NCBI GenBank assembly: GCA_003162425.1 | Contig: PMOK01000037.1 | Coordinates: 32,668 to 96,667, forward strand | DNA length: 64,000 nucleotides | DNA from: Bryobacterales bacterium | GTDB lineage: Bacteria > Acidobacteriota > Terriglobia > Bryobacterales > Bryobacteraceae | Direction of reading: 5' to 3' | Part shown: positions 1 to 64,000 of the stretch, piece by piece | Layout of the letters: the number at the start of each line of letters is the position of its first letter | Numbering within the stretch: the stretch's first letter is position 1 | The notes under the pieces: generated by a model | The model's input: the letters and a program-made list of their open reading frames with translations, nothing else | Told to the model about the DNA's origin: nothing | The model's database searches: none | Position numbers and translations under genes: made by a program

Positions 1-1
1 G

Positions 2-577
2 GTGTTCAGCGATGATCTGGTGGAAGCCGTCGATTGGGAAGCCGCGACAGTTGATATCACCAGGGAGAAACCCGGTGCGGGTGCTGGAAGATCGTTGTTT
101 GAATGGCTGCAAGAACGCCTGCTTGCATCTTGCGCTGAGGTAGTGTTCTGTGACGATGGAGCCGGTGAAGTTGCGGACTTCCTATCAATCCAGGAGACGG
201 CGGCAGGTCCTCGGGTAAAGATGTTTCATTGTAAAGCCAGCGGTGAACCGCAAGCGGGCAACCGCGTCAATGATCTCTACGAAGTATGCGGTCAGGCTGT
301 CAAATCGAGTGTTTGGATCCGAACCGAGCATCTGCTGGCTCGCCTTAGGCACCGTACGACACTCCCCAGCGTTACCGGCTATATACGTGGGGATGACGAT
401 ACGGCGGCACGGATTCTCGCGCTTCAAGCACGCCAACAGACTCAGTTTGAAATCTATATCGTGCAGCCTTCGGTCATGAAGGATGAGCGGCACGCGAACA
501 TATCCAACCTCTTGGCGGCAACACGCGATTACCTGCTACAGGGGGGAATCGAATCTTTCGGAGTCATTGGGAGTTAA
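2..577 (+). CDS. C-terminal part of a large protein, possibly a helicase/nuclease-type defence protein (5' truncated by window)
   Basis: ORF open at window start; 'MFHCKASGEPQAGNRVNDLYEVCGQAVKSSVW' resembles C-terminal regions of large helicase-like proteins; family not certain. Confidence 0.35.
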   Translation: MFSDDLVEAVDWEAATVDITREKPGAGAGRSLFEWLQERLLASCAEVVFCDDGAGEVADFLSIQETAAGPRVKMFHCKASGEPQAGNRVNDLYEVCGQAVKSSVWIRTEHLLARLRHRTTLPSVTGYIRGDDDTAARILALQARQQTQFEIYIVQPSVMKDERHANISNLLAATRDYLLQGGIESFGVIGS

Positions 578-751
578 GGCCCGGAATGTTTCGTTCTGTG
601 CACGTCCATTGGGAACCACTACAGCGGCCTTGGCAGTGGCTTGCGCCGCCGCCTCTCCGGATAACAGCAGTACCAGCTTTGGCCTCTGTGGTGCTTTCCG
701 CGCTTCCCCGATTTCGCGGCGTTATCAGCGCTGCCCGCTTAAGCTGGCCCG

Positions 752-904
752 CATGGCGCAGTCGAAGCGCTCCGCACGCTCGATGCCTTACAACTCTCAG
801 TCGCACTTGGGCTCAAGCGAGCCGAACTTGTAACAGTGTTCGTCGCAGCCGACCAGAAACTCTGCCGAGTGGCCACGCTCGAAGGGTTCGCGGTGACGAC
901 CTGA
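752..904 (+). pseudogene. PIN-domain (VapC-like) C-terminal remnant
   Basis: Frame without start codon reads HGAVEALRTLDALQLSVALGLKRAELVTVFVAADQKLCRVATLEGFAVTT*, a typical PIN toxin C-terminus. Confidence 0.5.
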
Positions 905-1052
905 ACAGCCAGCTTCAATCGTGATTTGAGATTCGGCGTGCTGCGAACCGACCAGGCCGGCGAAAGCTGGTTCCCGAATTCCTGGCGGAGGCCTGGCGCG
1001 CCGTGTGGTCCGGCACGATGTCGATTTCGCGGCGCGAACGGTCCACTCTCGC

Positions 1053-1874
1053 TCACGGGCTCTTCTTTACGCTCCGTGGCTTTTTTGGTTTTTCGACTTG
1101 AGCCTTGGCAGTGACCTTTGCGTGATCGCCGTAAAGGTCATCGACGGCTTCAACCAGCCGGGCGGCGTAATTTTCGGCCGTGAGGCGAACCCATGCCGGA
1201 GAGACCCGGATGAGCCAAAACGGCAGCAGAAGAATGTCGGTGCCCAAGGCGAGCCACAAAGTGTCTTGGACGCCGTGCTGGTTGTAAATCGCCGCGCGGA
1301 TGAACACACCGCAAATCAGGCAGCCGAGGATGCTCGACGTCAAGCCGTAGGGCCTGAGCCCCAGCAGGTTGCGGCGGTACCCATAGCTAACCAGCTCGCC
1401 AAAAACGAGAGGAAAGCGCTTCTGATCGCGAGTGCTGTTGCGCAAGTGCGTTGACCACGCGGCATAACAGATATCGGCTGCATCAGGACCGTTTCTCTCA
1501 ACGTCGGGGGCCGGCGATGAAGTGTTCGGCACCAGCTCAACAAGCCGCGCATGGTAGCGGGCTTTCGTAATTGCGTCGATGCGCCGATCGCCGTGACGCA
1601 GGATCGCAACCGAGGGCATGCCTCCCCAGCTTTCCCAAAGCTTATTCTCCAGAACTTTTCCCGGATCGCGGGCAAGCTGACTCAACCAGTAGGTGCCACC
1701 GACAGCGCCGAGGCCGAGCCACAGCATCTTCAGCCAGGAAAGCTCTAGCCCCGCGACCGCGACGATCGCGATAACGGTGGGTGCGATGACAAGTAGTGAA
1801 GGGTAAAGCCGCGCATTGCGGGCGTAGCGGTCGGGAAAGACGTTCTCTGTCCAGCTTTTACCTTGTTTTGCCAT
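1053..1874 (-). CDS. Four-TM membrane protein, last gene of the Ub-like operon (candidate effector)
   Basis: Two hydrophobic pairs (LYPSLLVIAPTVIAIVAVAGLEL/MLWLGLGAVGGTYWL and LTSSILGCLICGVFI/LWLALGTDILLLPFWLI) separated by a soluble segment; start overlaps the JAB stop. Confidence 0.65.
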   Translation of the reverse strand: MAKQGKSWTENVFPDRYARNARLYPSLLVIAPTVIAIVAVAGLELSWLKMLWLGLGAVGGTYWLSQLARDPGKVLENKLWESWGGMPSVAILRHGDRRIDAITKARYHARLVELVPNTSSPAPDVERNGPDAADICYAAWSTHLRNSTRDQKRFPLVFGELVSYGYRRNLLGLRPYGLTSSILGCLICGVFIRAAIYNQHGVQDTLWLALGTDILLLPFWLIRVSPAWVRLTAENYAARLVEAVDDLYGDHAKVTAKAQVEKPKKPRSVKKSP

Positions 1875-2430
1875 GAGCGTCCTCTTTCATTGCAGCTTGC
1901 TTCGCACAGGATGCCCGAGTTCGCGGCAGGAGTCGAACAGCTTCCTTATCGTTGTGGACCGCGACATACAAGCCCGACGGTAGTCGCTGTGTTCCCGCGA
2001 TTACGAGAAGAAAGCCATTCAAATGATGGGTTGATTTCTTGAACGCCTCAGTGATGCTGTGGAGATCCTGCGGCGAGGGAGAGGGAACAGGCTCGGGGTG
2101 AGTGTGCCAATCGCCCAGAAAGAAAAGCCCTCTCCGATGGGCGTCATCAATCTCAGCCTGTTCTGCTTTTCGGTCCGGCTGGTAAGAATACCGCGTGCGA
2201 ATATCAGTTGGCCGCGGTCCGGTGGCGTGTTCTACCGTTACCGTCGTCCACGCAACGCGGCCGAATAGTTGTCCTCCCGCTTCGCGGTCCCTGGCCTTGA
2301 GCTGTTGATGCTCGGCGAAAATTTCTAGCACTTCGGATGGCATCACTAGCTTCTGTCCTGACCGTCCGATGTCGAAACTAAGGCTTGGCGGGGCTGGCCG
2401 CAAGCGTTGCAATAGAGATCTCCTTGCCAA
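1858..2430 (-). CDS. JAB/MPN-family isopeptidase (Cap3-like); an alternative start at 2343 is possible
   Basis: JAMM motif HTHPEPVPSPSPQD (HxHx10D) preceded by GGQLFG. Confidence 0.85.
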   Translation of the reverse strand: MARRSLLQRLRPAPPSLSFDIGRSGQKLVMPSEVLEIFAEHQQLKARDREAGGQLFGRVAWTTVTVEHATGPRPTDIRTRYSYQPDRKAEQAEIDDAHRRGLFFLGDWHTHPEPVPSPSPQDLHSITEAFKKSTHHLNGFLLVIAGTQRLPSGLYVAVHNDKEAVRLLPRTRASCAKQAAMKEDAHGKTR

Positions 2431-4208
2431 TTAATGGTCTCCTGGAATGCACCTTCGTTGCGGTCGGCATGTTGCGCGAACCAGACATCGCTCCAAGCCC
2501 CGCCATGCTCCTCGAGCAGAGAGCGCGGACCGGCCCAGACGCGATGGGTCGCGGCGTCAAGTTTCTTGAGCAATGCATCTAATGTAAGCGAGGCCGCCGC
2601 CGAGACGGTTCCCATCAGTTCAACCGGGCCGTACGGCTGGAAGTACGCGCCGCACGCGGGTTCGGAGAGATGAGTGGGCGCGGTCTCCGGCCATTTCGTC
2701 ACCGGGTCACGCATATCGCCTCCAAGAGCAAATCCGCACTGGAGGCAGGGCTGCGCCGCAGGCAGATACACGGCGTGCCCGGCGCAAGCATGCGGTTCGG
2801 TCCAGGTGAAAAGAAGCGGGCATGTGATCAGGCCATCGATGTGATCGAGATTGAGCACCCGTTCGGCAGACCAGTCCGCCGTGGCCGACACAATGAGATC
2901 CGCGGCGTGATCAACGCCGCTGCCCAAATACCCGGCGATTGTTCCGACGAAACCATCGATCCGCAAGTGGGGCAGGTTCTCTTGCAGAAATTCGGCGAGA
3001 GCCTTGGTTTTCGCTCGACCGACGAACTTCGAGCCGACCGGGTACCGGCCGATATTGGCCCAGACCAAATTCTGTGGGTCCACAAGCGTCAATCGTCCCA
3101 CGCCCGCCATCGCCAACTGCTGCGCGAGCGGGGCGCCGACCGAGCCGCACCCGGCGACAATAACATGCTTACCAGTAAGATCACGCTGCCGGGGATCGTG
3201 ACCCCTGCCATGAATCCACGCAGCATCTACCCGATCAACCTGCCTTGGTTCGACCCGGGCATAGCCCGAAAAGATGTATTGCGTCTGGAGGTCGAGCGGA
3301 GCCTTCCCCGGCCGGAATCCGGGCGGCGTTTTGGGCGTCGACGTGCCGCGAAGACCGATCCGCTTGGGATGGAACGAGTCTACGGCCGCGAAGCAGGGTC
3401 CGTTGTCGGTGTCGGCCACGAGAAGAACGGGAAAAGGCGCCTTCTCCTCACGTGCGAGCGCGCGCAAAACCTGAAGACCTTCCGGCGTACGCCTGGCCAA
3501 GCCGTACAACGCCGCGCCGGAACGCGGATACTCCGCCGGCAACAGCGGCGCTGGCAGCCACAGCAGGCACGCGACATCGCTGCGTTCGTACTCGGATTTG
3601 TCGCCATGACGATGCTTTAGCCACCGCGCGATCTCATCTTCGGTCTCGCCGGCAACGCACCAGTGCTGCCCGCGCCAGAGTCTGACTAGCCGACTGGGCC
3701 CGCGACCTTCCAGCAAGCTATAGACCGGCTGGTCTGAGAGCTTTGGCTGGCGGTTCCAATATGAATGGAACTCCGCCTGAAAATCCGCCTGATTCGTGCC
3801 CGACTCCGATTCCTGAACGAGCCGAAAGGCGTCAGCCATCTCGGATGCCAGAAAATCAGCCACCAGCTCCGGCCGCCTGATCTTCACGTCGTCCAGCAAG
3901 CACAGCTTCCCGCTTTCCTCAACATGAGGCCAGGTGAGGAACTCAGGGCCATCACGAAGAAAGAAACTAGGCCGTGAGAAAGGGAATAATTGATCGACAT
4001 ATAGGTCAAGACTCCGCGGCCGGTTTGAGGGTTGAATCAACATGGACCAACCGGCGCTGACGCGGCCCTTCGCACCAGCCGCGAAGGCCGCCTCAGGAAG
4101 ACGAATGGCGCCGTAACTGTTTACGAGGAACAGGTCGGCATCAAGGAGCGCCTGCTCTCGTAATGCCGCACAGCTTGGCCGACTCTTAGGCGTAGCGTGT
4201 GTTTCCAC
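2346..4208 (-). CDS. E2-E1 fusion protein (UBC-like plus ThiF/E1 adenylation domain, Cap2-like)
   Basis: E2-like 'EESGKLCLLDD'; E1-like 'HVIVAGCGSVGAPLAQQLAMAGVGRLTLVDPQNLVWANIGRYPVG'; CxxC pairs CLQCG and CNACG; probable GTG start at 4208 overlapping the MBL gene (ORF track extends to 4376). Confidence 0.85.
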   Translation of the reverse strand: METHATPKSRPSCAALREQALLDADLFLVNSYGAIRLPEAAFAAGAKGRVSAGWSMLIQPSNRPRSLDLYVDQLFPFSRPSFFLRDGPEFLTWPHVEESGKLCLLDDVKIRRPELVADFLASEMADAFRLVQESESGTNQADFQAEFHSYWNRQPKLSDQPVYSLLEGRGPSRLVRLWRGQHWCVAGETEDEIARWLKHRHGDKSEYERSDVACLLWLPAPLLPAEYPRSGAALYGLARRTPEGLQVLRALAREEKAPFPVLLVADTDNGPCFAAVDSFHPKRIGLRGTSTPKTPPGFRPGKAPLDLQTQYIFSGYARVEPRQVDRVDAAWIHGRGHDPRQRDLTGKHVIVAGCGSVGAPLAQQLAMAGVGRLTLVDPQNLVWANIGRYPVGSKFVGRAKTKALAEFLQENLPHLRIDGFVGTIAGYLGSGVDHAADLIVSATADWSAERVLNLDHIDGLITCPLLFTWTEPHACAGHAVYLPAAQPCLQCGFALGGDMRDPVTKWPETAPTHLSEPACGAYFQPYGPVELMGTVSAAASLTLDALLKKLDAATHRVWAGPRSLLEEHGGAWSDVWFAQHADRNEGAFQETINWQGDLYCNACGQPRQALVSTSDGQDRS

Positions 4209-5421
4209 CCTTTTGGACGGCCTCATTCCGGGCGGCGTTCGAGTTGGCGGCATTGACGATGCCGCTCGTGACGACGCTGCGTCGCGGCAAGGCAGCCTTT
4301 TGCACCACGCGGGACAGCGAGCCGTCGCCGATGACAAACTCAAGCGGAGCGGGATCGGCCTCGGTAGGCAGTTCACCTACACAGAGGAACGCGCCCTTTC
4401 CCCTCTTGACGATCAACTCATATTCCTGTTTGGCGGCGAGGCTGGGCGGATCGCAGTCATCATCCTTGATCGCGCAGCTGCTGGCGATGATCTGGCCTCC
4501 CGCCCGGATCTGTGAAAGGGCTGATTTGGCGGCTTCGCAAACTTTGGCATCATCGCCTTTTTCAGACCGGCTGTCATAGCTCAGCGAGTGCCAGGAGCAG
4601 TGATGAGGCGAAAGCAGAATGTCATAGGCCAGCACGTCGAGTTCGTTCTGATACTTTTCCCAGAGCTTCTCCCAGATGAGAACCTCGGCATCACCGCCGG
4701 TCAGGAAGTTCCTTACCGTCTCGCGGGCGGCCCCATCGGCCAGTTCCATGTTCAGAATCACGCTGGAGTGGTTCTTGCCCATGGCGTCCGCTTCATCCTC
4801 GTCAGCCGCCGGTAGAGGCGCCAACAGGCGGGCCTTGAACAACGAGTTTTGGGCCCCGTTCACCTTATCGAAGGTTTCATCGACCTTGACCAGAATCGAC
4901 GTCAGGTCATCGGTCTTTCCGTCTTCATCTTCACCCAGAACAAGGATGCGATCGCCGTCGCCGATGCCGGTGAACTTCTGGTCGCGCGCGAACTCGACAC
5001 GGCGCTTCGCCTCAATATTGAAAGCAAGGGCGTCGTCGCAGAGCTTGTGGTCCTTGCTCGCGCGGCGAAACACGATCGGAGAAGACCACACCTCTTTGAT
5101 CACGATCCGCTTCTCGCCGGCCGGTTTCTCGTCGTCGCCGTAATCCGCCGGGGTGCCAAGGTAGAAATGCTTCTTCAGGCCTCTGAGATGATCCTCGTCC
5201 GGGTGGGTCGACAAGAAGACGTCCACATAGGGACGACCCTTCTTATCGGTCTTAAGGCAGCGGCGGAGGTCTGCGGCGACATCGCGCGTGCTGTCTTCGG
5301 GGTCGTCGGCCGCCGCCCGAATGTTGCAGTCAACCAGGATATTGGTGCCGGCGCTATCGCCGAGGGAGATCAGCGTCATATCGCCGTTCCCGACAGGATG
5401 AAAAATTATCTTTGTTGCCAC
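4186..5421 (-). CDS. Metallo-beta-lactamase-fold hydrolase, first gene of the Ub-like operon
   Basis: STHPDEDHLRGL (HxDxDH), TGGDAE and SPHHCSWHS motifs; Asn/Ala-rich tail ending GGNTRYA. Confidence 0.8.
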   Translation of the reverse strand: MATKIIFHPVGNGDMTLISLGDSAGTNILVDCNIRAAADDPEDSTRDVAADLRRCLKTDKKGRPYVDVFLSTHPDEDHLRGLKKHFYLGTPADYGDDEKPAGEKRIVIKEVWSSPIVFRRASKDHKLCDDALAFNIEAKRRVEFARDQKFTGIGDGDRILVLGEDEDGKTDDLTSILVKVDETFDKVNGAQNSLFKARLLAPLPAADEDEADAMGKNHSSVILNMELADGAARETVRNFLTGGDAEVLIWEKLWEKYQNELDVLAYDILLSPHHCSWHSLSYDSRSEKGDDAKVCEAAKSALSQIRAGGQIIASSCAIKDDDCDPPSLAAKQEYELIVKRGKGAFLCVGELPTEADPAPLEFVIGDGSLSRVVQKAALPRRSVVTSGIVNAANSNAARNEAVQKGGNTRYA

Positions 5422-5483
5422 GTTACTATTTCCTCCGCTGAGCCAGCCGGAGGCTGGCCGGTTGATTCGATCTCATGCACCTA

Positions 5484-5532
5484 TAGGGTTAACAAAATGA
5501 GCTTGAGAAGTCAAGCGATCTGTTTTACCCTA
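5484..5532. promoter_or_regulatory. Nested imperfect palindrome between divergent transcription units (candidate operator)
   Basis: TAGGGTTAACAAAATGAGCTTGA-GAAG-TCAAGCGATCTGTTTTACCCTA; outer TAGGGT/ACCCTA and inner GCTTGA/TCAAGC share a centre near 5508. Confidence 0.6.
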
Positions 5533-5555
5533 AAGGTAATGAAAACTGAGGCGGC

Positions 5556-5894
5556 ATGGAGATACGGTTTGGCACTTCGGATTTGGCGAGAATTTGCAAT
5601 TGCGGGGCGTCGATCGATCGGCGGTGGGGTACGCTGGTCGGGGCCGCCATCCGGGAGCGGCTTTGCCTGCTCGCCGGCACGCCTACCCTTGAGCTGCTCA
5701 GCGAATTTTCCGGTCTGCTGATGGAGCCCCTCAACCTGGATAAACAAGGGCATTTCGCAATCGCCGTCGTTTCGGATTGCAGCCTGCTTGTCCGGCCAGA
5801 CCATGAGCCGATTCCGCTTTTGCGCAACCGCGTGCTCGACTGTACGAAGGTGAAAAGGCTGGTAATCGAGGAGGTGCAAGGCCATGGGCGCTGA
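5556..5894 (+). CDS. HigB-like toxin (RelE/HigB superfamily)
   Basis: 112 aa; RRWGTLVGAAIRERLCLL...LDKQGHFAIAVVSDCSLLVRP...VKRLVIEEVQGHG fits HigB-like layout; overlaps the start of the next gene. Confidence 0.6.
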   Translation: MEIRFGTSDLARICNCGASIDRRWGTLVGAAIRERLCLLAGTPTLELLSEFSGLLMEPLNLDKQGHFAIAVVSDCSLLVRPDHEPIPLLRNRVLDCTKVKRLVIEEVQGHGR

Positions 5895-6975
5895 GCTGCC
5901 GACCAATTTCTCTCCCGATTACGTTGTTGTGCCCGGCCAGCATCTTGCGGCGGCCCTGGCGACGAGAGGGATGTCGCAGGCTGAATTGGCGGTGCGGATC
6001 GGACGCCCGCAGAAGACGATCAACGAGATTGTAAAGGGTAAGGCTGCGATCACGCCCGATACAGCGCTTCAACTTGAACGGGCTCTCGGCATTTCCGCCA
6101 GGACATGGAATGGCCTTGAGGCTAACTACCAGCTTCAACTTGCGGAGCAGCGGGACCGCGCCCGACTGGAGGCCTATGCAGACTGGGCAGAGCGGCTGCC
6201 GCTCGCTGAATTACGCAAGCGCGGACACATCCCCCAGACTGATTCCAAAGTCGAGCTCGTCAGGCGGTGCTTAAAGTTCTTTGGAATCGATTCCCCAGAG
6301 AGCCTTCCAGCTTCGTCGACCGTCGCTTCGTTCCGGCAATCGCCGGCATTTGAACCTGACGATCTGGCGATGTGCGCCTGGCTCCGCCTGGGTGAGCTTG
6401 AGGCCGAGAGCATGGAGTGCGCGCCGTATGACCGCGCTCGGTTCCGGTCGCTCCTTGACGGCCTGCGGGCGCTCACCCGAGAAGTGGACCTGCAAAAGGT
6501 AAAACGGATGCTGCAAAACGATTGCCGAAAATACGGTGTCGCAGTGTGCTTTACAACCGAGCTGCGCCATACGCATGTCAGCGGCGCGGCGCGGTGGATC
6601 GCGCCTGATAAGGCGATGATCCAGCTCAGCTGCCGATACAAATCCGATGACCATTTCTGGTTCACGTTCTTTCATGAGTGTGGGCATATCATACTGCATG
6701 GCAAGAAAGAGGGGTTTCTCGAGGGGCGCGGAGCCAGCACCCGCGAGGAGGAGGAAGCCAACGACTTCGCGGCGAATCATTTAATTCCTCGTCAGGCGCT
6801 GCTCAATCTGATGCGAGAAAGACCCTTGTCGGAAGAGCGACTGGTCGGGTTCGCGGAGCAAGTTGGTGTCGCTCCTGGTATCGTGGTGGGGCAGCTGCAG
6901 AAACGAAAACGCTTGGTGCAGGTTACGCCGTTGAACAAATTGAAGAGGTTTTCATTTGACCTCGCCGCGATCTAG
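5884..6975 (+). CDS. HigA-type XRE regulator fused to ImmA/IrrE metallopeptidase
   Basis: HTH 'MSQAELAVRIGRPQKTINEIVKGKAAITPDTALQLERALGIS' and HExxH 'FFHECGHIILHG'. Confidence 0.9.
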   Translation: MGAELPTNFSPDYVVVPGQHLAAALATRGMSQAELAVRIGRPQKTINEIVKGKAAITPDTALQLERALGISARTWNGLEANYQLQLAEQRDRARLEAYADWAERLPLAELRKRGHIPQTDSKVELVRRCLKFFGIDSPESLPASSTVASFRQSPAFEPDDLAMCAWLRLGELEAESMECAPYDRARFRSLLDGLRALTREVDLQKVKRMLQNDCRKYGVAVCFTTELRHTHVSGAARWIAPDKAMIQLSCRYKSDDHFWFTFFHECGHIILHGKKEGFLEGRGASTREEEEANDFAANHLIPRQALLNLMRERPLSEERLVGFAEQVGVAPGIVVGQLQKRKRLVQVTPLNKLKRFSFDLAAI

Positions 6976-7230
6976 CCCGCCAGCATGGGCGGCGTGGATT
7001 CGTTTCGACGTGATCCGATTCTGGGCGGCTTTCTTCGGAAGAAGAAGGCGATGCAAGCAGTGGCGGAGCACAAGCCCGTCGCCTAGGCCGCATGAGCTTG
7101 TGCTTTATCAAGAAACCAGTTCCTATGACAACTGCCCACCCAGTTGCCCACCCACAGGCGTATTTTTGGTGCTCAAATCGAATTATTTTACAAAAATATT
7201 TCTCCTGTAATCAAGGAGTTAGGGAAAGCG

Positions 7231-7281
7231 GCCTGCTTCGGGACCAGGAGGTCCGGAGTTCGAATCTCCGCGCCCCGACCA
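7231..7281 (+). other. 3' fragment of tRNA-Pro(CGG): attachment-site remnant
   Basis: CCTGC-TTCGGGA-CCAGG anticodon arm, GGAGTTCGAATCTCC T-arm and GCGCCCCGACCA 3' end; no D-arm or 5' acceptor upstream. Confidence 0.75.
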
Positions 7282-7297
7282 ATCTTCTTCTTCTGTT

Positions 7298-7840
7298 TCA
7301 ATCAATTACTTGAGGTTCGACTGACTCCGTGCCAGCCTCAAGCTGCAAGGGTGTGCTCAGATTGTGCCCACTGACGCGTTCCATGGCTTTGCGAATTGTT
7401 TCCTGTTGGGGGTGGACGTACCGCTTGGTGATGCTCATGTCGCGATGTCCAGCGAGATATGCCAACGTCCAGGGGTCCATGTGCGGTGCCCACCGGGTTA
7501 GGCACGTATGCCGTAGCGTGTATAACGCGAATGGCTGAATGTCGAAACTTTTTTGACCCGTATTCTTATCGTCCTTGGATTTGCCCTTGCACGCCTTCGC
7601 GTGACGTTTCTTCAGAGTGGATTTTTCCATGTGCCCGCTCTTGGTTGGAGCGGGGAAGATCCATTCACTTTGAGACAGAGTCCTCTGCATATCGAGCACG
7701 GATGCCACCCGATTTGACATCGGTATCCGACGTCTCGCATTCTCGGTCTTACCGAAATGGATTTCGAGCATACCATTGCGAACGTTCTCCCACCTTAGAC
7801 GAAAGCACTCCTCGGGACGAAGACCATTATGCGGCATCGA
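7298..7840 (-). pseudogene. Tyrosine recombinase catalytic domain, N-terminally truncated
   Basis: GLRPEECFRLRW, LRHTCLTRWA...LAYLAGHRDMSITKRYVHP (R..HxxR..H..Y). Confidence 0.85.
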
Positions 7841-8017
7841 GAACGAGCTGGCGGTTTTCGCGGACGGCGAGCGCAGCACCGTGGTGCACCATGGTGGGAG
7901 ACATCATTCCGATTCCAGAATGGCGATGATCGTCGTTGTATCAGGGGAAGAATGTCTGGCAGAAAGCTCGGCTGTCCTGGATACAACCGAAACGATCGGG
8001 AAACTCGGGGCGGTATT

Positions 8018-8740
8018 TCATGGTGCGGAATTGGCTTTCCGAATACGGATTGTCGTTGGAGTATAGGGCCGGCTGTGGGTCTTGGTCACGCTCAGGTCGG
8101 CCAGAAGCAGAGCCACCGGCTTGGATCGCATGGCCGATCCGCGGTCGGCATGCCGGCCGAGTTGGCCGGGTTGGATGTTCTGCTTTTCGCAGGTTTCTTC
8201 GATGAGCTTCTTGGCCAGTTCGGCGCTCTCGCGAGGAGCCACCATCCAGCCGACGACGTAACGGCTGAAGACATCGAGGATGACGTAGAGATAAAAGTAG
8301 GTCCACTTGGCGGGGCCGCGCAGCTTGGTGATGTCCCAACTCCAAAGCTGATTAGGCGCGGTGGCCAGCAGTTCCGGTTTCTGATACTGCGGATGGACGA
8401 GTTGATCGCGGCGCTCACGCGTTGCACCATCTTCTTCCAAGACACGATACATGGTCCGAGTCGAGCAAAGATACTGACCTTCATCGAGTAACGTGGCATT
8501 GATCGCGGCGGGCGAGCAATCCTGGAAGCGTTCGGAATTCAGCATCGCACGGACGGATTCGCGTTCGTCCATGCTCAACGCCCGAGCTGGAGTTGGCCGA
8601 GCGATGGAGACGGGAGGCGAAGCTGGCAGCTTTGGCCCTAACAGCGGGCGCTGCCGGTAGTAAGAAGCGCGAGCCACTCCGAGAACGTCGCAGGCAGATT
8701 CGATGCCGACGGTGGAAGAGAGCTGCAGGACGGCGTCCAT
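8018..8740 (-). pseudogene. IS3-family OrfB (rve integrase core), frameshifted near 8050
   Basis: RPLLGPKLPASPPVSIARP...WSWDITKLRGPAKWTYFYLYVILDVFSRYVVGW...HADRGSAMRSKPVALLLADL; continuation SNDNPYSESQFRTMKYRPEFPDRFG is in another frame. Confidence 0.85.
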
Positions 8741-9162
8741 TGTGGCTTCTCCTCCGCATCGACGGTCGAGATCGGACGGCCTAACAGCATGGCCACTTTT
8801 TTTTGAATATCAATCACGATCTCGGCTTTGCGCAGCTCCTCGGTGAGGCGCTGGGTTTCGCGGCGCAAGTGCTGGTTTTCTTCAGCGACGGGATCACGCT
8901 TGGACTTGGGGCCACGCTTTTGCGGAGTCAGTGCCTGGAGAACGCCAGCTTCTCGCTCCCGCCGCCAGGTCGCCAACAGCGAAGAGTACAACCCTTCGCG
9001 TCGAAGCAGAATCCCGATCCCGCCGGAGCCTTTGGCCTGGTCCACCTCGGCCAAGATGCGTTGTTTGTATTCGCCGGTGAAACGGCGGCGCTTGGCCTGA
9101 GCCACGACTTTCGGGGTCCGGGTGGGTCTTAGGATCGGCGCCGACCTTACCGTCAGTGGCAC
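8638..9162 (-). CDS. IS3-family OrfA (HTH)
   Basis: RRRFTGEYKQRILAEVDQAKGSGGIGILLRREGLYSSLLATWRRE. Confidence 0.75.
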   Translation of the reverse strand: MPLTVRSAPILRPTRTPKVVAQAKRRRFTGEYKQRILAEVDQAKGSGGIGILLRREGLYSSLLATWRREREAGVLQALTPQKRGPKSKRDPVAEENQHLRRETQRLTEELRKAEIVIDIQKKVAMLLGRPISTVDAEEKPQWTPSCSSLPPSASNLPATFSEWLALLTTGSARC

Positions 9163-10098
9163 TCCGGTCGCGCTCGCTTCGCTCGGGCGCCCTACGTCCC
9201 ACCGACGGCAAAGCCGCTGGGGAAGACACGGGAACCATATGGTTATTCATTAAAGAGATTCTTTCTCGCCCTGCTCTGTAATTAGGGTACGAGGAGTGTC
9301 TCAACCATGTTGGCACGGAGGGGGAGGCTCGCATGGGTTTCCACCAGTGCTTGCGAACCCGGTGTGCGTAGCCAAAAGCTGCCGGCGTATTCGAATCGGG
9401 AGGTTGAAATTCGGCGCGGCAGGATTGGCAATGAGACGTTGCAGGATATTACAACGGTTCATTCGTGCCCGATTTGCTCATTGCGTTTCTGGCGGCCCTC
9501 CAGCGTATTTTCCCGGAGTCGCGTGCATACTTTTCTTGGACTGGCTTGCGGGGAATTTGGCTCGGACAGTCTGACGTTCTACTCATCGTGAAGGTGTTGC
9601 ATCACCAATTCCGCGGTTGGATGACGAGTGCAATGAAAGGCAGCACCTGCGCGGTCTTCCCTCAATAGGGACGGAATCAAACCGCCGCCGCCAGCCTTTT
9701 CAGGGCTGGATTCGTGCAAGGCTATCATGAATTAATAACAAAGGCTGAAAACCGCCTGGATGTCCCGAAAGCGACTCATTTATTGGGACGAGAATGGGAC
9801 CAGATTCTGGCCGATCAAAATTGCCTCTCCCCATTGCTGTCTTATTCCACTCTTGGTATTCAGATCATATCGTGGCGCGCGGTAGTGGCAACATTGCCGG
9901 CGACCGGGTCTCTGACGTCGCGTATCCGCCGAGAAAGGCCGGTGGGCAAGCGGCGGGCTGACTGACAATGCCGATATTTCTCCTCACACTTGCGAAGCGG
10001 TACGTTGTTGAAAGACGTACTAATGACGAATCACAGTTGAACTCCCTCCGGAAGCTGAGGCAGAACTTGGTCGGCCACGGAGGATATTTGCTACACTG

Positions 10099-10281
10099 AT
10101 GCAAGGGAAGGGACCGAAGAATGCTCAGACGCAGCTTCGGGATTCCACTATAGCGATGACGCTAAGAACCTACGTGCAACCGATCTCCGAAGATGTGAAG
10201 ACCGCTTTAGAGTCCCTGGACACCGATCTTCAGAACATTCTGCACGATTTTTCACGAGGATCTGAGGGAGTCGTTATTTAA
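10099..10281 (+). pseudogene. C-terminal remnant of a tyrosine integrase
   Basis: DSTIAMTLRTYVQPISEDVKTALESL resembles integrase C-termini. Confidence 0.5.
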
Positions 10282-10304
10282 GTTGTTTTTTTTGTTATTG
10301 TTAT

Positions 10305-10382
10305 GCGCCCGTAGCTCAGTCTGGATAGAGCGTTTGCCTCCGGAGCAAAAGGTCGTAAGTTCGAATCTTACCGGGCGTACCA
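10305..10382 (+). tRNA. tRNA-Arg(CCG)
   Basis: Full cloverleaf: GCGCCCG acceptor, D-arm GTAGCTCAGTCTGGATAGAGC, anticodon loop CTCCGGA, T-arm GTAAGTTCGAATCTTAC, 3' ACCA. Confidence 0.93.
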
Positions 10383-10560
10383 ATCTCACCTTTTCGAATC
10401 AACATCTTTGCCTCTACCATCAATCTCAATCCTGCCGCAAACTCCGAAAACGTATCAAAACTGTATCAAAGCCCCGTCATGCAAACTCCTCTGTATCAGA
10501 ATGCGAGCCTGTCTCGCTGGCCTTGCGGTTGAGCTTGGCTAGCGCCTCGCGTTTCAGCGC

Positions 10561-10947
10561 TTAGCCGGGTGGCAGAAGCGATGAAGTCTGAATCGCGTCG
10601 ATGTCGCTGGTCACGCGGCTGAGCAAGTTGCCGGTCTGCTTTTGATCGTGATAGGACAGCGAAAGCTGCTGGGTACGGTGGTAGAGCATGAGACGAAGAT
10701 CGTGCATCACCCACGGGCCGATACTGGTGGCGACGAACTTCCCGGCGTACGAACAAATGGCGTCGACCACGGCAATCGCCAGCACCATCAGCGCTGCAAA
10801 CCTCAGAATTGCGAGCTTGTCGTTGCCCACGGTCGACAGGATGAGGGGATTCAACCAACCGTGAATCGACCGTGATTGCACTACGTTGTCGAGGACGATC
10901 TTGAGCGGCCACGGTTGCAGAAGATTCGCTATGCCCTCGCCAGCCAC
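10561..10947 (-). pseudogene. Truncated ABC exporter transmembrane-domain fragment
   Basis: ANLLQPWPLKIVLDNVV...LSRVTSDIDAIQ then stop; no NBD. Confidence 0.65.
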
Positions 10948-11337
10948 AGCAAAGAGACCAAGGAGGAGGACCTTGTAGTGCGGCTTGAGAAGATCCGTGA
11001 TTTTTAGTGATCGCGTGACTGGCTAGGTGCGCATCGAGGCTCTCTTCGTTTGACGCGCGCCGAGCGAAAACTACACAAGCCGCGTTACATCCACGTTAAC
11101 CAGGCGGATAACTCCAGCACGTGAACAATTTGCAGCCCACCTTCCAAGTGAAGTTGGCTGCGTTAGTCGAACGCTGTGAATCAATGGCTGATTTCTCAGG
11201 CCTTTGCGTCAGCACGAAGGCTCTGTGGCCCACGTTCTTGCTACGGCCCATCAGTTGCAGCCCAATCTCCGAAGCAGTCGAAGGCTGTTCGAATGTTGAC
11301 TTCCGAGTTGTCGGATAGAAGTGTTTGACGCGATCGT

Positions 11338-12170
11338 TTGGCGGCGCTGCGCAACGTTCCGCCGGTCTTGCGTCTAGTTTGGAATGCCGCGCCCGGGGTA
11401 GCGGCAGCAGGGCTATCGCTCCGCGTGGTGAGCGCTTTCATTCCGCTGGCCGCATTGACAGTTTCGAAGTGGATCATCGATCTGGTGCGTCGCGGCAGTG
11501 AAGCATCCCGGTCCGCTGCCGGGCGAGATTGGGATGCTACTCGGCGCGGAATTCCTATTGGCGGCGTTCGGCAATGTTCTGGCGCGTGCCATCGACTACA
11601 CCGATGCGCGGCTGGCTGATGAATTCACCCGCGAAGTGAGTCTGCGAGTAATGGAACACGCGACGGGGCTCGACTTGGCCTGTTTAGAGGATCCAGCCTT
11701 CTACGACAAACTGGAGCGCGCGCGCGTGCAAGCCACCGATCGGATCGGGATGCTCAATGCGATGGGCCGCTTGCTGCTGCAGTTCATCACGCTGGTATCG
11801 CTGTCAATTGGCGTGATTGTGTACTCGCCGTGGCTATTCGTGCTGCTGCTGATTTGCGTAGCGCCCGCCTTTGCCGGAGAGAGCCACTTTGCATTTCGCG
11901 GATACGCTCTCGCGCACGGGCTCACGCCGCTGCGCCGGGAACTGGATTATTTGCGAGTGCTAGCAAGTAGCGAGGAGAGCGCCAAGGAAGTGAAGTTGTT
12001 CGGGATCGCTGGTTACTTGCGAGGCCGCTACGAGACTCTAACCGATGAAGTAATCCGGAAGGACCGCGACCTGAGTCGCAGGCGGTTGTGGTGGGGGTCG
12101 GCCCTGGCGATTATCGGCTCACTCGGCTACTACGGAAGCTTCGCATATTTGGTTTGGCCCACGACCAGCG
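11338..12170 (+). pseudogene. Truncated, frameshifted ABC exporter TM domain
   Basis: Two frames (11338-~11500 and 11498-~12170) together form an ABC-exporter TMD; no NBD follows. Confidence 0.6.
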
Positions 12171-12195
12171 CTGACAGGGTTCCTCAACAGTCCCC

Positions 12196-13230
12196 TTACT
12201 CGATGATGCCGTGGATACGCAGACTCACCAACTGGTCCACTGTGAGACTCTTAACCCCCCGGGCTTGTACCTTCTGAATATAGTCCGGCGTGACCCCGTG
12301 GATGCGCATGGAAACAAGTTGGTCCAGCGTCGGGTTGAAGCCTAGATTCCTCACTTGCTTGACATACTCTGAGGTTGCGCCGTGGATACGCAGCGAAACC
12401 AGATCGTCAGCGCTCGGATTGTAGCCCATGCCCTTCAGGTCGCGAACGAATTCGGGGCTCACGTCGTGGATGCGCATGGAAACAAATTGGTCCAGCGTCG
12501 GGTTGAAGCCTAGGCCCCTCATCTGCTTGACATATTCGGAGGTTGCGCCGTGAATACGCAGCGAAACCAGATCGTCAGCGCTTGGGTTATAGCCCATGCC
12601 CTTCAGGTCGCGAACGAATTCGGGGCTCACGTCGTGGATGCGCATGGAAACCAGGTGATCGGCCGTCAACTCGCGCAGACCGAGGTTCTTCAGCTCGCGG
12701 ATATAGTCGATGCTCACATTGTGGATGCTCATCGAGATCAAATCGTCCGATGAGCCTGGCGCCGCGCCGAGCGAGCGGAGATCGCGCACGTAGGCGGTCT
12801 TCACGTCATGCACCGCCATTGAGAACACGGTTTCCACTGGGAGGCCGTTGTAACCGAGCGAGCGCATCTCCGCTACGAAGTTCGCATTCGGCGAAAACGT
12901 GAAGGCGCCGGCGCCGTTGCCCGACCGGAAATATCCTTCGCAGCCGAGCGTACCCGCTTCGCGCGCGATCTCAAAGTGCACGGTCGCGCCGGCGGGCGAT
13001 TCCATCTGCTGCCTCGAGAGGCCGCGAAGTTGTTCCAGCGGAAGCGCCGAGCTACTGGTCATCTGGGAGCGCTCGGAAAAGCGGTGCAGCGTGAGTTGAA
13101 CCTTGCCGCCAGCCGGCGCTTGATCGGTGTGCGATGGATCGATGATCCACTGGCCGGTGATGATTTCCTCGGCCGGAAGAGCGTAGGCAAGCGTGAGCGC
13201 ACTGAGAGCGAGCAGAGTGATGCGAGTCAT
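12196..13230 (-). CDS. Secreted protein with tandem 28-residue 'xxLVSxRIHGVxxxYVxxxxxLG' repeats
   Basis: Signal-peptide-like N-terminus; eight IH(G/D/N) motif units. Confidence 0.85.
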   Translation of the reverse strand: MTRITLLALSALTLAYALPAEEIITGQWIIDPSHTDQAPAGGKVQLTLHRFSERSQMTSSSALPLEQLRGLSRQQMESPAGATVHFEIAREAGTLGCEGYFRSGNGAGAFTFSPNANFVAEMRSLGYNGLPVETVFSMAVHDVKTAYVRDLRSLGAAPGSSDDLISMSIHNVSIDYIRELKNLGLRELTADHLVSMRIHDVSPEFVRDLKGMGYNPSADDLVSLRIHGATSEYVKQMRGLGFNPTLDQFVSMRIHDVSPEFVRDLKGMGYNPSADDLVSLRIHGATSEYVKQVRNLGFNPTLDQLVSMRIHGVTPDYIQKVQARGVKSLTVDQLVSLRIHGIIE

Positions 13231-13247
13231 AATTTTCGTCCTTTGAA

Positions 13248-15062
13248 TTAGTCGAGAATTCCGTACTGCTTCAGCTTGATCAGTTTATCCAGACTGAGAT
13301 CCCTGAAGCCGTGCTTCTGGGCTTTGCGCACGAAGTCCACGTCCACGCCGTGGATGCACATCGCGATCACGTCGTCGGCGGTGAGGTTCGGATAACCTAG
13401 CGCGCCAATTTGCTTCACGGTGTCAGGGTTGGCGCCATGGATCTCAAGCGACACCAGCTTGTCGAAATTCAGCTCGCGAACGCCGGCCTGCTTGAATTGC
13501 TCCGCGATTTCGGGAGTTACACCATGGATCTTGAAGGAGACGAGCTGCTCGAAAGTCGGCGTACCGAAGCCCGCCGATTTCATTTGCCGTGTGAACTCGG
13601 GCGTTAGACCGTGGATGTACATGCTTACGATCTCGTTGGGCGTTAGTTTGTATCCCAGCTCCTGCATTTCTACAATGTCGGCAGGCTGGGCTCCGTGAAT
13701 CGCAAAGCTGACGATCTCATCTACCTTCAACTTCAGCCCAGCGGCCAAAAGCTCGCGGACATAGTCCGTAGTGACACCATGAATCTTGAGCGAGATGAGC
13801 TGGTCGACGGACAGATCTTTGTAACCGAGGGCTGCGATGCCGCCCACAAAACTCTTGTCCGAGGATGGCTCAGCCGTCTGCTCGGCCTGCGCGGCGGGCT
13901 GGGCCATGGCAACCAGTTTTGCCTTCGGTGTCTGAATCACCCGCTGCTCGACCTGTTGGTCAACCTGTTGGTCAACCTGGCTTGCCGTTGGCTCGGGACG
14001 CTGCTGATACAAGGCATTCACCAGACGCACGCTTTGCGCGGCGTGATCCAGACGGAGCCGCGGAGGCCCGCCCGATGTAGCCCAAATAGAAACAACGCAC
14101 AACACGATGGCAACTCCGGTGACCCAATCGGCATGGATCTCAGAGGGTGAAGATGCAGGATCGCGTTGGGGATCCAGGAGGCGGCGAACGCGCTGGAGCA
14201 ACGAACCGGAGTTGGCGGCCATGACAAGGCGCGGAGTCGCAATACGGATCTTCTCCAGTTCCGTTAGTGCGCGCGCGTAAACCAAAGCGTCGCCGCAAAC
14301 CGCGACAGCCAGATCGTCACAGCAGTTCTCCCGCTCCGCCCGCATTTGGCGGCCAACCCACCACACGGCTGGATGGTAGAACAACAGAGTTTCGATGGCG
14401 GTCTGGACCAGGTTCACCAGATAATCGTGGCGGCGGATGTGGGCCAGTTCATGCGCCAGCAGCGCTTCAATCTGGCTAGGCGCGAGGCCAGAGATAGCGC
14501 TCGCGGGCAACAATACAACCGGGCGGATCCAGCCGATAACCGCGGGCGTATGCGCAGTGGCGGATTCCCAGAGGCATACCTTCCGCGAAATAGTCAGGCG
14601 CTTGGCGAGTCGAGCCATGCTCTCCTGCCAGAACGCCTCCGCCAGCCGAACATTGCGGCGTTTCCAAAGTTGCGTCACCACCCATCCGCCGAGTGAACGG
14701 ATAGAGAGCGCCGTCACTCCCGCGACCCATATGTAAACCAGGACCGGGAAATAGTCCGGCATGCGGTCGCGCCACGATGTTGTCGCCGCCGCGCGCTGAG
14801 CGATATTGCCGGCCGGAGCGGCGATGGAACTCTGGGAAGCTGGCGGGTGCAACGGCGTTGCGATGTCGCCGGAGTCCAGGTAGACGAATGTAGCGCCGAC
14901 CGATGCCAGCATCAGCAACATAGCGGCCATCGCTCGGATGTATCGTGCCTGCGCGCCGCTATTCGGAAGAGCGTGTCGCGCGGCCCCGAGCAACGCCGCG
15001 ATGCCGGCTCCCTGCCACACAAAATGTATTAGCGTCCATCCAAGAGTATTTGTGAGATTCAT
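13248..15062 (-). CDS. BlaR1-like M56 peptidase with C-terminal IHG repeats
   Basis: N-terminal TMs, HELAHIRRHDYL, C-terminal repeats homologous to the downstream gene. Confidence 0.88.
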   Translation of the reverse strand: MNLTNTLGWTLIHFVWQGAGIAALLGAARHALPNSGAQARYIRAMAAMLLMLASVGATFVYLDSGDIATPLHPPASQSSIAAPAGNIAQRAAATTSWRDRMPDYFPVLVYIWVAGVTALSIRSLGGWVVTQLWKRRNVRLAEAFWQESMARLAKRLTISRKVCLWESATAHTPAVIGWIRPVVLLPASAISGLAPSQIEALLAHELAHIRRHDYLVNLVQTAIETLLFYHPAVWWVGRQMRAERENCCDDLAVAVCGDALVYARALTELEKIRIATPRLVMAANSGSLLQRVRRLLDPQRDPASSPSEIHADWVTGVAIVLCVVSIWATSGGPPRLRLDHAAQSVRLVNALYQQRPEPTASQVDQQVDQQVEQRVIQTPKAKLVAMAQPAAQAEQTAEPSSDKSFVGGIAALGYKDLSVDQLISLKIHGVTTDYVRELLAAGLKLKVDEIVSFAIHGAQPADIVEMQELGYKLTPNEIVSMYIHGLTPEFTRQMKSAGFGTPTFEQLVSFKIHGVTPEIAEQFKQAGVRELNFDKLVSLEIHGANPDTVKQIGALGYPNLTADDVIAMCIHGVDVDFVRKAQKHGFRDLSLDKLIKLKQYGILD

Positions 15063-15451
15063 TTCGTGCCTCGCTCATATTCGTCCAGAAGTTTGCGTAT
15101 CTCTTCCAGCTCTTGCGGTGTTGCTGTTTTCGCCGAAAGGACCTGCATGACTAGCTCACCGGCGGAACCGTCGAATGCGCGACCCACCAAGTCGCCCACC
15201 AGTTGCCGTTGCGTTTGCTCTTTTGGAACGCTGGCCTCATAAACGTGCGCGCGCTGAAACTGGACCTCATTGCGGCGAACCAATGCTTTTTCGGCCATGA
15301 TCTGCGTGAGTTTCAAGACGGTAGTGTACCCCGTCGGTTTGGTTTGGTTCAGAATGTCGTGGATCTCGCGCACGGTGGAAGGACCGTGGTTCCACAAAAC
15401 CCGCAGGATTTCCAGTTCCGCGTCCGTGGGCCGATTGGAAGGTCTCCGCAT
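15059..15451 (-). CDS. BlaI/MecI/CopY-family repressor
   Basis: TDAELEILRVLWNHGPSTVREIHDILNQTKPTGYTTVLKLTQIMAEKALVRR; stop/start overlap with BlaR1-like gene. Confidence 0.93.
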   Translation of the reverse strand: MRRPSNRPTDAELEILRVLWNHGPSTVREIHDILNQTKPTGYTTVLKLTQIMAEKALVRRNEVQFQRAHVYEASVPKEQTQRQLVGDLVGRAFDGSAGELVMQVLSAKTATPQELEEIRKLLDEYERGTK

Positions 15452-15650
15452 GCAGGATCTTACTACGAAATTATTCGTAGTGTCAACGAAATTCTTCGTA
15501 GTCTAGCTCGGAGAATTGTCACGATGATGTCGGGGTTGCCGCAACCGTCCCACCACGGCGTGATTCACGACAACTCCTCCATCATCGCGATCTCGACTTC
15601 TTGACTTTTTCGTCGGCGCTCGGGTTCGTCGCCCAGGCTACGCACAAAAA

Positions 15651-16934
15651 GTGGCTATAAAATTGCACACGATCGCTGCAATGGGGGTACGGACGATGGA
15701 TCCGGCGCACGTTCGCGAAGACTGGCGCACCTGCTTCACTGAAGAGGAACGGCAAGCTATCCGCCAGCAGTTGGAGCGGATGTTGGCGAATCCCCTGTTC
15801 AAATACAGCAAGCGTTATCCGAACCTCTTGCGCTTTGTGGTGGAAAGCACCCTGGAGGGTCGCACGGAGGAGTTGAAGGAACGCTCCCTGGGGGTAGCGG
15901 TCTTCGCACGCGAACCGGATTACGACACGAATCTCGATCCGGTAGTGCGCACCACGGCGGGTGAGATCCGCAAGCGAATCGCGCAATACTATCACGAACA
16001 TGGGCACGAAACCGAAGTCCGCATCGATTTGTCGCCGCGATCATATATCCCGGAATTCGAGATGCATGGCCCCGTCCAGTCCACCGCCGCACCGGCCCTC
16101 GAAGCGGCTCCGAGCACCAAGCCTCCTGCGGTACATCGATGGCCGTGGCTAGCGATAGGGGCGTTGGCCGGGCTGTTGGTTGTGTCCGGCTTTTGGCTCG
16201 GGCCTTGGGGAAGGCGAAGCGATCTCGACCGTTTTTGGAAGCCGGTCCTCGATTCCTCAAATACCGTCCTGCTGTGCATGGGGCAGCGCGAGTTTCTCGG
16301 ATCGTCACCTGAACCCGGACAATCGTTGCTGACAGATCTGCCAAGTCCCTCCAACGGTCCCGTCACGCTTTTCCAGTTGTATTATATGGGCAGTCAAAAT
16401 CTGTCTGTGCCGGACGTGACTACCATCGCCAGGCTTATCGGACTGCTGCAGACCAAGGGCAAGACATTCCGCATCCGCGGCCAACTTTCCACCGGTTTCG
16501 CCGACCTCCGGGATGGGCCGGTTGTGCTGCTGGGCGGATTTGATAACGACTGGACCATGCGCCTGACAGGTCCGATGCGCTTCAGCTTCGAGCGCGACCA
16601 CGACACGTTTTGGATTAAAGACCGCCAGAATCCGTCCCGGAAGGATCGCTTCGTGAATTACCGGACACCTTACCTCAGTCTCACCGAGGACTACGCGCTC
16701 ATCTCCCGGACGTTGGATCCCACCACCGCCCGGATGGTCGTTGTAATCGGAGGACTCACCGGTTACGGCACCGTGGCCGCTGGTGAGTTTCTGACGGATC
16801 CCGCCTACCTCGAGACCATGGCCAAAGGCGCCCCGCCGGGCTGGGAACGGAAGAATATCCAACTCGTCTTGGCGACGAAAGTCATTCACGGGGCCTCCGG
16901 GCCGCCTCGTATCGTGGATCGCTACTTCTGGTAG
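15651..16934 (+). CDS. Single-TM protein with conserved N-terminal domain of unknown function
   Basis: SKRYPNLLRFVVESTLEGRTEELKERSLGVAVFAREPDYDTNLDPVVRTTAGEIRKRIAQYY, then TM WPWLAIGALAGLLVVSGFWLG. Confidence 0.65.
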   Translation: MAIKLHTIAAMGVRTMDPAHVREDWRTCFTEEERQAIRQQLERMLANPLFKYSKRYPNLLRFVVESTLEGRTEELKERSLGVAVFAREPDYDTNLDPVVRTTAGEIRKRIAQYYHEHGHETEVRIDLSPRSYIPEFEMHGPVQSTAAPALEAAPSTKPPAVHRWPWLAIGALAGLLVVSGFWLGPWGRRSDLDRFWKPVLDSSNTVLLCMGQREFLGSSPEPGQSLLTDLPSPSNGPVTLFQLYYMGSQNLSVPDVTTIARLIGLLQTKGKTFRIRGQLSTGFADLRDGPVVLLGGFDNDWTMRLTGPMRFSFERDHDTFWIKDRQNPSRKDRFVNYRTPYLSLTEDYALISRTLDPTTARMVVVIGGLTGYGTVAAGEFLTDPAYLETMAKGAPPGWERKNIQLVLATKVIHGASGPPRIVDRYFW

Positions 16935-16995
16935 GACTAACCGATTGAAAGGGACCGCTCAGGCCGAGTGGCCGGCCTGAGCGGCACCATCCCAA

Positions 16996-19900
16996 CTAGA
17001 ACATGAACTTCAGTCCAAGCTGAATAACGCGCGGATCGTATGCCGATGTGATCGCTCCAAAATTGCTGGAGCCATAGGTCGCGCTGATGCTGTTGAACTG
17101 CGTATGGTTGAGCGAGTTGAACGTCTCCGCGCGGAATTGCAGGGTGGCTCCTTCTGGATTCCACCACTTGATGCCGGAGAAGTCTTTGAACAGGGAGGTA
17201 TCGAGGTTGGTGCGGCTCGGCCCTATTACAGCATTCTTAGGAGCGCTGCCGAAACCGCAAACCTGCGTTGCGCAAACGGCCGTATCATAACCGAACGACG
17301 CGGTGCTGAAGAACTGAGCCACGTCATTCGGATAGGTCACCGGGGCGACCTGGTTCGGACGGTTGGTGTAATTGCTCATGCCCAGAGTCGCACCGGACAT
17401 GGTTATGTTATAGGGAAGTCCCGATTCGGCGGTCACGATACCGGACAACACCCATCCGCCAAGCAACGTCTTAACCACCTTGCTGGACGCGTCTCTGAAG
17501 AACGGCAACTGATAGACATAGTTGCCGATGAAGATGTTGGTACGGTTGTAAGTGCTTAAGCCGTAGTCGTACGCAAAATTGTACGGATTGGAAACGGTCT
17601 GCAAATCGCCGCCATTGCCGCCGGCAGCCGACCCGGCTGTAGAATCGTACGCTTTCGAGTAGGTGTAGGCAATTTGCAGGGTCAGCCCTTTGGTGGCTTG
17701 CATCCGCATCTGCATCTGGAGCCCGTTATATTTCGAGTTCCCCGCGTTTTCGTACAGCAGGACGGAACCAAGGCCTGGGTAAGGCCGGATGGCATTGATG
17801 TTCAAGCTGCCGGCCACCACTTGTGGGCCCAGCGGATTGTTGGGTAAAGGAGAGTTGATATCCGCAGCGAGGTTTTCATGACGCCCGACATTGCCGACAT
17901 AGGAGGCTTGTACCACAGTCCCCTTCCATATTTCGTGTTGTACACCGACACTCCACTGATAGCTGGTCGGATTCTTATAGTTGGTCAGGCTAATGCCCGT
18001 AATGCCAGGGGGCAGAATGGGGGCCACGGCAGCGGTTCCCGTGAGAACGCTGGTTGCGGGATTCGAAAGATATACGTTTGAGACAGTTGGAGCCTCGCTG
18101 AATGGAACGTTCGGACCCATGTTATAGACATCGTTGCCCTGCACGCGTTCGTACATGATGCCAAAGCCGCCGCGAATTACAGTCTTTCCGGCACCGGTAG
18201 GATCGTAAGCGAATCCCAGCCGGGGGGCCCAGTTGTTCCAATGGTTGTTCGTATTGTCAAGCGGTGTACCGTTCTGGCCGGAGATCGCGATGCCGTTGGT
18301 ATATAGCAACGTGTTGGAAAGCACTCCAACGCCGTGGGTCAGGCCGGGGCTGTTGGGTGAAATGACCCCGGTTGTTGGGTTAACGAAGCCGGCATCGGCC
18401 GGATTGTAAAGGCCGGGGTAGAAGTTCGACAGCCGGCTGTTCTGTTCATAGGTGTGCGGGATGCCCTCCCAGCGCATGCCCAGGTTCAGGGTCAGGTGGT
18501 TGCTCACGCGCCAGTTGTCCTGTAAGTACCCGGAATAGGAATTGTCGGCCCAGTTACCGAAGTCCTGAACAGCCGTTTCGTTGTAGGAATTGGCATAGCC
18601 AAGCAGGAAATCGGCGAAGCCCACGCCCGTATAGGTGCCATTGAAGGTGTACTGGCCGTTGGTAAAGCCGAACAGTTGCTGCTTCTTCAAGGCGCGCATA
18701 TACGACACGCCCATCTTGAAGTTATGGCGGCCTTTGTTCCAGGACAGGTCCTCGCGGATTTGGTAATCGTTAAAGGCGTTGGCCCACGGCGACGCGTTGC
18801 CGGTGGAAAACGACGAGTTGATACCGCCGCCCTGGAAAGTGACGGCTGGCAGGCGACTCTGGACGTTGGCCCCGAACAGAGTGGGCGGGTCAAAGCCGCT
18901 GGTCCGCTGGTAAACGCCCCCGAGGGTGTTGTCGATGGTGTTTCCGTTGTAGGAGAAGGCCACTTCATTCACGACACTCGGGCTGATGCTGTAGGTGGCA
19001 TGAACCACAGCGCTTTTGGTTGGATTGTTGAAAGTCGAGTGGATGCTGGGATATGTGTCACCGCTCCACAGGGGGGTGCCTTCGCCTTGAGAGAGTTGCT
19101 CGGATGCAAAGTGCCCGAAAATCCAAAGCTTATCGGTAACATGCTCGTCGATACGAACTATCTGTTCGCCCACATTGGTCGGGGTGTTATTGCCGCCAAT
19201 AAAGGTCGGGTTCAAGGCCGTCCCCGAGTTTTGCGGGTTCAGGGCGCCGGTTGCGAGAAACGCTTGCGCAACTGGGCTGATCAACGAGACGGGAATGGTG
19301 TTGTTCGGGAAGGGCTTTCCCGGTGTCAGACCCAGCGCGGTGTAACGCGCGAGCTCCGCCGGATTCAATTGGCTGGCGCTGGGAACGTTAATGGCGTAGG
19401 GAAAGACCCCACTCTCCATGGCTGACGTAGGGGTCGGCGTATTGAAGCTCCCGCCCTGAACCATCTTCCGCCATTCCTGGTTATAGAAGAAAAAGGTCTT
19501 GTTACGGTCCTTGTTGTAATGCGGCAGGATCACGGGGCCGCCGAGATTGAATCCGTAGACGTTATACCGCAGCTCTGGGACGACCACGTTGGTGGTGGGG
19601 ACTGAATTGGTGAAATAGTTGACTGCGTCCAAGGCGTCGTTGCGGAAGAACTCCCACATTCCGCCATGAAAGTCCCGCGAGCCGGACTTGAATACCATCG
19701 ACAGCGTGGCGCCGGAACCTAAGCCGTAGTCCGCTGAGTAATTGGAGGTTAGGACGCGAAATTCGGCTACCGCGTCGAGCGACGGCATGAGCTCGAACTT
19801 GCCGCCCGAACCGCGGTCGTAGTCTTCGCCGCCATCCACCATAAACAGGTTGTGATCGGGACGCTGGCCGTTGAAACTGATAATGGCGTTGCTGCCCTGT

Positions 19901-20424
19901 GCGCTGGGCCCGTTGAAAGCAGGCAAAGCGGAGGCCGCGCCCGGAGTGAGCGTAGCCAACTCATACAGGTTGCGGCCGTTCATTGAGAGGTTCAAGACCT
20001 GCGTGCCAGTAACTACGTTGCTAATTTCACCGGAATCGGCCTGGACGCTGATAGCGGTCGCTTCGACGTTGACGCTCTCTTTGGTCTCGCCGACTTGAAG
20101 CGCGATATCAACGCGAGCGCGATCGCCAACGTTGAGGATGAGGTCTTTTTGTTCAAACTTTTTGAAGCCGGAAATCTCGGCCGCGACGGTGTATTTTCCG
20201 ACGCCAAGCGCGTTGGCGACGAATTGACCGGCCTCGTTGCTGACGTTCCGGAGAATCTGGCCGGTTGCGGTGTTTGTTATCGTAATTTGAACGCCAGGAA
20301 CGGCAGCCCCTGACGGGTCTGTAACCGTTCCGACAATGGTTGCATCTTGCGCCATAGCCGGCAATGCAAGGGCCAGGGCTAGAATGAAGAGTAGCGCTAA
20401 CTGACGTGGTTTGACGTAATTCAC
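16996..20424 (-). CDS. TonB-dependent receptor with N-terminal carboxypeptidase-regulatory-like domain (Oar-like)
   Basis: Signal peptide, ATIVGTVTDPSGAAVPGVQITITNTATGQ, plug and barrel, C-terminal aromatic F. Confidence 0.92.
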   Translation of the reverse strand: MNYVKPRQLALLFILALALALPAMAQDATIVGTVTDPSGAAVPGVQITITNTATGQILRNVSNEAGQFVANALGVGKYTVAAEISGFKKFEQKDLILNVGDRARVDIALQVGETKESVNVEATAISVQADSGEISNVVTGTQVLNLSMNGRNLYELATLTPGAASALPAFNGPSAQGSNAIISFNGQRPDHNLFMVDGGEDYDRGSGGKFELMPSLDAVAEFRVLTSNYSADYGLGSGATLSMVFKSGSRDFHGGMWEFFRNDALDAVNYFTNSVPTTNVVVPELRYNVYGFNLGGPVILPHYNKDRNKTFFFYNQEWRKMVQGGSFNTPTPTSAMESGVFPYAINVPSASQLNPAELARYTALGLTPGKPFPNNTIPVSLISPVAQAFLATGALNPQNSGTALNPTFIGGNNTPTNVGEQIVRIDEHVTDKLWIFGHFASEQLSQGEGTPLWSGDTYPSIHSTFNNPTKSAVVHATYSISPSVVNEVAFSYNGNTIDNTLGGVYQRTSGFDPPTLFGANVQSRLPAVTFQGGGINSSFSTGNASPWANAFNDYQIREDLSWNKGRHNFKMGVSYMRALKKQQLFGFTNGQYTFNGTYTGVGFADFLLGYANSYNETAVQDFGNWADNSYSGYLQDNWRVSNHLTLNLGMRWEGIPHTYEQNSRLSNFYPGLYNPADAGFVNPTTGVISPNSPGLTHGVGVLSNTLLYTNGIAISGQNGTPLDNTNNHWNNWAPRLGFAYDPTGAGKTVIRGGFGIMYERVQGNDVYNMGPNVPFSEAPTVSNVYLSNPATSVLTGTAAVAPILPPGITGISLTNYKNPTSYQWSVGVQHEIWKGTVVQASYVGNVGRHENLAADINSPLPNNPLGPQVVAGSLNINAIRPYPGLGSVLLYENAGNSKYNGLQMQMRMQATKGLTLQIAYTYSKAYDSTAGSAAGGNGGDLQTVSNPYNFAYDYGLSTYNRTNIFIGNYVYQLPFFRDASSKVVKTLLGGWVLSGIVTAESGLPYNITMSGATLGMSNYTNRPNQVAPVTYPNDVAQFFSTASFGYDTAVCATQVCGFGSAPKNAVIGPSRTNLDTSLFKDFSGIKWWNPEGATLQFRAETFNSLNHTQFNSISATYGSSNFGAITSAYDPRVIQLGLKFMF

Positions 20425-20813
20425 TTTTCCCTCCTTGAATGAATGCGGGTAATTTAATCGACCCGTGATGCTGAACTGAAGCTACCGTATTATAGGAGTC
20501 CTACTTGGTTTTTATTAGAGGATTACGGTAACATACTGTATATTCGTTGTGTTTTCAATGGATTATTGAGCCTGTCACGCAGCGATCCATGCCGTTTCAA
20601 TTTGTTAAGCTTTTCGAGATCAGGGCGTTGCTCGGTGTGGTCTTAACCGTTACACCGAGTTTACTGGCCGCTTGACATTGTTCAATGTATGATAGGCGAT
20701 GCTGAGAATAGACTGTGTGACGGCCAGTAACTTCCGAGATCAAACTGCCGAGCGGGCTCGATCACGCCATTTGCGGCGCGCCAGGGGGATGTAAGGGGAG
20801 TACACTGAAGCGA

Positions 20814-22538
20814 ATGCAATTGCGCGGACAGTCTCGCGCCGCAAAGCTTTCGAGCCGCGGGTTTGTCACGGGTAGCCCCGCGCTTACGGCCAGCGTACTG
20901 ATTCTCGCCGTCGCCGTGCTCTGGTTGGCCGCCGCACCTCCAGTGACCGAGAGCCCCATCCGATTCGATTACCGGCCAATCGATTTCAAGCTGGAGAGTT
21001 GTGAAACGCCCGATCGCCACGCGCCGGAAACGATGGCGGGCGGCGTGGCTATCTTCGACTACAACAACGACGGCAAGCTGGACGTCTTTTTCACCAATGG
21101 GGCCGACATCAAAACGCTTCAGAAGAACTCCGGGAAGTACTCGAACCGCCTTTTCGAAAACGATGGTACGGGCCACTTCCGGGACGTTACCGCCCGAGCC
21201 GGCTTGACCGGGACCGGCTACGATACCGGCGTCGCTATTGGCGACTACGACAACGACGGGCACGAGGACATATTCGTCGGCGGCGTGTATCACAACACGC
21301 TGTATCACAACAATGGAGACGGCACGTTTACCGACGTGACCGCGAAGGCCGGCCTCGCCTCAAAACCCGACCCCCAGTACGGCCCGCTTTGGTCAGTGGG
21401 CGCCGCGTGGGTGGATGTCAACAATGATGGCCTTCTGGATCTGCTGGTTGTGAATTACCTCCAGTGGGACGGCGACAAGGAGCCGGTGTGTCTGGATAAC
21501 GGCCACAAGGAATACTGTCACCCGAAGTTTTACGGCAAGACACCCAACCAGTTATTTCTAAACAACGGCGATGGCACATTCACGGACGTCTCGGCATCTT
21601 CCGGTTTGCGGGCGCATCCGGGCAAAGGGATGGGCGTGGGAGTGGCGGACTACAACTTGGAAGGACGGATGGACTTCTTCATCGCCAACGACAAGCTGTT
21701 CAATTCTTTGTTTCACAACCAAGGCGGTGGAAAATTCGAGGAAGTAGCGTTCGACGCCAATGTGGCGTTGCGGGAAAATGGTACCTACATCTCCGGCATG
21801 GGCGTGGATTTCCGGGATCTCGACAACGACGGTTATCCCGATATCTGCCTGGCAGCTCTGGACAACGAAACTTTCCCCATTTACAGGAATACCGGCAAAG
21901 GAGACTTCGTCGAAGTAACTTCGCAGAGTAAGATGGGCCAATTGAGTGCTGCTATGTCCGGCTACTCACCGATGATCGCTGACTTCGATAACGACGGATG
22001 GAAGGACATCTTTGTCTCGCGAGGCCATGTGCAATCGTTGCTGGCATCGTCCCACTTGTTGGTGGCGCAGAATAACACGGTATTTCGCAATCTGGGCGGC
22101 ATGCGGTTTGCCGCCTTCACGGCAGAAGCCGGGTTCGCGGAGTTGGCGCCCTCGCGGCACCGCGGCTCAGCCATGGGTGACCTCGACGGTGACGGACGCC
22201 TGGACATTGTGGTGAGCGCGCTCAGCGCACCCGCTGAAATCTGGATGAACCGAACCCCAAACTCGAACCATTGGCTGGAGCTCAAGCTGGAAGGCACCAA
22301 GAGTAATCGCGATGCCATTGGAGCGCGCATCAAGATTGTCACTAAGAGCGGCGCGCAATACAATCACATCACTACGGCGGTGGGTTACGCCTCCTCCAGC
22401 GCAGGCCCGGTGCATTTCGGACTGGGCCAGAACACATCGGTGGACCTGGTTGAGATTCACTGGCCATCGGGCATCATCCAGGAACTTAAAGATGTGCCAG
22501 GCGATCAGATCTTGAAAGTGAAAGAGCCGCCGCAATAA
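20814..22538 (+). CDS. CRTAC1-family protein (VCBS/FG-GAP repeats plus ASPIC/UnbV domain)
   Basis: Repeated DYDNDGHEDIFVGG / NNGDGTFTDVTAKAGL; C-term SNHWLELKLEGTKSNRDAIGARI. Confidence 0.93.
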   Translation: MQLRGQSRAAKLSSRGFVTGSPALTASVLILAVAVLWLAAAPPVTESPIRFDYRPIDFKLESCETPDRHAPETMAGGVAIFDYNNDGKLDVFFTNGADIKTLQKNSGKYSNRLFENDGTGHFRDVTARAGLTGTGYDTGVAIGDYDNDGHEDIFVGGVYHNTLYHNNGDGTFTDVTAKAGLASKPDPQYGPLWSVGAAWVDVNNDGLLDLLVVNYLQWDGDKEPVCLDNGHKEYCHPKFYGKTPNQLFLNNGDGTFTDVSASSGLRAHPGKGMGVGVADYNLEGRMDFFIANDKLFNSLFHNQGGGKFEEVAFDANVALRENGTYISGMGVDFRDLDNDGYPDICLAALDNETFPIYRNTGKGDFVEVTSQSKMGQLSAAMSGYSPMIADFDNDGWKDIFVSRGHVQSLLASSHLLVAQNNTVFRNLGGMRFAAFTAEAGFAELAPSRHRGSAMGDLDGDGRLDIVVSALSAPAEIWMNRTPNSNHWLELKLEGTKSNRDAIGARIKIVTKSGAQYNHITTAVGYASSSAGPVHFGLGQNTSVDLVEIHWPSGIIQELKDVPGDQILKVKEPPQ

Positions 22539-22577
22539 CACTGTGCTATACAATCCTGTGCTCTACAATGTGGCTGA

Positions 22578-24311
22578 GTGTGGATGATCGGGCGGTTTTT
22601 AATTGTGGCAGGCATCGGCGTAGGGATGTTGCTCCTCGCCGCGGAATTTGCTGGATCGCCCCCCGGCGGTAACTCCACGCCGCGCTTTGATGACATCACC
22701 AAGCAGGCCGGCGTCACCTTCGTCCATCTGAAAGGGAACAAGGGCGTCGCCAATATCATGGACGAAGCTGGCCCGGGAGTCTGCGTGTTCGACTTCGACG
22801 GAGACGGCTGGCCGGATATCTACTTCGTCAGCGCCCGCGATCTTTACGGCCGGGGTCTCGCGGCCCGCAACGCCCTGTACCGGAACAATGGCGACGGCAC
22901 GTTCACGGACGTGACCGACAAAGCCGGCGTGCCGGGTACCGGATATGGCCTGGGCTGCACGGTCGGCGACTACGACAACGATGGCTATCCCGATCTCTAC
23001 GTCATGCAGTACGGCAAAAACGTGCTGTATCACAACAACGGGAACGGCACCTTCAGTGACGTCACCGCGCAGGCGCACGTGGACGGCGCCGACTTTGGCA
23101 CACGGCTGCACACAGGCGCAACCTTTTTCGACTATGACCGCGATGGGAATCTCGATTTGTACGCCGGCGGCTACGTGGATTTCGGCCCGGAGGTGAAGCA
23201 GACCTGTACTATCGCCGGCGCGGAATCAAGCTGCCCGCCCAGCGAGTATCGCGGCAGCCCGGACGTGCTGTATCACAACAACGGCGATGGCACATTTACG
23301 AACGTCACCAAGGCTGCGAAGATCTATCAGCCCAACGGCAAAAATCTATCGGTGATCGCATCCGACTACGATAACGACGGCTGGCCCGATTTGTTTGTTG
23401 CCAACGATGGGATGGAGATGTACCTTTATCACAACAATCAGGACGGCACCTTCACTGAGTCCGGCCTCGCGGCGGGCGTGGGATTGACCGAGGACGGCGG
23501 CGGCATGGCGGCCATGTGCTTGTCGGTGGGCGACTACGATAACGACGGGTTACTGGATCTGTATGTTTCCGATTTTCAGGACATACCGCACCATCTGTGG
23601 CGCAATAACGGCGATGGGTCGTTCGAGGAAGTCGGCCGCAAGGCGGGCATCGCCACCATCACCGCGCGCTTCCTGAGCTTCGGAGGCGGCTTCACCGACT
23701 TCGACAACGACGGTTGGGTGGATCTGTTCATCGCTAACGGGCACGTCTATCAGGGCGTGGAGAATTCGACCGTGAAGGGTCATTACAAGCAGATCAATCT
23801 GCTGTTTCACAACAATCACAACGGCACGTTTACCAACGTAACTGCGCAGGCGCAGGCCCACGGGACCGGTTTTTCAGTGCCCCACCTGGGGCGCGGCGCG
23901 GCCTTCGGCGACCTATTCAACGACGGCCACGAGGATATTGTGGTGGGCAATAACGATGACTCGCCGTCGATCTTGCGAAACCGCAGTGGAGGAACTAATC
24001 ACTTCGTGAGTTTCAAGCTGGTGGGCACACGTAGCAATCGCGACGCCCTGGGCGCGCGCATCCGTGTGAAAGCGGGCGGCGTTTCCGAGATCCGCGAAAT
24101 TTCGGGCGCCGGCAGCTATCTTTCCACCAGCGATACCCGCGCGCACTTCGGCCTGGGACAGAGCACGCAAATCGATAGCGTCGAAGTGAGCTGGCCGAGC
24201 GGGATCCGCCAGGAGTTCCATAATGTCAAGGCTGACCAATTCTACGTAATCGAAGAGGGAAAGCCGGCGATTCGGACGCAGGTCATCGCACGGCGCCCGG
24301 CGCGCAGGTAG
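22578..24311 (+). CDS. CRTAC1-family protein
   Basis: Repeated DYDNDGYPDLYV; ASPIC C-term VGTRSNRDALGARIRVK. Confidence 0.93.
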   Translation: MWMIGRFLIVAGIGVGMLLLAAEFAGSPPGGNSTPRFDDITKQAGVTFVHLKGNKGVANIMDEAGPGVCVFDFDGDGWPDIYFVSARDLYGRGLAARNALYRNNGDGTFTDVTDKAGVPGTGYGLGCTVGDYDNDGYPDLYVMQYGKNVLYHNNGNGTFSDVTAQAHVDGADFGTRLHTGATFFDYDRDGNLDLYAGGYVDFGPEVKQTCTIAGAESSCPPSEYRGSPDVLYHNNGDGTFTNVTKAAKIYQPNGKNLSVIASDYDNDGWPDLFVANDGMEMYLYHNNQDGTFTESGLAAGVGLTEDGGGMAAMCLSVGDYDNDGLLDLYVSDFQDIPHHLWRNNGDGSFEEVGRKAGIATITARFLSFGGGFTDFDNDGWVDLFIANGHVYQGVENSTVKGHYKQINLLFHNNHNGTFTNVTAQAQAHGTGFSVPHLGRGAAFGDLFNDGHEDIVVGNNDDSPSILRNRSGGTNHFVSFKLVGTRSNRDALGARIRVKAGGVSEIREISGAGSYLSTSDTRAHFGLGQSTQIDSVEVSWPSGIRQEFHNVKADQFYVIEEGKPAIRTQVIARRPARR

Positions 24312-24315
24312 GATG

Positions 24316-24446
24316 TGACGTTGCTGAAAAAGTCTTTCGCAGGGCACGGCCCTGCGCCACTTGGGATGCATTTCCTTGATCTGCAGTTGTGGGGCAGGGC
24401 CATGCCCTGCCTAGTGACATTTCGAGAGACTTTTTCAGCAACGTCA
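24316..24446. mobile_element. MITE-like element, 131 bp, with perfect 20-bp terminal inverted repeats
   Basis: TGACGTTGCTGAAAAAGTCT (24316-24335) / AGACTTTTTCAGCAACGTCA (24427-24446); flanking GGATG at 24311-24315 and 24447-24451. Confidence 0.8.
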
Positions 24447-24470
24447 GGATGTGTGTGCACTATGGCCGGC

Positions 24471-25592
24471 CTATTTATCCGGCTGCAGCGTGGGTGCGTG
24501 ACCGGTCACCTTCTGCAGGTTATCCTCGTTTTTCTGCTCGCGCAATTGGTGGACAATGGCCAATTCGGCTTTGGATTCGGCGGGTTTACCCGCTTCCTTG
24601 TACACACGCGCCAGACGGAAATGGGCATCGGTCTTGGAACCATCGAGCCGTATGGCTTCCTGGAGCGCCCGAGTGGCGCGGGCGTACAGTTTTGCCCGCT
24701 CAAAGAAGATTCCGAGATCCAAATGCGCGATGCGGACGCTCCGGTCGAGAGAGACCGCCTTGTCGAGAAGCGGCTTCGCCTTCTGAAAGTCGTTGCGGCG
24801 AATCAGCACGTCGGCTAGCCAGGCCCACGCCTGCGCATTGGCTGGGTCGTGATCCAGTTCCAGACGGAATTCGCGTTCGGCCTCCTTGTCCTTTTGCTGC
24901 GTCCAATAGATATACCCGATGGCGAAATGCACGTTGGGCTGAGTGGGCGATTTCGCGATGGCAGCCTGCAGTTCCAGGATGGCTTCCTCCGGGCGCGCGA
25001 GACCATCCAATGCCTCTGCCATGAGCACATGCGTGGACGCATTATCTGGGTCGTGCCGCTCAAGCCATTGATATTCCGGCAACGCACGCTGGTATTGCGA
25101 GGACGACACTAGGCTCTGCGCGAAGTAATAGTGCAGCTGCGCGTTCTCCGGGTCGGCGGCAAGCGCAATCTCCAGGTTCGTGGCGGCCTCTTCGAACATG
25201 CGGCCGCCGTAGTAGCTCATGCCCAGCAGGGTGGGTGCCTGCGTATTTTGGGGGTCGAGTTTCAGCACCGTCTGGAAACGCTGCACCGCTTCGCGAAAAC
25301 GCCCGCTCTTGAACTCGGCCAAGCCGAGGTTGAGCTGGATTTGCGGAATATTCGGGTCGATTGCCAGGATCTTGCGGTAACAGACTGCCGCGGCGTCGTA
25401 CTGCTCGGCGTGGGAGAGCGCGAGCCCCGTGCTCGCCAGGGCGTTGATGTCTTTGGGCGTCGTAGCCGGCAGGTGGTCGCAGCCGCCAGGCTGCGCGTTC
25501 AGACACCCGGCCCAGAACAGGAATGAGATCGCCGCACAAATTCGCATCTTTATCTTCGGTCTTTGCACGCCACACACCATCGCTACCAGCAT
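24471..25592 (-). CDS. Tetratricopeptide-repeat protein (secreted)
   Basis: Multiple TPR units such as AQLHYYFAQSLVSSSQYQRALPEYQWLERHDPDN. Confidence 0.88.
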   Translation of the reverse strand: MLVAMVCGVQRPKIKMRICAAISFLFWAGCLNAQPGGCDHLPATTPKDINALASTGLALSHAEQYDAAAVCYRKILAIDPNIPQIQLNLGLAEFKSGRFREAVQRFQTVLKLDPQNTQAPTLLGMSYYGGRMFEEAATNLEIALAADPENAQLHYYFAQSLVSSSQYQRALPEYQWLERHDPDNASTHVLMAEALDGLARPEEAILELQAAIAKSPTQPNVHFAIGYIYWTQQKDKEAEREFRLELDHDPANAQAWAWLADVLIRRNDFQKAKPLLDKAVSLDRSVRIAHLDLGIFFERAKLYARATRALQEAIRLDGSKTDAHFRLARVYKEAGKPAESKAELAIVHQLREQKNEDNLQKVTGHAPTLQPDK

Positions 25593-25653
25593 AGATCAGC
25601 CATACAGGAACGGCGCCTGGAGCATTCCGGTGTGGGGCACGTTGGTAACCTGC

Positions 25654-25717
25654 GCGCCGATTGCCAATCGGCGCAAAAAGCGCGGGTTACCAACCCGCGC
25701 GCAGGATGCCATCCTGC
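25654..25717. repeat. Triple-hairpin intergenic element (9/9/7-bp stems, 3-nt loops)
   Basis: GCGCCGATT-GCC-AATCGGCGC, GCGCGGGTT-ACC-AACCCGCGC, GCAGGAT-GCC-ATCCTGC. Confidence 0.75.
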
Positions 25718-25925
25718 CCCACAACCAAACTGACCCACTACCAGCATTCCGGGCATGGCGTGAGACCTCTTCAATCGCCTCCGGAGGATCTCTACATACC
25801 CTCAATATCGCCTTTGTGCAGCGCCTTTCTCGACGACTGCCGTCTAATATAAACCCATTAGAATTCAACGACATACCTAACGGAGGACGAATTGCTACGC
25901 CAGCTATCAGTCAGGGAATCGGCAG

Positions 25926-26720
25926 ATGAGTGTACGGGTGGGAAAAATCGAGTTTGGCGCTGCGGACTTTGTTGTAATCGCAGGCCCGTGCGCGGTTGAG
26001 TCAGAACGGCAAATCCTCCGGACCGCCGAAGCTGTAGCTGAAGCTGGCGCGAAAATGCTCAGGGGTGGGTCATTTAAACCAAGGACCTCGCCTTACGCGT
26101 TTCAGGGGCTCGGCGCCGAGGGCCTAAAACTATTAGCCCGTGCGGGCCGGGAAACCGGATTGCCGGTCGTGACCGAAGTCATGTCGGACATGCAGGTCGA
26201 CTTGGTCGCCGAGTACGCCGATATGCTCCAAATCGGTTCGCGCAGCATGGGGAACGAGGCATTACTTGCCGCGGCAGCCGCTTCCGGCAGACCTATCCTA
26301 CTCAAACGCGGCATGTCGGCGACCGTCGAAGAGATGGCCGAGGCCGCCGAATCGATGCGCCAACACGGAAACCCACGAATTGTCTTATGCGAGCGCGGCA
26401 TCCGAACCTTCGGAACGGCCACGCGCAACACCTGCGATATCGTGGCGGTTCCCCTGCTCCAGCGTCTAACTGGGCTACCTGTCATCGTTGATCCGAGTCA
26501 CGCCACGGGAGTTCGCGAGCTCATCTCTCCAGTCGCCCGCGCCGCAGTCGCCATAGGTGCCGACGGCCTGATCATCGAGGTTCATCCCGACCCGGATCGC
26601 GCGCTTAGCGACGGCGCGCAGTCACTCACCTTCCAGCAATTTCGCGAATTGATGGGCGACATTCAGCCGTTCGCCGGCATCTGGTCCGAGCGCCGCAATG
26701 GGGTTTGCGCCTGTGTTTAA
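25926..26720 (+). CDS. DAHP synthase-like protein (KDPG/DAHP synthetase I family)
   Basis: VIAGPCAVESERQI, RGGSFKPRTSPYAFQGLG, VIVDPSHATGVRELI. Confidence 0.9.
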   Translation: MSVRVGKIEFGAADFVVIAGPCAVESERQILRTAEAVAEAGAKMLRGGSFKPRTSPYAFQGLGAEGLKLLARAGRETGLPVVTEVMSDMQVDLVAEYADMLQIGSRSMGNEALLAAAAASGRPILLKRGMSATVEEMAEAAESMRQHGNPRIVLCERGIRTFGTATRNTCDIVAVPLLQRLTGLPVIVDPSHATGVRELISPVARAAVAIGADGLIIEVHPDPDRALSDGAQSLTFQQFRELMGDIQPFAGIWSERRNGVCACV

Positions 26721-27969
26721 GATCGCCATTCTGTTGGCAACCTATATATTCACAGAAGCCCCACGCTACGAGCCCCGAGCTTGGCTCGAAGGCCGCGACC
26801 GTTTTCCGGAAGGCGCCGCGTTGACGTTCGTATCCAGCGGTTCGCGCCGTCCCGTCGTCCCCGGCTTCTATGCGACGGCCGATGCGAACATCTCCTTTGA
26901 CGGCGCGCGCGTGCTGTTCTCCGGCCGGCGCACACGTTCGACGCCGTGGCAGATTTGGGAACTGCCGCTGCTCCGCGGCGCACCGCGTCAAATCACCTCG
27001 GGCGACACAGATTGCATACGTCCGTTTTATCTCCCCGAAGATCGCATCGTGTACACACGCGTGGAGGCCACGGAATCGTTCCTTGAAACGGCATCGCTCG
27101 TGGATGGCAAAACGAAGCGCCTGTCCTTCGTACCCAACCGCTATCTCACCGACGACGTTCTCCGCGACGGCCGTATTCTGTTCGAAGCAGGTACGGCCAA
27201 ACGCGAGCTATACACCGTGTATCCCGACGGAACGGGCGTCGAGGCGGTCCGTTGCGATCATGGTCCCGATCGCGGCAACGGCCGCCAGCTATCTTCGGGC
27301 GATTTGATTTTCGATCTCGGAGCCGGTGGACTCGCGCGGTTCACCTCAGCTCTTGCCGAACAGGTTGCCGATGCGCCCGCCGACACTCCCAATGTTGCCG
27401 GTCCGATCGCCGAAGTCTCACTCGCCACCTGGATCGTCTCCGAACGCGCCGCTTCCGGATATTTCGGCCTGTATGTTTGGGACACCGCCCGGAAGCGCCT
27501 CACACCTCTCGACATTTCCGCAAACGCCAACTCCGTAGATCCCGTGATCGTCGCCACGCGAGCCGCCCCAACACGCTTCCCCTCGGGCCTTGTCCCAACG
27601 CGCACCACGGGCAATCTTCTGTGCCTGAACGCCCACGTCTCGCGTACTCCGCTCCCTGAGACGCCGCTCCACACAGTCCGAGTGTACACCGAGGACAATC
27701 GCGAATCCCCGCAGCTTCTGGGCGAAACAGCCATCGAACCCGATGGGTCATTCTTCATCGAAGTCCCCGCCGACAAGCCCATCCGCATGGAACTCCTGGA
27801 CGCCGCTGGCCGCATCATTCGCGCCCAGCACGACTGGTTCTGGATGCGCCCGAGTGAACAGAGAATCTGCGTGGGCTGCCACGCCGGCCCTGAGCACGCG
27901 CCGGACAACAAAGTGCCCGGCATTCTCCTAAAGACCACCACACCGGTGAAAATGCTGGAGGCGAAATGA
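26698..27969 (+). CDS. Hydrazine-synthase-alpha/PD40-like protein with one CxxCH motif
   Basis: TolB/PD40-like propeller pattern; RICVGCHAGPEHAPDNKVPG near C-terminus. Confidence 0.7.
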   Translation: MGFAPVFKIAILLATYIFTEAPRYEPRAWLEGRDRFPEGAALTFVSSGSRRPVVPGFYATADANISFDGARVLFSGRRTRSTPWQIWELPLLRGAPRQITSGDTDCIRPFYLPEDRIVYTRVEATESFLETASLVDGKTKRLSFVPNRYLTDDVLRDGRILFEAGTAKRELYTVYPDGTGVEAVRCDHGPDRGNGRQLSSGDLIFDLGAGGLARFTSALAEQVADAPADTPNVAGPIAEVSLATWIVSERAASGYFGLYVWDTARKRLTPLDISANANSVDPVIVATRAAPTRFPSGLVPTRTTGNLLCLNAHVSRTPLPETPLHTVRVYTEDNRESPQLLGETAIEPDGSFFIEVPADKPIRMELLDAAGRIIRAQHDWFWMRPSEQRICVGCHAGPEHAPDNKVPGILLKTTTPVKMLEAK

Positions 27970-29606
27970 AGCCAATCCTTTTCCTGTTTGCAGGCCTCGC
28001 GTTGATGGCAGCCGACCGGGCATCGACTTCAAAGCGGCCGCCGGCCGCCCCACCGATCCGCTTTGAAGATGTGACCGCGCAGTCCGGCATCCGTTTCACG
28101 CATTCCTTCGGCGCGGAACAACTCGGATCGCTCGTGGAATCCACCGGCGCGGGCTGCGTCTGGTTCGACTACAACAACGACGGTAAGCCGGATCTCTACG
28201 TCGTGAGCGGACGCCCGCTTGAGGCCGGCATGCATCCTTATCCGCTGCGAAAGCCGCCCGCGGCGGCGCCCCACAATCACCTCTATCGCAACAACGGCGA
28301 CGGCACCTTCACCGACGTCACCGATCAGGCGGGCGTACCCGGCGACGGCTTTTCGTTCTCCGCAATCGCGGCCGACTTCGACAACGACGGCTACACCGAT
28401 CTGCTGGTCACCTCCTACGGTCACGTAACGCTCTATCGCAACCGCGGCGACGGAACGTTCGAAGACGTCACGGCCAAGGCCGGCCTCAACGTGAAAGGAT
28501 GGGCCATCGGCGCCGCCTGGTTGGACTACGATCGCGATGGTTGCTTGGATCTCTTCATCGGACGCTACGTGAAGTTCGATCCCGCCTACCGCGCCTATTA
28601 TCCCGCCGACAACTATCCCGGTCCGCTCGATTATCAGGCCGATTCGAATCTCCTCTTCCACAACAACTGTCATGGCGGGTTCGAAGACGTGAGCGAGAAG
28701 GCCGGCATCGCCGCGTTCAAGGGCCGCACCATGGGAGTCACCGCGGCCGATTTCGATGGCGACGGCTACCCCGACATCTACGTCGCAAACGACAAGACCG
28801 AGAATTTCCTATTCCACAACAAGCGCGATGGCACGTTCGAAGAAATCGCCATCGAAGCTGGAGCGGCCTTCGGACAAAACGGCGAATCGACCTCGGCCAT
28901 GGGTCCGGTCTTCGCCGATCTTGAAAACAACGGACAGCCCTATCTGTGGGTCACGGATTCGAAATATAATCGTCTGCTCAAATACACCGGACAACTGCCA
29001 TTCGCGGACGTCACGCAACAGGCCGGAATCGCGCAGTACACCGCCCAATACACGAGCTGGGGAACCGGCATCTACGATTTCGACAATGACGGTTTCAAGG
29101 ACATCTTTATCTCGCATGGCGGCTTGATTCACCTCATTCCCCAGGAACATTCCCTGTTCCGGAATCTCGGTGGCGGCAAATTTGAAGACGTCTCCACCAC
29201 CGCCGGTCCATTCTTCGACACCAAGACCGTTGGCCGCGGCGCCTGCTTTGCCGACTACGCGAACGACGGCCGCATCGGCGCCTTTCTGGTGAACCTCGGC
29301 GCGCCCGGTGTGCTGCTCCGCAACGTGACCGCGCCCTTAGGCCACTGGCTGGAGGTCCGGCTCATCGGAACAAAAAGCAATCGCGACGGCATCGGTGCGG
29401 TGGTCGAAGTGAGCGCGGGTGGCGCCCAGCAGCGCTCGGAGCGCGTCGCCGGTTCGGGCTATCTGAGTCAGGACGATTGGCGCCTGCATTTCGGACTCGG
29501 CGCAAACACGAAAGCCGACAAAGTCACAGTCGCGTGGCCGAGTGGCAAGCGGCAATCGATCGAGAACGTCGCCGCCAATCAGGTGCTAACGATCCGGGAG
29601 CAATGA
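27966..29606 (+). CDS. CRTAC1-family protein
   Basis: VCBS units and ASPIC domain; 4-bp ATGA overlap with upstream gene. Confidence 0.92.
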   Translation: MKPILFLFAGLALMAADRASTSKRPPAAPPIRFEDVTAQSGIRFTHSFGAEQLGSLVESTGAGCVWFDYNNDGKPDLYVVSGRPLEAGMHPYPLRKPPAAAPHNHLYRNNGDGTFTDVTDQAGVPGDGFSFSAIAADFDNDGYTDLLVTSYGHVTLYRNRGDGTFEDVTAKAGLNVKGWAIGAAWLDYDRDGCLDLFIGRYVKFDPAYRAYYPADNYPGPLDYQADSNLLFHNNCHGGFEDVSEKAGIAAFKGRTMGVTAADFDGDGYPDIYVANDKTENFLFHNKRDGTFEEIAIEAGAAFGQNGESTSAMGPVFADLENNGQPYLWVTDSKYNRLLKYTGQLPFADVTQQAGIAQYTAQYTSWGTGIYDFDNDGFKDIFISHGGLIHLIPQEHSLFRNLGGGKFEDVSTTAGPFFDTKTVGRGACFADYANDGRIGAFLVNLGAPGVLLRNVTAPLGHWLEVRLIGTKSNRDGIGAVVEVSAGGAQQRSERVAGSGYLSQDDWRLHFGLGANTKADKVTVAWPSGKRQSIENVAANQVLTIREQ

Positions 29607-31438
29607 TGCTGCGCCTTGCACTTCTCACCGTGGGCTTCGCGCTGGCCGCGACGGCGCAATATCCAAGCCCCGTCGATCTGCGCGTCTCGCCGGACGCGAG
29701 GCGCCTCTACATCGTCTGCCAGGGGACCGACGAACTGGTGGTCGCCGATACGAAGTCGAAATCGATAGTGGGCCGCGTAAAAGTCGGCCACGTTCCCCGA
29801 GGCATCGCAATAACGAATGATGGCCAGCGCGTCTACGTCACGAATTCCTGGGCCGACACGGTAACTGAAGTCGACACCGCCACGCTGCGAGCTCTCCGAA
29901 CGCTGCCCGCGGGCTTCGAACCCTCGGGCGCGGCACTGGACGCTCGCGGCGCATTTCTCTACGTCGCGAATCGAATCAGCAACGACATCAGCGTTATCGA
30001 TCTCGCCACCGGCGCCGTGCTGAAACGCCTGGTCGCGGCCCGCGGAGCGAGCTACATCGTTGCCTCGCCCGCGAACTCGCACGGCTTCGCAACCCACATC
30101 TATGCCACTCACATCTACCCAAAGATCGGCAAACATTGTGCGCCGCCCGAATCCGAAATCATGGAAATCGACGCCACCCGCCAGGTCGTCAGCACCCGGC
30201 TGCCGCTCGGCAATGTCGCCGGAGTCTTCCATGTCGCCATATCGCAAGATGGCCGCCTCGGAATCGCAACAATGTTGCGCCCGAAAAACCTGGTGCCCCT
30301 GGCTCACGTCGAGCATGGCTGGGCATTCGGCGATTCCATCGCCGTCTTCGGCGAAGACATCGGTGGCGTGGTTGAGCTCCCGCTCGACGAACTGGAGCGG
30401 TACTTCTCGCTCCCCTTCGGCGTCGCCATCGCGCCGGACAAATCGAAAGCATATCTCTCGGCGAGCGGTTCCAACGAGGTCGCGATTCTGGACCTCAACC
30501 GTGTAATCGCCGCCGCCCGCTCACCTCGCCGCAACGATCTCATCAACGATCTGTCCGTCTCGGGGACCTACGTCCTGGCTCACGTCCCGGTCGGACGAAA
30601 TCCGAGAGGCATCGCACTCTCAGGGGACGGCCGCATTCTCTACGTTGCCAACCGTCTCGACGACACGGTCTCCGTCATCGATACCACCGCGCGCAAAGTG
30701 ACCGGTACGATCGCGCTTGGTGGAACCGAAATCCTCACGAGGGAGCGCCGCGGCGAGCGGCTGTTCTACTCTTCGAAATACGCCTTTCAAGGACAATTCG
30801 GCTGCGCAAGCTGCCACCTCGATTCGACCATCGACGGCCTTCATTGGGACCTCGAGCCCGACGGTTTCGGCCAAGACATCTTGGACAATCGCGCGCTCGA
30901 AGACGTCGGCGAAACGCCTCCGTACAAGTGGAATGGCAGCAATCCCGACTTGCAGACGGAGTGCGGCCCGCGTACCGAGCGCTTCTTCTTCCGATCCGCG
31001 GGCTTTGCCGGCCAGGACCTAGAAGACCTTGTAAGCTACATCAAATCCATCCCGCTCCGGCCCAATCGTTATCGTCTGCCGAACGGCGAACTGACGCCCG
31101 CGCAAGAGCGCGGCAAAGCGATCTTCGAGCGCAGCCAACGCAAAGACGGCTCGCCGATCGACGATACACAGCGCTGCGCGTTCTGCCACTCGGGCAAATA
31201 CTACACCAACCAGGCCACCTTCGATGTCGGTACCGGTAAGCCCACCGATCGCTCGCCGCTTTTCGACGTGCCGCAACTTACCAACGTCGCTCTCACCGCG
31301 CCGTACATGCACGACGGCGCGGCGCGCACACTCGAAGAAATCTGGACTGTCTTCAATCCCAAAGACACCCACGGAGTCACCAACGATTTGGCGAAGGATG
31401 AGCTGAACGACCTCATCGAATTCCTGAAAACGTTATGA
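29603..31438 (+). CDS. YVTN beta-propeller fused to di-haem cytochrome c peroxidase-like domain
   Basis: Start MMLRLALLTVGFALAATAQ; propeller repeats RLYIVCQGTDELVVADTKSKSIVGRVKVG; CASCH and CAFCH. Confidence 0.85.
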   Translation: MMLRLALLTVGFALAATAQYPSPVDLRVSPDARRLYIVCQGTDELVVADTKSKSIVGRVKVGHVPRGIAITNDGQRVYVTNSWADTVTEVDTATLRALRTLPAGFEPSGAALDARGAFLYVANRISNDISVIDLATGAVLKRLVAARGASYIVASPANSHGFATHIYATHIYPKIGKHCAPPESEIMEIDATRQVVSTRLPLGNVAGVFHVAISQDGRLGIATMLRPKNLVPLAHVEHGWAFGDSIAVFGEDIGGVVELPLDELERYFSLPFGVAIAPDKSKAYLSASGSNEVAILDLNRVIAAARSPRRNDLINDLSVSGTYVLAHVPVGRNPRGIALSGDGRILYVANRLDDTVSVIDTTARKVTGTIALGGTEILTRERRGERLFYSSKYAFQGQFGCASCHLDSTIDGLHWDLEPDGFGQDILDNRALEDVGETPPYKWNGSNPDLQTECGPRTERFFFRSAGFAGQDLEDLVSYIKSIPLRPNRYRLPNGELTPAQERGKAIFERSQRKDGSPIDDTQRCAFCHSGKYYTNQATFDVGTGKPTDRSPLFDVPQLTNVALTAPYMHDGAARTLEEIWTVFNPKDTHGVTNDLAKDELNDLIEFLKTL

Positions 31439-32499
31439 GAATTGCGATCATCCTATGCTGGCTTGTTCCCTTCGCCGCGGCTCAGCACATGCCGCGCTAC
31501 CGCTGGGAAAACTTCACCACCGCGAACGGCCTGCCGAACGACCGCGTCTACAGCGTTGCCGTCGACGGCGATCGCATCTGGGCCGGAACCGACAATGGCC
31601 TCGCGCTGTACGAAAAAGGCAAGTGGCGCACCTTCACCACCGCAGATGGGTTGGCCCATCGAGCGGTGCTTTCCCTCAGCCTCGACAAGCGAACGCACGA
31701 CCTTTGGATCGCCACCATGGGCGGTCTGAGCCGCTACTCGGCCGGGCGCATCGATACCTTCACCCAACTCACAAGTGGCCTCGCGAACGACGTGGTCTAC
31801 GGCGTCACCGTGCAGGGCGATTACGTCTGGGTTGCGACGGCGGCCGGGGCCAGCCGCCTCGACACGCGTACCGGCCAGTGGAGTCTATTCAACGAGCGCA
31901 ACACGCCGATGTACGAAATCTGGACCTACGCCGTGAGCGCCGGTGAAGACAAAGTCTACTACGCGGTGTGGGGCGGCGGCGTCCTTGAATACGACGTCAA
32001 GACGGAGCGCTGGAAGGACTATAACGACCCGGACGGCGAGAACGAAATCGTCCTCTTCAAAGACCAGGGCCTGATTCACGAAATCACGACCTCGGTGAGC
32101 TACGTCAACAAAATCCTGTGGGTCGCGACGTACTTTGGCGCCAGCCGCTACGACGGCCGGAACTGGCGCAATTTTCTCGATAAGGACAGCGGCCTGCCCA
32201 GCAATTTTCTCAACCAGGTGAAAACGCTGGACGGCACACGAACCTGGTTCGCGACCGACAAGGGGCTGGCGTATTTCGACGGAGCCAATTGGGCTGTCTA
32301 CCGGCCCGCGCTCGACACGCACCAGCCCGAGATGCTGGTCCGCGACGAAAAAGGCAATCTGCGGCGGGTACCGGTTGAGACCGCGCCCGCGCACAACTAT
32401 GTATTCGGCGTCGACTTTCAGGGCGACGACATATGGGTGGCCACCGCAAAAGGTTTGAGCCACGGCATCCCAATTCACGAGGAGATCACACAAAAATGA
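31435..32499 (+). CDS. Two-component-regulator-type propeller protein (secreted)
   Basis: NFTTANGLPNDRVYSVAVDGDRIWAGTDNGLALYEKGKWRTFTTADGL repeats; overlaps neighbours. Confidence 0.8.
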   Translation: MRIAIILCWLVPFAAAQHMPRYRWENFTTANGLPNDRVYSVAVDGDRIWAGTDNGLALYEKGKWRTFTTADGLAHRAVLSLSLDKRTHDLWIATMGGLSRYSAGRIDTFTQLTSGLANDVVYGVTVQGDYVWVATAAGASRLDTRTGQWSLFNERNTPMYEIWTYAVSAGEDKVYYAVWGGGVLEYDVKTERWKDYNDPDGENEIVLFKDQGLIHEITTSVSYVNKILWVATYFGASRYDGRNWRNFLDKDSGLPSNFLNQVKTLDGTRTWFATDKGLAYFDGANWAVYRPALDTHQPEMLVRDEKGNLRRVPVETAPAHNYVFGVDFQGDDIWVATAKGLSHGIPIHEEITQK

Positions 32500-32981
32500 C
32501 GATTACAGAAGCACTCGAACAGGCCGCAGGAGCGAAACGCGTTGAGCGGCGCGCGATCAGCGCACCCAACGTGCTGAATGAAGCCTTCGACTATGCGCGC
32601 CCGAGTTCGTTCTCGCGCGGGCTGCGCATCGACCTGAATGGTCTGGCCATTCTGCTCATCTCTGGTACGGCCAGCATCGACGAACACGGCAGCTCCATTC
32701 ACATTGGCGACTTCCGCGCGCAGTGCCGCCGTACGTATCTCAACATCACCGAGCTGCTTGAGGCCGAAGGAGCGACCTGGAAAGACATCGTGCGGACTTC
32801 CTGCTACCTGCGCGACATCGAACGCGACTATGCGGCTTTCAACGAAGAGCGCACCGCGTTTTTCAAAGAGCAGGGGCTCGATCCGCTGCCCGCCTCCACC
32901 GGCATTCAGGCAATTCTGTGCCGCCCCGAATTGCTGATCGAGATGGAAGCCATCGCGATGTTCATTCCCGCGGAGCATTAA
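32496..32981 (+). CDS. RidA/YjgF-family protein
   Basis: LLISGTASIDEHG...TYLNITELLEAEGATWKDIVRTSCYLRDI. Confidence 0.85.
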   Translation: MTITEALEQAAGAKRVERRAISAPNVLNEAFDYARPSSFSRGLRIDLNGLAILLISGTASIDEHGSSIHIGDFRAQCRRTYLNITELLEAEGATWKDIVRTSCYLRDIERDYAAFNEERTAFFKEQGLDPLPASTGIQAILCRPELLIEMEAIAMFIPAEH

Positions 32982-32986
32982 CGGCG

Positions 32987-34768
32987 ATGCTCTCGCGGTT
33001 TGCGATCGTGCTGCTGTTGTTGGCCAGGGTGCCCGCACTCGCGCAGTGCCCCAGCGCAACGAATCCGCCTCCGGCTTTGAGCCGCACGCTCTCGCCCTAC
33101 GCCAATGAGCCCGAGGATCTGCGCCCGTTCTCCAAATTCACGGAACCCTACTACCAGCACTACACGAAGACTCCGGAATACAACGGAGCGGCGCGGGACG
33201 TGGCGACGGTGAGGCCGGAGGATGTCGCGGATGTGCCGATTGCTTTCCTCGGCCCGATCGCGGACCACAAGGACCAGGCGCTCGGACAGGCCATGCTTCA
33301 TGGCGCCGAAATGGCCATCGACGAGGCCAATGCGCGCGGCGGCTTTTGCGGCAAACCATTCCGCCTCGTCATCCACAACGACGGCGCGCTGTGGGGCGCT
33401 TCGTCGAACGAGATCGTCAAGATGGTCTACCAGGACAAGGCCTGGGCCATGCTCGGCTCCATCAGCGGCGATTCCACACACATCGCGCTGCGCGTATCGC
33501 TGCGCGCCGAGCTGCCGATCGTCAATAGCGCCGCCACCGATCCGACCATTCCAGAGACCGTCATTCCTTGGATTCTCACCACGATTCAAGACGACCGCGT
33601 GCAGAGCTTCACCCTCGCGCGCCGCATCTACACCGATCTCGGCCTGAAGCGTATCGCGCTGTTGCGCGTCAACGAGCGCTATGGACGATTCGGAGTCGCC
33701 AAGTTTCGCGACGCATCGCGCCGGCTCGGCCATCCGCTGATCATCGAACAGAAGTTCATGCCCGGCGACATGGACTTCTCGCGCCAGCTGAAAGTGATCG
33801 ACGATTCGCGCGTGGATGGAATCGTCCTGTGGTCCGACGCCGCGCCCGCCGGCATGATCCTCAAACAGATGCGCGGCCTCGGGATGAAGCAACCCGTCTT
33901 CGGCAGCGCGCGCGTAGTCGGCGATGAACTATTCCGAATCGCCGGCACAGCGGCCGAGGGGCTGGAAGTGGTGTATCCGTACGATCCGAATCGTAACGAC
34001 CCGGCCTGGATGGGCTTCAATCAGCGGCTCCGGGCGAAGTACAACGCCCCCTCTGATGCCTTCTCAGCTCTAGCGTTCGACACCATGAGCCTCCTCGTCG
34101 ATCAAATCCGCCGTGTAGGCCTCAACCGCGGCCTGATCCGCGACGCGCTGTATTCCGTCGAGCGCTACAAAGGCGTCACAGGCGAGATGACTTTCGATCC
34201 CAACGCCAAAAACATCGCACCGCTATTCCTCGGCAAAGTGAAAGACGGCAAGATCACCTACCGGCGTTATTCCATGACCAAACCATACGCGACGGTCAGC
34301 GAGCACGGCGCGGAGTACCACGGCCCGCCCATCGCCGATGCCTCCGGGTCCGGCTCCACAATCGGCATCTTCGGACCCGGCGCCGACAAACTCACCGCTG
34401 GTCTCGCGCAACCCGGATACCGATTCGTCGCAGTGCCATCAGAAGCCGCCTGGGGAAAATCGTCCACGGATCTGGTTAATCTTGCCTATCGCGACGACCT
34501 GATCGGGCTCATCGCAACCGACCGCGCATCGGCCCATCTGGCCGAACAAATCGCAGTAAAACTGTTTTTCCCAGTCATCGCCCTCTCGGATGATCGCAAT
34601 TTGACCAGCACCAACATACCCTGGATCTTCAGGCTTCCCGCAGGCACGCCGCTTCGCGAAGCCGTCGCTTGCCTTCGCAAGGCGGCTGACCGCGTCGGTC
34701 CGAATCGAAACCGCATTCGCGACTATCTGGCTTCGGCCGCCTTCGACTCCACCGGCGAACCGCGCTGA
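32987..34768 (+). CDS. Periplasmic-binding-protein-like ABC substrate-binding protein (branched-chain amino acid type)
   Basis: Signal peptide MLSRFAIVLLLLARVPALAQ; GPIADHKDQALGQAMLHGAEMAIDEANARGG; second PBP-like stretch at C-term. Confidence 0.8.
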   Translation: MLSRFAIVLLLLARVPALAQCPSATNPPPALSRTLSPYANEPEDLRPFSKFTEPYYQHYTKTPEYNGAARDVATVRPEDVADVPIAFLGPIADHKDQALGQAMLHGAEMAIDEANARGGFCGKPFRLVIHNDGALWGASSNEIVKMVYQDKAWAMLGSISGDSTHIALRVSLRAELPIVNSAATDPTIPETVIPWILTTIQDDRVQSFTLARRIYTDLGLKRIALLRVNERYGRFGVAKFRDASRRLGHPLIIEQKFMPGDMDFSRQLKVIDDSRVDGIVLWSDAAPAGMILKQMRGLGMKQPVFGSARVVGDELFRIAGTAAEGLEVVYPYDPNRNDPAWMGFNQRLRAKYNAPSDAFSALAFDTMSLLVDQIRRVGLNRGLIRDALYSVERYKGVTGEMTFDPNAKNIAPLFLGKVKDGKITYRRYSMTKPYATVSEHGAEYHGPPIADASGSGSTIGIFGPGADKLTAGLAQPGYRFVAVPSEAAWGKSSTDLVNLAYRDDLIGLIATDRASAHLAEQIAVKLFFPVIALSDDRNLTSTNIPWIFRLPAGTPLREAVACLRKAADRVGPNRNRIRDYLASAAFDSTGEPR

Positions 34769-35260
34769 CACCAGGCCGCAGTTCGGTGGCGTTTCCACAA
34801 CTACTCACCGCCGAGCCCCAGCACGCCGTTAGTCAACACCACCCGACATTTTGTCGTGCCCCAAAAAAGGAACCTGTCCTGCTAAATTGCCGATAGCGTT
34901 CTGGTGTTCGGCTGCGTCTTCGCACGAGCCATCGCGACCACCTCTTTTTCTCGAGTGTATCGAGTGCGGCGACCGCAGCTCCATGCTAGGGGGCTCCGCA
35001 ACGCCAGAGACCTCTCTCCCGACCAGAAGGCGGCGATTGAGAGCCTGCTCGGACGCCGTGTACTCGAAGACGAAGAAATCAGCATCCGCGCTATCCATCC
35101 TCCGGGTTCTTTCCGATCAGCGCCGGAAAAAACTTGTCGAGGAGTTGACGAAGTGTTTCGCTGATGTGGATGGCCGCCGTAAACCCGGCCCCGCAGAGGA
35201 GGCAGAAGAAATCCTCACCGAGGCCATCAGAAGCACCCGTCCCGGCTACCGTCCACACCA

Positions 35261-35640
35261 GTGAAGATCGTCCTCGACACGACGATCTTGGTTCGAGCCA
35301 ATGAGCATTCACACGGTCTTGCCCGCAAATTGTTAACCAACATCATCGAGAGCGAACATCGGTTGCTACTTTCGAACGAGATGTTGTATGAGCTTGCACG
35401 GGTCCTTCGCTACCCCTCGATTGCAAGCGTTCTACGACCTCACAATGAGCCATGTTTTCGATTACATCAATTTCCTCCGCCGATCCGCGACGTAAACGAC
35501 GTCGTTGTTATGCAGACTGCGATAATCGGCGAGGCTAGACATCCTGTGTACAAAGGATGACGACTTTTTCGAAGAACCTGCCCGTGACTACGTTAATAGG
35601 ATGGGAATCGCCGTTCTCGACGACATCTCTCTTATTTCTC
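35261..35640 (+). pseudogene. PIN-domain toxin, frameshifted near 35535
   Basis: MKIVLDTTILVRAN...RDVNDVVVMQTAIIGEA then, in the next frame, DILCTKDDDFFEEPARDYVNRMGIAVLDDISLI. Confidence 0.65.
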
Positions 35641-35815
35641 CACACCGAGAATCGAACCGGAGCACCAGGCAAGTTCGCTATGGCGGCAGGTCTTTTGATT
35701 CTGACCATCGCGATGGGCATTGGAATTTTCGGAGCCGCCCTCGGCATGTGGCTGCCCCGCATTTGAGAGAATTGAAGACCGCTCATTGGTTACAAAAGTG
35801 CACGCCAGCAGTGTT

Positions 35816-36784
35816 ATGAATGCGATCGTCTACACCCAATACGGATCACCGGATGTGCTGCAGTTCCAGGAGGTAGCAACACCCACGCCCGCGGACAATG
35901 AGGTCCTGATAAAGCTTTGCGCGGCATCCGTAAATCCACTCGACTGGCACTTCATGAGAGGCAAACCGTTGTTCGTCCGCCTGATGAGCGGATTGCTTAC
36001 TCCAAAAATCAAGGTCCTCGGCTGTGATGTCGCAGGGCAAGTGGAAGCGGTTGGCAAACACGTAACGCAGTTTCAGCCTGGCGACCAAGTGTTCGGAGGA
36101 ACACGTTTGGAAGGGTTTGCCGAGTATGTGTGTACGACGGAAGATCGATTGGTATTGAAGCCTGCCAACATTTCGTTTGAGGAAGCAGCAGCCGTACCAG
36201 TGGCGGCAATCACTGCTCTTCAGGGTCTTCGTGACCAGGGACGGATCCAGTCAGGCCACAGGGTTCTGGTGGATGGCGCGTCTGGCGGTGTGGGGACATT
36301 TGCGGTCCAGATTGCCAAATCGTACGGGGCTGAAGTGACGGCCGTATGCAGCACCAGGAATATGGACACGGCGCGATCCATTGGCGCAGACCATGTCATC
36401 GACTACACACGAGAAGATTTCACGAAAAGCGGGCAGCTTTACAATCTGATTTTTGCGGCGAACGCATATCATTCGATCTTCGATTACAGGCGTGCGCTTA
36501 GTCAGGACGGAATTTATGTCATGGCCGGAGGTGGCGGGGTTCCAACTCTCCAAGTGATGTTACTGGGACCACTACTGCCACTCATTGGGAAACAGAAGAT
36601 GAGTCTCTTCATGACGAAGATAAACAAGAAGGATCTGGTAGTTCTGAGGGATCTTCTGGAAGCCCGGAAGATTGTACCTGTGATCGATCGACGTTACCCG
36701 CTAAGCAACGTGGCTGCCGCTCTCAGCTATCTTGAAGAAGGACATGCGCAAGGGAAGGTTGTGATAACCGTTGAACATCAATAA
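35816..36784 (+). CDS. NAD(P)-dependent alcohol dehydrogenase / quinone oxidoreductase (MDR family)
   Basis: MNAIVYTQYGSPDVLQFQEV; VLVDGASGGVGTFAVQIAKSYGAEVTAV. Confidence 0.9.
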   Translation: MNAIVYTQYGSPDVLQFQEVATPTPADNEVLIKLCAASVNPLDWHFMRGKPLFVRLMSGLLTPKIKVLGCDVAGQVEAVGKHVTQFQPGDQVFGGTRLEGFAEYVCTTEDRLVLKPANISFEEAAAVPVAAITALQGLRDQGRIQSGHRVLVDGASGGVGTFAVQIAKSYGAEVTAVCSTRNMDTARSIGADHVIDYTREDFTKSGQLYNLIFAANAYHSIFDYRRALSQDGIYVMAGGGGVPTLQVMLLGPLLPLIGKQKMSLFMTKINKKDLVVLRDLLEARKIVPVIDRRYPLSNVAAALSYLEEGHAQGKVVITVEHQ

Positions 36785-36934
36785 CGCACCTCCGAATGAG
36801 AGCTTGAACGGTTCGAAATATTCCTTCGGCCGTCTATGGCCGCTCAACTGGTAGCCAAAGTTGATGAATCCTGACAACGCCAACGTGCGGCTCGACGCTG
36901 TGAATAAAACCAAGCCACGTCCCATTACCGCTCC

Positions 36935-37807
36935 TTAAATACTGATAACGGGGCAGGGCGCTTCACGGATGATCGCGTATGCTCTCGTTCGCAACCGTCC
37001 GAATGCCTCTTGCATCACGCCCCTTCCGATTAAGATCAGGTCTGTGTCGTATTCGATGGCTGTCCTGCGCACCACATCTCCGGCCTGACCTCCCAGCAGA
37101 CACACTTCCAATTTGGTTCCAGCCCTGGCCTGCATGCTGGCAAGCTGCTCGCGTGCTACGTCGAAAAGAAACCTGTACGTCCTGGGAGCATTTTCTTCCG
37201 TCACGGCTGCATTCGTTCCGGGAATCGCATGCACCAGCTTCAGCTCAGCTTGTTGTCCGAAGGCGAACTCGGCCGCCCACTGGAGTACGGAAAGATCTCT
37301 GTCATCTGTGTCTACGGCGCACAACATGCGCTTCCACTGCTCCGGCGAATGCTCGGCAATCTCCTTCGCATGCACAGCCGTCCACACCGGACTGTGCGAA
37401 TCATGCAAGACTTTCGCGGTGATCGAGCCTAGCAACAGCTTTCGAAATGGACCGTATCCGTGGGTCGGCATCATGATCAGCGTGGCCGGGTCATGCTGGG
37501 CGTAGTCGACAATTTGGACCGCTGCGTCGCCTTCCGCCAATTCCCAAGCCACGCGCGTTCCACAAAACTCCTTTTTGATGAACAAGTCCAGTGCCACCCG
37601 GGACGACGCCCGCAACTGATCGGCGTTGATGAGTGTGGACCAGGAAGCCGCTTCCGGCAACCCGAACCAACTGGAAGGCAGATCCACTACGTGCATCACC
37701 ACTATCTGCGCGTCAAAGCGGCCTGCCATTGCTTTTACGGACGATACCTCCCCGCGGCTCTGGTCAGAAAAGTCGACCGGAAACAGAATGCGTTTGAAGG
37801 TGGTCAT
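36935..37807 (-). CDS. Universal stress protein, tandem Usp domains
   Basis: FKRILFPVDFSDQS; MMPTHGYGPFRKLLLGSITAKVLHDSHSPVW. Confidence 0.88.
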   Translation of the reverse strand: MTTFKRILFPVDFSDQSRGEVSSVKAMAGRFDAQIVVMHVVDLPSSWFGLPEAASWSTLINADQLRASSRVALDLFIKKEFCGTRVAWELAEGDAAVQIVDYAQHDPATLIMMPTHGYGPFRKLLLGSITAKVLHDSHSPVWTAVHAKEIAEHSPEQWKRMLCAVDTDDRDLSVLQWAAEFAFGQQAELKLVHAIPGTNAAVTEENAPRTYRFLFDVAREQLASMQARAGTKLEVCLLGGQAGDVVRRTAIEYDTDLILIGRGVMQEAFGRLRTRAYAIIREAPCPVISI

Positions 37808-37943
37808 GCCAGACCTCCTATTTTCGGCGTCTGCGGCGCACAATTATCTACTTCTACCTGGCACGCCGCGTTCCAAGCTTAAGGTGCGGCGATTGGCCCC
37901 TCCGTTGCAGCAGATTTATAGGCGCCAATCAGAAAGGCTCATT

Positions 37944-38849
37944 ATGAAGATTATTCTGGCCGTGGATTCTTCGGCTGCCAGTGACATTGCTATCCAAGAA
38001 GTTGCAGCGCGTCCGTGGCCGCCAGCTGCCACGGTGGAAGTGCTTACTGTGGTCGAACCCTGGGAGATTCCGGTTCTCCTGGAGGGCCAGAATCGATCGG
38101 CGTTAGACTTGCTCGATGGCGCATTACAAAAACTCCGGGCCGCCGGAATTCAGACCACTACAAAGGTGATGTCCGGGGAACCCAAAGCCGTCATTATCGA
38201 TCGCGCCGCCGAAACGCAGGCCGACCTGGTAGTGATGGCTTCTCACGGAACGTCCGGCCTCACGAAATTTCTCCTGGGCAGCGTAACCGCGGCGGTCGCC
38301 CGATTCGCGCCTTGTTCCGTTGAAATAGTGCGGCCTGCCGTCCGGGATGAAGATAACCCGACCGCAATCAGAGTGCTACTAGCGACGGATGGCTCCGAGT
38401 GCTCGGAAGTTGCCGCCCGGTCCATTGCCGAGCGGCCGTGGCCTCTGGGATCCGAAATCCACATTCTCAGCGTGGTGGAGCTTTCGGTGCCCTTGTTCCG
38501 GGTACCTTATCCGCCCTATTTCGATCCGCATGCCATGGAAGAGCTGCGCGGCCAAGCGATGCAGCGTACTGAAGAGGCGGTCATGGCATCCGAGAAGATC
38601 ATTACGGACGCTGGCTTGACGGTGTCGGGAACCGTTGCCGTTCCGTGCGCAACCCCGAAGGAACTGATTCTCGAGGAAGCCCATAAGTGGGGCGCGGACC
38701 TGATCGTGGTCGGTTCGCACGGGCGCCGCGGGATCAATCGGTTCTTACTCGGAAGCGTCTCGGAAGCGGTGGCCTCGCATGCACATTGCTCAGTTGAGAT
38801 CATTCGGCGCAGCGGCGCTGTCAACAGTACTACCGAACCGCGACCGTAA
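37944..38849 (+). CDS. Universal stress protein, tandem Usp domains
   Basis: MKIILAVDSSAASDIAI; VMASHGTSGLTKFLLGSVTAAV; VVGSHGRRGINRFLLGSVSEAV. Confidence 0.92.
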   Translation: MKIILAVDSSAASDIAIQEVAARPWPPAATVEVLTVVEPWEIPVLLEGQNRSALDLLDGALQKLRAAGIQTTTKVMSGEPKAVIIDRAAETQADLVVMASHGTSGLTKFLLGSVTAAVARFAPCSVEIVRPAVRDEDNPTAIRVLLATDGSECSEVAARSIAERPWPLGSEIHILSVVELSVPLFRVPYPPYFDPHAMEELRGQAMQRTEEAVMASEKIITDAGLTVSGTVAVPCATPKELILEEAHKWGADLIVVGSHGRRGINRFLLGSVSEAVASHAHCSVEIIRRSGAVNSTTEPRP

Positions 38850-38867
38850 CTGGCCCACCAAAGGTCA

Positions 38868-38958
38868 TGAAGACGCCCGTAGCGCACGCATTCCTGCGTG
38901 CCGCGTTCACACTCATGTGAACGCTTGGGATTAGGCCGCCAGCGGATCGGCGTCTTCA
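38868..38958. repeat. Double-hairpin element within a 10-bp outer inverted repeat
   Basis: TGAAGACGCC (38868-38877) / GGCGTCTTCA (38949-38958) enclosing GCACGCA-TTCC-TGCGTGC and GCGTTCACA-CTCA-TGTGAACGC. Confidence 0.75.
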
Positions 38959-39429
38959 AAGGAGCTCGGTCCCGAAACGCGGCAAGTTACTCGTTCTTAC
39001 GCTGGGCACCACGGTCCTTGAACAAGAGCGTCTGGAAATGTCGGGTTGGGGGCTGCCGACGGCGAGGATTGGGGCTCGACCCTTAGCGACTTCCACGTTT
39101 ACACCGAAGAATCGGGTGCGCGTTTATGCGCGGTCGGCGGTTCACCCGCGGCCTTCAGCGCGTTGGCGGCAGCGTAGTCCGCCGGCGCGGCAGCGTAGTC
39201 CGCAGTCGCGGCAGCTGATCGTCGAGCTGCTGCTGGGTCAGACCGCACGATTGGTTGGGGGTTCCCACCCAACCATCCTCCGTGACTGCAAGCCCAACGC
39301 CCGAGTCAGCCGCGGATTGGCTGCTGTAATATTGCAGTCTACGACGCCGGACGCTTACCGGTTTTCAACAACATCCAGCCTGGTTGCCTACGTGCTTAAC
39401 ACTCTGCAAGATCCTGATGGAGGTGTCCC

Positions 39430-39786
39430 ATGAGGCGGTTCGAATATGCCCTTATTCATTGGACCGCGCGTTGTGCTGCCTTGCTGGTCGCCGGTGCGTT
39501 CTTTGTACTGCTCGCCGGAGAGTTGATCAATCCGCATTCCGGACCGCCGACGGAATTCCGTGATTGGGCTGGAATCGTTCTGTTGACCGCGGCTATCGTC
39601 GGTATGCTGGCTGCCTGGAAGTGGGAGCTAGCCGGTGCGCTTTTCTCCCTGCTGACTCTCGCCGCTTTTGTCCCAGTAGTGGGAATGCGCCGCTACGACA
39701 TCGTGGGCTTCGCCGCGATACCCGGCATCCTCTATTTGGTTGACTGGCTGCTGCGGCACAAGAGGCCGGACGTGGTCCTCCGATGA
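39430..39786 (+). CDS. Small multi-TM membrane protein
   Basis: Four hydrophobic segments; 4-bp overlap with downstream permease. Confidence 0.7.
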   Translation: MRRFEYALIHWTARCAALLVAGAFFVLLAGELINPHSGPPTEFRDWAGIVLLTAAIVGMLAAWKWELAGALFSLLTLAAFVPVVGMRRYDIVGFAAIPGILYLVDWLLRHKRPDVVLR

Positions 39787-42197
39787 ACTTTCTCTTGCGC
39801 GATATCCGCCAAGCCATCCGAGGGTTGGCGAAGAATCCCGCGATCACTGCCGTGGCTGTACTGGCCTTGGCGCTCGGCATCGGTGTCAACACATCCAGTT
39901 TTACCGCGGTCAACTCCATGGTATTGCATCCGCTGGCTTTTCCCCACCAGGAACAGGTGATGACTCTCTGGGAAACCGTTCCCAAGCTGCGCGCCGAGCG
40001 CGACGCCGTGGCGCCAGCCAACTTTCTCGATTGGAAAGAGCAGAGCCACGCATTTGAGGAGTTGGCTGCCTATCGGCGATGGGACATCAATCTCACCGGT
40101 GTCGACGAGCCCGAGCGGATCCAAGGATATCTGGTGACGCCCAGTTTCTTCCGGGTATTGGGCTTGAAACCGATCTTGGGCCGTACCTTGGCCAATGACG
40201 AAGCGGAACCGGGCCATGACCAGGTTGTCGTGGTAAGCCGCGGCTTTTGGCAACGCCGATTAGCATCAGCGCCGGATGCGGCCGGAAAGAGCATCTCGCT
40301 CGGTGGACGCAGCTACACGATAGTCGGCGTAATGCCCGAGGATTTCGATTACCCGCTGGCAACCGATCTCTGGGCACCGCTCGCATTGTCCAACGAAGAG
40401 AGCAACCAGCGGGCGAATCGCAGCCTGTTAGTCCTGGGGCGTCTCAAGGCGGGAACTCCCGTGGCCCAAGCCGGTGTGGAGATGGAAACCATCGGACGGC
40501 GGCTGGAGCAGCGCTTTCCGCTGACCAACGAAGCCCGCAGCGTTCTAGTAACTCCACTGCTCGAACTTACCAACACTATCGCCAGCAGGTTTGTCATGAT
40601 CCTGTTGAGCGCCGCTATTTTCGTATTGCTTCTCGCCTGCGCCAACGTCGCCAACTTGCAACTCACGCGTGCCGTTAGCCGGCAGAAAGAAATCGCGATC
40701 CGCGCGGTTCTCGGAGCCAGCCGGATCCAGATCGCACGCCAGCTCCTGGTGGAGACCGTCGTCATGGCCTTGCTGGCGGGATTGCTGGGATTGGTCCTCG
40801 CACAGTGGAACGTCATGTGGACCAGAAACAGTTTTCCGCCGTCGGTGTTCCGTTGGATGGCGGGCCTGAAGAATCTGCATATCGATGCCAACGTTCTGCT
40901 GTTCACGTTCCTGGCATCGCTCGCCGCGGGAATCTTGTGCGGGATTCCGGCACTCTGGCAACTCTTGCGCCGCGCCAACGCCCTAAACGTGAATGAAGTC
41001 CTCAAAGAGGGAGGCCGAAGCAATACTGCGGGGCTCTCCCGCGGACGGCTGCAAGGCGCATTGGTCGTCTCCGAAGTGGCGCTCGCGCTGATTCTTCTGG
41101 TGGGCGCTGGACTCATGGTCCGCAGCTTCCAACGCATGCTCACTATCAACGCGGGATTCAATCCCAACAATCTCTTGACCGCCGACATTTCGCTTCCTAA
41201 GCTGAAGTACAGCGAGGACTCGCAGGTGGTGGCCTTCTACCAGCAGTTACTCCAAGGGTTGGAGACTCTTCCGGAAGCGAAGTTCCCTGGCGCCGGGGCC
41301 AATTGGGGCGCCCCGGAGCGGTTCGCAATCGACGGCCAAGCCGATCCCAGGCCAGGCGAACCACGTCCCGACATTCGCCCCATCAACAATCACTATCTTG
41401 AGGCCATGGAAATTCCGGTGTTGCGCGGGCGTTCGATTTCCGCTAGCGATGGCGCAACAGCTCCCAGAGTTATCGTACTCAGCGAGACCATTGCCCGCCA
41501 TTACTGGCCCGATTCGAATCCGATCGGCAGCCGTATCCGGCTCGGGGATTCAAAGTCCCCTTGGCTGACGGTGGTTGGCGTTTCGGGCGATGTCAGACAA
41601 TGGTTCACCGGAGAGCCGATGCCTGCCGCCTACGTCTCTTATCTCCAGTCGCCCAGCCGGCGTATGAGCCTGCGCGTACGAACTGTGGCGGATCCCATGT
41701 CGGCGGCCGCGGGCGTGCGGGCCAAACTCCGCGCAGTGGATCGCAACCAGCCCGTGTACGATGTCAAGAGCATGGACCAACTCCTTTCGGAGGAAACTTC
41801 GGGAGTGCGGGTATCGGCTTCCACCATGAGCATGTACGCGGTGATCGCTCTGCTGCTTGCGGCCACCGGGATCTATGCCGTGATCTCCTACTCGGTGGTG
41901 CAGCGCACGCATGAAGTCGGCGTGCGGATGGCGCTGGGCGCTGGGCGCCACGATGTGTTGCGGATGATGCTGGGGCGATCGATAAAATTGGCGGGCATCG
42001 GACTAGCTATCGGTGTGCCCGCGGCCGTGGCACTGACGCTCGTGATGTCAAGCGTGCTCTACAACGTAGTTGCACTGGAATGGACCATGTTCGTCGCTTT
42101 CACCGCCGTGCTGGGCCTGTCCGCGATGCTGGCAGGCTATGTTCCCGCGCGCCGTGCGTCCAAGGTCGACCCGATGGTGGCGTTGCGGCACGAGTAG
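39783..42197 (+). CDS. MacB/FtsX-type ABC permease (acidobacterial orphan permease type)
   Basis: FLLRDIRQAIRGLAKNPAITAVAVLALALGIGVNTSSFTAVN; C-term FtsX domain PARRASKVDPMVALRHE; no adjacent ATPase. Confidence 0.92.
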   Translation: MNFLLRDIRQAIRGLAKNPAITAVAVLALALGIGVNTSSFTAVNSMVLHPLAFPHQEQVMTLWETVPKLRAERDAVAPANFLDWKEQSHAFEELAAYRRWDINLTGVDEPERIQGYLVTPSFFRVLGLKPILGRTLANDEAEPGHDQVVVVSRGFWQRRLASAPDAAGKSISLGGRSYTIVGVMPEDFDYPLATDLWAPLALSNEESNQRANRSLLVLGRLKAGTPVAQAGVEMETIGRRLEQRFPLTNEARSVLVTPLLELTNTIASRFVMILLSAAIFVLLLACANVANLQLTRAVSRQKEIAIRAVLGASRIQIARQLLVETVVMALLAGLLGLVLAQWNVMWTRNSFPPSVFRWMAGLKNLHIDANVLLFTFLASLAAGILCGIPALWQLLRRANALNVNEVLKEGGRSNTAGLSRGRLQGALVVSEVALALILLVGAGLMVRSFQRMLTINAGFNPNNLLTADISLPKLKYSEDSQVVAFYQQLLQGLETLPEAKFPGAGANWGAPERFAIDGQADPRPGEPRPDIRPINNHYLEAMEIPVLRGRSISASDGATAPRVIVLSETIARHYWPDSNPIGSRIRLGDSKSPWLTVVGVSGDVRQWFTGEPMPAAYVSYLQSPSRRMSLRVRTVADPMSAAAGVRAKLRAVDRNQPVYDVKSMDQLLSEETSGVRVSASTMSMYAVIALLLAATGIYAVISYSVVQRTHEVGVRMALGAGRHDVLRMMLGRSIKLAGIGLAIGVPAAVALTLVMSSVLYNVVALEWTMFVAFTAVLGLSAMLAGYVPARRASKVDPMVALRHE

Positions 42198-42496
42198 CAA
42201 TTCCCCAGTGTTACCGAACCGCGACCGTGAGGAAGTCGGTGCCTTCGCCAATTCTTTCACGGCTCCTCACCTCACGATCGCGGTTTCCTAACAACTCACG
42301 TGTATAGCCTCGCGCGTCAGCAAGGGGACCAATCAAGCGGTCAGAGACCTAGGGCTGTTCCAAGAACCGCAGTACGCTCGTACTGCTGCCCGCGGCAAAC
42401 GATTCTTCGCCATCGCGCCGTGCTTGGAGATTGGCGACGAAAAATCTAAACTTCCACGTCTCAGGCGCGATAAGACTATGAGAGGGGAAGGACCTA

Positions 42497-43516
42497 TTGA
42501 TATCCATCCGCAAGACCGCTAATGAACTGGAGCGCCTGGAGGAATTTGGCCAGTCGGCGCTTACCTGTTACTCGCAAGCCATCGGCTCAATCGACCGCTA
42601 CGCGATCGAGTTCAATGCCGAGCAAGTGGCTCACTTCCGGGCGCAACTACAGGTCCTGATACAACAGTTGCGTGGCGCCGGCAGCACGGAGCAACTGAAA
42701 AGCGTCCAAGCGTCATTCGATACTGAGCTAAAGGAATTTCAGCGCCGGCTCCGTGACCACCTGGAGCGGCTCCGCCGGGAAGTGGCGGGGGCCACCGCGG
42801 CCGTGGAAACATTTACAAGTTCTTTCACTCAGAGCGGTTCGGACCTGGAAGTAGGCGTGAAGCGGCAGTTGCAGCACCTGAACAAAGTCGCGGCTAGCGA
42901 CGATATCAAGGAGATCCGCGGCGGTATCCAAACTGCCACGGCAAAAATAACCGCCGACATTGAGCAAATGCGCTCGTGTAATCAGGTGGCCATCGTGCAG
43001 TTGAAGGATGAGATCCGTCTGCTGCATCAGGAGATCCAGGGGATGCAGCGATCCCAGCGGCCGCCTAACGAAGAGCAGGCTCCCGCCCGGCAGCATCTCA
43101 ACAGCCGCATGGAGGAGTTGGCGCGGCGGGGCAAGCCCTTTTCGGTGCTGCTAGCCGTTGTCAAGAACCTGGAGGGGCTTCTGAATTGCCATTCCCCGAA
43201 AGTCCTGGAGAGTGGGCTCAATACTTTCAAGGTGCGCCTTGAAAACAAGCTGCCTGGGACTGCGACCGTCGGACGTTGGAATAAAGACCAGTTCGCGGCC
43301 GTCCTTGACATCGAACGGACGCTGGCCATCGCGACGTCGCGCGACGTCATGCAGACGCTTTCCAAACCCATTGTCGAAGAGGCGGACGGCACTCTGCACA
43401 CTCTGAACTTCGAAGTAGCCACGGGCGTCGTCGACTTCAAGACCGGCGCCGATCCTCGTGAGTTCCAGACCAAGATCACGCAACTCCTGGGCGCTCTGGC
43501 AGGCCGGACCGAGTGA
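42497..43516 (+). CDS. Coiled-coil protein with degenerate GGDEF-like domain
   Basis: N-terminal helical region; C-term RMEELARRGKPFSVLLAVVKNLEGL...GRWNKDQFAAVL in place of GGDEF. Confidence 0.65.
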   Translation: MISIRKTANELERLEEFGQSALTCYSQAIGSIDRYAIEFNAEQVAHFRAQLQVLIQQLRGAGSTEQLKSVQASFDTELKEFQRRLRDHLERLRREVAGATAAVETFTSSFTQSGSDLEVGVKRQLQHLNKVAASDDIKEIRGGIQTATAKITADIEQMRSCNQVAIVQLKDEIRLLHQEIQGMQRSQRPPNEEQAPARQHLNSRMEELARRGKPFSVLLAVVKNLEGLLNCHSPKVLESGLNTFKVRLENKLPGTATVGRWNKDQFAAVLDIERTLAIATSRDVMQTLSKPIVEEADGTLHTLNFEVATGVVDFKTGADPREFQTKITQLLGALAGRTE

Positions 43517-43538
43517 AGAGCTGTTCTCTCCGCTCTAT

Positions 43539-45440
43539 TCAGTTCCGCATCTTCTTCTGACTCGCTTCCGCTTGAGCCTTCTGCCAGATGGCCATCATGT
43601 CGTCCAACGTCTTCTGTATCCGCTCCGGATGGCGAATCACTTCCAGGAACATCACTCGCATCTCCAGCGGCGCGTGGAGGAACAGGTGGCGCTCGGACAC
43701 GGGCGGGGGGCCTCCCTGAGTGCCCGCCGCCGGGATCGGAGACGGAAGGCGAATCGCGTACATGCCGCCGCGTGCCAGCGATTGATGCGGATACCGCATG
43801 ATCCACGCGCAATTATGACCATCCAGAATCATGTTCGCCGAGAGAAACACCCAGTGGCCACCATCAGAATCCGCGGGCGCCTGGCAATCCCACAATCGCG
43901 AATGCGGGACGAACACCGTGGCGTCGGATAACCCATAGTTGTCCAGCGGCACATCCGCCAACCCGTGCTCGCGTGCGAACTGCTCCACTTCTGGGAGCGC
44001 CTGGTCCCAATCGACATTCGAATCGCTCATCAGCCAGTAGAGCGGTTGATTCAAACCGAACGGACTGACGTACGGGAAGTAGTAGGGGTACAGCCGAACC
44101 GCGGTGATCAAGCAACTGGCAACCATCACGGTGGTGGCGGCGATCGCGGCCCATCTCATGCCACGTGTGGATCGCTCGATGAGCCGCGCGAGAGGCGCCA
44201 GTAACAGCGTCAGCAGAACCAACGGAACGGTGAAGTGCCGGATGCTGATGTCCATGGTCCCAATCAAGCACACGGCGACGAAAACCAGCAGTGTCACCCA
44301 AATCGCGCGCCAGTGCGAAGCCAACTCCGGCGGGACTACTCCCACTATCCGCGACTTCAGTCTGTCCCGGAGCGCCAGAGCCAGCGCCAACAACAACAGG
44401 CCGAGAAATCCCGGCGGCGATTTCAGAACCAGCAACACCGGAAAATAGAACCACACGCCGTGCGGATACGCATGGCCCAGCAGGAACGTCGGCCGTGCGG
44501 ACGTGAGCAGCACCCAACCCAATCCGCGCAGGAACAGCCACGGTGGCATCAGCAGCCGGCCCGCAAAAGCAATGAGCGGACCGTGCGTGGCAAATCCGGG
44601 GATGTCTATTGGCTGATTCCACGAGAGGACGAAATACACCAGGTATACGACAGCGGCGGCGAGCAAAGTGCCTTTGCGCAGCGCGCGCCAGCGGAGCTTC
44701 CGCCATGCGCGTGCCGCTTGCTTCTCAGCGGGCTGATCCGCAACACCCCACCAGCGCGTCGTCAGTACGAAAATGACAATAGCGATGACCAGGATGCCCG
44801 AGGAAAACTTGGAGAGCAGCGCACCCGCAAGCGCCAGAGCGAACCAGCGAGTGTTGCGGCCGTCCGGAATCCGCCACAATTCGCCGAGGGTCCACAATGT
44901 CAGCAGCACGAACAACGCAATGGCCACATCCGTCAGCACCAGCGGACCGAAGGCCAGGAACGCCGGCATAGTCGTGTAAATGGCCAGCGAGAGCAGCCCT
45001 CCCCAATCCCCACCCAAACGGCGCCCCAGAACGAACAGAACCCAGCCCAGCAGCAACGTCAGCAGCAGCATCGGAAGACGCGCCCACAGCAGCGTCGTCC
45101 GTGGGTCGTTCCACCGGCCCAAAACCCAGTCACCGAACACCCACTGGCTTAGATAAGCAGGAAAGAAATTTTTTCCAATGGTCCACTGGACGCTGGAATA
45201 ATCCGCGCGTGTGCCCCGCATCGCAAGCCCGAGACCCGCCAACACCTTGGCCAGCGGCGGATGCTCATCATTAAACCGCAGATCCAGCTTCTGAACATAG
45301 CTCAACCCCGCGCCAATATGCGCGACTTCGTCGATCGTCGCGGATTCGCGCAGCGCGGCCCCGCCGGCCAACACGAACATCATCAGCAGCAAGGCTAACG
45401 CTAAGGCCCCAAACCGAATGTTCATGGGATCATCCTTCAA
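43539..45440 (-). CDS. GT39/ArnT-like membrane glycosyltransferase
   Basis: ESATIDEVAHIGAGLSYVQKLDLRFNDEHPPLAKVLAGLGL plus many TMs. Confidence 0.8.
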   Translation of the reverse strand: MKDDPMNIRFGALALALLLMMFVLAGGAALRESATIDEVAHIGAGLSYVQKLDLRFNDEHPPLAKVLAGLGLAMRGTRADYSSVQWTIGKNFFPAYLSQWVFGDWVLGRWNDPRTTLLWARLPMLLLTLLLGWVLFVLGRRLGGDWGGLLSLAIYTTMPAFLAFGPLVLTDVAIALFVLLTLWTLGELWRIPDGRNTRWFALALAGALLSKFSSGILVIAIVIFVLTTRWWGVADQPAEKQAARAWRKLRWRALRKGTLLAAAVVYLVYFVLSWNQPIDIPGFATHGPLIAFAGRLLMPPWLFLRGLGWVLLTSARPTFLLGHAYPHGVWFYFPVLLVLKSPPGFLGLLLLALALALRDRLKSRIVGVVPPELASHWRAIWVTLLVFVAVCLIGTMDISIRHFTVPLVLLTLLLAPLARLIERSTRGMRWAAIAATTVMVASCLITAVRLYPYYFPYVSPFGLNQPLYWLMSDSNVDWDQALPEVEQFAREHGLADVPLDNYGLSDATVFVPHSRLWDCQAPADSDGGHWVFLSANMILDGHNCAWIMRYPHQSLARGGMYAIRLPSPIPAAGTQGGPPPVSERHLFLHAPLEMRVMFLEVIRHPERIQKTLDDMMAIWQKAQAEASQKKMRN

Positions 45441-45514
45441 CAGCTATACGCGACCGAGCCTTTGCCGCGTTCGAACAAAAAGTGGCTTACCTAGCACGAA
45501 CCCATTACTATCGA

Positions 45515-45584
45515 GCTTCTTCTCCCGTCTCATGGGACCATAGAAGTGTAGTCTGCTCATTTAGGCAGACTTTGCATCGTCCGG
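45515..45584. repeat. 70-bp intergenic repeat, copy 1
   Basis: 65 of 70 positions identical to 49704-49773. Confidence 0.9.
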
Positions 45585-45822
45585 CTCGGGACGAGGCAGG
45601 AAGGCCGCCATCGGAGCACTGATCGGATTTGGAGGAGGCTTCGCCATCGGCGCAGGTGCTACGGGGGGCTGTCACCAGGGCCAGTTTGGTCCCTGCATCT
45701 CGCGCGGACTCGGGGGCGCGATAGTCGGAGGCGCAGGCGCGCTGGTCGGCGCCGGAATCGGCGCGCTCCTTCCAGCGCGCGGAATGGAACTTATTTATTC
45801 AGTCAAGTGAGAATGGGAAACC

Positions 45823-46130
45823 CTAGCGCATTGCCACAGTGGCGCCCGCCCCGTAATTCCCGACGCCCACACCAAGCGTAGCCGATCCCGACTTCGCATC
45901 ACCCGGGATTCTCACGTTCACTTGCACAACTCCTGCAATCAACCCGGCCACCGTTTGACCATCGATTCCCATCTGCGGGCTCTGACTAAGTGAGTTGTTG
46001 TCGGCCTGCAGCTTGGTGTGCCCTTCTTGAATGGTGTCCAGGCTGCGCATCTCACCGGCCTGTGCTTAAGCCCTTGGCGGCCGAGCTTGCCGGCGTTCCG
46101 AGGCAACTCCAGCGCTCCGGTAGCGGAGAA
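45823..46130 (-). pseudogene. Chimeric remnant: chemoreceptor fragment joined to a TIG-like C-terminus
   Basis: RSLDTIQEGHTKLQADNNSLSQSPQMGIDGQTV resembles [33 protein letters not shown] of the 48045-49553 MCP; tail VAGLIAGVVQVNVRIPGDAKSG is TIGR03437-like. Confidence 0.6.
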
Positions 46131-46143
46131 CATTCTTGGTAAT

Positions 46144-47874
46144 TCAGCCCTTGTGCGCAGCCGCACCGCTGACGATCCCATCCAGTTCACAAGCGATGGA
46201 CCTCAGCGTCTCCGCTTGCGCGGCGATCTCCTGGCTTGCCGATGCGCTCTCTTCGGCACTGGCCGCCGACCTCTGTGTAACCGTTTCGATTTCAGAAATA
46301 GCCTTCGAGATTAGATCGATGCCGCGGACTTGCTCAACGCCAGAGGCGCTCAACTCTTCCACCAGGTTTACTACCCGCCCCGCGAGCTGGCCGTTCTCGG
46401 CCATTGCGTTTGCGCATTTGGTTACCGTTGCATCTCCGTTGGCCGTCCTGTCAATGGATTCCTGGATGAGGTTGGCCGTGTCCCTGGCCGCCTCGGCGCT
46501 ACGATGCGCCAGCGTACGGACTTCGTCGGCAACCACAGCAAATCCCATACCGGCTTCACCGGCACGGGCCGCTTCCACAGCGGCGTTCAAAGCCAGGATG
46601 TTGGTCTGAAATGCGATACCATCGATGACTTTAATGATTTTCGAGACTTTTTGGGCCGATTCCCGGGAGTCATTCATCCATCGAACGAGTTCAGTCATAC
46701 AAACGTCCATCACCTGAAAGCTGCCGCCGGCTTTCTTCATGACGTCCCGCAGCGTAGTGGTTCGATCCTGATTTTGCTGCGTTGCTGCCGAGACCTGCTG
46801 CGCGGACGCGGAGGTTTCCTCGGCGGAGGCGGCTTGTTGAGAAGATCCTTGTGCCAGAGACTGGCTGGTGGCCGCGATCTGGCGGGTAGCATCTGTAAAC
46901 TGTGTGGTGCTATCCCCTAATTGAGCCACGATCCCGCCAATTCGTCGCGAAGCTGCTCCTGCGATGCGCCATATCGCGCCACAGCTTGCTGCAAGCGCTA
47001 CCAGGCCGAAGACCACCAAGAACATGTCGATCCTGTGCGCCTCAATCATCAACTCGGCCTCTGGAACTACCGCGGCGACGGTCCAGGGCTTAACGTGGGC
47101 CCGTTGAAAATGTGCCACCCTAAATCCATCATTCCGCTCGTACCTTACCATGCCCTTATCCCGGCCCAGCATCGCGCGGCCACTGCTATTGCCGACGTTG
47201 TCGTTGAGAATCAGCTTGCTGTCAGGATGGGCAAGCATCGTGCCGGACGAATCGAACATCATGAGGTATCCGGAGTTTGCGATCCGGTAGTTCTTTAGGG
47301 ATGCGTCGGAGAAGAAGGATAGCTCGATCGGCGTACCTAGCAGCCCCACCATCTTTTCCCCCGCCAGAATCGGCGTGGTCATGAGGACCACCGGCCGTCC
47401 GGTGGCTGGTGATTTCATCACTTCACTAATCCAAGTCTCTTTTTGCCGTCCGTGCTCCACGTTAGGCCGGAAACCATCAATGGACGTCAGTTCGATTCCC
47501 ACGGACTTGCGGCCGATCGAATCGGCGAACAGTTTCCCATTGGCATCGGCCAGGAACACATTTTCATAGAACGGCGACCGCTTTTGAATGCCCACCAGCA
47601 TTTGCTCCGCTTCCGCGACTCTTTCATTGCGGCATGCCGTGCCAAAGATTTCGAGGCTGCTGAGATTGACTGCATCCCGCTCCCGGCTGCTCAACCAGGT
47701 GTCCAGTTCCACGGCGGTCTTATCGACGACACGTTCCATTTCGTCGTTCGCCTGCCGTTGGACGGCGCGAGAGGTCATGACGGCAACTCCCACAATCAGA
47801 GCCGCAAAAGTGAGAACCAGCACCAGGCAAGTCCAGGCCACGAGCTTGCCACGCAAACCAAGTCGAAGAGTCAT
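46144..47874 (-). CDS. Methyl-accepting chemotaxis protein (Cache-type sensor)
   Basis: Extracellular sensor between two TMs; signalling hairpin [36 protein letters not shown]. Confidence 0.93.
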
Positions 47875-48044
47875 ATGAATCTCTTCGGCCGCAAGGGTTC
47901 AGATTTGAAGCGATAGTATTGCGCCGGCGGCTCCCGATCAGAGCGGGCAGCGGTCTGTCCCGGTTACATCTACCGCCGCCTTCGTGGCAGACGTCGTACG
48001 GCGAGATCCAACATCCCGAAGCAGTGCTTGCAGCGTAGATCCGG

Positions 48045-49553
48045 CTAGCGTGTTCTCACCACAGCGGCTTCCTGGCCAGCGCCACCCACCAGCGCTTGAA
48101 GCTCCAACACAATTTGGCCGAGCGCCTGGGCCTGCGCCGATAGTTCTTCGCTTGCGGACGCGCTTTCCTCCGCACCGGACGCCGTGCTTTGTGCGACGTC
48201 GCCCAGCTGATGAACCGCTTGTGATATTTGCCGGATGCACTGCCTCTGTTCATCGCTGTACTTTGAAACCCGATCGGACACCGTTTGAACATCGATTCGT
48301 ATTTGCGCGCTTTGCCCCAGCGAGTTGTTGACGGCCTGCAGCTTGAGATTCCCTTCTTGAGCGGTAGCCACGCTGCGTGTAACAAGTTCTGTTGTAGCTG
48401 CTGCCGCCTCGGCGCACCGGCGTGCCAGACTGCGCACTTCATCCGCGACAACGGCGAAACCGGCGCCCGATTCACCTGCGCGTGCCGCCTCCACCGCCGC
48501 GTTCAAGGCAAGGATGTTGGTCTGGAACGAAATATCGTCGATAACTTTCAGAATTTTGGATATCTCCTGGCTCGAGGAGTTGATGGCATCCATCGTCTCG
48601 CCGAGCTGTTGGGCAGCTGCTCTGCCGCTTTTGCCGATCTCTTGGGCCCGAACCATGAGTTTGGAACAATCGTGCGCGGATTCTGTATTTTGTTCCGTCA
48701 TCGCGGCGATCTCTTCAGCGGAAGCAGAAGTCTCCTCGATCGAGGCAGCCTCTTCGGAAGCTCCCCGCGCCAGCGACTGGCTGCAGGAGGCCACTTGCGC
48801 CGCGGCCGCGGAGATCTGGCTGGCCCCTTCGGCCAGTTGCGAGGTGGCGTGTCGAAGTTGTTTGCTCATACCGTTGATCACCTTGAGGATGACAATTCCA
48901 ATCAGCACTGAAACCAATGCCAGCGACCACGCCGTCCATCTTGCCCGCGAGATTTCTTGGTCACCTTTCTGGGCTGAGGCTTCCAGATGCTCCTGCTGCC
49001 TATCCCTCATCTCGGTCGCGCTCTTCTGCAGGACGTCTATCGTTGAGACAGCCGCCCCACTGAGGATCATGGCCGCCTCCTTCGTCTTGCCCGCAGCACA
49101 CAGATCTTTAATCGCTCGGCTCAGTTGGGAGAGCTTGCGCAGTTGCGCCCCGAACGCCGCCGCCAGTTCGCGTCCCCGCGCTGTGGTGTTGAGCGGCGTA
49201 ACCTCCCGCGCATCCTTGAACATTGTGGCTATTTGAGCGTCCAGAGACTCGACATTCTGTTGCACGCCCGCGCTATCGCCCATCAGCGTGAACAGGATTA
49301 TGCCGCGCATATTCGCCTGAGCCATGTTCACCTCTGTCATCATTTCGCCGTAAAGGTAAAGCTTCCTGCCAGTCAGTTTTTCGGCCGCATCCAATTCCGA
49401 CCCCAATCGCCCGATGGAAACCAGGCAAGAGACCGCCATTGCCAGCAGCCTCAACAGCATCGCGCCGGAGCCGATGAACAGCTTCTTTCCGATTGTCATC
49501 CGCACAGCTTCCCCCCAGGGTCCGGATGTAACGATGGCCCCTACAAGTCTCAT
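48045..49553 (-). CDS. Methyl-accepting chemotaxis protein (four-helix-bundle-type sensor)
   Basis: [46 protein letters not shown]. Confidence 0.93.
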
Positions 49554-49589
49554 CGGCCAAGAGGCAGCGGCTAAGATGCGTAAAACGCA

Positions 49590-49697
49590 CTGCCTCCTGC
49601 TTCCTGCCTTTTACTTTCTGCTTTCTGCTTTCTGCCTCCTGCCTCCTGCCTCCTGCCGCCTGCTTCCTGCCGCCTGCCTCCTGCCTCCTGCCTCCTG
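49590..49697. repeat. Heptanucleotide tandem repeat tract (consensus CTGCCTC and variants)
   Basis: Direct reading: cctgcctcctgcctcctgccgcctgcttcctgccgcctgcctcctgcctcctg. Confidence 0.9.
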
Positions 49698-49703
49698 AAA
49701 CTT

Positions 49704-49773
49704 GCTTCTTCTCCCGTCTCATGGGACCATAGAAGTGTAGCCTGCTGACTTACGCAGACTTCGCATCGTCCGG
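49704..49773. repeat. 70-bp intergenic repeat, copy 2
   Basis: 65 of 70 positions identical to 45515-45584. Confidence 0.9.
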
Positions 49774-49839
49774 TTCAACCTCTTCTGTCCGATCTTGCCC
49801 CGATACGCTGCTTCGCCAATTTAGAATTAGAGGATACAT

Positions 49840-50058
49840 TTGCCAAAAGAAGACAACATCGAAGTAATGGGAAAAGTCGTCGAAAAATTCAAGGCTGGAA
49901 TGTTTTCAGTCGAACTCGACGCCGGGAAAACAGTGCTGGCTGCTATGGCGGGAAGGCTGCGGCGCAATCGCATCAAAATCATGAACGGTGATCGCGTAAC
50001 GCTGGAACTCTCGCCCTACGACCTGACACGAGGCCGAATCACTTATCGCCACAAGTGA
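49840..50058 (+). CDS. infA: Translation initiation factor IF-1
   Basis: [75 protein letters not shown] start. Confidence 0.93.
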
Positions 50059-51947
50059 TTCAACCAATGCTGGCCCGGATTGCCCGCCGCGGCTTTGCAC
50101 TTGTGCTCACTGTATTTGCCGCGTCGCACTGCTCCGCCCAACCCGCAGATCAGAAACGCCCCTGGAAAGGCTATTCGATCCTGGGCAACGGTCATCTGAC
50201 CGCTGTTTACTCGGACGATCGCCGAATCGTAAGCCTCACCCACCAAAAAGGAATCCAGCATCTCTACTTCAAGGACTACACCGCCGACTATGTTGCGTCT
50301 ACATCGTTCGAGCTGGTAGGTGGAAGCGCCGGCGCCTCCGAGGTCGGTATGAAGAACTTCTTCACAGCGCAGACCCTCACCGCACTCGCCGGCGGCGCAA
50401 GCCAACGCGTCCTCTGCTTCGTGCATCCCTTAGACGCCGTCGTTCTTTCCCTCAGCGTGAACGGCGCAAGCGCTGCAAAGCCGTACCAATTCGAAGTGAA
50501 CTTGCGAAGCGAACTCAAGACCGATACTACGGTCAGCCTCACGTCTCTTAAGAAAACAGGCCGTGTGGCGTTGGCGATCTGGTCGAACGGCACAGCGCTC
50601 GCAGTCGCTCCCAAGGCTCTAGACGACCAGGTAACCGTGAACGGCTCATCCGTCATTATCACTGGGAACCTCCAACCCACCCACACTGCGGAGGTCTGGT
50701 TGATCCCTGCCTCATCGGAAGCCGTAGCGCTTTCGAAAGTGCGGGCTCTCGAGCAGGACAAGGATGCCGAAGCCACATCGGCGAAGATCTGGGAAGCGTG
50801 GATGAAACACGGGATTCTCCCCAAGTTCAAGAGCAACGTTCCGGAAGCCGCGGCGTATCTCGAAGCCTACAAGCGTAACCTCTACTGCGTGAAAGCGGCT
50901 AACCTCAACGGTGCGATTCCCGCGGAGATGAACGGTCAGTTCGTAACCAACAACATGCCGCAGTTGTACCCGCGCGATGCCATGATGTGTGCGCGTGTCC
51001 TGCTCGAGACCGGTCACGCGGAAGAGGCCCGCCAGATTATCGAGTTTTGGGCCAATTCCCGGATTCCCATGAAGACGCCCGGCGAATGGTACGCCCGCTA
51101 CGACGCGCACGCGAAGGCCGTCGATTCAGGCGTCGGCGCGCGTTTCGATGAGCCGGAGTGGGACGCCAACGGCTACTTAATTTATCTTGTGGCGAAATAT
51201 CACAATTCGCAAGGCGTCTGGCTGGCGGATCGATACCTCATCTACAAACTTGCCGATTTTCTGGTTCACCACATTGGCCAGAATGGTTTGCTTGAGGAAG
51301 GCGGCATCGTGGAATGGACCGGCTACCTGCCCGCCACCAACATGATTTGTGCGGCTGCGCTGCAGATTGCCGCTAAGTTGGCGCACCAATTCGGCGACGA
51401 ATCCAGGGTGAAAGACTACGCCGCGGCCTCCCAGCGCATTGCCTCGGCTCTGCCTCAAATGTTCGACCAATCCCGCCAGACCTACGCCGATGTTCGTTTC
51501 ACCGGAAAGAAAGGCCCGAACGGCGAAAGCCTTCCTGGCCAGCCCAGCGACAAAACGTATTTGTGGGACACCAGCGCCAACTTTGGTGTCGTCTGGGGTT
51601 ACCCCAAGCATCGCGAAATCGAGTTGACGAATCTCTTCTACGCCAAAAATACCGTGAAGCTCGATGGCGGCATGCAGTATTTCGACACCACGGATCCGGA
51701 ACTGGCCGAGTATGGTCACGCCGTATTTTTCTTCACCACTGCGGCCGCATCCCAGTATCAATCTCTGTACGGCGACAAAGCCGCCGCCAAATCGTTCATC
51801 GACTGGATGCTCCGCAACGCCAATTCCTATGGGCTAATGCCGGAACACATCAAACTGGATGGCAGCGATGCCAGCGCCGCCTCGCCGCTCTCCTGGTGCA
51901 GCGCCGAATTCGCTTCCGCACTGCTCGCGTGGAGCCGCATACTGTAG
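50055..51947 (+). CDS. Secreted six-hairpin-type glycoside hydrolase
   Basis: Signal peptide; [36 protein letters not shown]. Confidence 0.75.
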
Positions 51948-52239
51948 CCCCGCGCGTCAGCAAGGGGACTGACATTCCGCATTGAACTTCTCAGCAGTGA
52001 CCTAGGAGCGATTCCCGAACAACAGGGAACGAGTGACATTCGGCGCTTCGGTCAGATCCGAACCCAAATGATACCAGTACGCCGTATTCCTCGAGGATCG
52101 ATTCGCACTGACGAATAACCGGAACTGGCAGTGGTCCTAAACTTCCGCTCCCGTATTCAACAGATCCGCCATATAGTTGGGAGTCAGCCTCAAAACACCC
52201 GAAAGTTGCGGAATCGCGCCCCTGCACTGCGCATGCACA

Positions 52240-52952
52240 TCACCCACCGCGGGCGATATGCGCGATGACCCCGCCGATAGACGCAGCCTCTGGCGCGTAG
52301 TGTTGTAACAAGACCCCGACAAATGCAAAGAACAACAGTGCCCACAAAAACGGAGCCCTCGTCCGAGCGAATACCGTCTTGATCCAGTGTCCACGTTCGA
52401 TTCGTCGCAATCGGCGATAGAGTGCGGCACTCAGCACGCCGTCGAGAAACACCTCGGCAAGAAGCTCCGGCGCCAACGCAATCACGGAAATAACGTACCA
52501 AACGAAAAAAGCGATTGACAGTATCCCGGTGACGACCAGTACTATCGGCAAAAGTTCGGTACCCGGTCGAGCCAGTTGATCGCGCCAAAAGACCCATCCT
52601 TCACAGATCGCGCTTCCACCTCGCGGACGTTTGCTCGCCGTGGACCACCACTTCTGACAATCCCCTTCCAGCGTCTCTGTTGGCTCAAGATCCACAGCGA
52701 TACAAAAACCAAGAAGGCTCCATAAGCTCCTGCCACGGAAACAACGTAGCGGAGCGCCATAATTCGAACCTGCAGGTGCAGCAGCACGGTCGACGTGAGC
52801 AATCCAACTGCGCCCGTCAACAATACCAGCAGGAAAACCTGAATTCTTGGATAGCTGGTGCGGAGTAAATGGCGTTCCAGCCGTCTCAAGAGATCCCACC
52901 GGGCCAGCGGCGGTAACGGTTCGTCCGGCGCCATCAAACGCTCCGATGCCAC
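52240..52952 (-). pseudogene. Multi-TM membrane protein split by a frameshift near 52580
   Basis: N-half in ORF 52542-52952, C-half in ORF 52240-53121 (LLPIVLVVTGILSIAFFVWYVISVIALAPELLAEVFLDGVLSAALYRRLRRIERGHWIKT). Confidence 0.55.
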
Positions 52953-53231
52953 CTCTCAGTACGCGGTTCCCTATGGTGGAGTTCCCTACAACTGCGGCGT
53001 GGGCGGTTTCAACGGCTGCCACGGGAAAAAGCCTTTGCGCCGCAACTTCCGCCGATATACCTCTCCCTGTCGAGCGTCGTACCATCCGCGCCCGACCGCA
53101 TCGTTCCGTGATCCACGTCATCCGGCAGCTCCAGGCGATAGAACGGCTCGCGCTGCCGCGTCATCAGCGACCAGCATCTGGGCTACAAGCAGGCCGAAGA
53201 GAGACAACAATCGTATAGTCATTTCTGATCA

Positions 53232-53759
53232 TTATTTCAAGTGGCAGCCCAGACAAGTAAACTTGCGCCCATGACAAACCGCGCACGATTGCATATCCAG
53301 TCCGGATTTTTTATTCGTATGCGTATCCAGAAAATCAGGCACATGACTCGCAGGCTTCAACTGCGCGCCTTTCGGATGACAGAACCCACAACTGTCAGGC
53401 AGATCAATCTGGTTGTGACACACCAGGCAATCCGCCATTTGCGGCATGTTTGCCTGACTGACCGCATCGGATTCTTCAAGCCCGCGATGGCAAGCCATGC
53501 AAGGATTGGTGGAATTCAAAAACGGCCGGATCGTGGCCCCATCCAGCCCAAGATAAGTCCCCTTATCGATAGCCCCCGCAATCACCGGAGCAACGTTCCC
53601 CAACTTCAGATGCTTAGCGTGACTGAATTTCTTAAGCGGAGGAGGCGCCTGCGCAAGCAGACGACAAGCTGCAGGCGCCAGGCTGCAGGCGGCAGAAAGC
53701 AAGAACCACCACAGACCTTTCTGGAACGCCACCTGCCACCTGCCGCCTGCCACCTGCAT
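53232..53759 (-). CDS. Multihaem cytochrome c (five CxxCH)
   Basis: CMACH, CLVCH, CGFCH, CAVCH, CLGCH. Confidence 0.88.
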   Translation of the reverse strand: MQVAGGRWQVAFQKGLWWFLLSAACSLAPAACRLLAQAPPPLKKFSHAKHLKLGNVAPVIAGAIDKGTYLGLDGATIRPFLNSTNPCMACHRGLEESDAVSQANMPQMADCLVCHNQIDLPDSCGFCHPKGAQLKPASHVPDFLDTHTNKKSGLDMQSCAVCHGRKFTCLGCHLK

Positions 53760-53774
53760 CCTGCCGCCTGCCGC

Positions 53775-54950
53775 CTATCCTTTGTACCTGATCCGCCAAA
53801 TCTTCTTCCCACCATCGTCCGAAACCAGAATGCTGCCATCCGGCAATTGCATGATCCCTACCGGTCTCCCCCACACTTCGCGCGATTCGGGCGAAATCAT
53901 CCAGCCCGTCAGAAACTCCTGTACCGGACCGCTCGGCTTGCCATCTTTGAACGGAATGAAGCCCACCTCGTAGCCCACGCGCTTCGAGCGATTCCAGGAT
54001 CCATGGAATGCCAGAAACGCCCCGCCTTGATACGCGGCAGGGAACTGCTTGCCGGTGTAAAAAAGGAAATCGAGCACCGCAACGTGTGACTGCAGCAGGA
54101 TGTCCCCGGCAATGGTCTTCGCCACTAAATCCGGCCGCTCGCCTTTATGGCGCGGTTCTTCGTGCGGCCCTGAATAGGCGTAGGGCCAGCCGTAGAAAGC
54201 GCCTTGCTGGATGTGCGTGAAAAAGTCGGGAACCAGATCGTCCCCCAGCGCATCGCGCTCCTGCACCGCGGCCCACAACGTGTCCGTGCCTGGATACCAA
54301 TGCAGCCCGATCGGGTTGCGCGTCCCCGACGCGAAAATCTCGTGGCCGCTGCCATCCGGATTGAAGCGATTGATCGCCGCGCGCATCTCGTCCTCACCGG
54401 TATTCACATTGGACCCCGAGCCAACTCCCACGTACAGCTTCTCGCCTTTCGAATCGAACAGCAGGCTGCGCGTCCAGTGCCCTTGCTTGAAATCCTTCAA
54501 GCCCGCGATCTGCTCGCCTGTTCCAGCCGTCAAATTCTTCGAATCATATTTATACCGCTTCACCGAAGTTGGCTCGCCCACATATAAATAGTCTTTCCAG
54601 ATCGCGAGACCGTAAGGCCGGTCCAGACCAGTTAGAATCGCTCTGCGCTCCGGATCCTTATAGCTTTTGTTCTTGTCCACCAGAACGTAAACCGTTCCGG
54701 CCGAGCTGTCGCTCACCAGGATTTCGCCGCCCGGCCCCGTGTACATGAAGCGCGGCGTGTTGAAGTCTGTCGCGTACTCCTCAATCTCGAATCCTCGCGG
54801 AACTTTGAGTTGCGCGTCACTAGGCCGCCCAACCACCTTTGGGAAATTATTGACCGTTGGAGTGGCATAAGGAGCCGGCAGCTTTGCCTCCTGCTGTTGC
54901 ACCTGGGCGAAAGCCGCTACCGCAGCGAAATAGGGAAGGGTGTATTTGAG
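53775..54950 (-). CDS. PQQ-dependent sugar/sorbosone dehydrogenase-like protein
   Basis: VPRGFEIEEYATDFNTPRFMYTGPGGEILVSDSSAGTVYVL; RRAILTGLDRPYGLAIWKDYLYVGEPTSVKRY; start chosen at MLKYTLPYFAAVAAFAQ. Confidence 0.85.
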   Translation of the reverse strand, partial: LKYTLPYFAAVAAFAQVQQQEAKLPAPYATPTVNNFPKVVGRPSDAQLKVPRGFEIEEYATDFNTPRFMYTGPGGEILVSDSSAGTVYVLVDKNKSYKDPERRAILTGLDRPYGLAIWKDYLYVGEPTSVKRYKYDSKNLTAGTGEQIAGLKDFKQGHWTRSLLFDSKGEKLYVGVGSGSNVNTGEDEMRAAINRFNPDGSGHEIFASGTRNPIGLHWYPGTDTLWAAVQERDALGDDLVPDFFTHIQQGAFYGWPYAYSGPHEEPRHKGERPDLVAKTIAGDILLQSHVAVLDFLFYTGKQFPAAYQGGAFLAFHGSWNRSKRVGYEVGFIPFKDGKPSGPVQEFLTGWMISPESREVWGRPVGIMQLPDGSILVSDDGGKKIWRIRYKG

Positions 54951-54980
54951 CATGGCGTCCATTTCAGTGTATAAAACATT

Positions 54981-55516
54981 ATGCGCGCCAAACTCCCGCT
55001 CGTTCTCCTTCTGCCCGGAATGCTCCTGCTGGCTCAGCCAGAACCCGGACAAGCGTAGGCAAGCAGTCACTGCCATCGGATCCATCTGGGTCAGATGAAA
55101 GCCAGAGAAGCCATCCCATCGCTCAAAACGGCTATGGACGACGCGGCGGGCGAAGTCGCGTTCGCCGCCGCCAAAGCGCTCTGGGATATGGGGGACCGAA
55201 GCGGGCGCGATCTGATTGAGGACGTCCTCACCGGCCAGCAGAGTACTTCAGAAAGCTCTGGCCGTGATGGGTTTCAACGAAGCATCTGGCGCTCTGCTGG
55301 GGCCTCGCCCAGGATTGCGATGCAGAATCCCTACGCCTGCTCGAATGGTCCGCAACCAGCGACAAGAGTTGGGCAGTGAAGGCCGCCTCAGCCAAAGCCC
55401 TCGGCCAGTGCGGCAATCCGGATGCGATTCCGACGCTCGATCAGAATCTAGCCGACTCAAACGCGGCCGTGAAGTCCATGTCCGCCGGCGCAATCATCAA
55501 ACTCGCCCGAAAATAG
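54981..55516 (+). pseudogene. HEAT-repeat secreted protein, decayed
   Basis: MRAKLPLVLLLPGMLLLAQPEPGQA* then REAIPSLKTAMDDAAGEVAFAAAKALWDMGD and, in another frame, WAVKAASAKALGQCGNPDAIPTLDQNLADSNAAVKSMSAGAIIKLARK*. Confidence 0.6.
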
Positions 55517-55523
55517 ATGTGGC

Positions 55524-55564
55524 GCAGGCACTCTTGCCTGCAGCGTCGGCACTCATGCCGACGT
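55524..55564. repeat. Double-hairpin element (second copy of the 41-nt geometry)
   Basis: GCAGGCA-CTCT-TGCCTGC + A + GCGTCGGCA-CTCA-TGCCGACGT. Confidence 0.75.
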
Positions 55565-55579
55565 GTTCCTCCCGGAAAA

Positions 55580-57211
55580 CTACTGAATCTTCGCCACCCC
55601 TCCGTTCGATACAAACACGCTGAAGATGCCTGCATCCAGCCCCGGCGAGCCCGGTATGTCCGTGTAGCGGACCAGCGGAACTCCCGCGATCTGAATGCCG
55701 ACTCCGCGTTTTCCAACAGCCCCATAGCCATTCGGAGAAAGCAGGTTCAGAACTGCGGATGGAATCGTGAAGCTTCCAGTCGACGCATCGGCAGTGCATA
55801 GAATCTCGACGTAGGCGATTTCCGGCGCGACGGGTACGCCGCTGAACAGAAAGATGCTCACCGCCGAGAACCCCGAACTGCCAGTCCAGGTCAAGGTTAG
55901 ATCCTGCGAGAGATTGATACTGGCTGGGATGTTTGTAGGAACAACCGGGTCCGGTAACGTCAACGACCAGGTGAACGATCCCACGTCCGGTCCACCCGCG
56001 CCGTTTGTAACCGAGAAAGGTCCGGGTTCAATATACACAGCCGGTTCGGTGGAGAGCGTGGTGTCAAAAAGGCCTGTGGCAAGTGCGGAGATGGTCTTCG
56101 AACCGCCGGTCGAGTTAAGCATCAACTGGTCACCGGGATTCAGAAAGCTCTCCACAACAGGATCGATCGGATTCAGTGAGCTGGCGAAAGTCTCATAGGC
56201 CAGGCAACTGCCGATTGACCCGGCAGAACCACCTCCCCAGGATCGCACCAGGTTGCTCAGTGAATAGGTCGCGAAACCAGCTTCCAGCTTGTCGTTCTCG
56301 CCGGCCACCCGGTTCACGATGACGCCTCCCAAATTCAGCGAACCCTTCGTTATCGCTTTCTGCAGATTGTCCGCCGTTAGCGGACCGAACGTGTCGACGC
56401 AGGTGGCTTGCCCCGCCGGCGCGACAGCCATCGACGTGATGTTGCCGGTAACGCCCTTCACCATCACAGCCACCGATACCTTGCACCCGTTGATTCCGGC
56501 CGGGATCACGAAGTTGATTTGGTCCACTCCGGCAGAGCTGCCCCGTCCACCGTACACAACCGTCGCCGGCTGGTTGTTGACCAGCACCTGAACCCCGGTG
56601 TGCAAATCCGCCTGCTGGGGCGGCTCGGTTTCGTCGCCCGTGATTGCACCCAAGCCGGTGCCCCACAGAACCAGTTCCTCGCCCGGATGCGCCGGATGGA
56701 TGTACGTGATCGGATTGTTAGAGGCATCGGTAAAAACTCCGGGACCAGTGCCGTCCTCATTCAGCGCGAACGTTCCGAAGTTCGCGGCGAGAACCTGGAT
56801 CGCAATCGAGCTCTCCGCGCCTTGATAGGAGAGCGTCAGCGTTCCAGTTCCTATCGGTGTAGCGGATGGCAGAATCGCCGCCACCTGCGTATCCAGGCTG
56901 TAGATCATAATGCAATTCTCGGTGACGCCGTTCACGCGCACCTGAATTGTGGTTCCAGCCAGCCCTTGCGTGGTCGGCAAGGGATAACTGTCGGCGTGCT
57001 GAATGGTTATTGGGCCAAGCCCCGTTCCGGTAACCGTGAACAGCGCCCCTTGCGCGATCCCGGAATTGGTCTGGTGTGGAACAACCCAACTGGCTGCGTT
57101 ATAAACCCCAGCGACAGCCGGAGCAGCGCTCAGGCTAGCGCTAAAACTGCTAATAATAATAATGAAGCGAAGCAATCGCATGATCTCTCCTTCTGTAGGG
57201 CAGGTTGTCAA
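55580..57211 (-). CDS. Secreted protein with TIGR03437-like domain(s)
   Basis: VAGVYNAASWVVPHQTNSGIAQGALFTVTGTGLGP...GTTIQVRVNGVTENCIMIYSLDTQVAAILPSATPIGTGTLTL. Confidence 0.85.
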   Translation of the reverse strand: MTTCPTEGEIMRLLRFIIIISSFSASLSAAPAVAGVYNAASWVVPHQTNSGIAQGALFTVTGTGLGPITIQHADSYPLPTTQGLAGTTIQVRVNGVTENCIMIYSLDTQVAAILPSATPIGTGTLTLSYQGAESSIAIQVLAANFGTFALNEDGTGPGVFTDASNNPITYIHPAHPGEELVLWGTGLGAITGDETEPPQQADLHTGVQVLVNNQPATVVYGGRGSSAGVDQINFVIPAGINGCKVSVAVMVKGVTGNITSMAVAPAGQATCVDTFGPLTADNLQKAITKGSLNLGGVIVNRVAGENDKLEAGFATYSLSNLVRSWGGGSAGSIGSCLAYETFASSLNPIDPVVESFLNPGDQLMLNSTGGSKTISALATGLFDTTLSTEPAVYIEPGPFSVTNGAGGPDVGSFTWSLTLPDPVVPTNIPASINLSQDLTLTWTGSSGFSAVSIFLFSGVPVAPEIAYVEILCTADASTGSFTIPSAVLNLLSPNGYGAVGKRGVGIQIAGVPLVRYTDIPGSPGLDAGIFSVFVSNGGVAKIQ

Positions 57212-57237
57212 CCTGCGCGCCGATTGCCAATCGGCGC
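57200..57237. repeat. Double-hairpin element related to 25654-25717
   Basis: GCAGGTT-GTC-AACCTGC followed by GCGCCGATT-GCC-AATCGGCGC; 29 nt identical to 25647-25675. Confidence 0.78.
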
Positions 57238-57344
57238 ACGTAGCAGGCGACCAAGCCCGCCACTAGCTCATCCACCAACATACGGCGTAGAAATATTAGA
57301 TTTTCCGTCGCAGAGGGCCGAAAAATGCGCCCCGCGGCCGAGAG

Positions 57345-57590
57345 TTAGAGCTCGTCGCCGGGAATCGGAGGGTTTCCCTTGCCAGCCCGCTTGAGAATTC
57401 GCTTCGCTTTGGGGATGTCGCCCCGCCCGGCGCGCTCGCGGAAGTACTGCTCCGTTCGCAGTGCAGACAACTTTTCCGCCACCGCGACGTTGATCAGTTG
57501 ATTCAGCGCTACGCCTTCGGATTCCGAGACTCTCCGAGCCTCCTCTAGCAGGGAGGGTTGAAGGCGAAGCGCTACGTTACTTCTTCTCAT
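57345..57590 (-). CDS. Antitoxin-like small protein (ribbon-helix-helix type)
   Basis: RRSNVALRLQPSLLEEARRVSESEGVALNQLINVAVAEKLSALRTEQYFRERA. Confidence 0.75.
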   Translation of the reverse strand: MRRSNVALRLQPSLLEEARRVSESEGVALNQLINVAVAEKLSALRTEQYFRERAGRGDIPKAKRILKRAGKGNPPIPGDEL

Positions 57591-58050
57591 GCGATTCTCT
57601 CCTGAATTCTCTCCAAAGCTCTCCTGGCCGGCTGGTGCGGATCCCGAACCTCTGCGCGGCGTAACCCAAGTGCTTCACATTGAAGGTAACCAGGCGATCC
57701 GCCCTGCCATTTACCGCGGTTTCCAACACCATTTCGTCGCTCGGGTCGTTCAGAGTTGGTCTCCAGTGGAACGCCAGCCGAACCGGCTCGACAACTGCCG
57801 CTAAAGCATCCAACACCGCGTCAACTTGCTCTATCGCCAGCCCCGCTGCCAATAAGTGTTCCGGCCGTTTTAGCACTGCCTCATACTCCAGCATGAGTGG
57901 GACCGAAAGTAGCATCGCAAACTCGCGGTCCAGGGCCGCCAATAGAAGCTGTCTTGAGGCCCCTTGGTCGCTGCGGAAAGCTGCGACCACCACATCAGTA
58001 TCGAGCACAATCCGCACCAAGCCGACCTGCAACCATGATATCGCGCGCAA
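57577..58050 (-). CDS. PIN-domain toxin
   Basis: VRIVLDTDVVVAAFRSDQGASRQLLLAAL...LNDPSDEMVLETAVNGRADRLVTFNVKHL. Confidence 0.85.
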   Translation of the reverse strand: MRAISWLQVGLVRIVLDTDVVVAAFRSDQGASRQLLLAALDREFAMLLSVPLMLEYEAVLKRPEHLLAAGLAIEQVDAVLDALAAVVEPVRLAFHWRPTLNDPSDEMVLETAVNGRADRLVTFNVKHLGYAAQRFGIRTSRPGELWREFRRESHEKK

Positions 58051-58084
58051 TATCGCCGGTCAATTCCTGGCTGATCACTGATCG

Positions 58085-58614
58085 TCACTTGCGGTTCCCA
58101 GAACGTCGCCGCCCCGCCGCCTGCTCGAGATACTTCTTTCGACCCTCGCGAATCGCCTTCCGGGCATCGCCCGGCCCGCCCCAGCCTAACGTCGCTGTTT
58201 TCCGTCCCTCTAGCTCCTTGTAGATGGTGAAGAAGTGCTCGATTTCCAGACGAACATGGGCGAAGATTCCGTCCATCGAGCGGACCTCATCATAACGGCT
58301 GATCGCTCTGGTCCTGGTCAATCATAATGAGAACGCCAATCGGTCGAACCTCGATCAAGCAGCCCGGAAAACTGGGCTCTTTCACCAAGCGCGAGGCAAT
58401 CCACCGCGTCACCGTCAGGCGCCACAGTCCCCGGAACGAAACCATAATCACCCGGATAATGTACGGAAGAGTATAGCGTTCGATCCAGCCGAAACAGACC
58501 CAGCTCCTTGTCATACTCGTACTTGTTGGTCGAGTTCTTCGGAATCTCGACAATCATCCGGACCAGTTCAGCCGAGCCCGGGCCAGGCTCAAGATCGTAT
58601 AGAGTATGTTTCAT
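58085..58614 (-). pseudogene. Inorganic pyrophosphatase, multiply frameshifted
   Basis: IVEIPKNSTNKYEYDKELGLFRLDRTLYSSVHYPGDYGFVPGTVAPDGD; EPSFPGCLIEVRPIGVLIMIDQDQSD; RYDEVRSMDGIFAHVRLEIEHFFTIYKELEGRK lie in three frames. Confidence 0.85.
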
Positions 58615-58638
58615 CGCACGGTACTTGGATATCCTTAG

Positions 58639-58933
58639 TATGATCGAAGATATGGAACGCGAAGTCGTTCATCTCAGTTCGGTGGAAGCGATCCGCGATA
58701 TCGCCAGCATTTTGGACCGCGTGGAACAAGGCGCCGAGGTGATCGTCGAAAAGGACCAACGCCCCGTCGCGGTCATCCAACCCGTGCCACGTCCCGGCCG
58801 GCTATTGTCGGAGTGCATCGCTCAGGCCGAGGCGCACGGCTCCGGCGTCACCTTGGATGAAGACTTCGGCAAGGATCTGGAAGAGATCATTCAATGCCAT
58901 CGCGAGCCGCTGGACGCTTCGCGATGGGATTAA
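58639..58933 (+). CDS. Phd/YefM-like antitoxin
   Basis: HLSSVEAIRDIASILDRVEQGAEVIVEKDQRPVAVIQP. Confidence 0.8.
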
Positions 58934-59337
58934 TTCTGGACTCGAGCGTTCTCATCACGGCGGAACGAAGTCGCCAGACAGTGGCGGAGTTGCTCAAGCA
59001 GGTGCTCGCCCGCGTGGGCGATCAGGAAACGGCGCTCTCCGCCATCGCGCTGGTCGAACTGGTCCATGGAATCCATCGAGCCAACACGCCACAAATACGC
59101 GCACGCCGCGAGGCCTTCATTCAGGAATTGCTGGCCGACGTTCCAGTCTATCCGTTCACGCAACGAATCGCTTTTCTTGCCGGTAGAACTGACGGCGAGC
59201 AGCAGAGCCATGGCGTGAAGATCCCGTTCCAGGATCTGCTGATCGGAGCGACCGCGCTGCATCTGAGATTTGCTGTAGTGACCGGAAATCCAGGGCACTT
59301 TCAGATGATTCCCAATCTCGAAGTGAAACAGCTCTAA
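58924..59337 (+). CDS. PIN-domain (VapC-type) toxin
   Basis: MGLILDSSVLITAERSRQTVAELL...ALSAIALVELVHGIHRA...QDLLIGATALHLRFAVVTGNPGHF. Confidence 0.9.
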   Translation: MGLILDSSVLITAERSRQTVAELLKQVLARVGDQETALSAIALVELVHGIHRANTPQIRARREAFIQELLADVPVYPFTQRIAFLAGRTDGEQQSHGVKIPFQDLLIGATALHLRFAVVTGNPGHFQMIPNLEVKQL

Positions 59338-59462
59338 ATAGAATGGCGCTGATTCGTAGATTTGAAGTTCCCGCACAGTCGCCCGCTCGTCGCTGACCTT
59401 GCGCCGCGCACGGCGTTCGGGGCTGAAGTCGTATGATCGTAGATGAAGAGAAGCGAATCGCC

Positions 59463-59702
59463 ATGGCGGAATATAGCTACACTGTGTTGTTCGAGCCGGC
59501 CGAGGAAGGCGGCTTCGTCGTGACTTGTCCGGCGCTCCCAGGTCTGGTTACCGAGGGCGACACGCTGGAAGAAGCGCGTGCCATGGCCCAGGACGCGATT
59601 CTCGCCTACCTGGAGAGCCTGCGTAAGGACCATCCCCCCATTCCTTCGGATAGGATGCCCGTAAAAGAAGAAGTCCGCGTGCTATTGCCCGAATCGGCAT
59701 GA
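59463..59702 (+). CDS. hicB: HicB-like antitoxin
   Basis: MAEYSYTVLFEPAEEGGFVVTCPALPGLVTEGDTLEEARAMAQDAILAYLESL. Confidence 0.85.
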   Translation: MAEYSYTVLFEPAEEGGFVVTCPALPGLVTEGDTLEEARAMAQDAILAYLESLRKDHPPIPSDRMPVKEEVRVLLPESA

Positions 59703-59930
59703 GCCAGCGGGTTCCTGCCCTCAAACCCAAAGATGTTCTGCGGTTGCTCGAACGGGAGGCTTCGTAGTGCACCATGTCAGCGGCAGCCACTACGTCCTGA
59801 AGCACCCGCAAAAGAAACATCTGCGCGTCACGCTCCCTGGCACGGTTGGGACCTGAAGCGCGGCACCCTGGGTTCTATCATTCAACAGGCCGGCTACACC
59901 ACCAGTGAGTTCTTGGACTTGCTGAAGTGA
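59699..59930 (+). pseudogene. HicA-like toxin with frameshifts
   Basis: VPALKPKDVLRLLERE / GFVVHHVSGSHYVLKHPQKKHLRVTLP / WDLKRGTLGSIIQQAGYTTSEFLDLLK in different frames. Confidence 0.75.
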
Positions 59931-60199
59931 CAAAACAGGGAGGGCCCTCGATTTCCAGGCGGCAACAGATTCATGATCCGCCTGCGAGCGGCTGGCTTAG
60001 CTTGAAGTGACCCGCCTTCGCCAGTCCGACAATCATCCAGTCCGGGCTACCCTGACCCCGACTCCAGATCGTATAGAGTAGTCTTCCTGAGACAGTACTA
60101 CCAATAGTGGTGTACTAGCTAACCCCTAATCCCACCTACACTCCCGCAAAAAAGTCCTTGCTTATCTTATACTACTCGTGCCAAAATTCCCTTAGACCA

Positions 60200-60229
60200 A
60201 AAGTGGCTTAAAGTGTCCTAAAGTGCCGG
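60200..60229 (+). promoter_or_regulatory. MraZ-box-like direct repeats (3 x AAAGTG, 10-bp period)
   Basis: AAAGTGGCTT AAAGTGTCCT AAAGTGCCGG overlapping the mraZ start. Confidence 0.8.
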
Positions 60230-60711
60230 ATCAGCCAAAACTCGCGCCTGTTGAGCCACCTCTCGGGGCATACTCTGCCCATGTGGACGAGAAGGGCAGA
60301 CTGAAAATGCCGGTCACTTTCAAGGAGTACCTCGAGAGCTTAGAAGACGGCAGGCTGTTCGTGACCACAACCGACAAGCGCATAGCTAAACTCTACCCGA
60401 TTTCGGTCTGGAAGGAAAATCTAAAACGTCTGGCGGAGCTCGCCTTGGAACATCCGCTCCTGGCCAAGTCGATGTCCATCACGGCCCGCCATTACGGCGA
60501 AGATGGCCGGCTGGATACCGGAGGGCGCGTCATGCTCCCCACCAACCTGCGACGGTTGTTGAACCTGGAGGGCCAGGAAGTGTGGATGGACGCAGCTCCC
60601 GAAGGCTGCATCAATATCTATTCGAAAGCCGAGTACGAAGCGCAATTGCGGAACGCGGAAGGTCTGCTCGAAGAAGCCAATGTGGCGGCAACGCGAAAGG
60701 GGTTTGTGTAG
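60223..60711 (+). CDS. mraZ: Transcriptional regulator MraZ
   Basis: Y-S-A-H-VDEKGRLKMPVTFKEYL; GRLDTGGRVMLPTNLRRLLNLEGQEVWMDAAPEGCINIYSKAEYEAQL. Confidence 0.9.
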   Translation: MPDQPKLAPVEPPLGAYSAHVDEKGRLKMPVTFKEYLESLEDGRLFVTTTDKRIAKLYPISVWKENLKRLAELALEHPLLAKSMSITARHYGEDGRLDTGGRVMLPTNLRRLLNLEGQEVWMDAAPEGCINIYSKAEYEAQLRNAEGLLEEANVAATRKGFV

Positions 60712-60720
60712 CGGCCATGT

Positions 60721-61581
60721 ATGCATGTCCCGGTCATGCTCGGCGAGTGTCTGGAGTATCTGGCAATTCGGCCGGACGGGATATTTTTGGACGCAACCGC
60801 GGGATTGGGCGGGCATTCGGGCGCCATCGCCGCGCAGTTGACCTCGGGATTTGTGATCGCGAACGATCGGGACGCGGAATCGCTCGCACTGGCGAAGAGC
60901 AACACGGTCGAGCATGCGGACCGGATTCGATATCACCACGGATCGTTCGCCGATCTGCGCGAAGCGTTAACGGCGAACGGCATCAAGCAGGTGGATGGCC
61001 TGCTTGCGGATCTCGGCGTCAGCCGCTATCAGCTTTTGGAACCCGAGCGCGGGTTTTCGCTGATGGCCGACGGTCCTTTGGACATGCGCATGGATCGCAG
61101 CCAGGGCCAGACGGCGGAAGAGCTTGTCAATTTTACGTCCGAGAAAGAATTGGCCGACTTGATTTATCAATTCGGCGAAGAAAGGAGGTCGCGGAAAATC
61201 GCAAGAGCAATCGTGCGGGCGCGGCCGATTTCGACTACCGGTCGACTAGCTCGTGTAGTCGAAGAGGCTGTGCCCCGGACGACCAGGCTCCATCCGGCCA
61301 CGCAAACGTTTATGGCGTTGCGCTTGGCCGTGAACAACGAACAGGGCGAACTGGACGGCTTGCTCGACGCCGCTCCGGATTTGGTGAAGACCGGCGGAAG
61401 GATTGTCATCGTTTCCTTCATGTCGCTCGAGGACAGAAAAGTGAAGCAGAGTTTTCAGGCTTTGGCCCGCGCCGGGAGAGCGACCATGCTCACTAAGCAC
61501 GTGGTCAGGCCAACACCCGAAGAGATAAGAGATAACCCCCCGTCACGGAGCGCGAAGCTCCGGGCCGTGGAAATGAGATAG
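60721..61581 (+). CDS. rsmH: 16S rRNA m4C1402 methyltransferase RsmH
   Basis: MHVPVMLGECLEYL...DATAGLGGHSGAI; GLLADLGVSRYQLLEPERGFS; NNEQGELDGLL. Confidence 0.95.
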   Translation: MHVPVMLGECLEYLAIRPDGIFLDATAGLGGHSGAIAAQLTSGFVIANDRDAESLALAKSNTVEHADRIRYHHGSFADLREALTANGIKQVDGLLADLGVSRYQLLEPERGFSLMADGPLDMRMDRSQGQTAEELVNFTSEKELADLIYQFGEERRSRKIARAIVRARPISTTGRLARVVEEAVPRTTRLHPATQTFMALRLAVNNEQGELDGLLDAAPDLVKTGGRIVIVSFMSLEDRKVKQSFQALARAGRATMLTKHVVRPTPEEIRDNPPSRSAKLRAVEMR

Positions 61582-61593
61582 CAAAGACAAAAA

Positions 61594-62073
61594 ATGGCAA
61601 CCCTGGCAACCATCCTGGATCGATTCATGGCGGCGAAGAGCTTGGATCAAGCAGCGCCGCGAACCCGCGTGCTCGAACAAGAGGATCCCTTTGAGGTCCC
61701 GGCCTTCCCCAACGAGGACGTGTATTTCTATATCAAGCGAATTAACAATGCCCACGTATTGCGCGAAGCAGACCCGGCCGCGCGCCGCGCTTGCTGGAAG
61801 CTCATCGGCTCTTCGCTCACCATCGCCACGTTGGTGATCGGTCTCCTGCTTCCCGGACTCTACGGCCTGGTGGCGGGCTATCGTCTGGAGGCATTACGCC
61901 AGGAACAAAATCGCCTGATGCTCGATCGCGCCACGCTGGAATACCAGGAGTCGAAACTGCTCGATCCCGCGCGCCTGGAAGAACTGGCCAAGATGCAGCA
62001 GTTCGTAGACCCTGACTCGAGCAAGGTTGTTTATCTGGAAGGCAAGTCGGACAACGTAGTCGCGCAAAAATAA
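61594..62073 (+). CDS. FtsL-like cell-division protein
   Basis: Single TM followed by short coiled coil; position between rsmH and ftsI. Confidence 0.65.
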   Translation: MATLATILDRFMAAKSLDQAAPRTRVLEQEDPFEVPAFPNEDVYFYIKRINNAHVLREADPAARRACWKLIGSSLTIATLVIGLLLPGLYGLVAGYRLEALRQEQNRLMLDRATLEYQESKLLDPARLEELAKMQQFVDPDSSKVVYLEGKSDNVVAQK

Positions 62074-62118
62074 ACTGGATTGTAGCCCCGCGCGTAAGCA
62101 AGGGGACTTTTGGACACC

Positions 62119-64000
62119 ATGAACACCCTGGCGACAAGACGCGTACACCTGCTAGCCCGCCTGGCGTTCGTCTGGGTGGCGCTGATCGTCGCTCGCCTGG
62201 TCCAAATCCAGATCGTCCAGCATAACGAGTACAAAAAACTAGCCGCCCAACAACAGGAGAAAACTCTCGAGCTCCAAGCCCCGCGCGGCACCATCGTAGA
62301 CCGCATGGGCCAACGCCTGGCCATCAGCCTGCCCGCGGAATCCGTCTGCGTCGATCCATTGCGAGTCCCAGACTTACCCATCGCCGCCGACATCCTGTCC
62401 AAAATCCTCAATCTGGATTCAAACGACCTGCTCGCAAGAATGACCGAAGCAGCCGCCTCCAAGCACGGATTCGTGTGGGTGAAGCGGAAGATCACCGCCG
62501 AAGAATCCGAGCGGTTGCGGGATTTGAAGCTCGAGTGGATCGAGTTTCGCAGCGAGAGCCAGCGCTTCTATCCCAACCAGTCGCTCGCGGCGCACGTCAT
62601 CGGCGACGTGGATTTTGCACAGAAGGGCAACGGCGGCATCGAGCAAAGCTTGGAAGCCCGCCTGAAGGGACGCTCTGGCGAACTCCACGTCACCCGCGAC
62701 GTCCAGAAACGCGGCTTCGAGTCGAAAGTGGAGACCCAGCCGCAAGCCGGCCAGGACATTCGTCTCACCATTGACGCCCGCATCCAATTCGTCGCGGAAC
62801 GCGAAGTGAAAAAAATGGTCCAGACCCACCACGCCAAGTGGGGCAGCGCCGTGGCCATCGATCCGCACACCGGCGATATCCTGGCCCTTGCGAACTTTCC
62901 CACCTTCGATCCGAACGAACCGCCCAAAAAAGAGGATCTGCAAGCGCGCGAAAACCTGGCTGTGACGGCGCCCTTCGAGCCCGGCTCCGTATTCAAGGTG
63001 ATTACGCTTTCGGCTGCGCTCGAAACCACCAAGCTTGGGCCGGCAAGCATAATTCCGTGCGGCGGCGGAAAAATAACGCTGTTCGGACGCACCATCCACG
63101 ATCACAACAGCTATTGGGCGTTGTCGATGGAGGACGTGCTGGCCCGTTCAAGCAATATCGGCGCCATCAACATCGGATTGACAGTCGGTCAGAACAAGAT
63201 GTTCGAATATCTTCGGCGCTACGGCATTGGTGCCAGGACCGGAGTCCCGCTTCCCGGCGAATCTCCGGGAATGCTTCGGCCTCTGCGCCACTGGGAGAGA
63301 ACTTCGCTCGCTTCCATCTCCATGGGACATGAAGTCGGCGTCACTGCGTTGCAGCTTGCACGCATCGGTACAGTAATCGCCAGCGGAGGATTGCTGATAC
63401 AGCCGCGCTTGACCATGGATACTCCCATCGCCCAGCCCGTCCGTATTCTGAAACCGGAAACCGCCCTCACCATGCGCCGCATGATGGAAGGCGTCGTGCT
63501 CAAAACTTACGGCACCGGCCACAAGTACTGCCGGATCCCGGGGTACACCGCAGCCGGCAAAACCGGCACGGCTCAGATTTACGATTACCGCACGCGTCAA
63601 TATACGCACTTATACAACGCGTCCTTCCTGGGCTTTGCGCCTGTCACCAATCCAGCCATCGTAGTAGTGGTAACTATCAGCGGCACCGAGGGCACGGCCG
63701 GCTACGGGGGTCCAGCGGTTGGGCCTGCTTTTCGCGAAGTGGCCGCCGCCGCGCTGCGCCTGATGGACGTACCGAAAGATTTACCCGAGATGCTTCCTTC
63801 ACCCGAACGCGATCAGGCCGACGAGAACGACGTGGCCATCGCGGGGCTTGGTTCTTCCATCCCTCCCCCGCTGGTCCAAGCGGAGGATGCCGTTGCCGCC
63901 GACGACCGACCGGCGGCTTCCGCAGAAAGCGCTTCGGACCAGCGGACTTTTTTGGCAGAGGCGAAAACCAATCCGGCGCGGGACCTGGCTGGTCCGCGCG
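62119..64000 (+). CDS. ftsI: Peptidoglycan D,D-transpeptidase FtsI/PBP3 (3' truncated by window)
   Basis: APRGTIVDRMGQRLAIS; AVTAPFEPGSVFKVITLSAAL; ARSSNIGAINIGL; AAGKTGTAQIYD. Confidence 0.92.
   Translation, partial: MNTLATRRVHLLARLAFVWVALIVARLVQIQIVQHNEYKKLAAQQQEKTLELQAPRGTIVDRMGQRLAISLPAESVCVDPLRVPDLPIAADILSKILNLDSNDLLARMTEAAASKHGFVWVKRKITAEESERLRDLKLEWIEFRSESQRFYPNQSLAAHVIGDVDFAQKGNGGIEQSLEARLKGRSGELHVTRDVQKRGFESKVETQPQAGQDIRLTIDARIQFVAEREVKKMVQTHHAKWGSAVAIDPHTGDILALANFPTFDPNEPPKKEDLQARENLAVTAPFEPGSVFKVITLSAALETTKLGPASIIPCGGGKITLFGRTIHDHNSYWALSMEDVLARSSNIGAINIGLTVGQNKMFEYLRRYGIGARTGVPLPGESPGMLRPLRHWERTSLASISMGHEVGVTALQLARIGTVIASGGLLIQPRLTMDTPIAQPVRILKPETALTMRRMMEGVVLKTYGTGHKYCRIPGYTAAGKTGTAQIYDYRTRQYTHLYNASFLGFAPVTNPAIVVVVTISGTEGTAGYGGPAVGPAFREVAAAALRLMDVPKDLPEMLPSPERDQADENDVAIAGLGSSIPPPLVQAEDAVAADDRPAASAESASDQRTFLAEAKTNPARDLAGPR

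What the first reader, a model, noticed from the sequence alone, without database searches (positions are those of the whole stretch)
12196..15451. BlaI/BlaR1 pair with a 28-residue IHG repeat array in place of a penicillin sensor, plus a secreted paralogue
The M56 peptidase has no visible PBP-type sensor domain; its C-terminus is six or seven repeats of ~28 aa (xxLVSxKIHGVTPEFVxxxxxLGY). The next gene is a signal-peptide protein made mostly of the same repeats (eight IH motifs). The shared repeats suggest the secreted protein and the sensor recognise the same ligand or each other. Established part is only the BlaI-BlaR1 protease/repressor logic.
Basis: partly seen in the sequence, partly recalled or inferred. 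Interest (0 to 1): 0.62.

Follow-up and report, generated by a model that had tools for sequence, protein, structure and literature searches.

The report
Repeat-armed BlaI/M56 envelope signalling operon
Soil Acidobacteria, and some Sphingomonadales and Gemmatimonadota, carry a three-gene switch (repressor, membrane protease and secreted protein) in which the protease's usual penicillin sensor is replaced by a row of small helical repeats that the secreted protein also carries, and the repressor's predicted DNA-binding sites point to that secreted protein as the switch's main product.

Summary
Window 12196-15451 (minus strand) encodes BlaI, an M56 protease with seven C-terminal 28-29-residue repeats, and a secreted protein with eight. 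The repeats match no curated Pfam or NCBIfam family. AlphaFold2 predicts two-helix hairpins, with no convincing PDB fold match. The M56 part folds like BlaR1; the PBP sensor is absent.

The association is not local. It occurs in 46/297 sampled Acidobacteriota, 14/251 Sphingomonadales and 16/249 Gemmatimonadota genomes. I found 37 BlaI-M56-repeat operons, most followed by the secreted gene. Three M56 proteins contain the secreted protein's own N-terminal beta domain plus repeats in one chain.

A palindromic operator (ACGAA-N4-TTCGT, paired around the -35 box) precedes BlaI in 17/37 operons (expected 0.015 sites per operon). The extended exact form (TACGAA-N4-TTCGTA) occurs only twice in the 8.7 Mb genome, at its two such operons. 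In one relative, the double operator also precedes an unlinked secreted repeat gene.

Best reading: a self-repressing BlaI/M56 circuit whose chief output is the secreted repeat protein, probably acting back on, or sharing a ligand with, the sensor array. The signal is unknown. This is a new variant of the BlaI/BlaR1 kind.

The parts
15059..15451 (-). BlaI-type repressor, 130 aa
   Evidence: Pfam PF03965 2e-24; NCBIfam CopY_TcrY and BlaI models below cut-off
13248..15062 (-). M56 (BlaR1-type) membrane metalloprotease with C-terminal repeat array, 604 aa
   Evidence: PF05569 8e-28; model matches S. aureus BlaR1 TM/protease region 8exr_A TM-score (target) 0.74
14439..14453 (-). HELAH zinc motif (aa 204-208); third ligand E245xxxD249 lies 41 residues on, as in BlaR1 (H201, E242)
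   Evidence: BlaR1 numbering from PMC9834060
14076..14138 (-). last TM helix (aa 309-329) between protease and array
   Evidence: AlphaFold2 helix, hydropathy
13251..13850 (-). M56 repeat array, aa 405-604, seven repeats of 28-29 aa
12196..13230 (-). secreted repeat protein, 344 aa
12889..13161 (-). N-terminal beta domain of the secreted protein (aa 24-114, six strands)
   Evidence: AlphaFold2 mean pLDDT 89.9 overall; recurs in the M56 proteins of L051, L069, L166
12205..12885 (-). repeat array of the secreted protein, aa 116-342, eight IH-type repeats
15485..15500 (-). BlaI operator-like palindrome 1 (TACGAAGAATTTCGTT), overlapping the -35 box
15464..15479 (-). BlaI operator-like palindrome 2 (TACGAATAATTTCGTA), filling the -35/-10 spacer
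   Evidence: one of only two exact copies in the genome
15457..15486 (-). predicted core promoter TTGACA-18-TAAGAT
   Evidence: sequence read directly; inference

Best explanation
This is an autorepressed BlaI/M56 signalling operon. BlaI sits on two palindromes in its own promoter and keeps the three genes low. An unknown envelope signal is received through the extracytoplasmic alpha-hairpin repeat array of the M56 protein. This activates its cytoplasmic zinc protease, which cleaves BlaI and derepresses the operon, so the secreted beta-domain/repeat protein is made. That protein works in the same compartment as the sensor array. It most likely acts as both output and feedback partner, by contact with the array or by competing for the same ligand. 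Shown by computation: gene order, domain make-up, predicted folds, catalytic residues, operator, an unlinked secreted target, and fusions. Inferred from BlaR1/BlaI biology: protease activation and BlaI cleavage. Inferred only: the signal and the array-array or shared-ligand interaction.
For: Operon: 21 adjacent M56-repeat/secreted pairs in Acidobacteria, all with BlaI, plus Sphingomonadales L149-L153 and Gemmatimonadota L163. 37/37 repeat-bearing M56 keep HExxH plus ExxxD and a TM segment before the array; 67/68 secreted proteins have an N-terminal hydrophobic segment. Fusions: three M56 proteins contain the secreted protein's beta domain and repeats in one chain (L051, L069, L166). Operator: 17/37 operons, 13 with two sites, expected 0.015 sites per window; the two exact TACGAA-N4-TTCGTA sites in the genome are at its two such operons. 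In 12 relatives, 10 of 12 exact extended sites are at these operons, one is 40 bp upstream of an unlinked secreted repeat gene (L190, no BlaI or M56 nearby) and one lies inside a coding ORF; the reversed-pattern control gave none. Structure: M56 model like BlaR1. Within-operon array similarity 0.398 versus 0.345 +/- 0.007 for shuffled partners.
Against: 20 of 37 operons lack this operator, though some show other palindromes (L048, L049, L057, L068). Secreted copies also occur alone, including in ECF sigma-factor operons (L054, L159), so the partner is not strictly bound to M56. M56 arrays resemble M56 arrays of other species more than their own partners, so pairwise co-adaptation is weak. The same operator also precedes a BlaI/M56 pair without repeats (C90) and, in one relative, a PF00144 beta-lactamase-family protein, so the regulon may be wider. 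No experiment exists.
Confidence: 0.55

Rival explanations
1. Shared-ligand model without contact: both arrays bind the same envelope or environmental ligand (peptidoglycan fragment, glycan, lipid or peptide). The M56 array senses it; the secreted protein scavenges or neutralises it. No feedback on the sensor is needed.
For: Same repeats on both proteins; free secreted copies under other envelope-type regulators (ECF sigma operons L054, L159; DUF4097 neighbours in L053, L054) look like effectors; one relative has a beta-lactamase/AmpH-like gene behind the same operator.
Against: No known ligand-binding family matches; the most conserved repeat positions are hydrophobic or glycine core positions rather than a clear binding-site pattern.
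Confidence: 0.25
2. Historical sharing only: the repeats are a generic periplasmic spacer that was duplicated between neighbouring genes. The M56 protein senses its signal through its TM region or extracellular loop, and the secreted protein does an unrelated job.
For: Arrays are divergent and of variable length; some operons have secreted partners with few or atypical repeats (L072, L073, L075, L077).
Against: Association kept across three bacterial groups, three fusions with the beta domain, and an operator in trans on an unlinked secreted gene.
Confidence: 0.13
3. Metal sensing by a ladder of the repeated histidines (IHG), as a CopY-like metal response.
For: Window BlaI scores best with the CopY/TcrY model, though below its cut-off; one His per repeat in the window.
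Against: 19 of 37 M56 arrays and 24 of 68 secreted arrays have no His at that position; it becomes V, Y, F, Q or L.
Confidence: 0.05
4. The repeats are relatives of TAL-effector DNA-binding repeats and bind nucleic acid.
For: An array-level profile matches TAL-effector arrays in PDB at 2e-15.
Against: The single-repeat profile gives no such match at E <= 10; Pfam TAL_effector in 1 of 9 members at E 0.014; no fold match better than E 1; the proteins are predicted to be exported. The array-level score multiplies one weak resemblance across repeats.
Confidence: 0.02

Closest known systems
BlaI-BlaR1 / MecI-MecR1 of staphylococci and bacilli
   Same: BlaI-family repressor next to an M56 gluzincin with the same zinc motif spacing, TM/protease fold and C-terminal extracytoplasmic domain; palindromic operators in the repressor's own promoter
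   Different: No PBP-type SXXK sensor, repeat array instead; the co-transcribed output is a secreted repeat protein, not a beta-lactamase or PBP2a
BlaI-M56-DUF3738 fusions of Acidobacteria, with free-standing DUF3738 (TIGR03435) proteins
   Same: M56 with a swapped C-terminal domain that also exists as separate proteins in the same genomes (L203, L207)
   Different: DUF3738 is an unrelated ~190-residue domain; no 28-residue repeats. Function also unknown; no paper found
Other M56 proteins without a penicillin sensor in this genome (C5, C90, C324)
   Same: BlaI partner and M56 core
   Different: Other tails of unassigned type (C90 and C5 share a similar repeated beta-type segment; C324 is coiled-coil-like); no repeat array and no match to the secreted repeat protein
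TAL-effector-type and other two-helix repeat arrays
   Same: Short paired-helix repeats in tandem
   Different: Repeat length and unit profile differ; not detected at single-repeat level

Membership tests
BlaR1/MecR1 beta-lactam sensor-transducers | M56 gluzincin site HExxH...ExxxD | tested here: met
   H204-H208, E245/D249, same 41-residue spacing as BlaR1; 37/37 relatives (PMC9834060)
BlaR1/MecR1 beta-lactam sensor-transducers | BlaR1 TM/protease fold with C-terminal domain outside | tested here: met
   Foldseek 8exr_A TM-score (target) 0.74, 8exs_A E 8.5e-6; TM helix between protease and array; the side is inferred from BlaR1 topology
BlaR1/MecR1 beta-lactam sensor-transducers | C-terminal PBP-type sensor domain (SXXK) | tested here: not met
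   No transpeptidase hit at E <= 1; NCBIfam BlaR1 models match only the protease part, below cut-off
BlaR1/MecR1 beta-lactam sensor-transducers | Induction by beta-lactam and cleavage of BlaI | not testable with these tools
   needs an experiment
BlaI/MecI repressors | Penicillinase_R domain, gene next to M56 | tested here: met
   PF03965 2e-24
BlaI/MecI repressors | Palindromic operators in own promoter | tested here: met
   Sequence-level prediction only:
M56-DUF3738 (TIGR03435) proteins | DUF3738 domain | tested here: not met
   No PF12543/TIGR03435 match in the window proteins
TAL-effector repeats (PF03377) | Detectable 33-35-residue repeat unit | tested here: not met
Described helical repeat families (TPR, HEAT, SEL1, PPR, etc.) | Match to the Pfam repeat model | tested here: not met

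The most novel reading that the evidence does not exclude
The membrane sensor and its own secreted regulon product recognise each other through homologous repeat arrays. The BlaI/M56 switch would then measure the amount or state of a self-made extracytoplasmic protein (homotypic feedback, possibly shared between cells), a form of control not described for BlaI/M56 systems in what I searched.
Probability: 0.25. Interest if true: 0.75.

Novelty: new variant of a known kind. Interest (0 to 1): 0.56.

Why it matters
BlaI/M56 systems are understood almost only as penicillin sensors, yet M56 genes without that sensor are common here and their signals are unknown (all five M56 proteins over the family cut-off in this genome lack it as far as their tails were read). 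Here the sensor module, the probable output and the operator are all named, so the question of what non-penicillin M56 proteins sense becomes testable. It also defines an unnamed repeat family and beta domain found in three bacterial groups.

Tried and rejected
1) The search for related loci with the single protein gave no relatives; an eight-row alignment was too diverse; a three-row alignment worked. No viral contig hit. 2) TAL-effector homology rejected at unit level. 3) Metal ladder rejected as a general role. 4) Regulon of many genes: exact operators in the own genome occur only at the two operons. Of the 1-mismatch sites, one is palindrome 1 of the window operon itself; most of the rest lack a second palindrome, and at 32 hits against 14 for the reversed control they are near background. 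5) Anti-phage defence: no meaningful PADLOC hit. 6) Literature: no paper on M56 with such repeats or on DUF3738 was found. 7) Fold search of the secreted protein: nothing at E <= 0.001; best weak matches are CYTH-type and lipocalin barrels with low TM-scores, so no fold name is given to the beta domain.

Full report
Observation. The three ORFs are present at the given coordinates on the minus strand. Pfam identifies BlaI (PF03965, 2e-24) and M56 (PF05569, 8e-28). No PBP/transpeptidase domain is found, and no library names the repeats. M56 carries seven and the secreted protein eight repeats of 28-29 residues. The arrays are related to each other at E 5e-43. The genome holds a second BlaI-M56-secreted operon on contig C33, and four other BlaI-M56 loci without the repeats.

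Structure. AlphaFold2 on an alignment of the secreted protein gives mean pLDDT 89.9. It shows a signal segment, a six-stranded beta domain (aa 24-114), and eight hairpins of two nine-residue helices each. The M56 model (mean pLDDT 70; confident in the array and protease) has two N-terminal TM helices, a third long helix, the protease, a TM helix at 309-329, a disordered linker to about 402 and then the array. Foldseek finds S. aureus BlaR1 for M56 (8exr_A TM-score 0.74 by target; 8exs_A E 8.5e-6) and nothing significant for the secreted protein. The zinc site spacing equals BlaR1's (BlaR1 residues from PMC9834060). By BlaR1 topology the array is outside the cytoplasm, on the same side as the exported protein.

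Distribution. The secreted protein or its repeats hit 46 of 297 Acidobacteriota genomes. With a nine-row profile they hit 14 of 251 genomes of the order of a Sphingosinicella and 16 of 249 of the phylum of a Gemmatimonadetes MAG. Neighbourhood annotation with HMMs built here gave BlaI -> M56-repeat -> secreted in 21 pairs from Acidobacteria, and also in Sphingomonadales and Gemmatimonadota. Some operons have two secreted genes in tandem (L043, L055, L097, L099). In the window's own genus only one of four other species sampled has a copy, so the module is patchy. Fusions L051, L069 and L166 place the secreted protein's beta domain and repeats on M56 itself. Free-standing secreted genes are common too; L054 and L159 lie in ECF sigma-factor operons.

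Control DNA. Upstream of BlaI the window reads TACGAAGAATTTCGTTGACACTACGAATAATTTCGTAGTAAGAT. One palindrome abuts the -35 TTGACA and the other exactly fills the spacer to TAAGAT. The core ACGAA-N4-TTCGT (at most 1 mismatch) is found upstream of 17 of 37 BlaI-M56-repeat operons, 13 of them with two sites, against 0.015 expected per window from shuffles. In the window's genome the exact TACGAA-N4-TTCGTA occurs twice, at the two repeat operons. The -35-extended form also occurs with one mismatch at the BlaI/M56 pair of C90. In 12 relatives, 12 exact extended sites exist: 10 at these operons, one in front of an unlinked secreted repeat gene with a complete double operator (L190 = G254 C1), and one inside a coding ORF. 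The reversed-pattern control gave none even at 1 mismatch. One relative has a double site in front of a PF00144 beta-lactamase/AmpH-like protein, and a single 1-mismatch site upstream of a DUF3738 protein. Hence the secreted repeat protein is the main output that can be named, and other envelope genes may join in some species.

Do the two arrays recognise each other? Arrays within an operon are more alike than shuffled partners (0.398 versus 0.345 +/- 0.007, 0 of 10,000). Within the window's genome, own-operon similarity exceeds cross-operon (0.47 vs 0.37; 0.36 vs 0.29); in a second genome one comparison ties and one favours the partner. This does not correct for shared ancestry, and M56 arrays resemble orthologous M56 arrays more. 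I treat it as suggestive only.

What it is not. The TAL-effector match vanishes at single-repeat level. The repeated His is not conserved across arrays. PADLOC gives nothing useful.

Comparison with the known. It works like BlaI-BlaR1 in its core and keeps every tested core feature, but fails the one that makes BlaR1 a penicillin sensor. Acidobacterial BlaI-M56-DUF3738 fusions (L203, L207), with free DUF3738 proteins elsewhere in the genomes, show that M56 with a swapped tail that also exists as a separate protein is a recurring design. The repeat/beta-domain version described here has no name in the libraries searched. I rate it a new variant of a known kind.

Limits. Start codons in relatives were assigned mechanically; the M56 and BlaI models were built here; genome samples are draws, not censuses; every mechanistic step beyond anatomy and operators rests on BlaR1 knowledge.

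Noticed in passing
window 8018-9162: Transposase-type gene pair (integrase core rve 1e-21, HTH_Tnp_1 3e-6) in overlapping frames, about 3 kb downstream of the operon.
   Followed up: partly
window 10561-10947 and 11338-12277: Fragment of an ABC-transporter TM region (PF00664) on the minus strand, and plus-strand ORFs that resemble broken transporter pieces by eye; the last runs antisense into the 3' end of the secreted gene, suggesting a decayed or rearranged flank.
   Followed up: partly
window 15451-15462: The predicted -10 box ends six bases before the BlaI ATG, so the operon mRNA may be leaderless.
   Followed up: no
L196 (G281): Double BlaI-type operator directly upstream of a secreted PF00144 beta-lactamase/AmpH-like protein, outside any BlaI locus held.
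   Followed up: partly
L203, L207: BlaI-M56-DUF3738 fusions, and many free DUF3738/TIGR03435 proteins in relatives: a second M56 tail domain of unknown role.
   Followed up: partly
L054 3356-6925 (-), L159 4957-7716 (-): Secreted beta-domain/repeat genes at the end of ECF sigma-factor operons; in L054 also with a DUF4097 protein.
   Followed up: partly
L048, L049, L057, L068: BlaI-M56-repeat operons with different palindromes near BlaI (GGTGCTAA/TTAGCACC, TGATGCTA/TAGCATCA, AACTGCT/AGCAGTT, TGCTGGAAA/TTTCCAGCA), perhaps operators of divergent BlaI branches.
   Followed up: no
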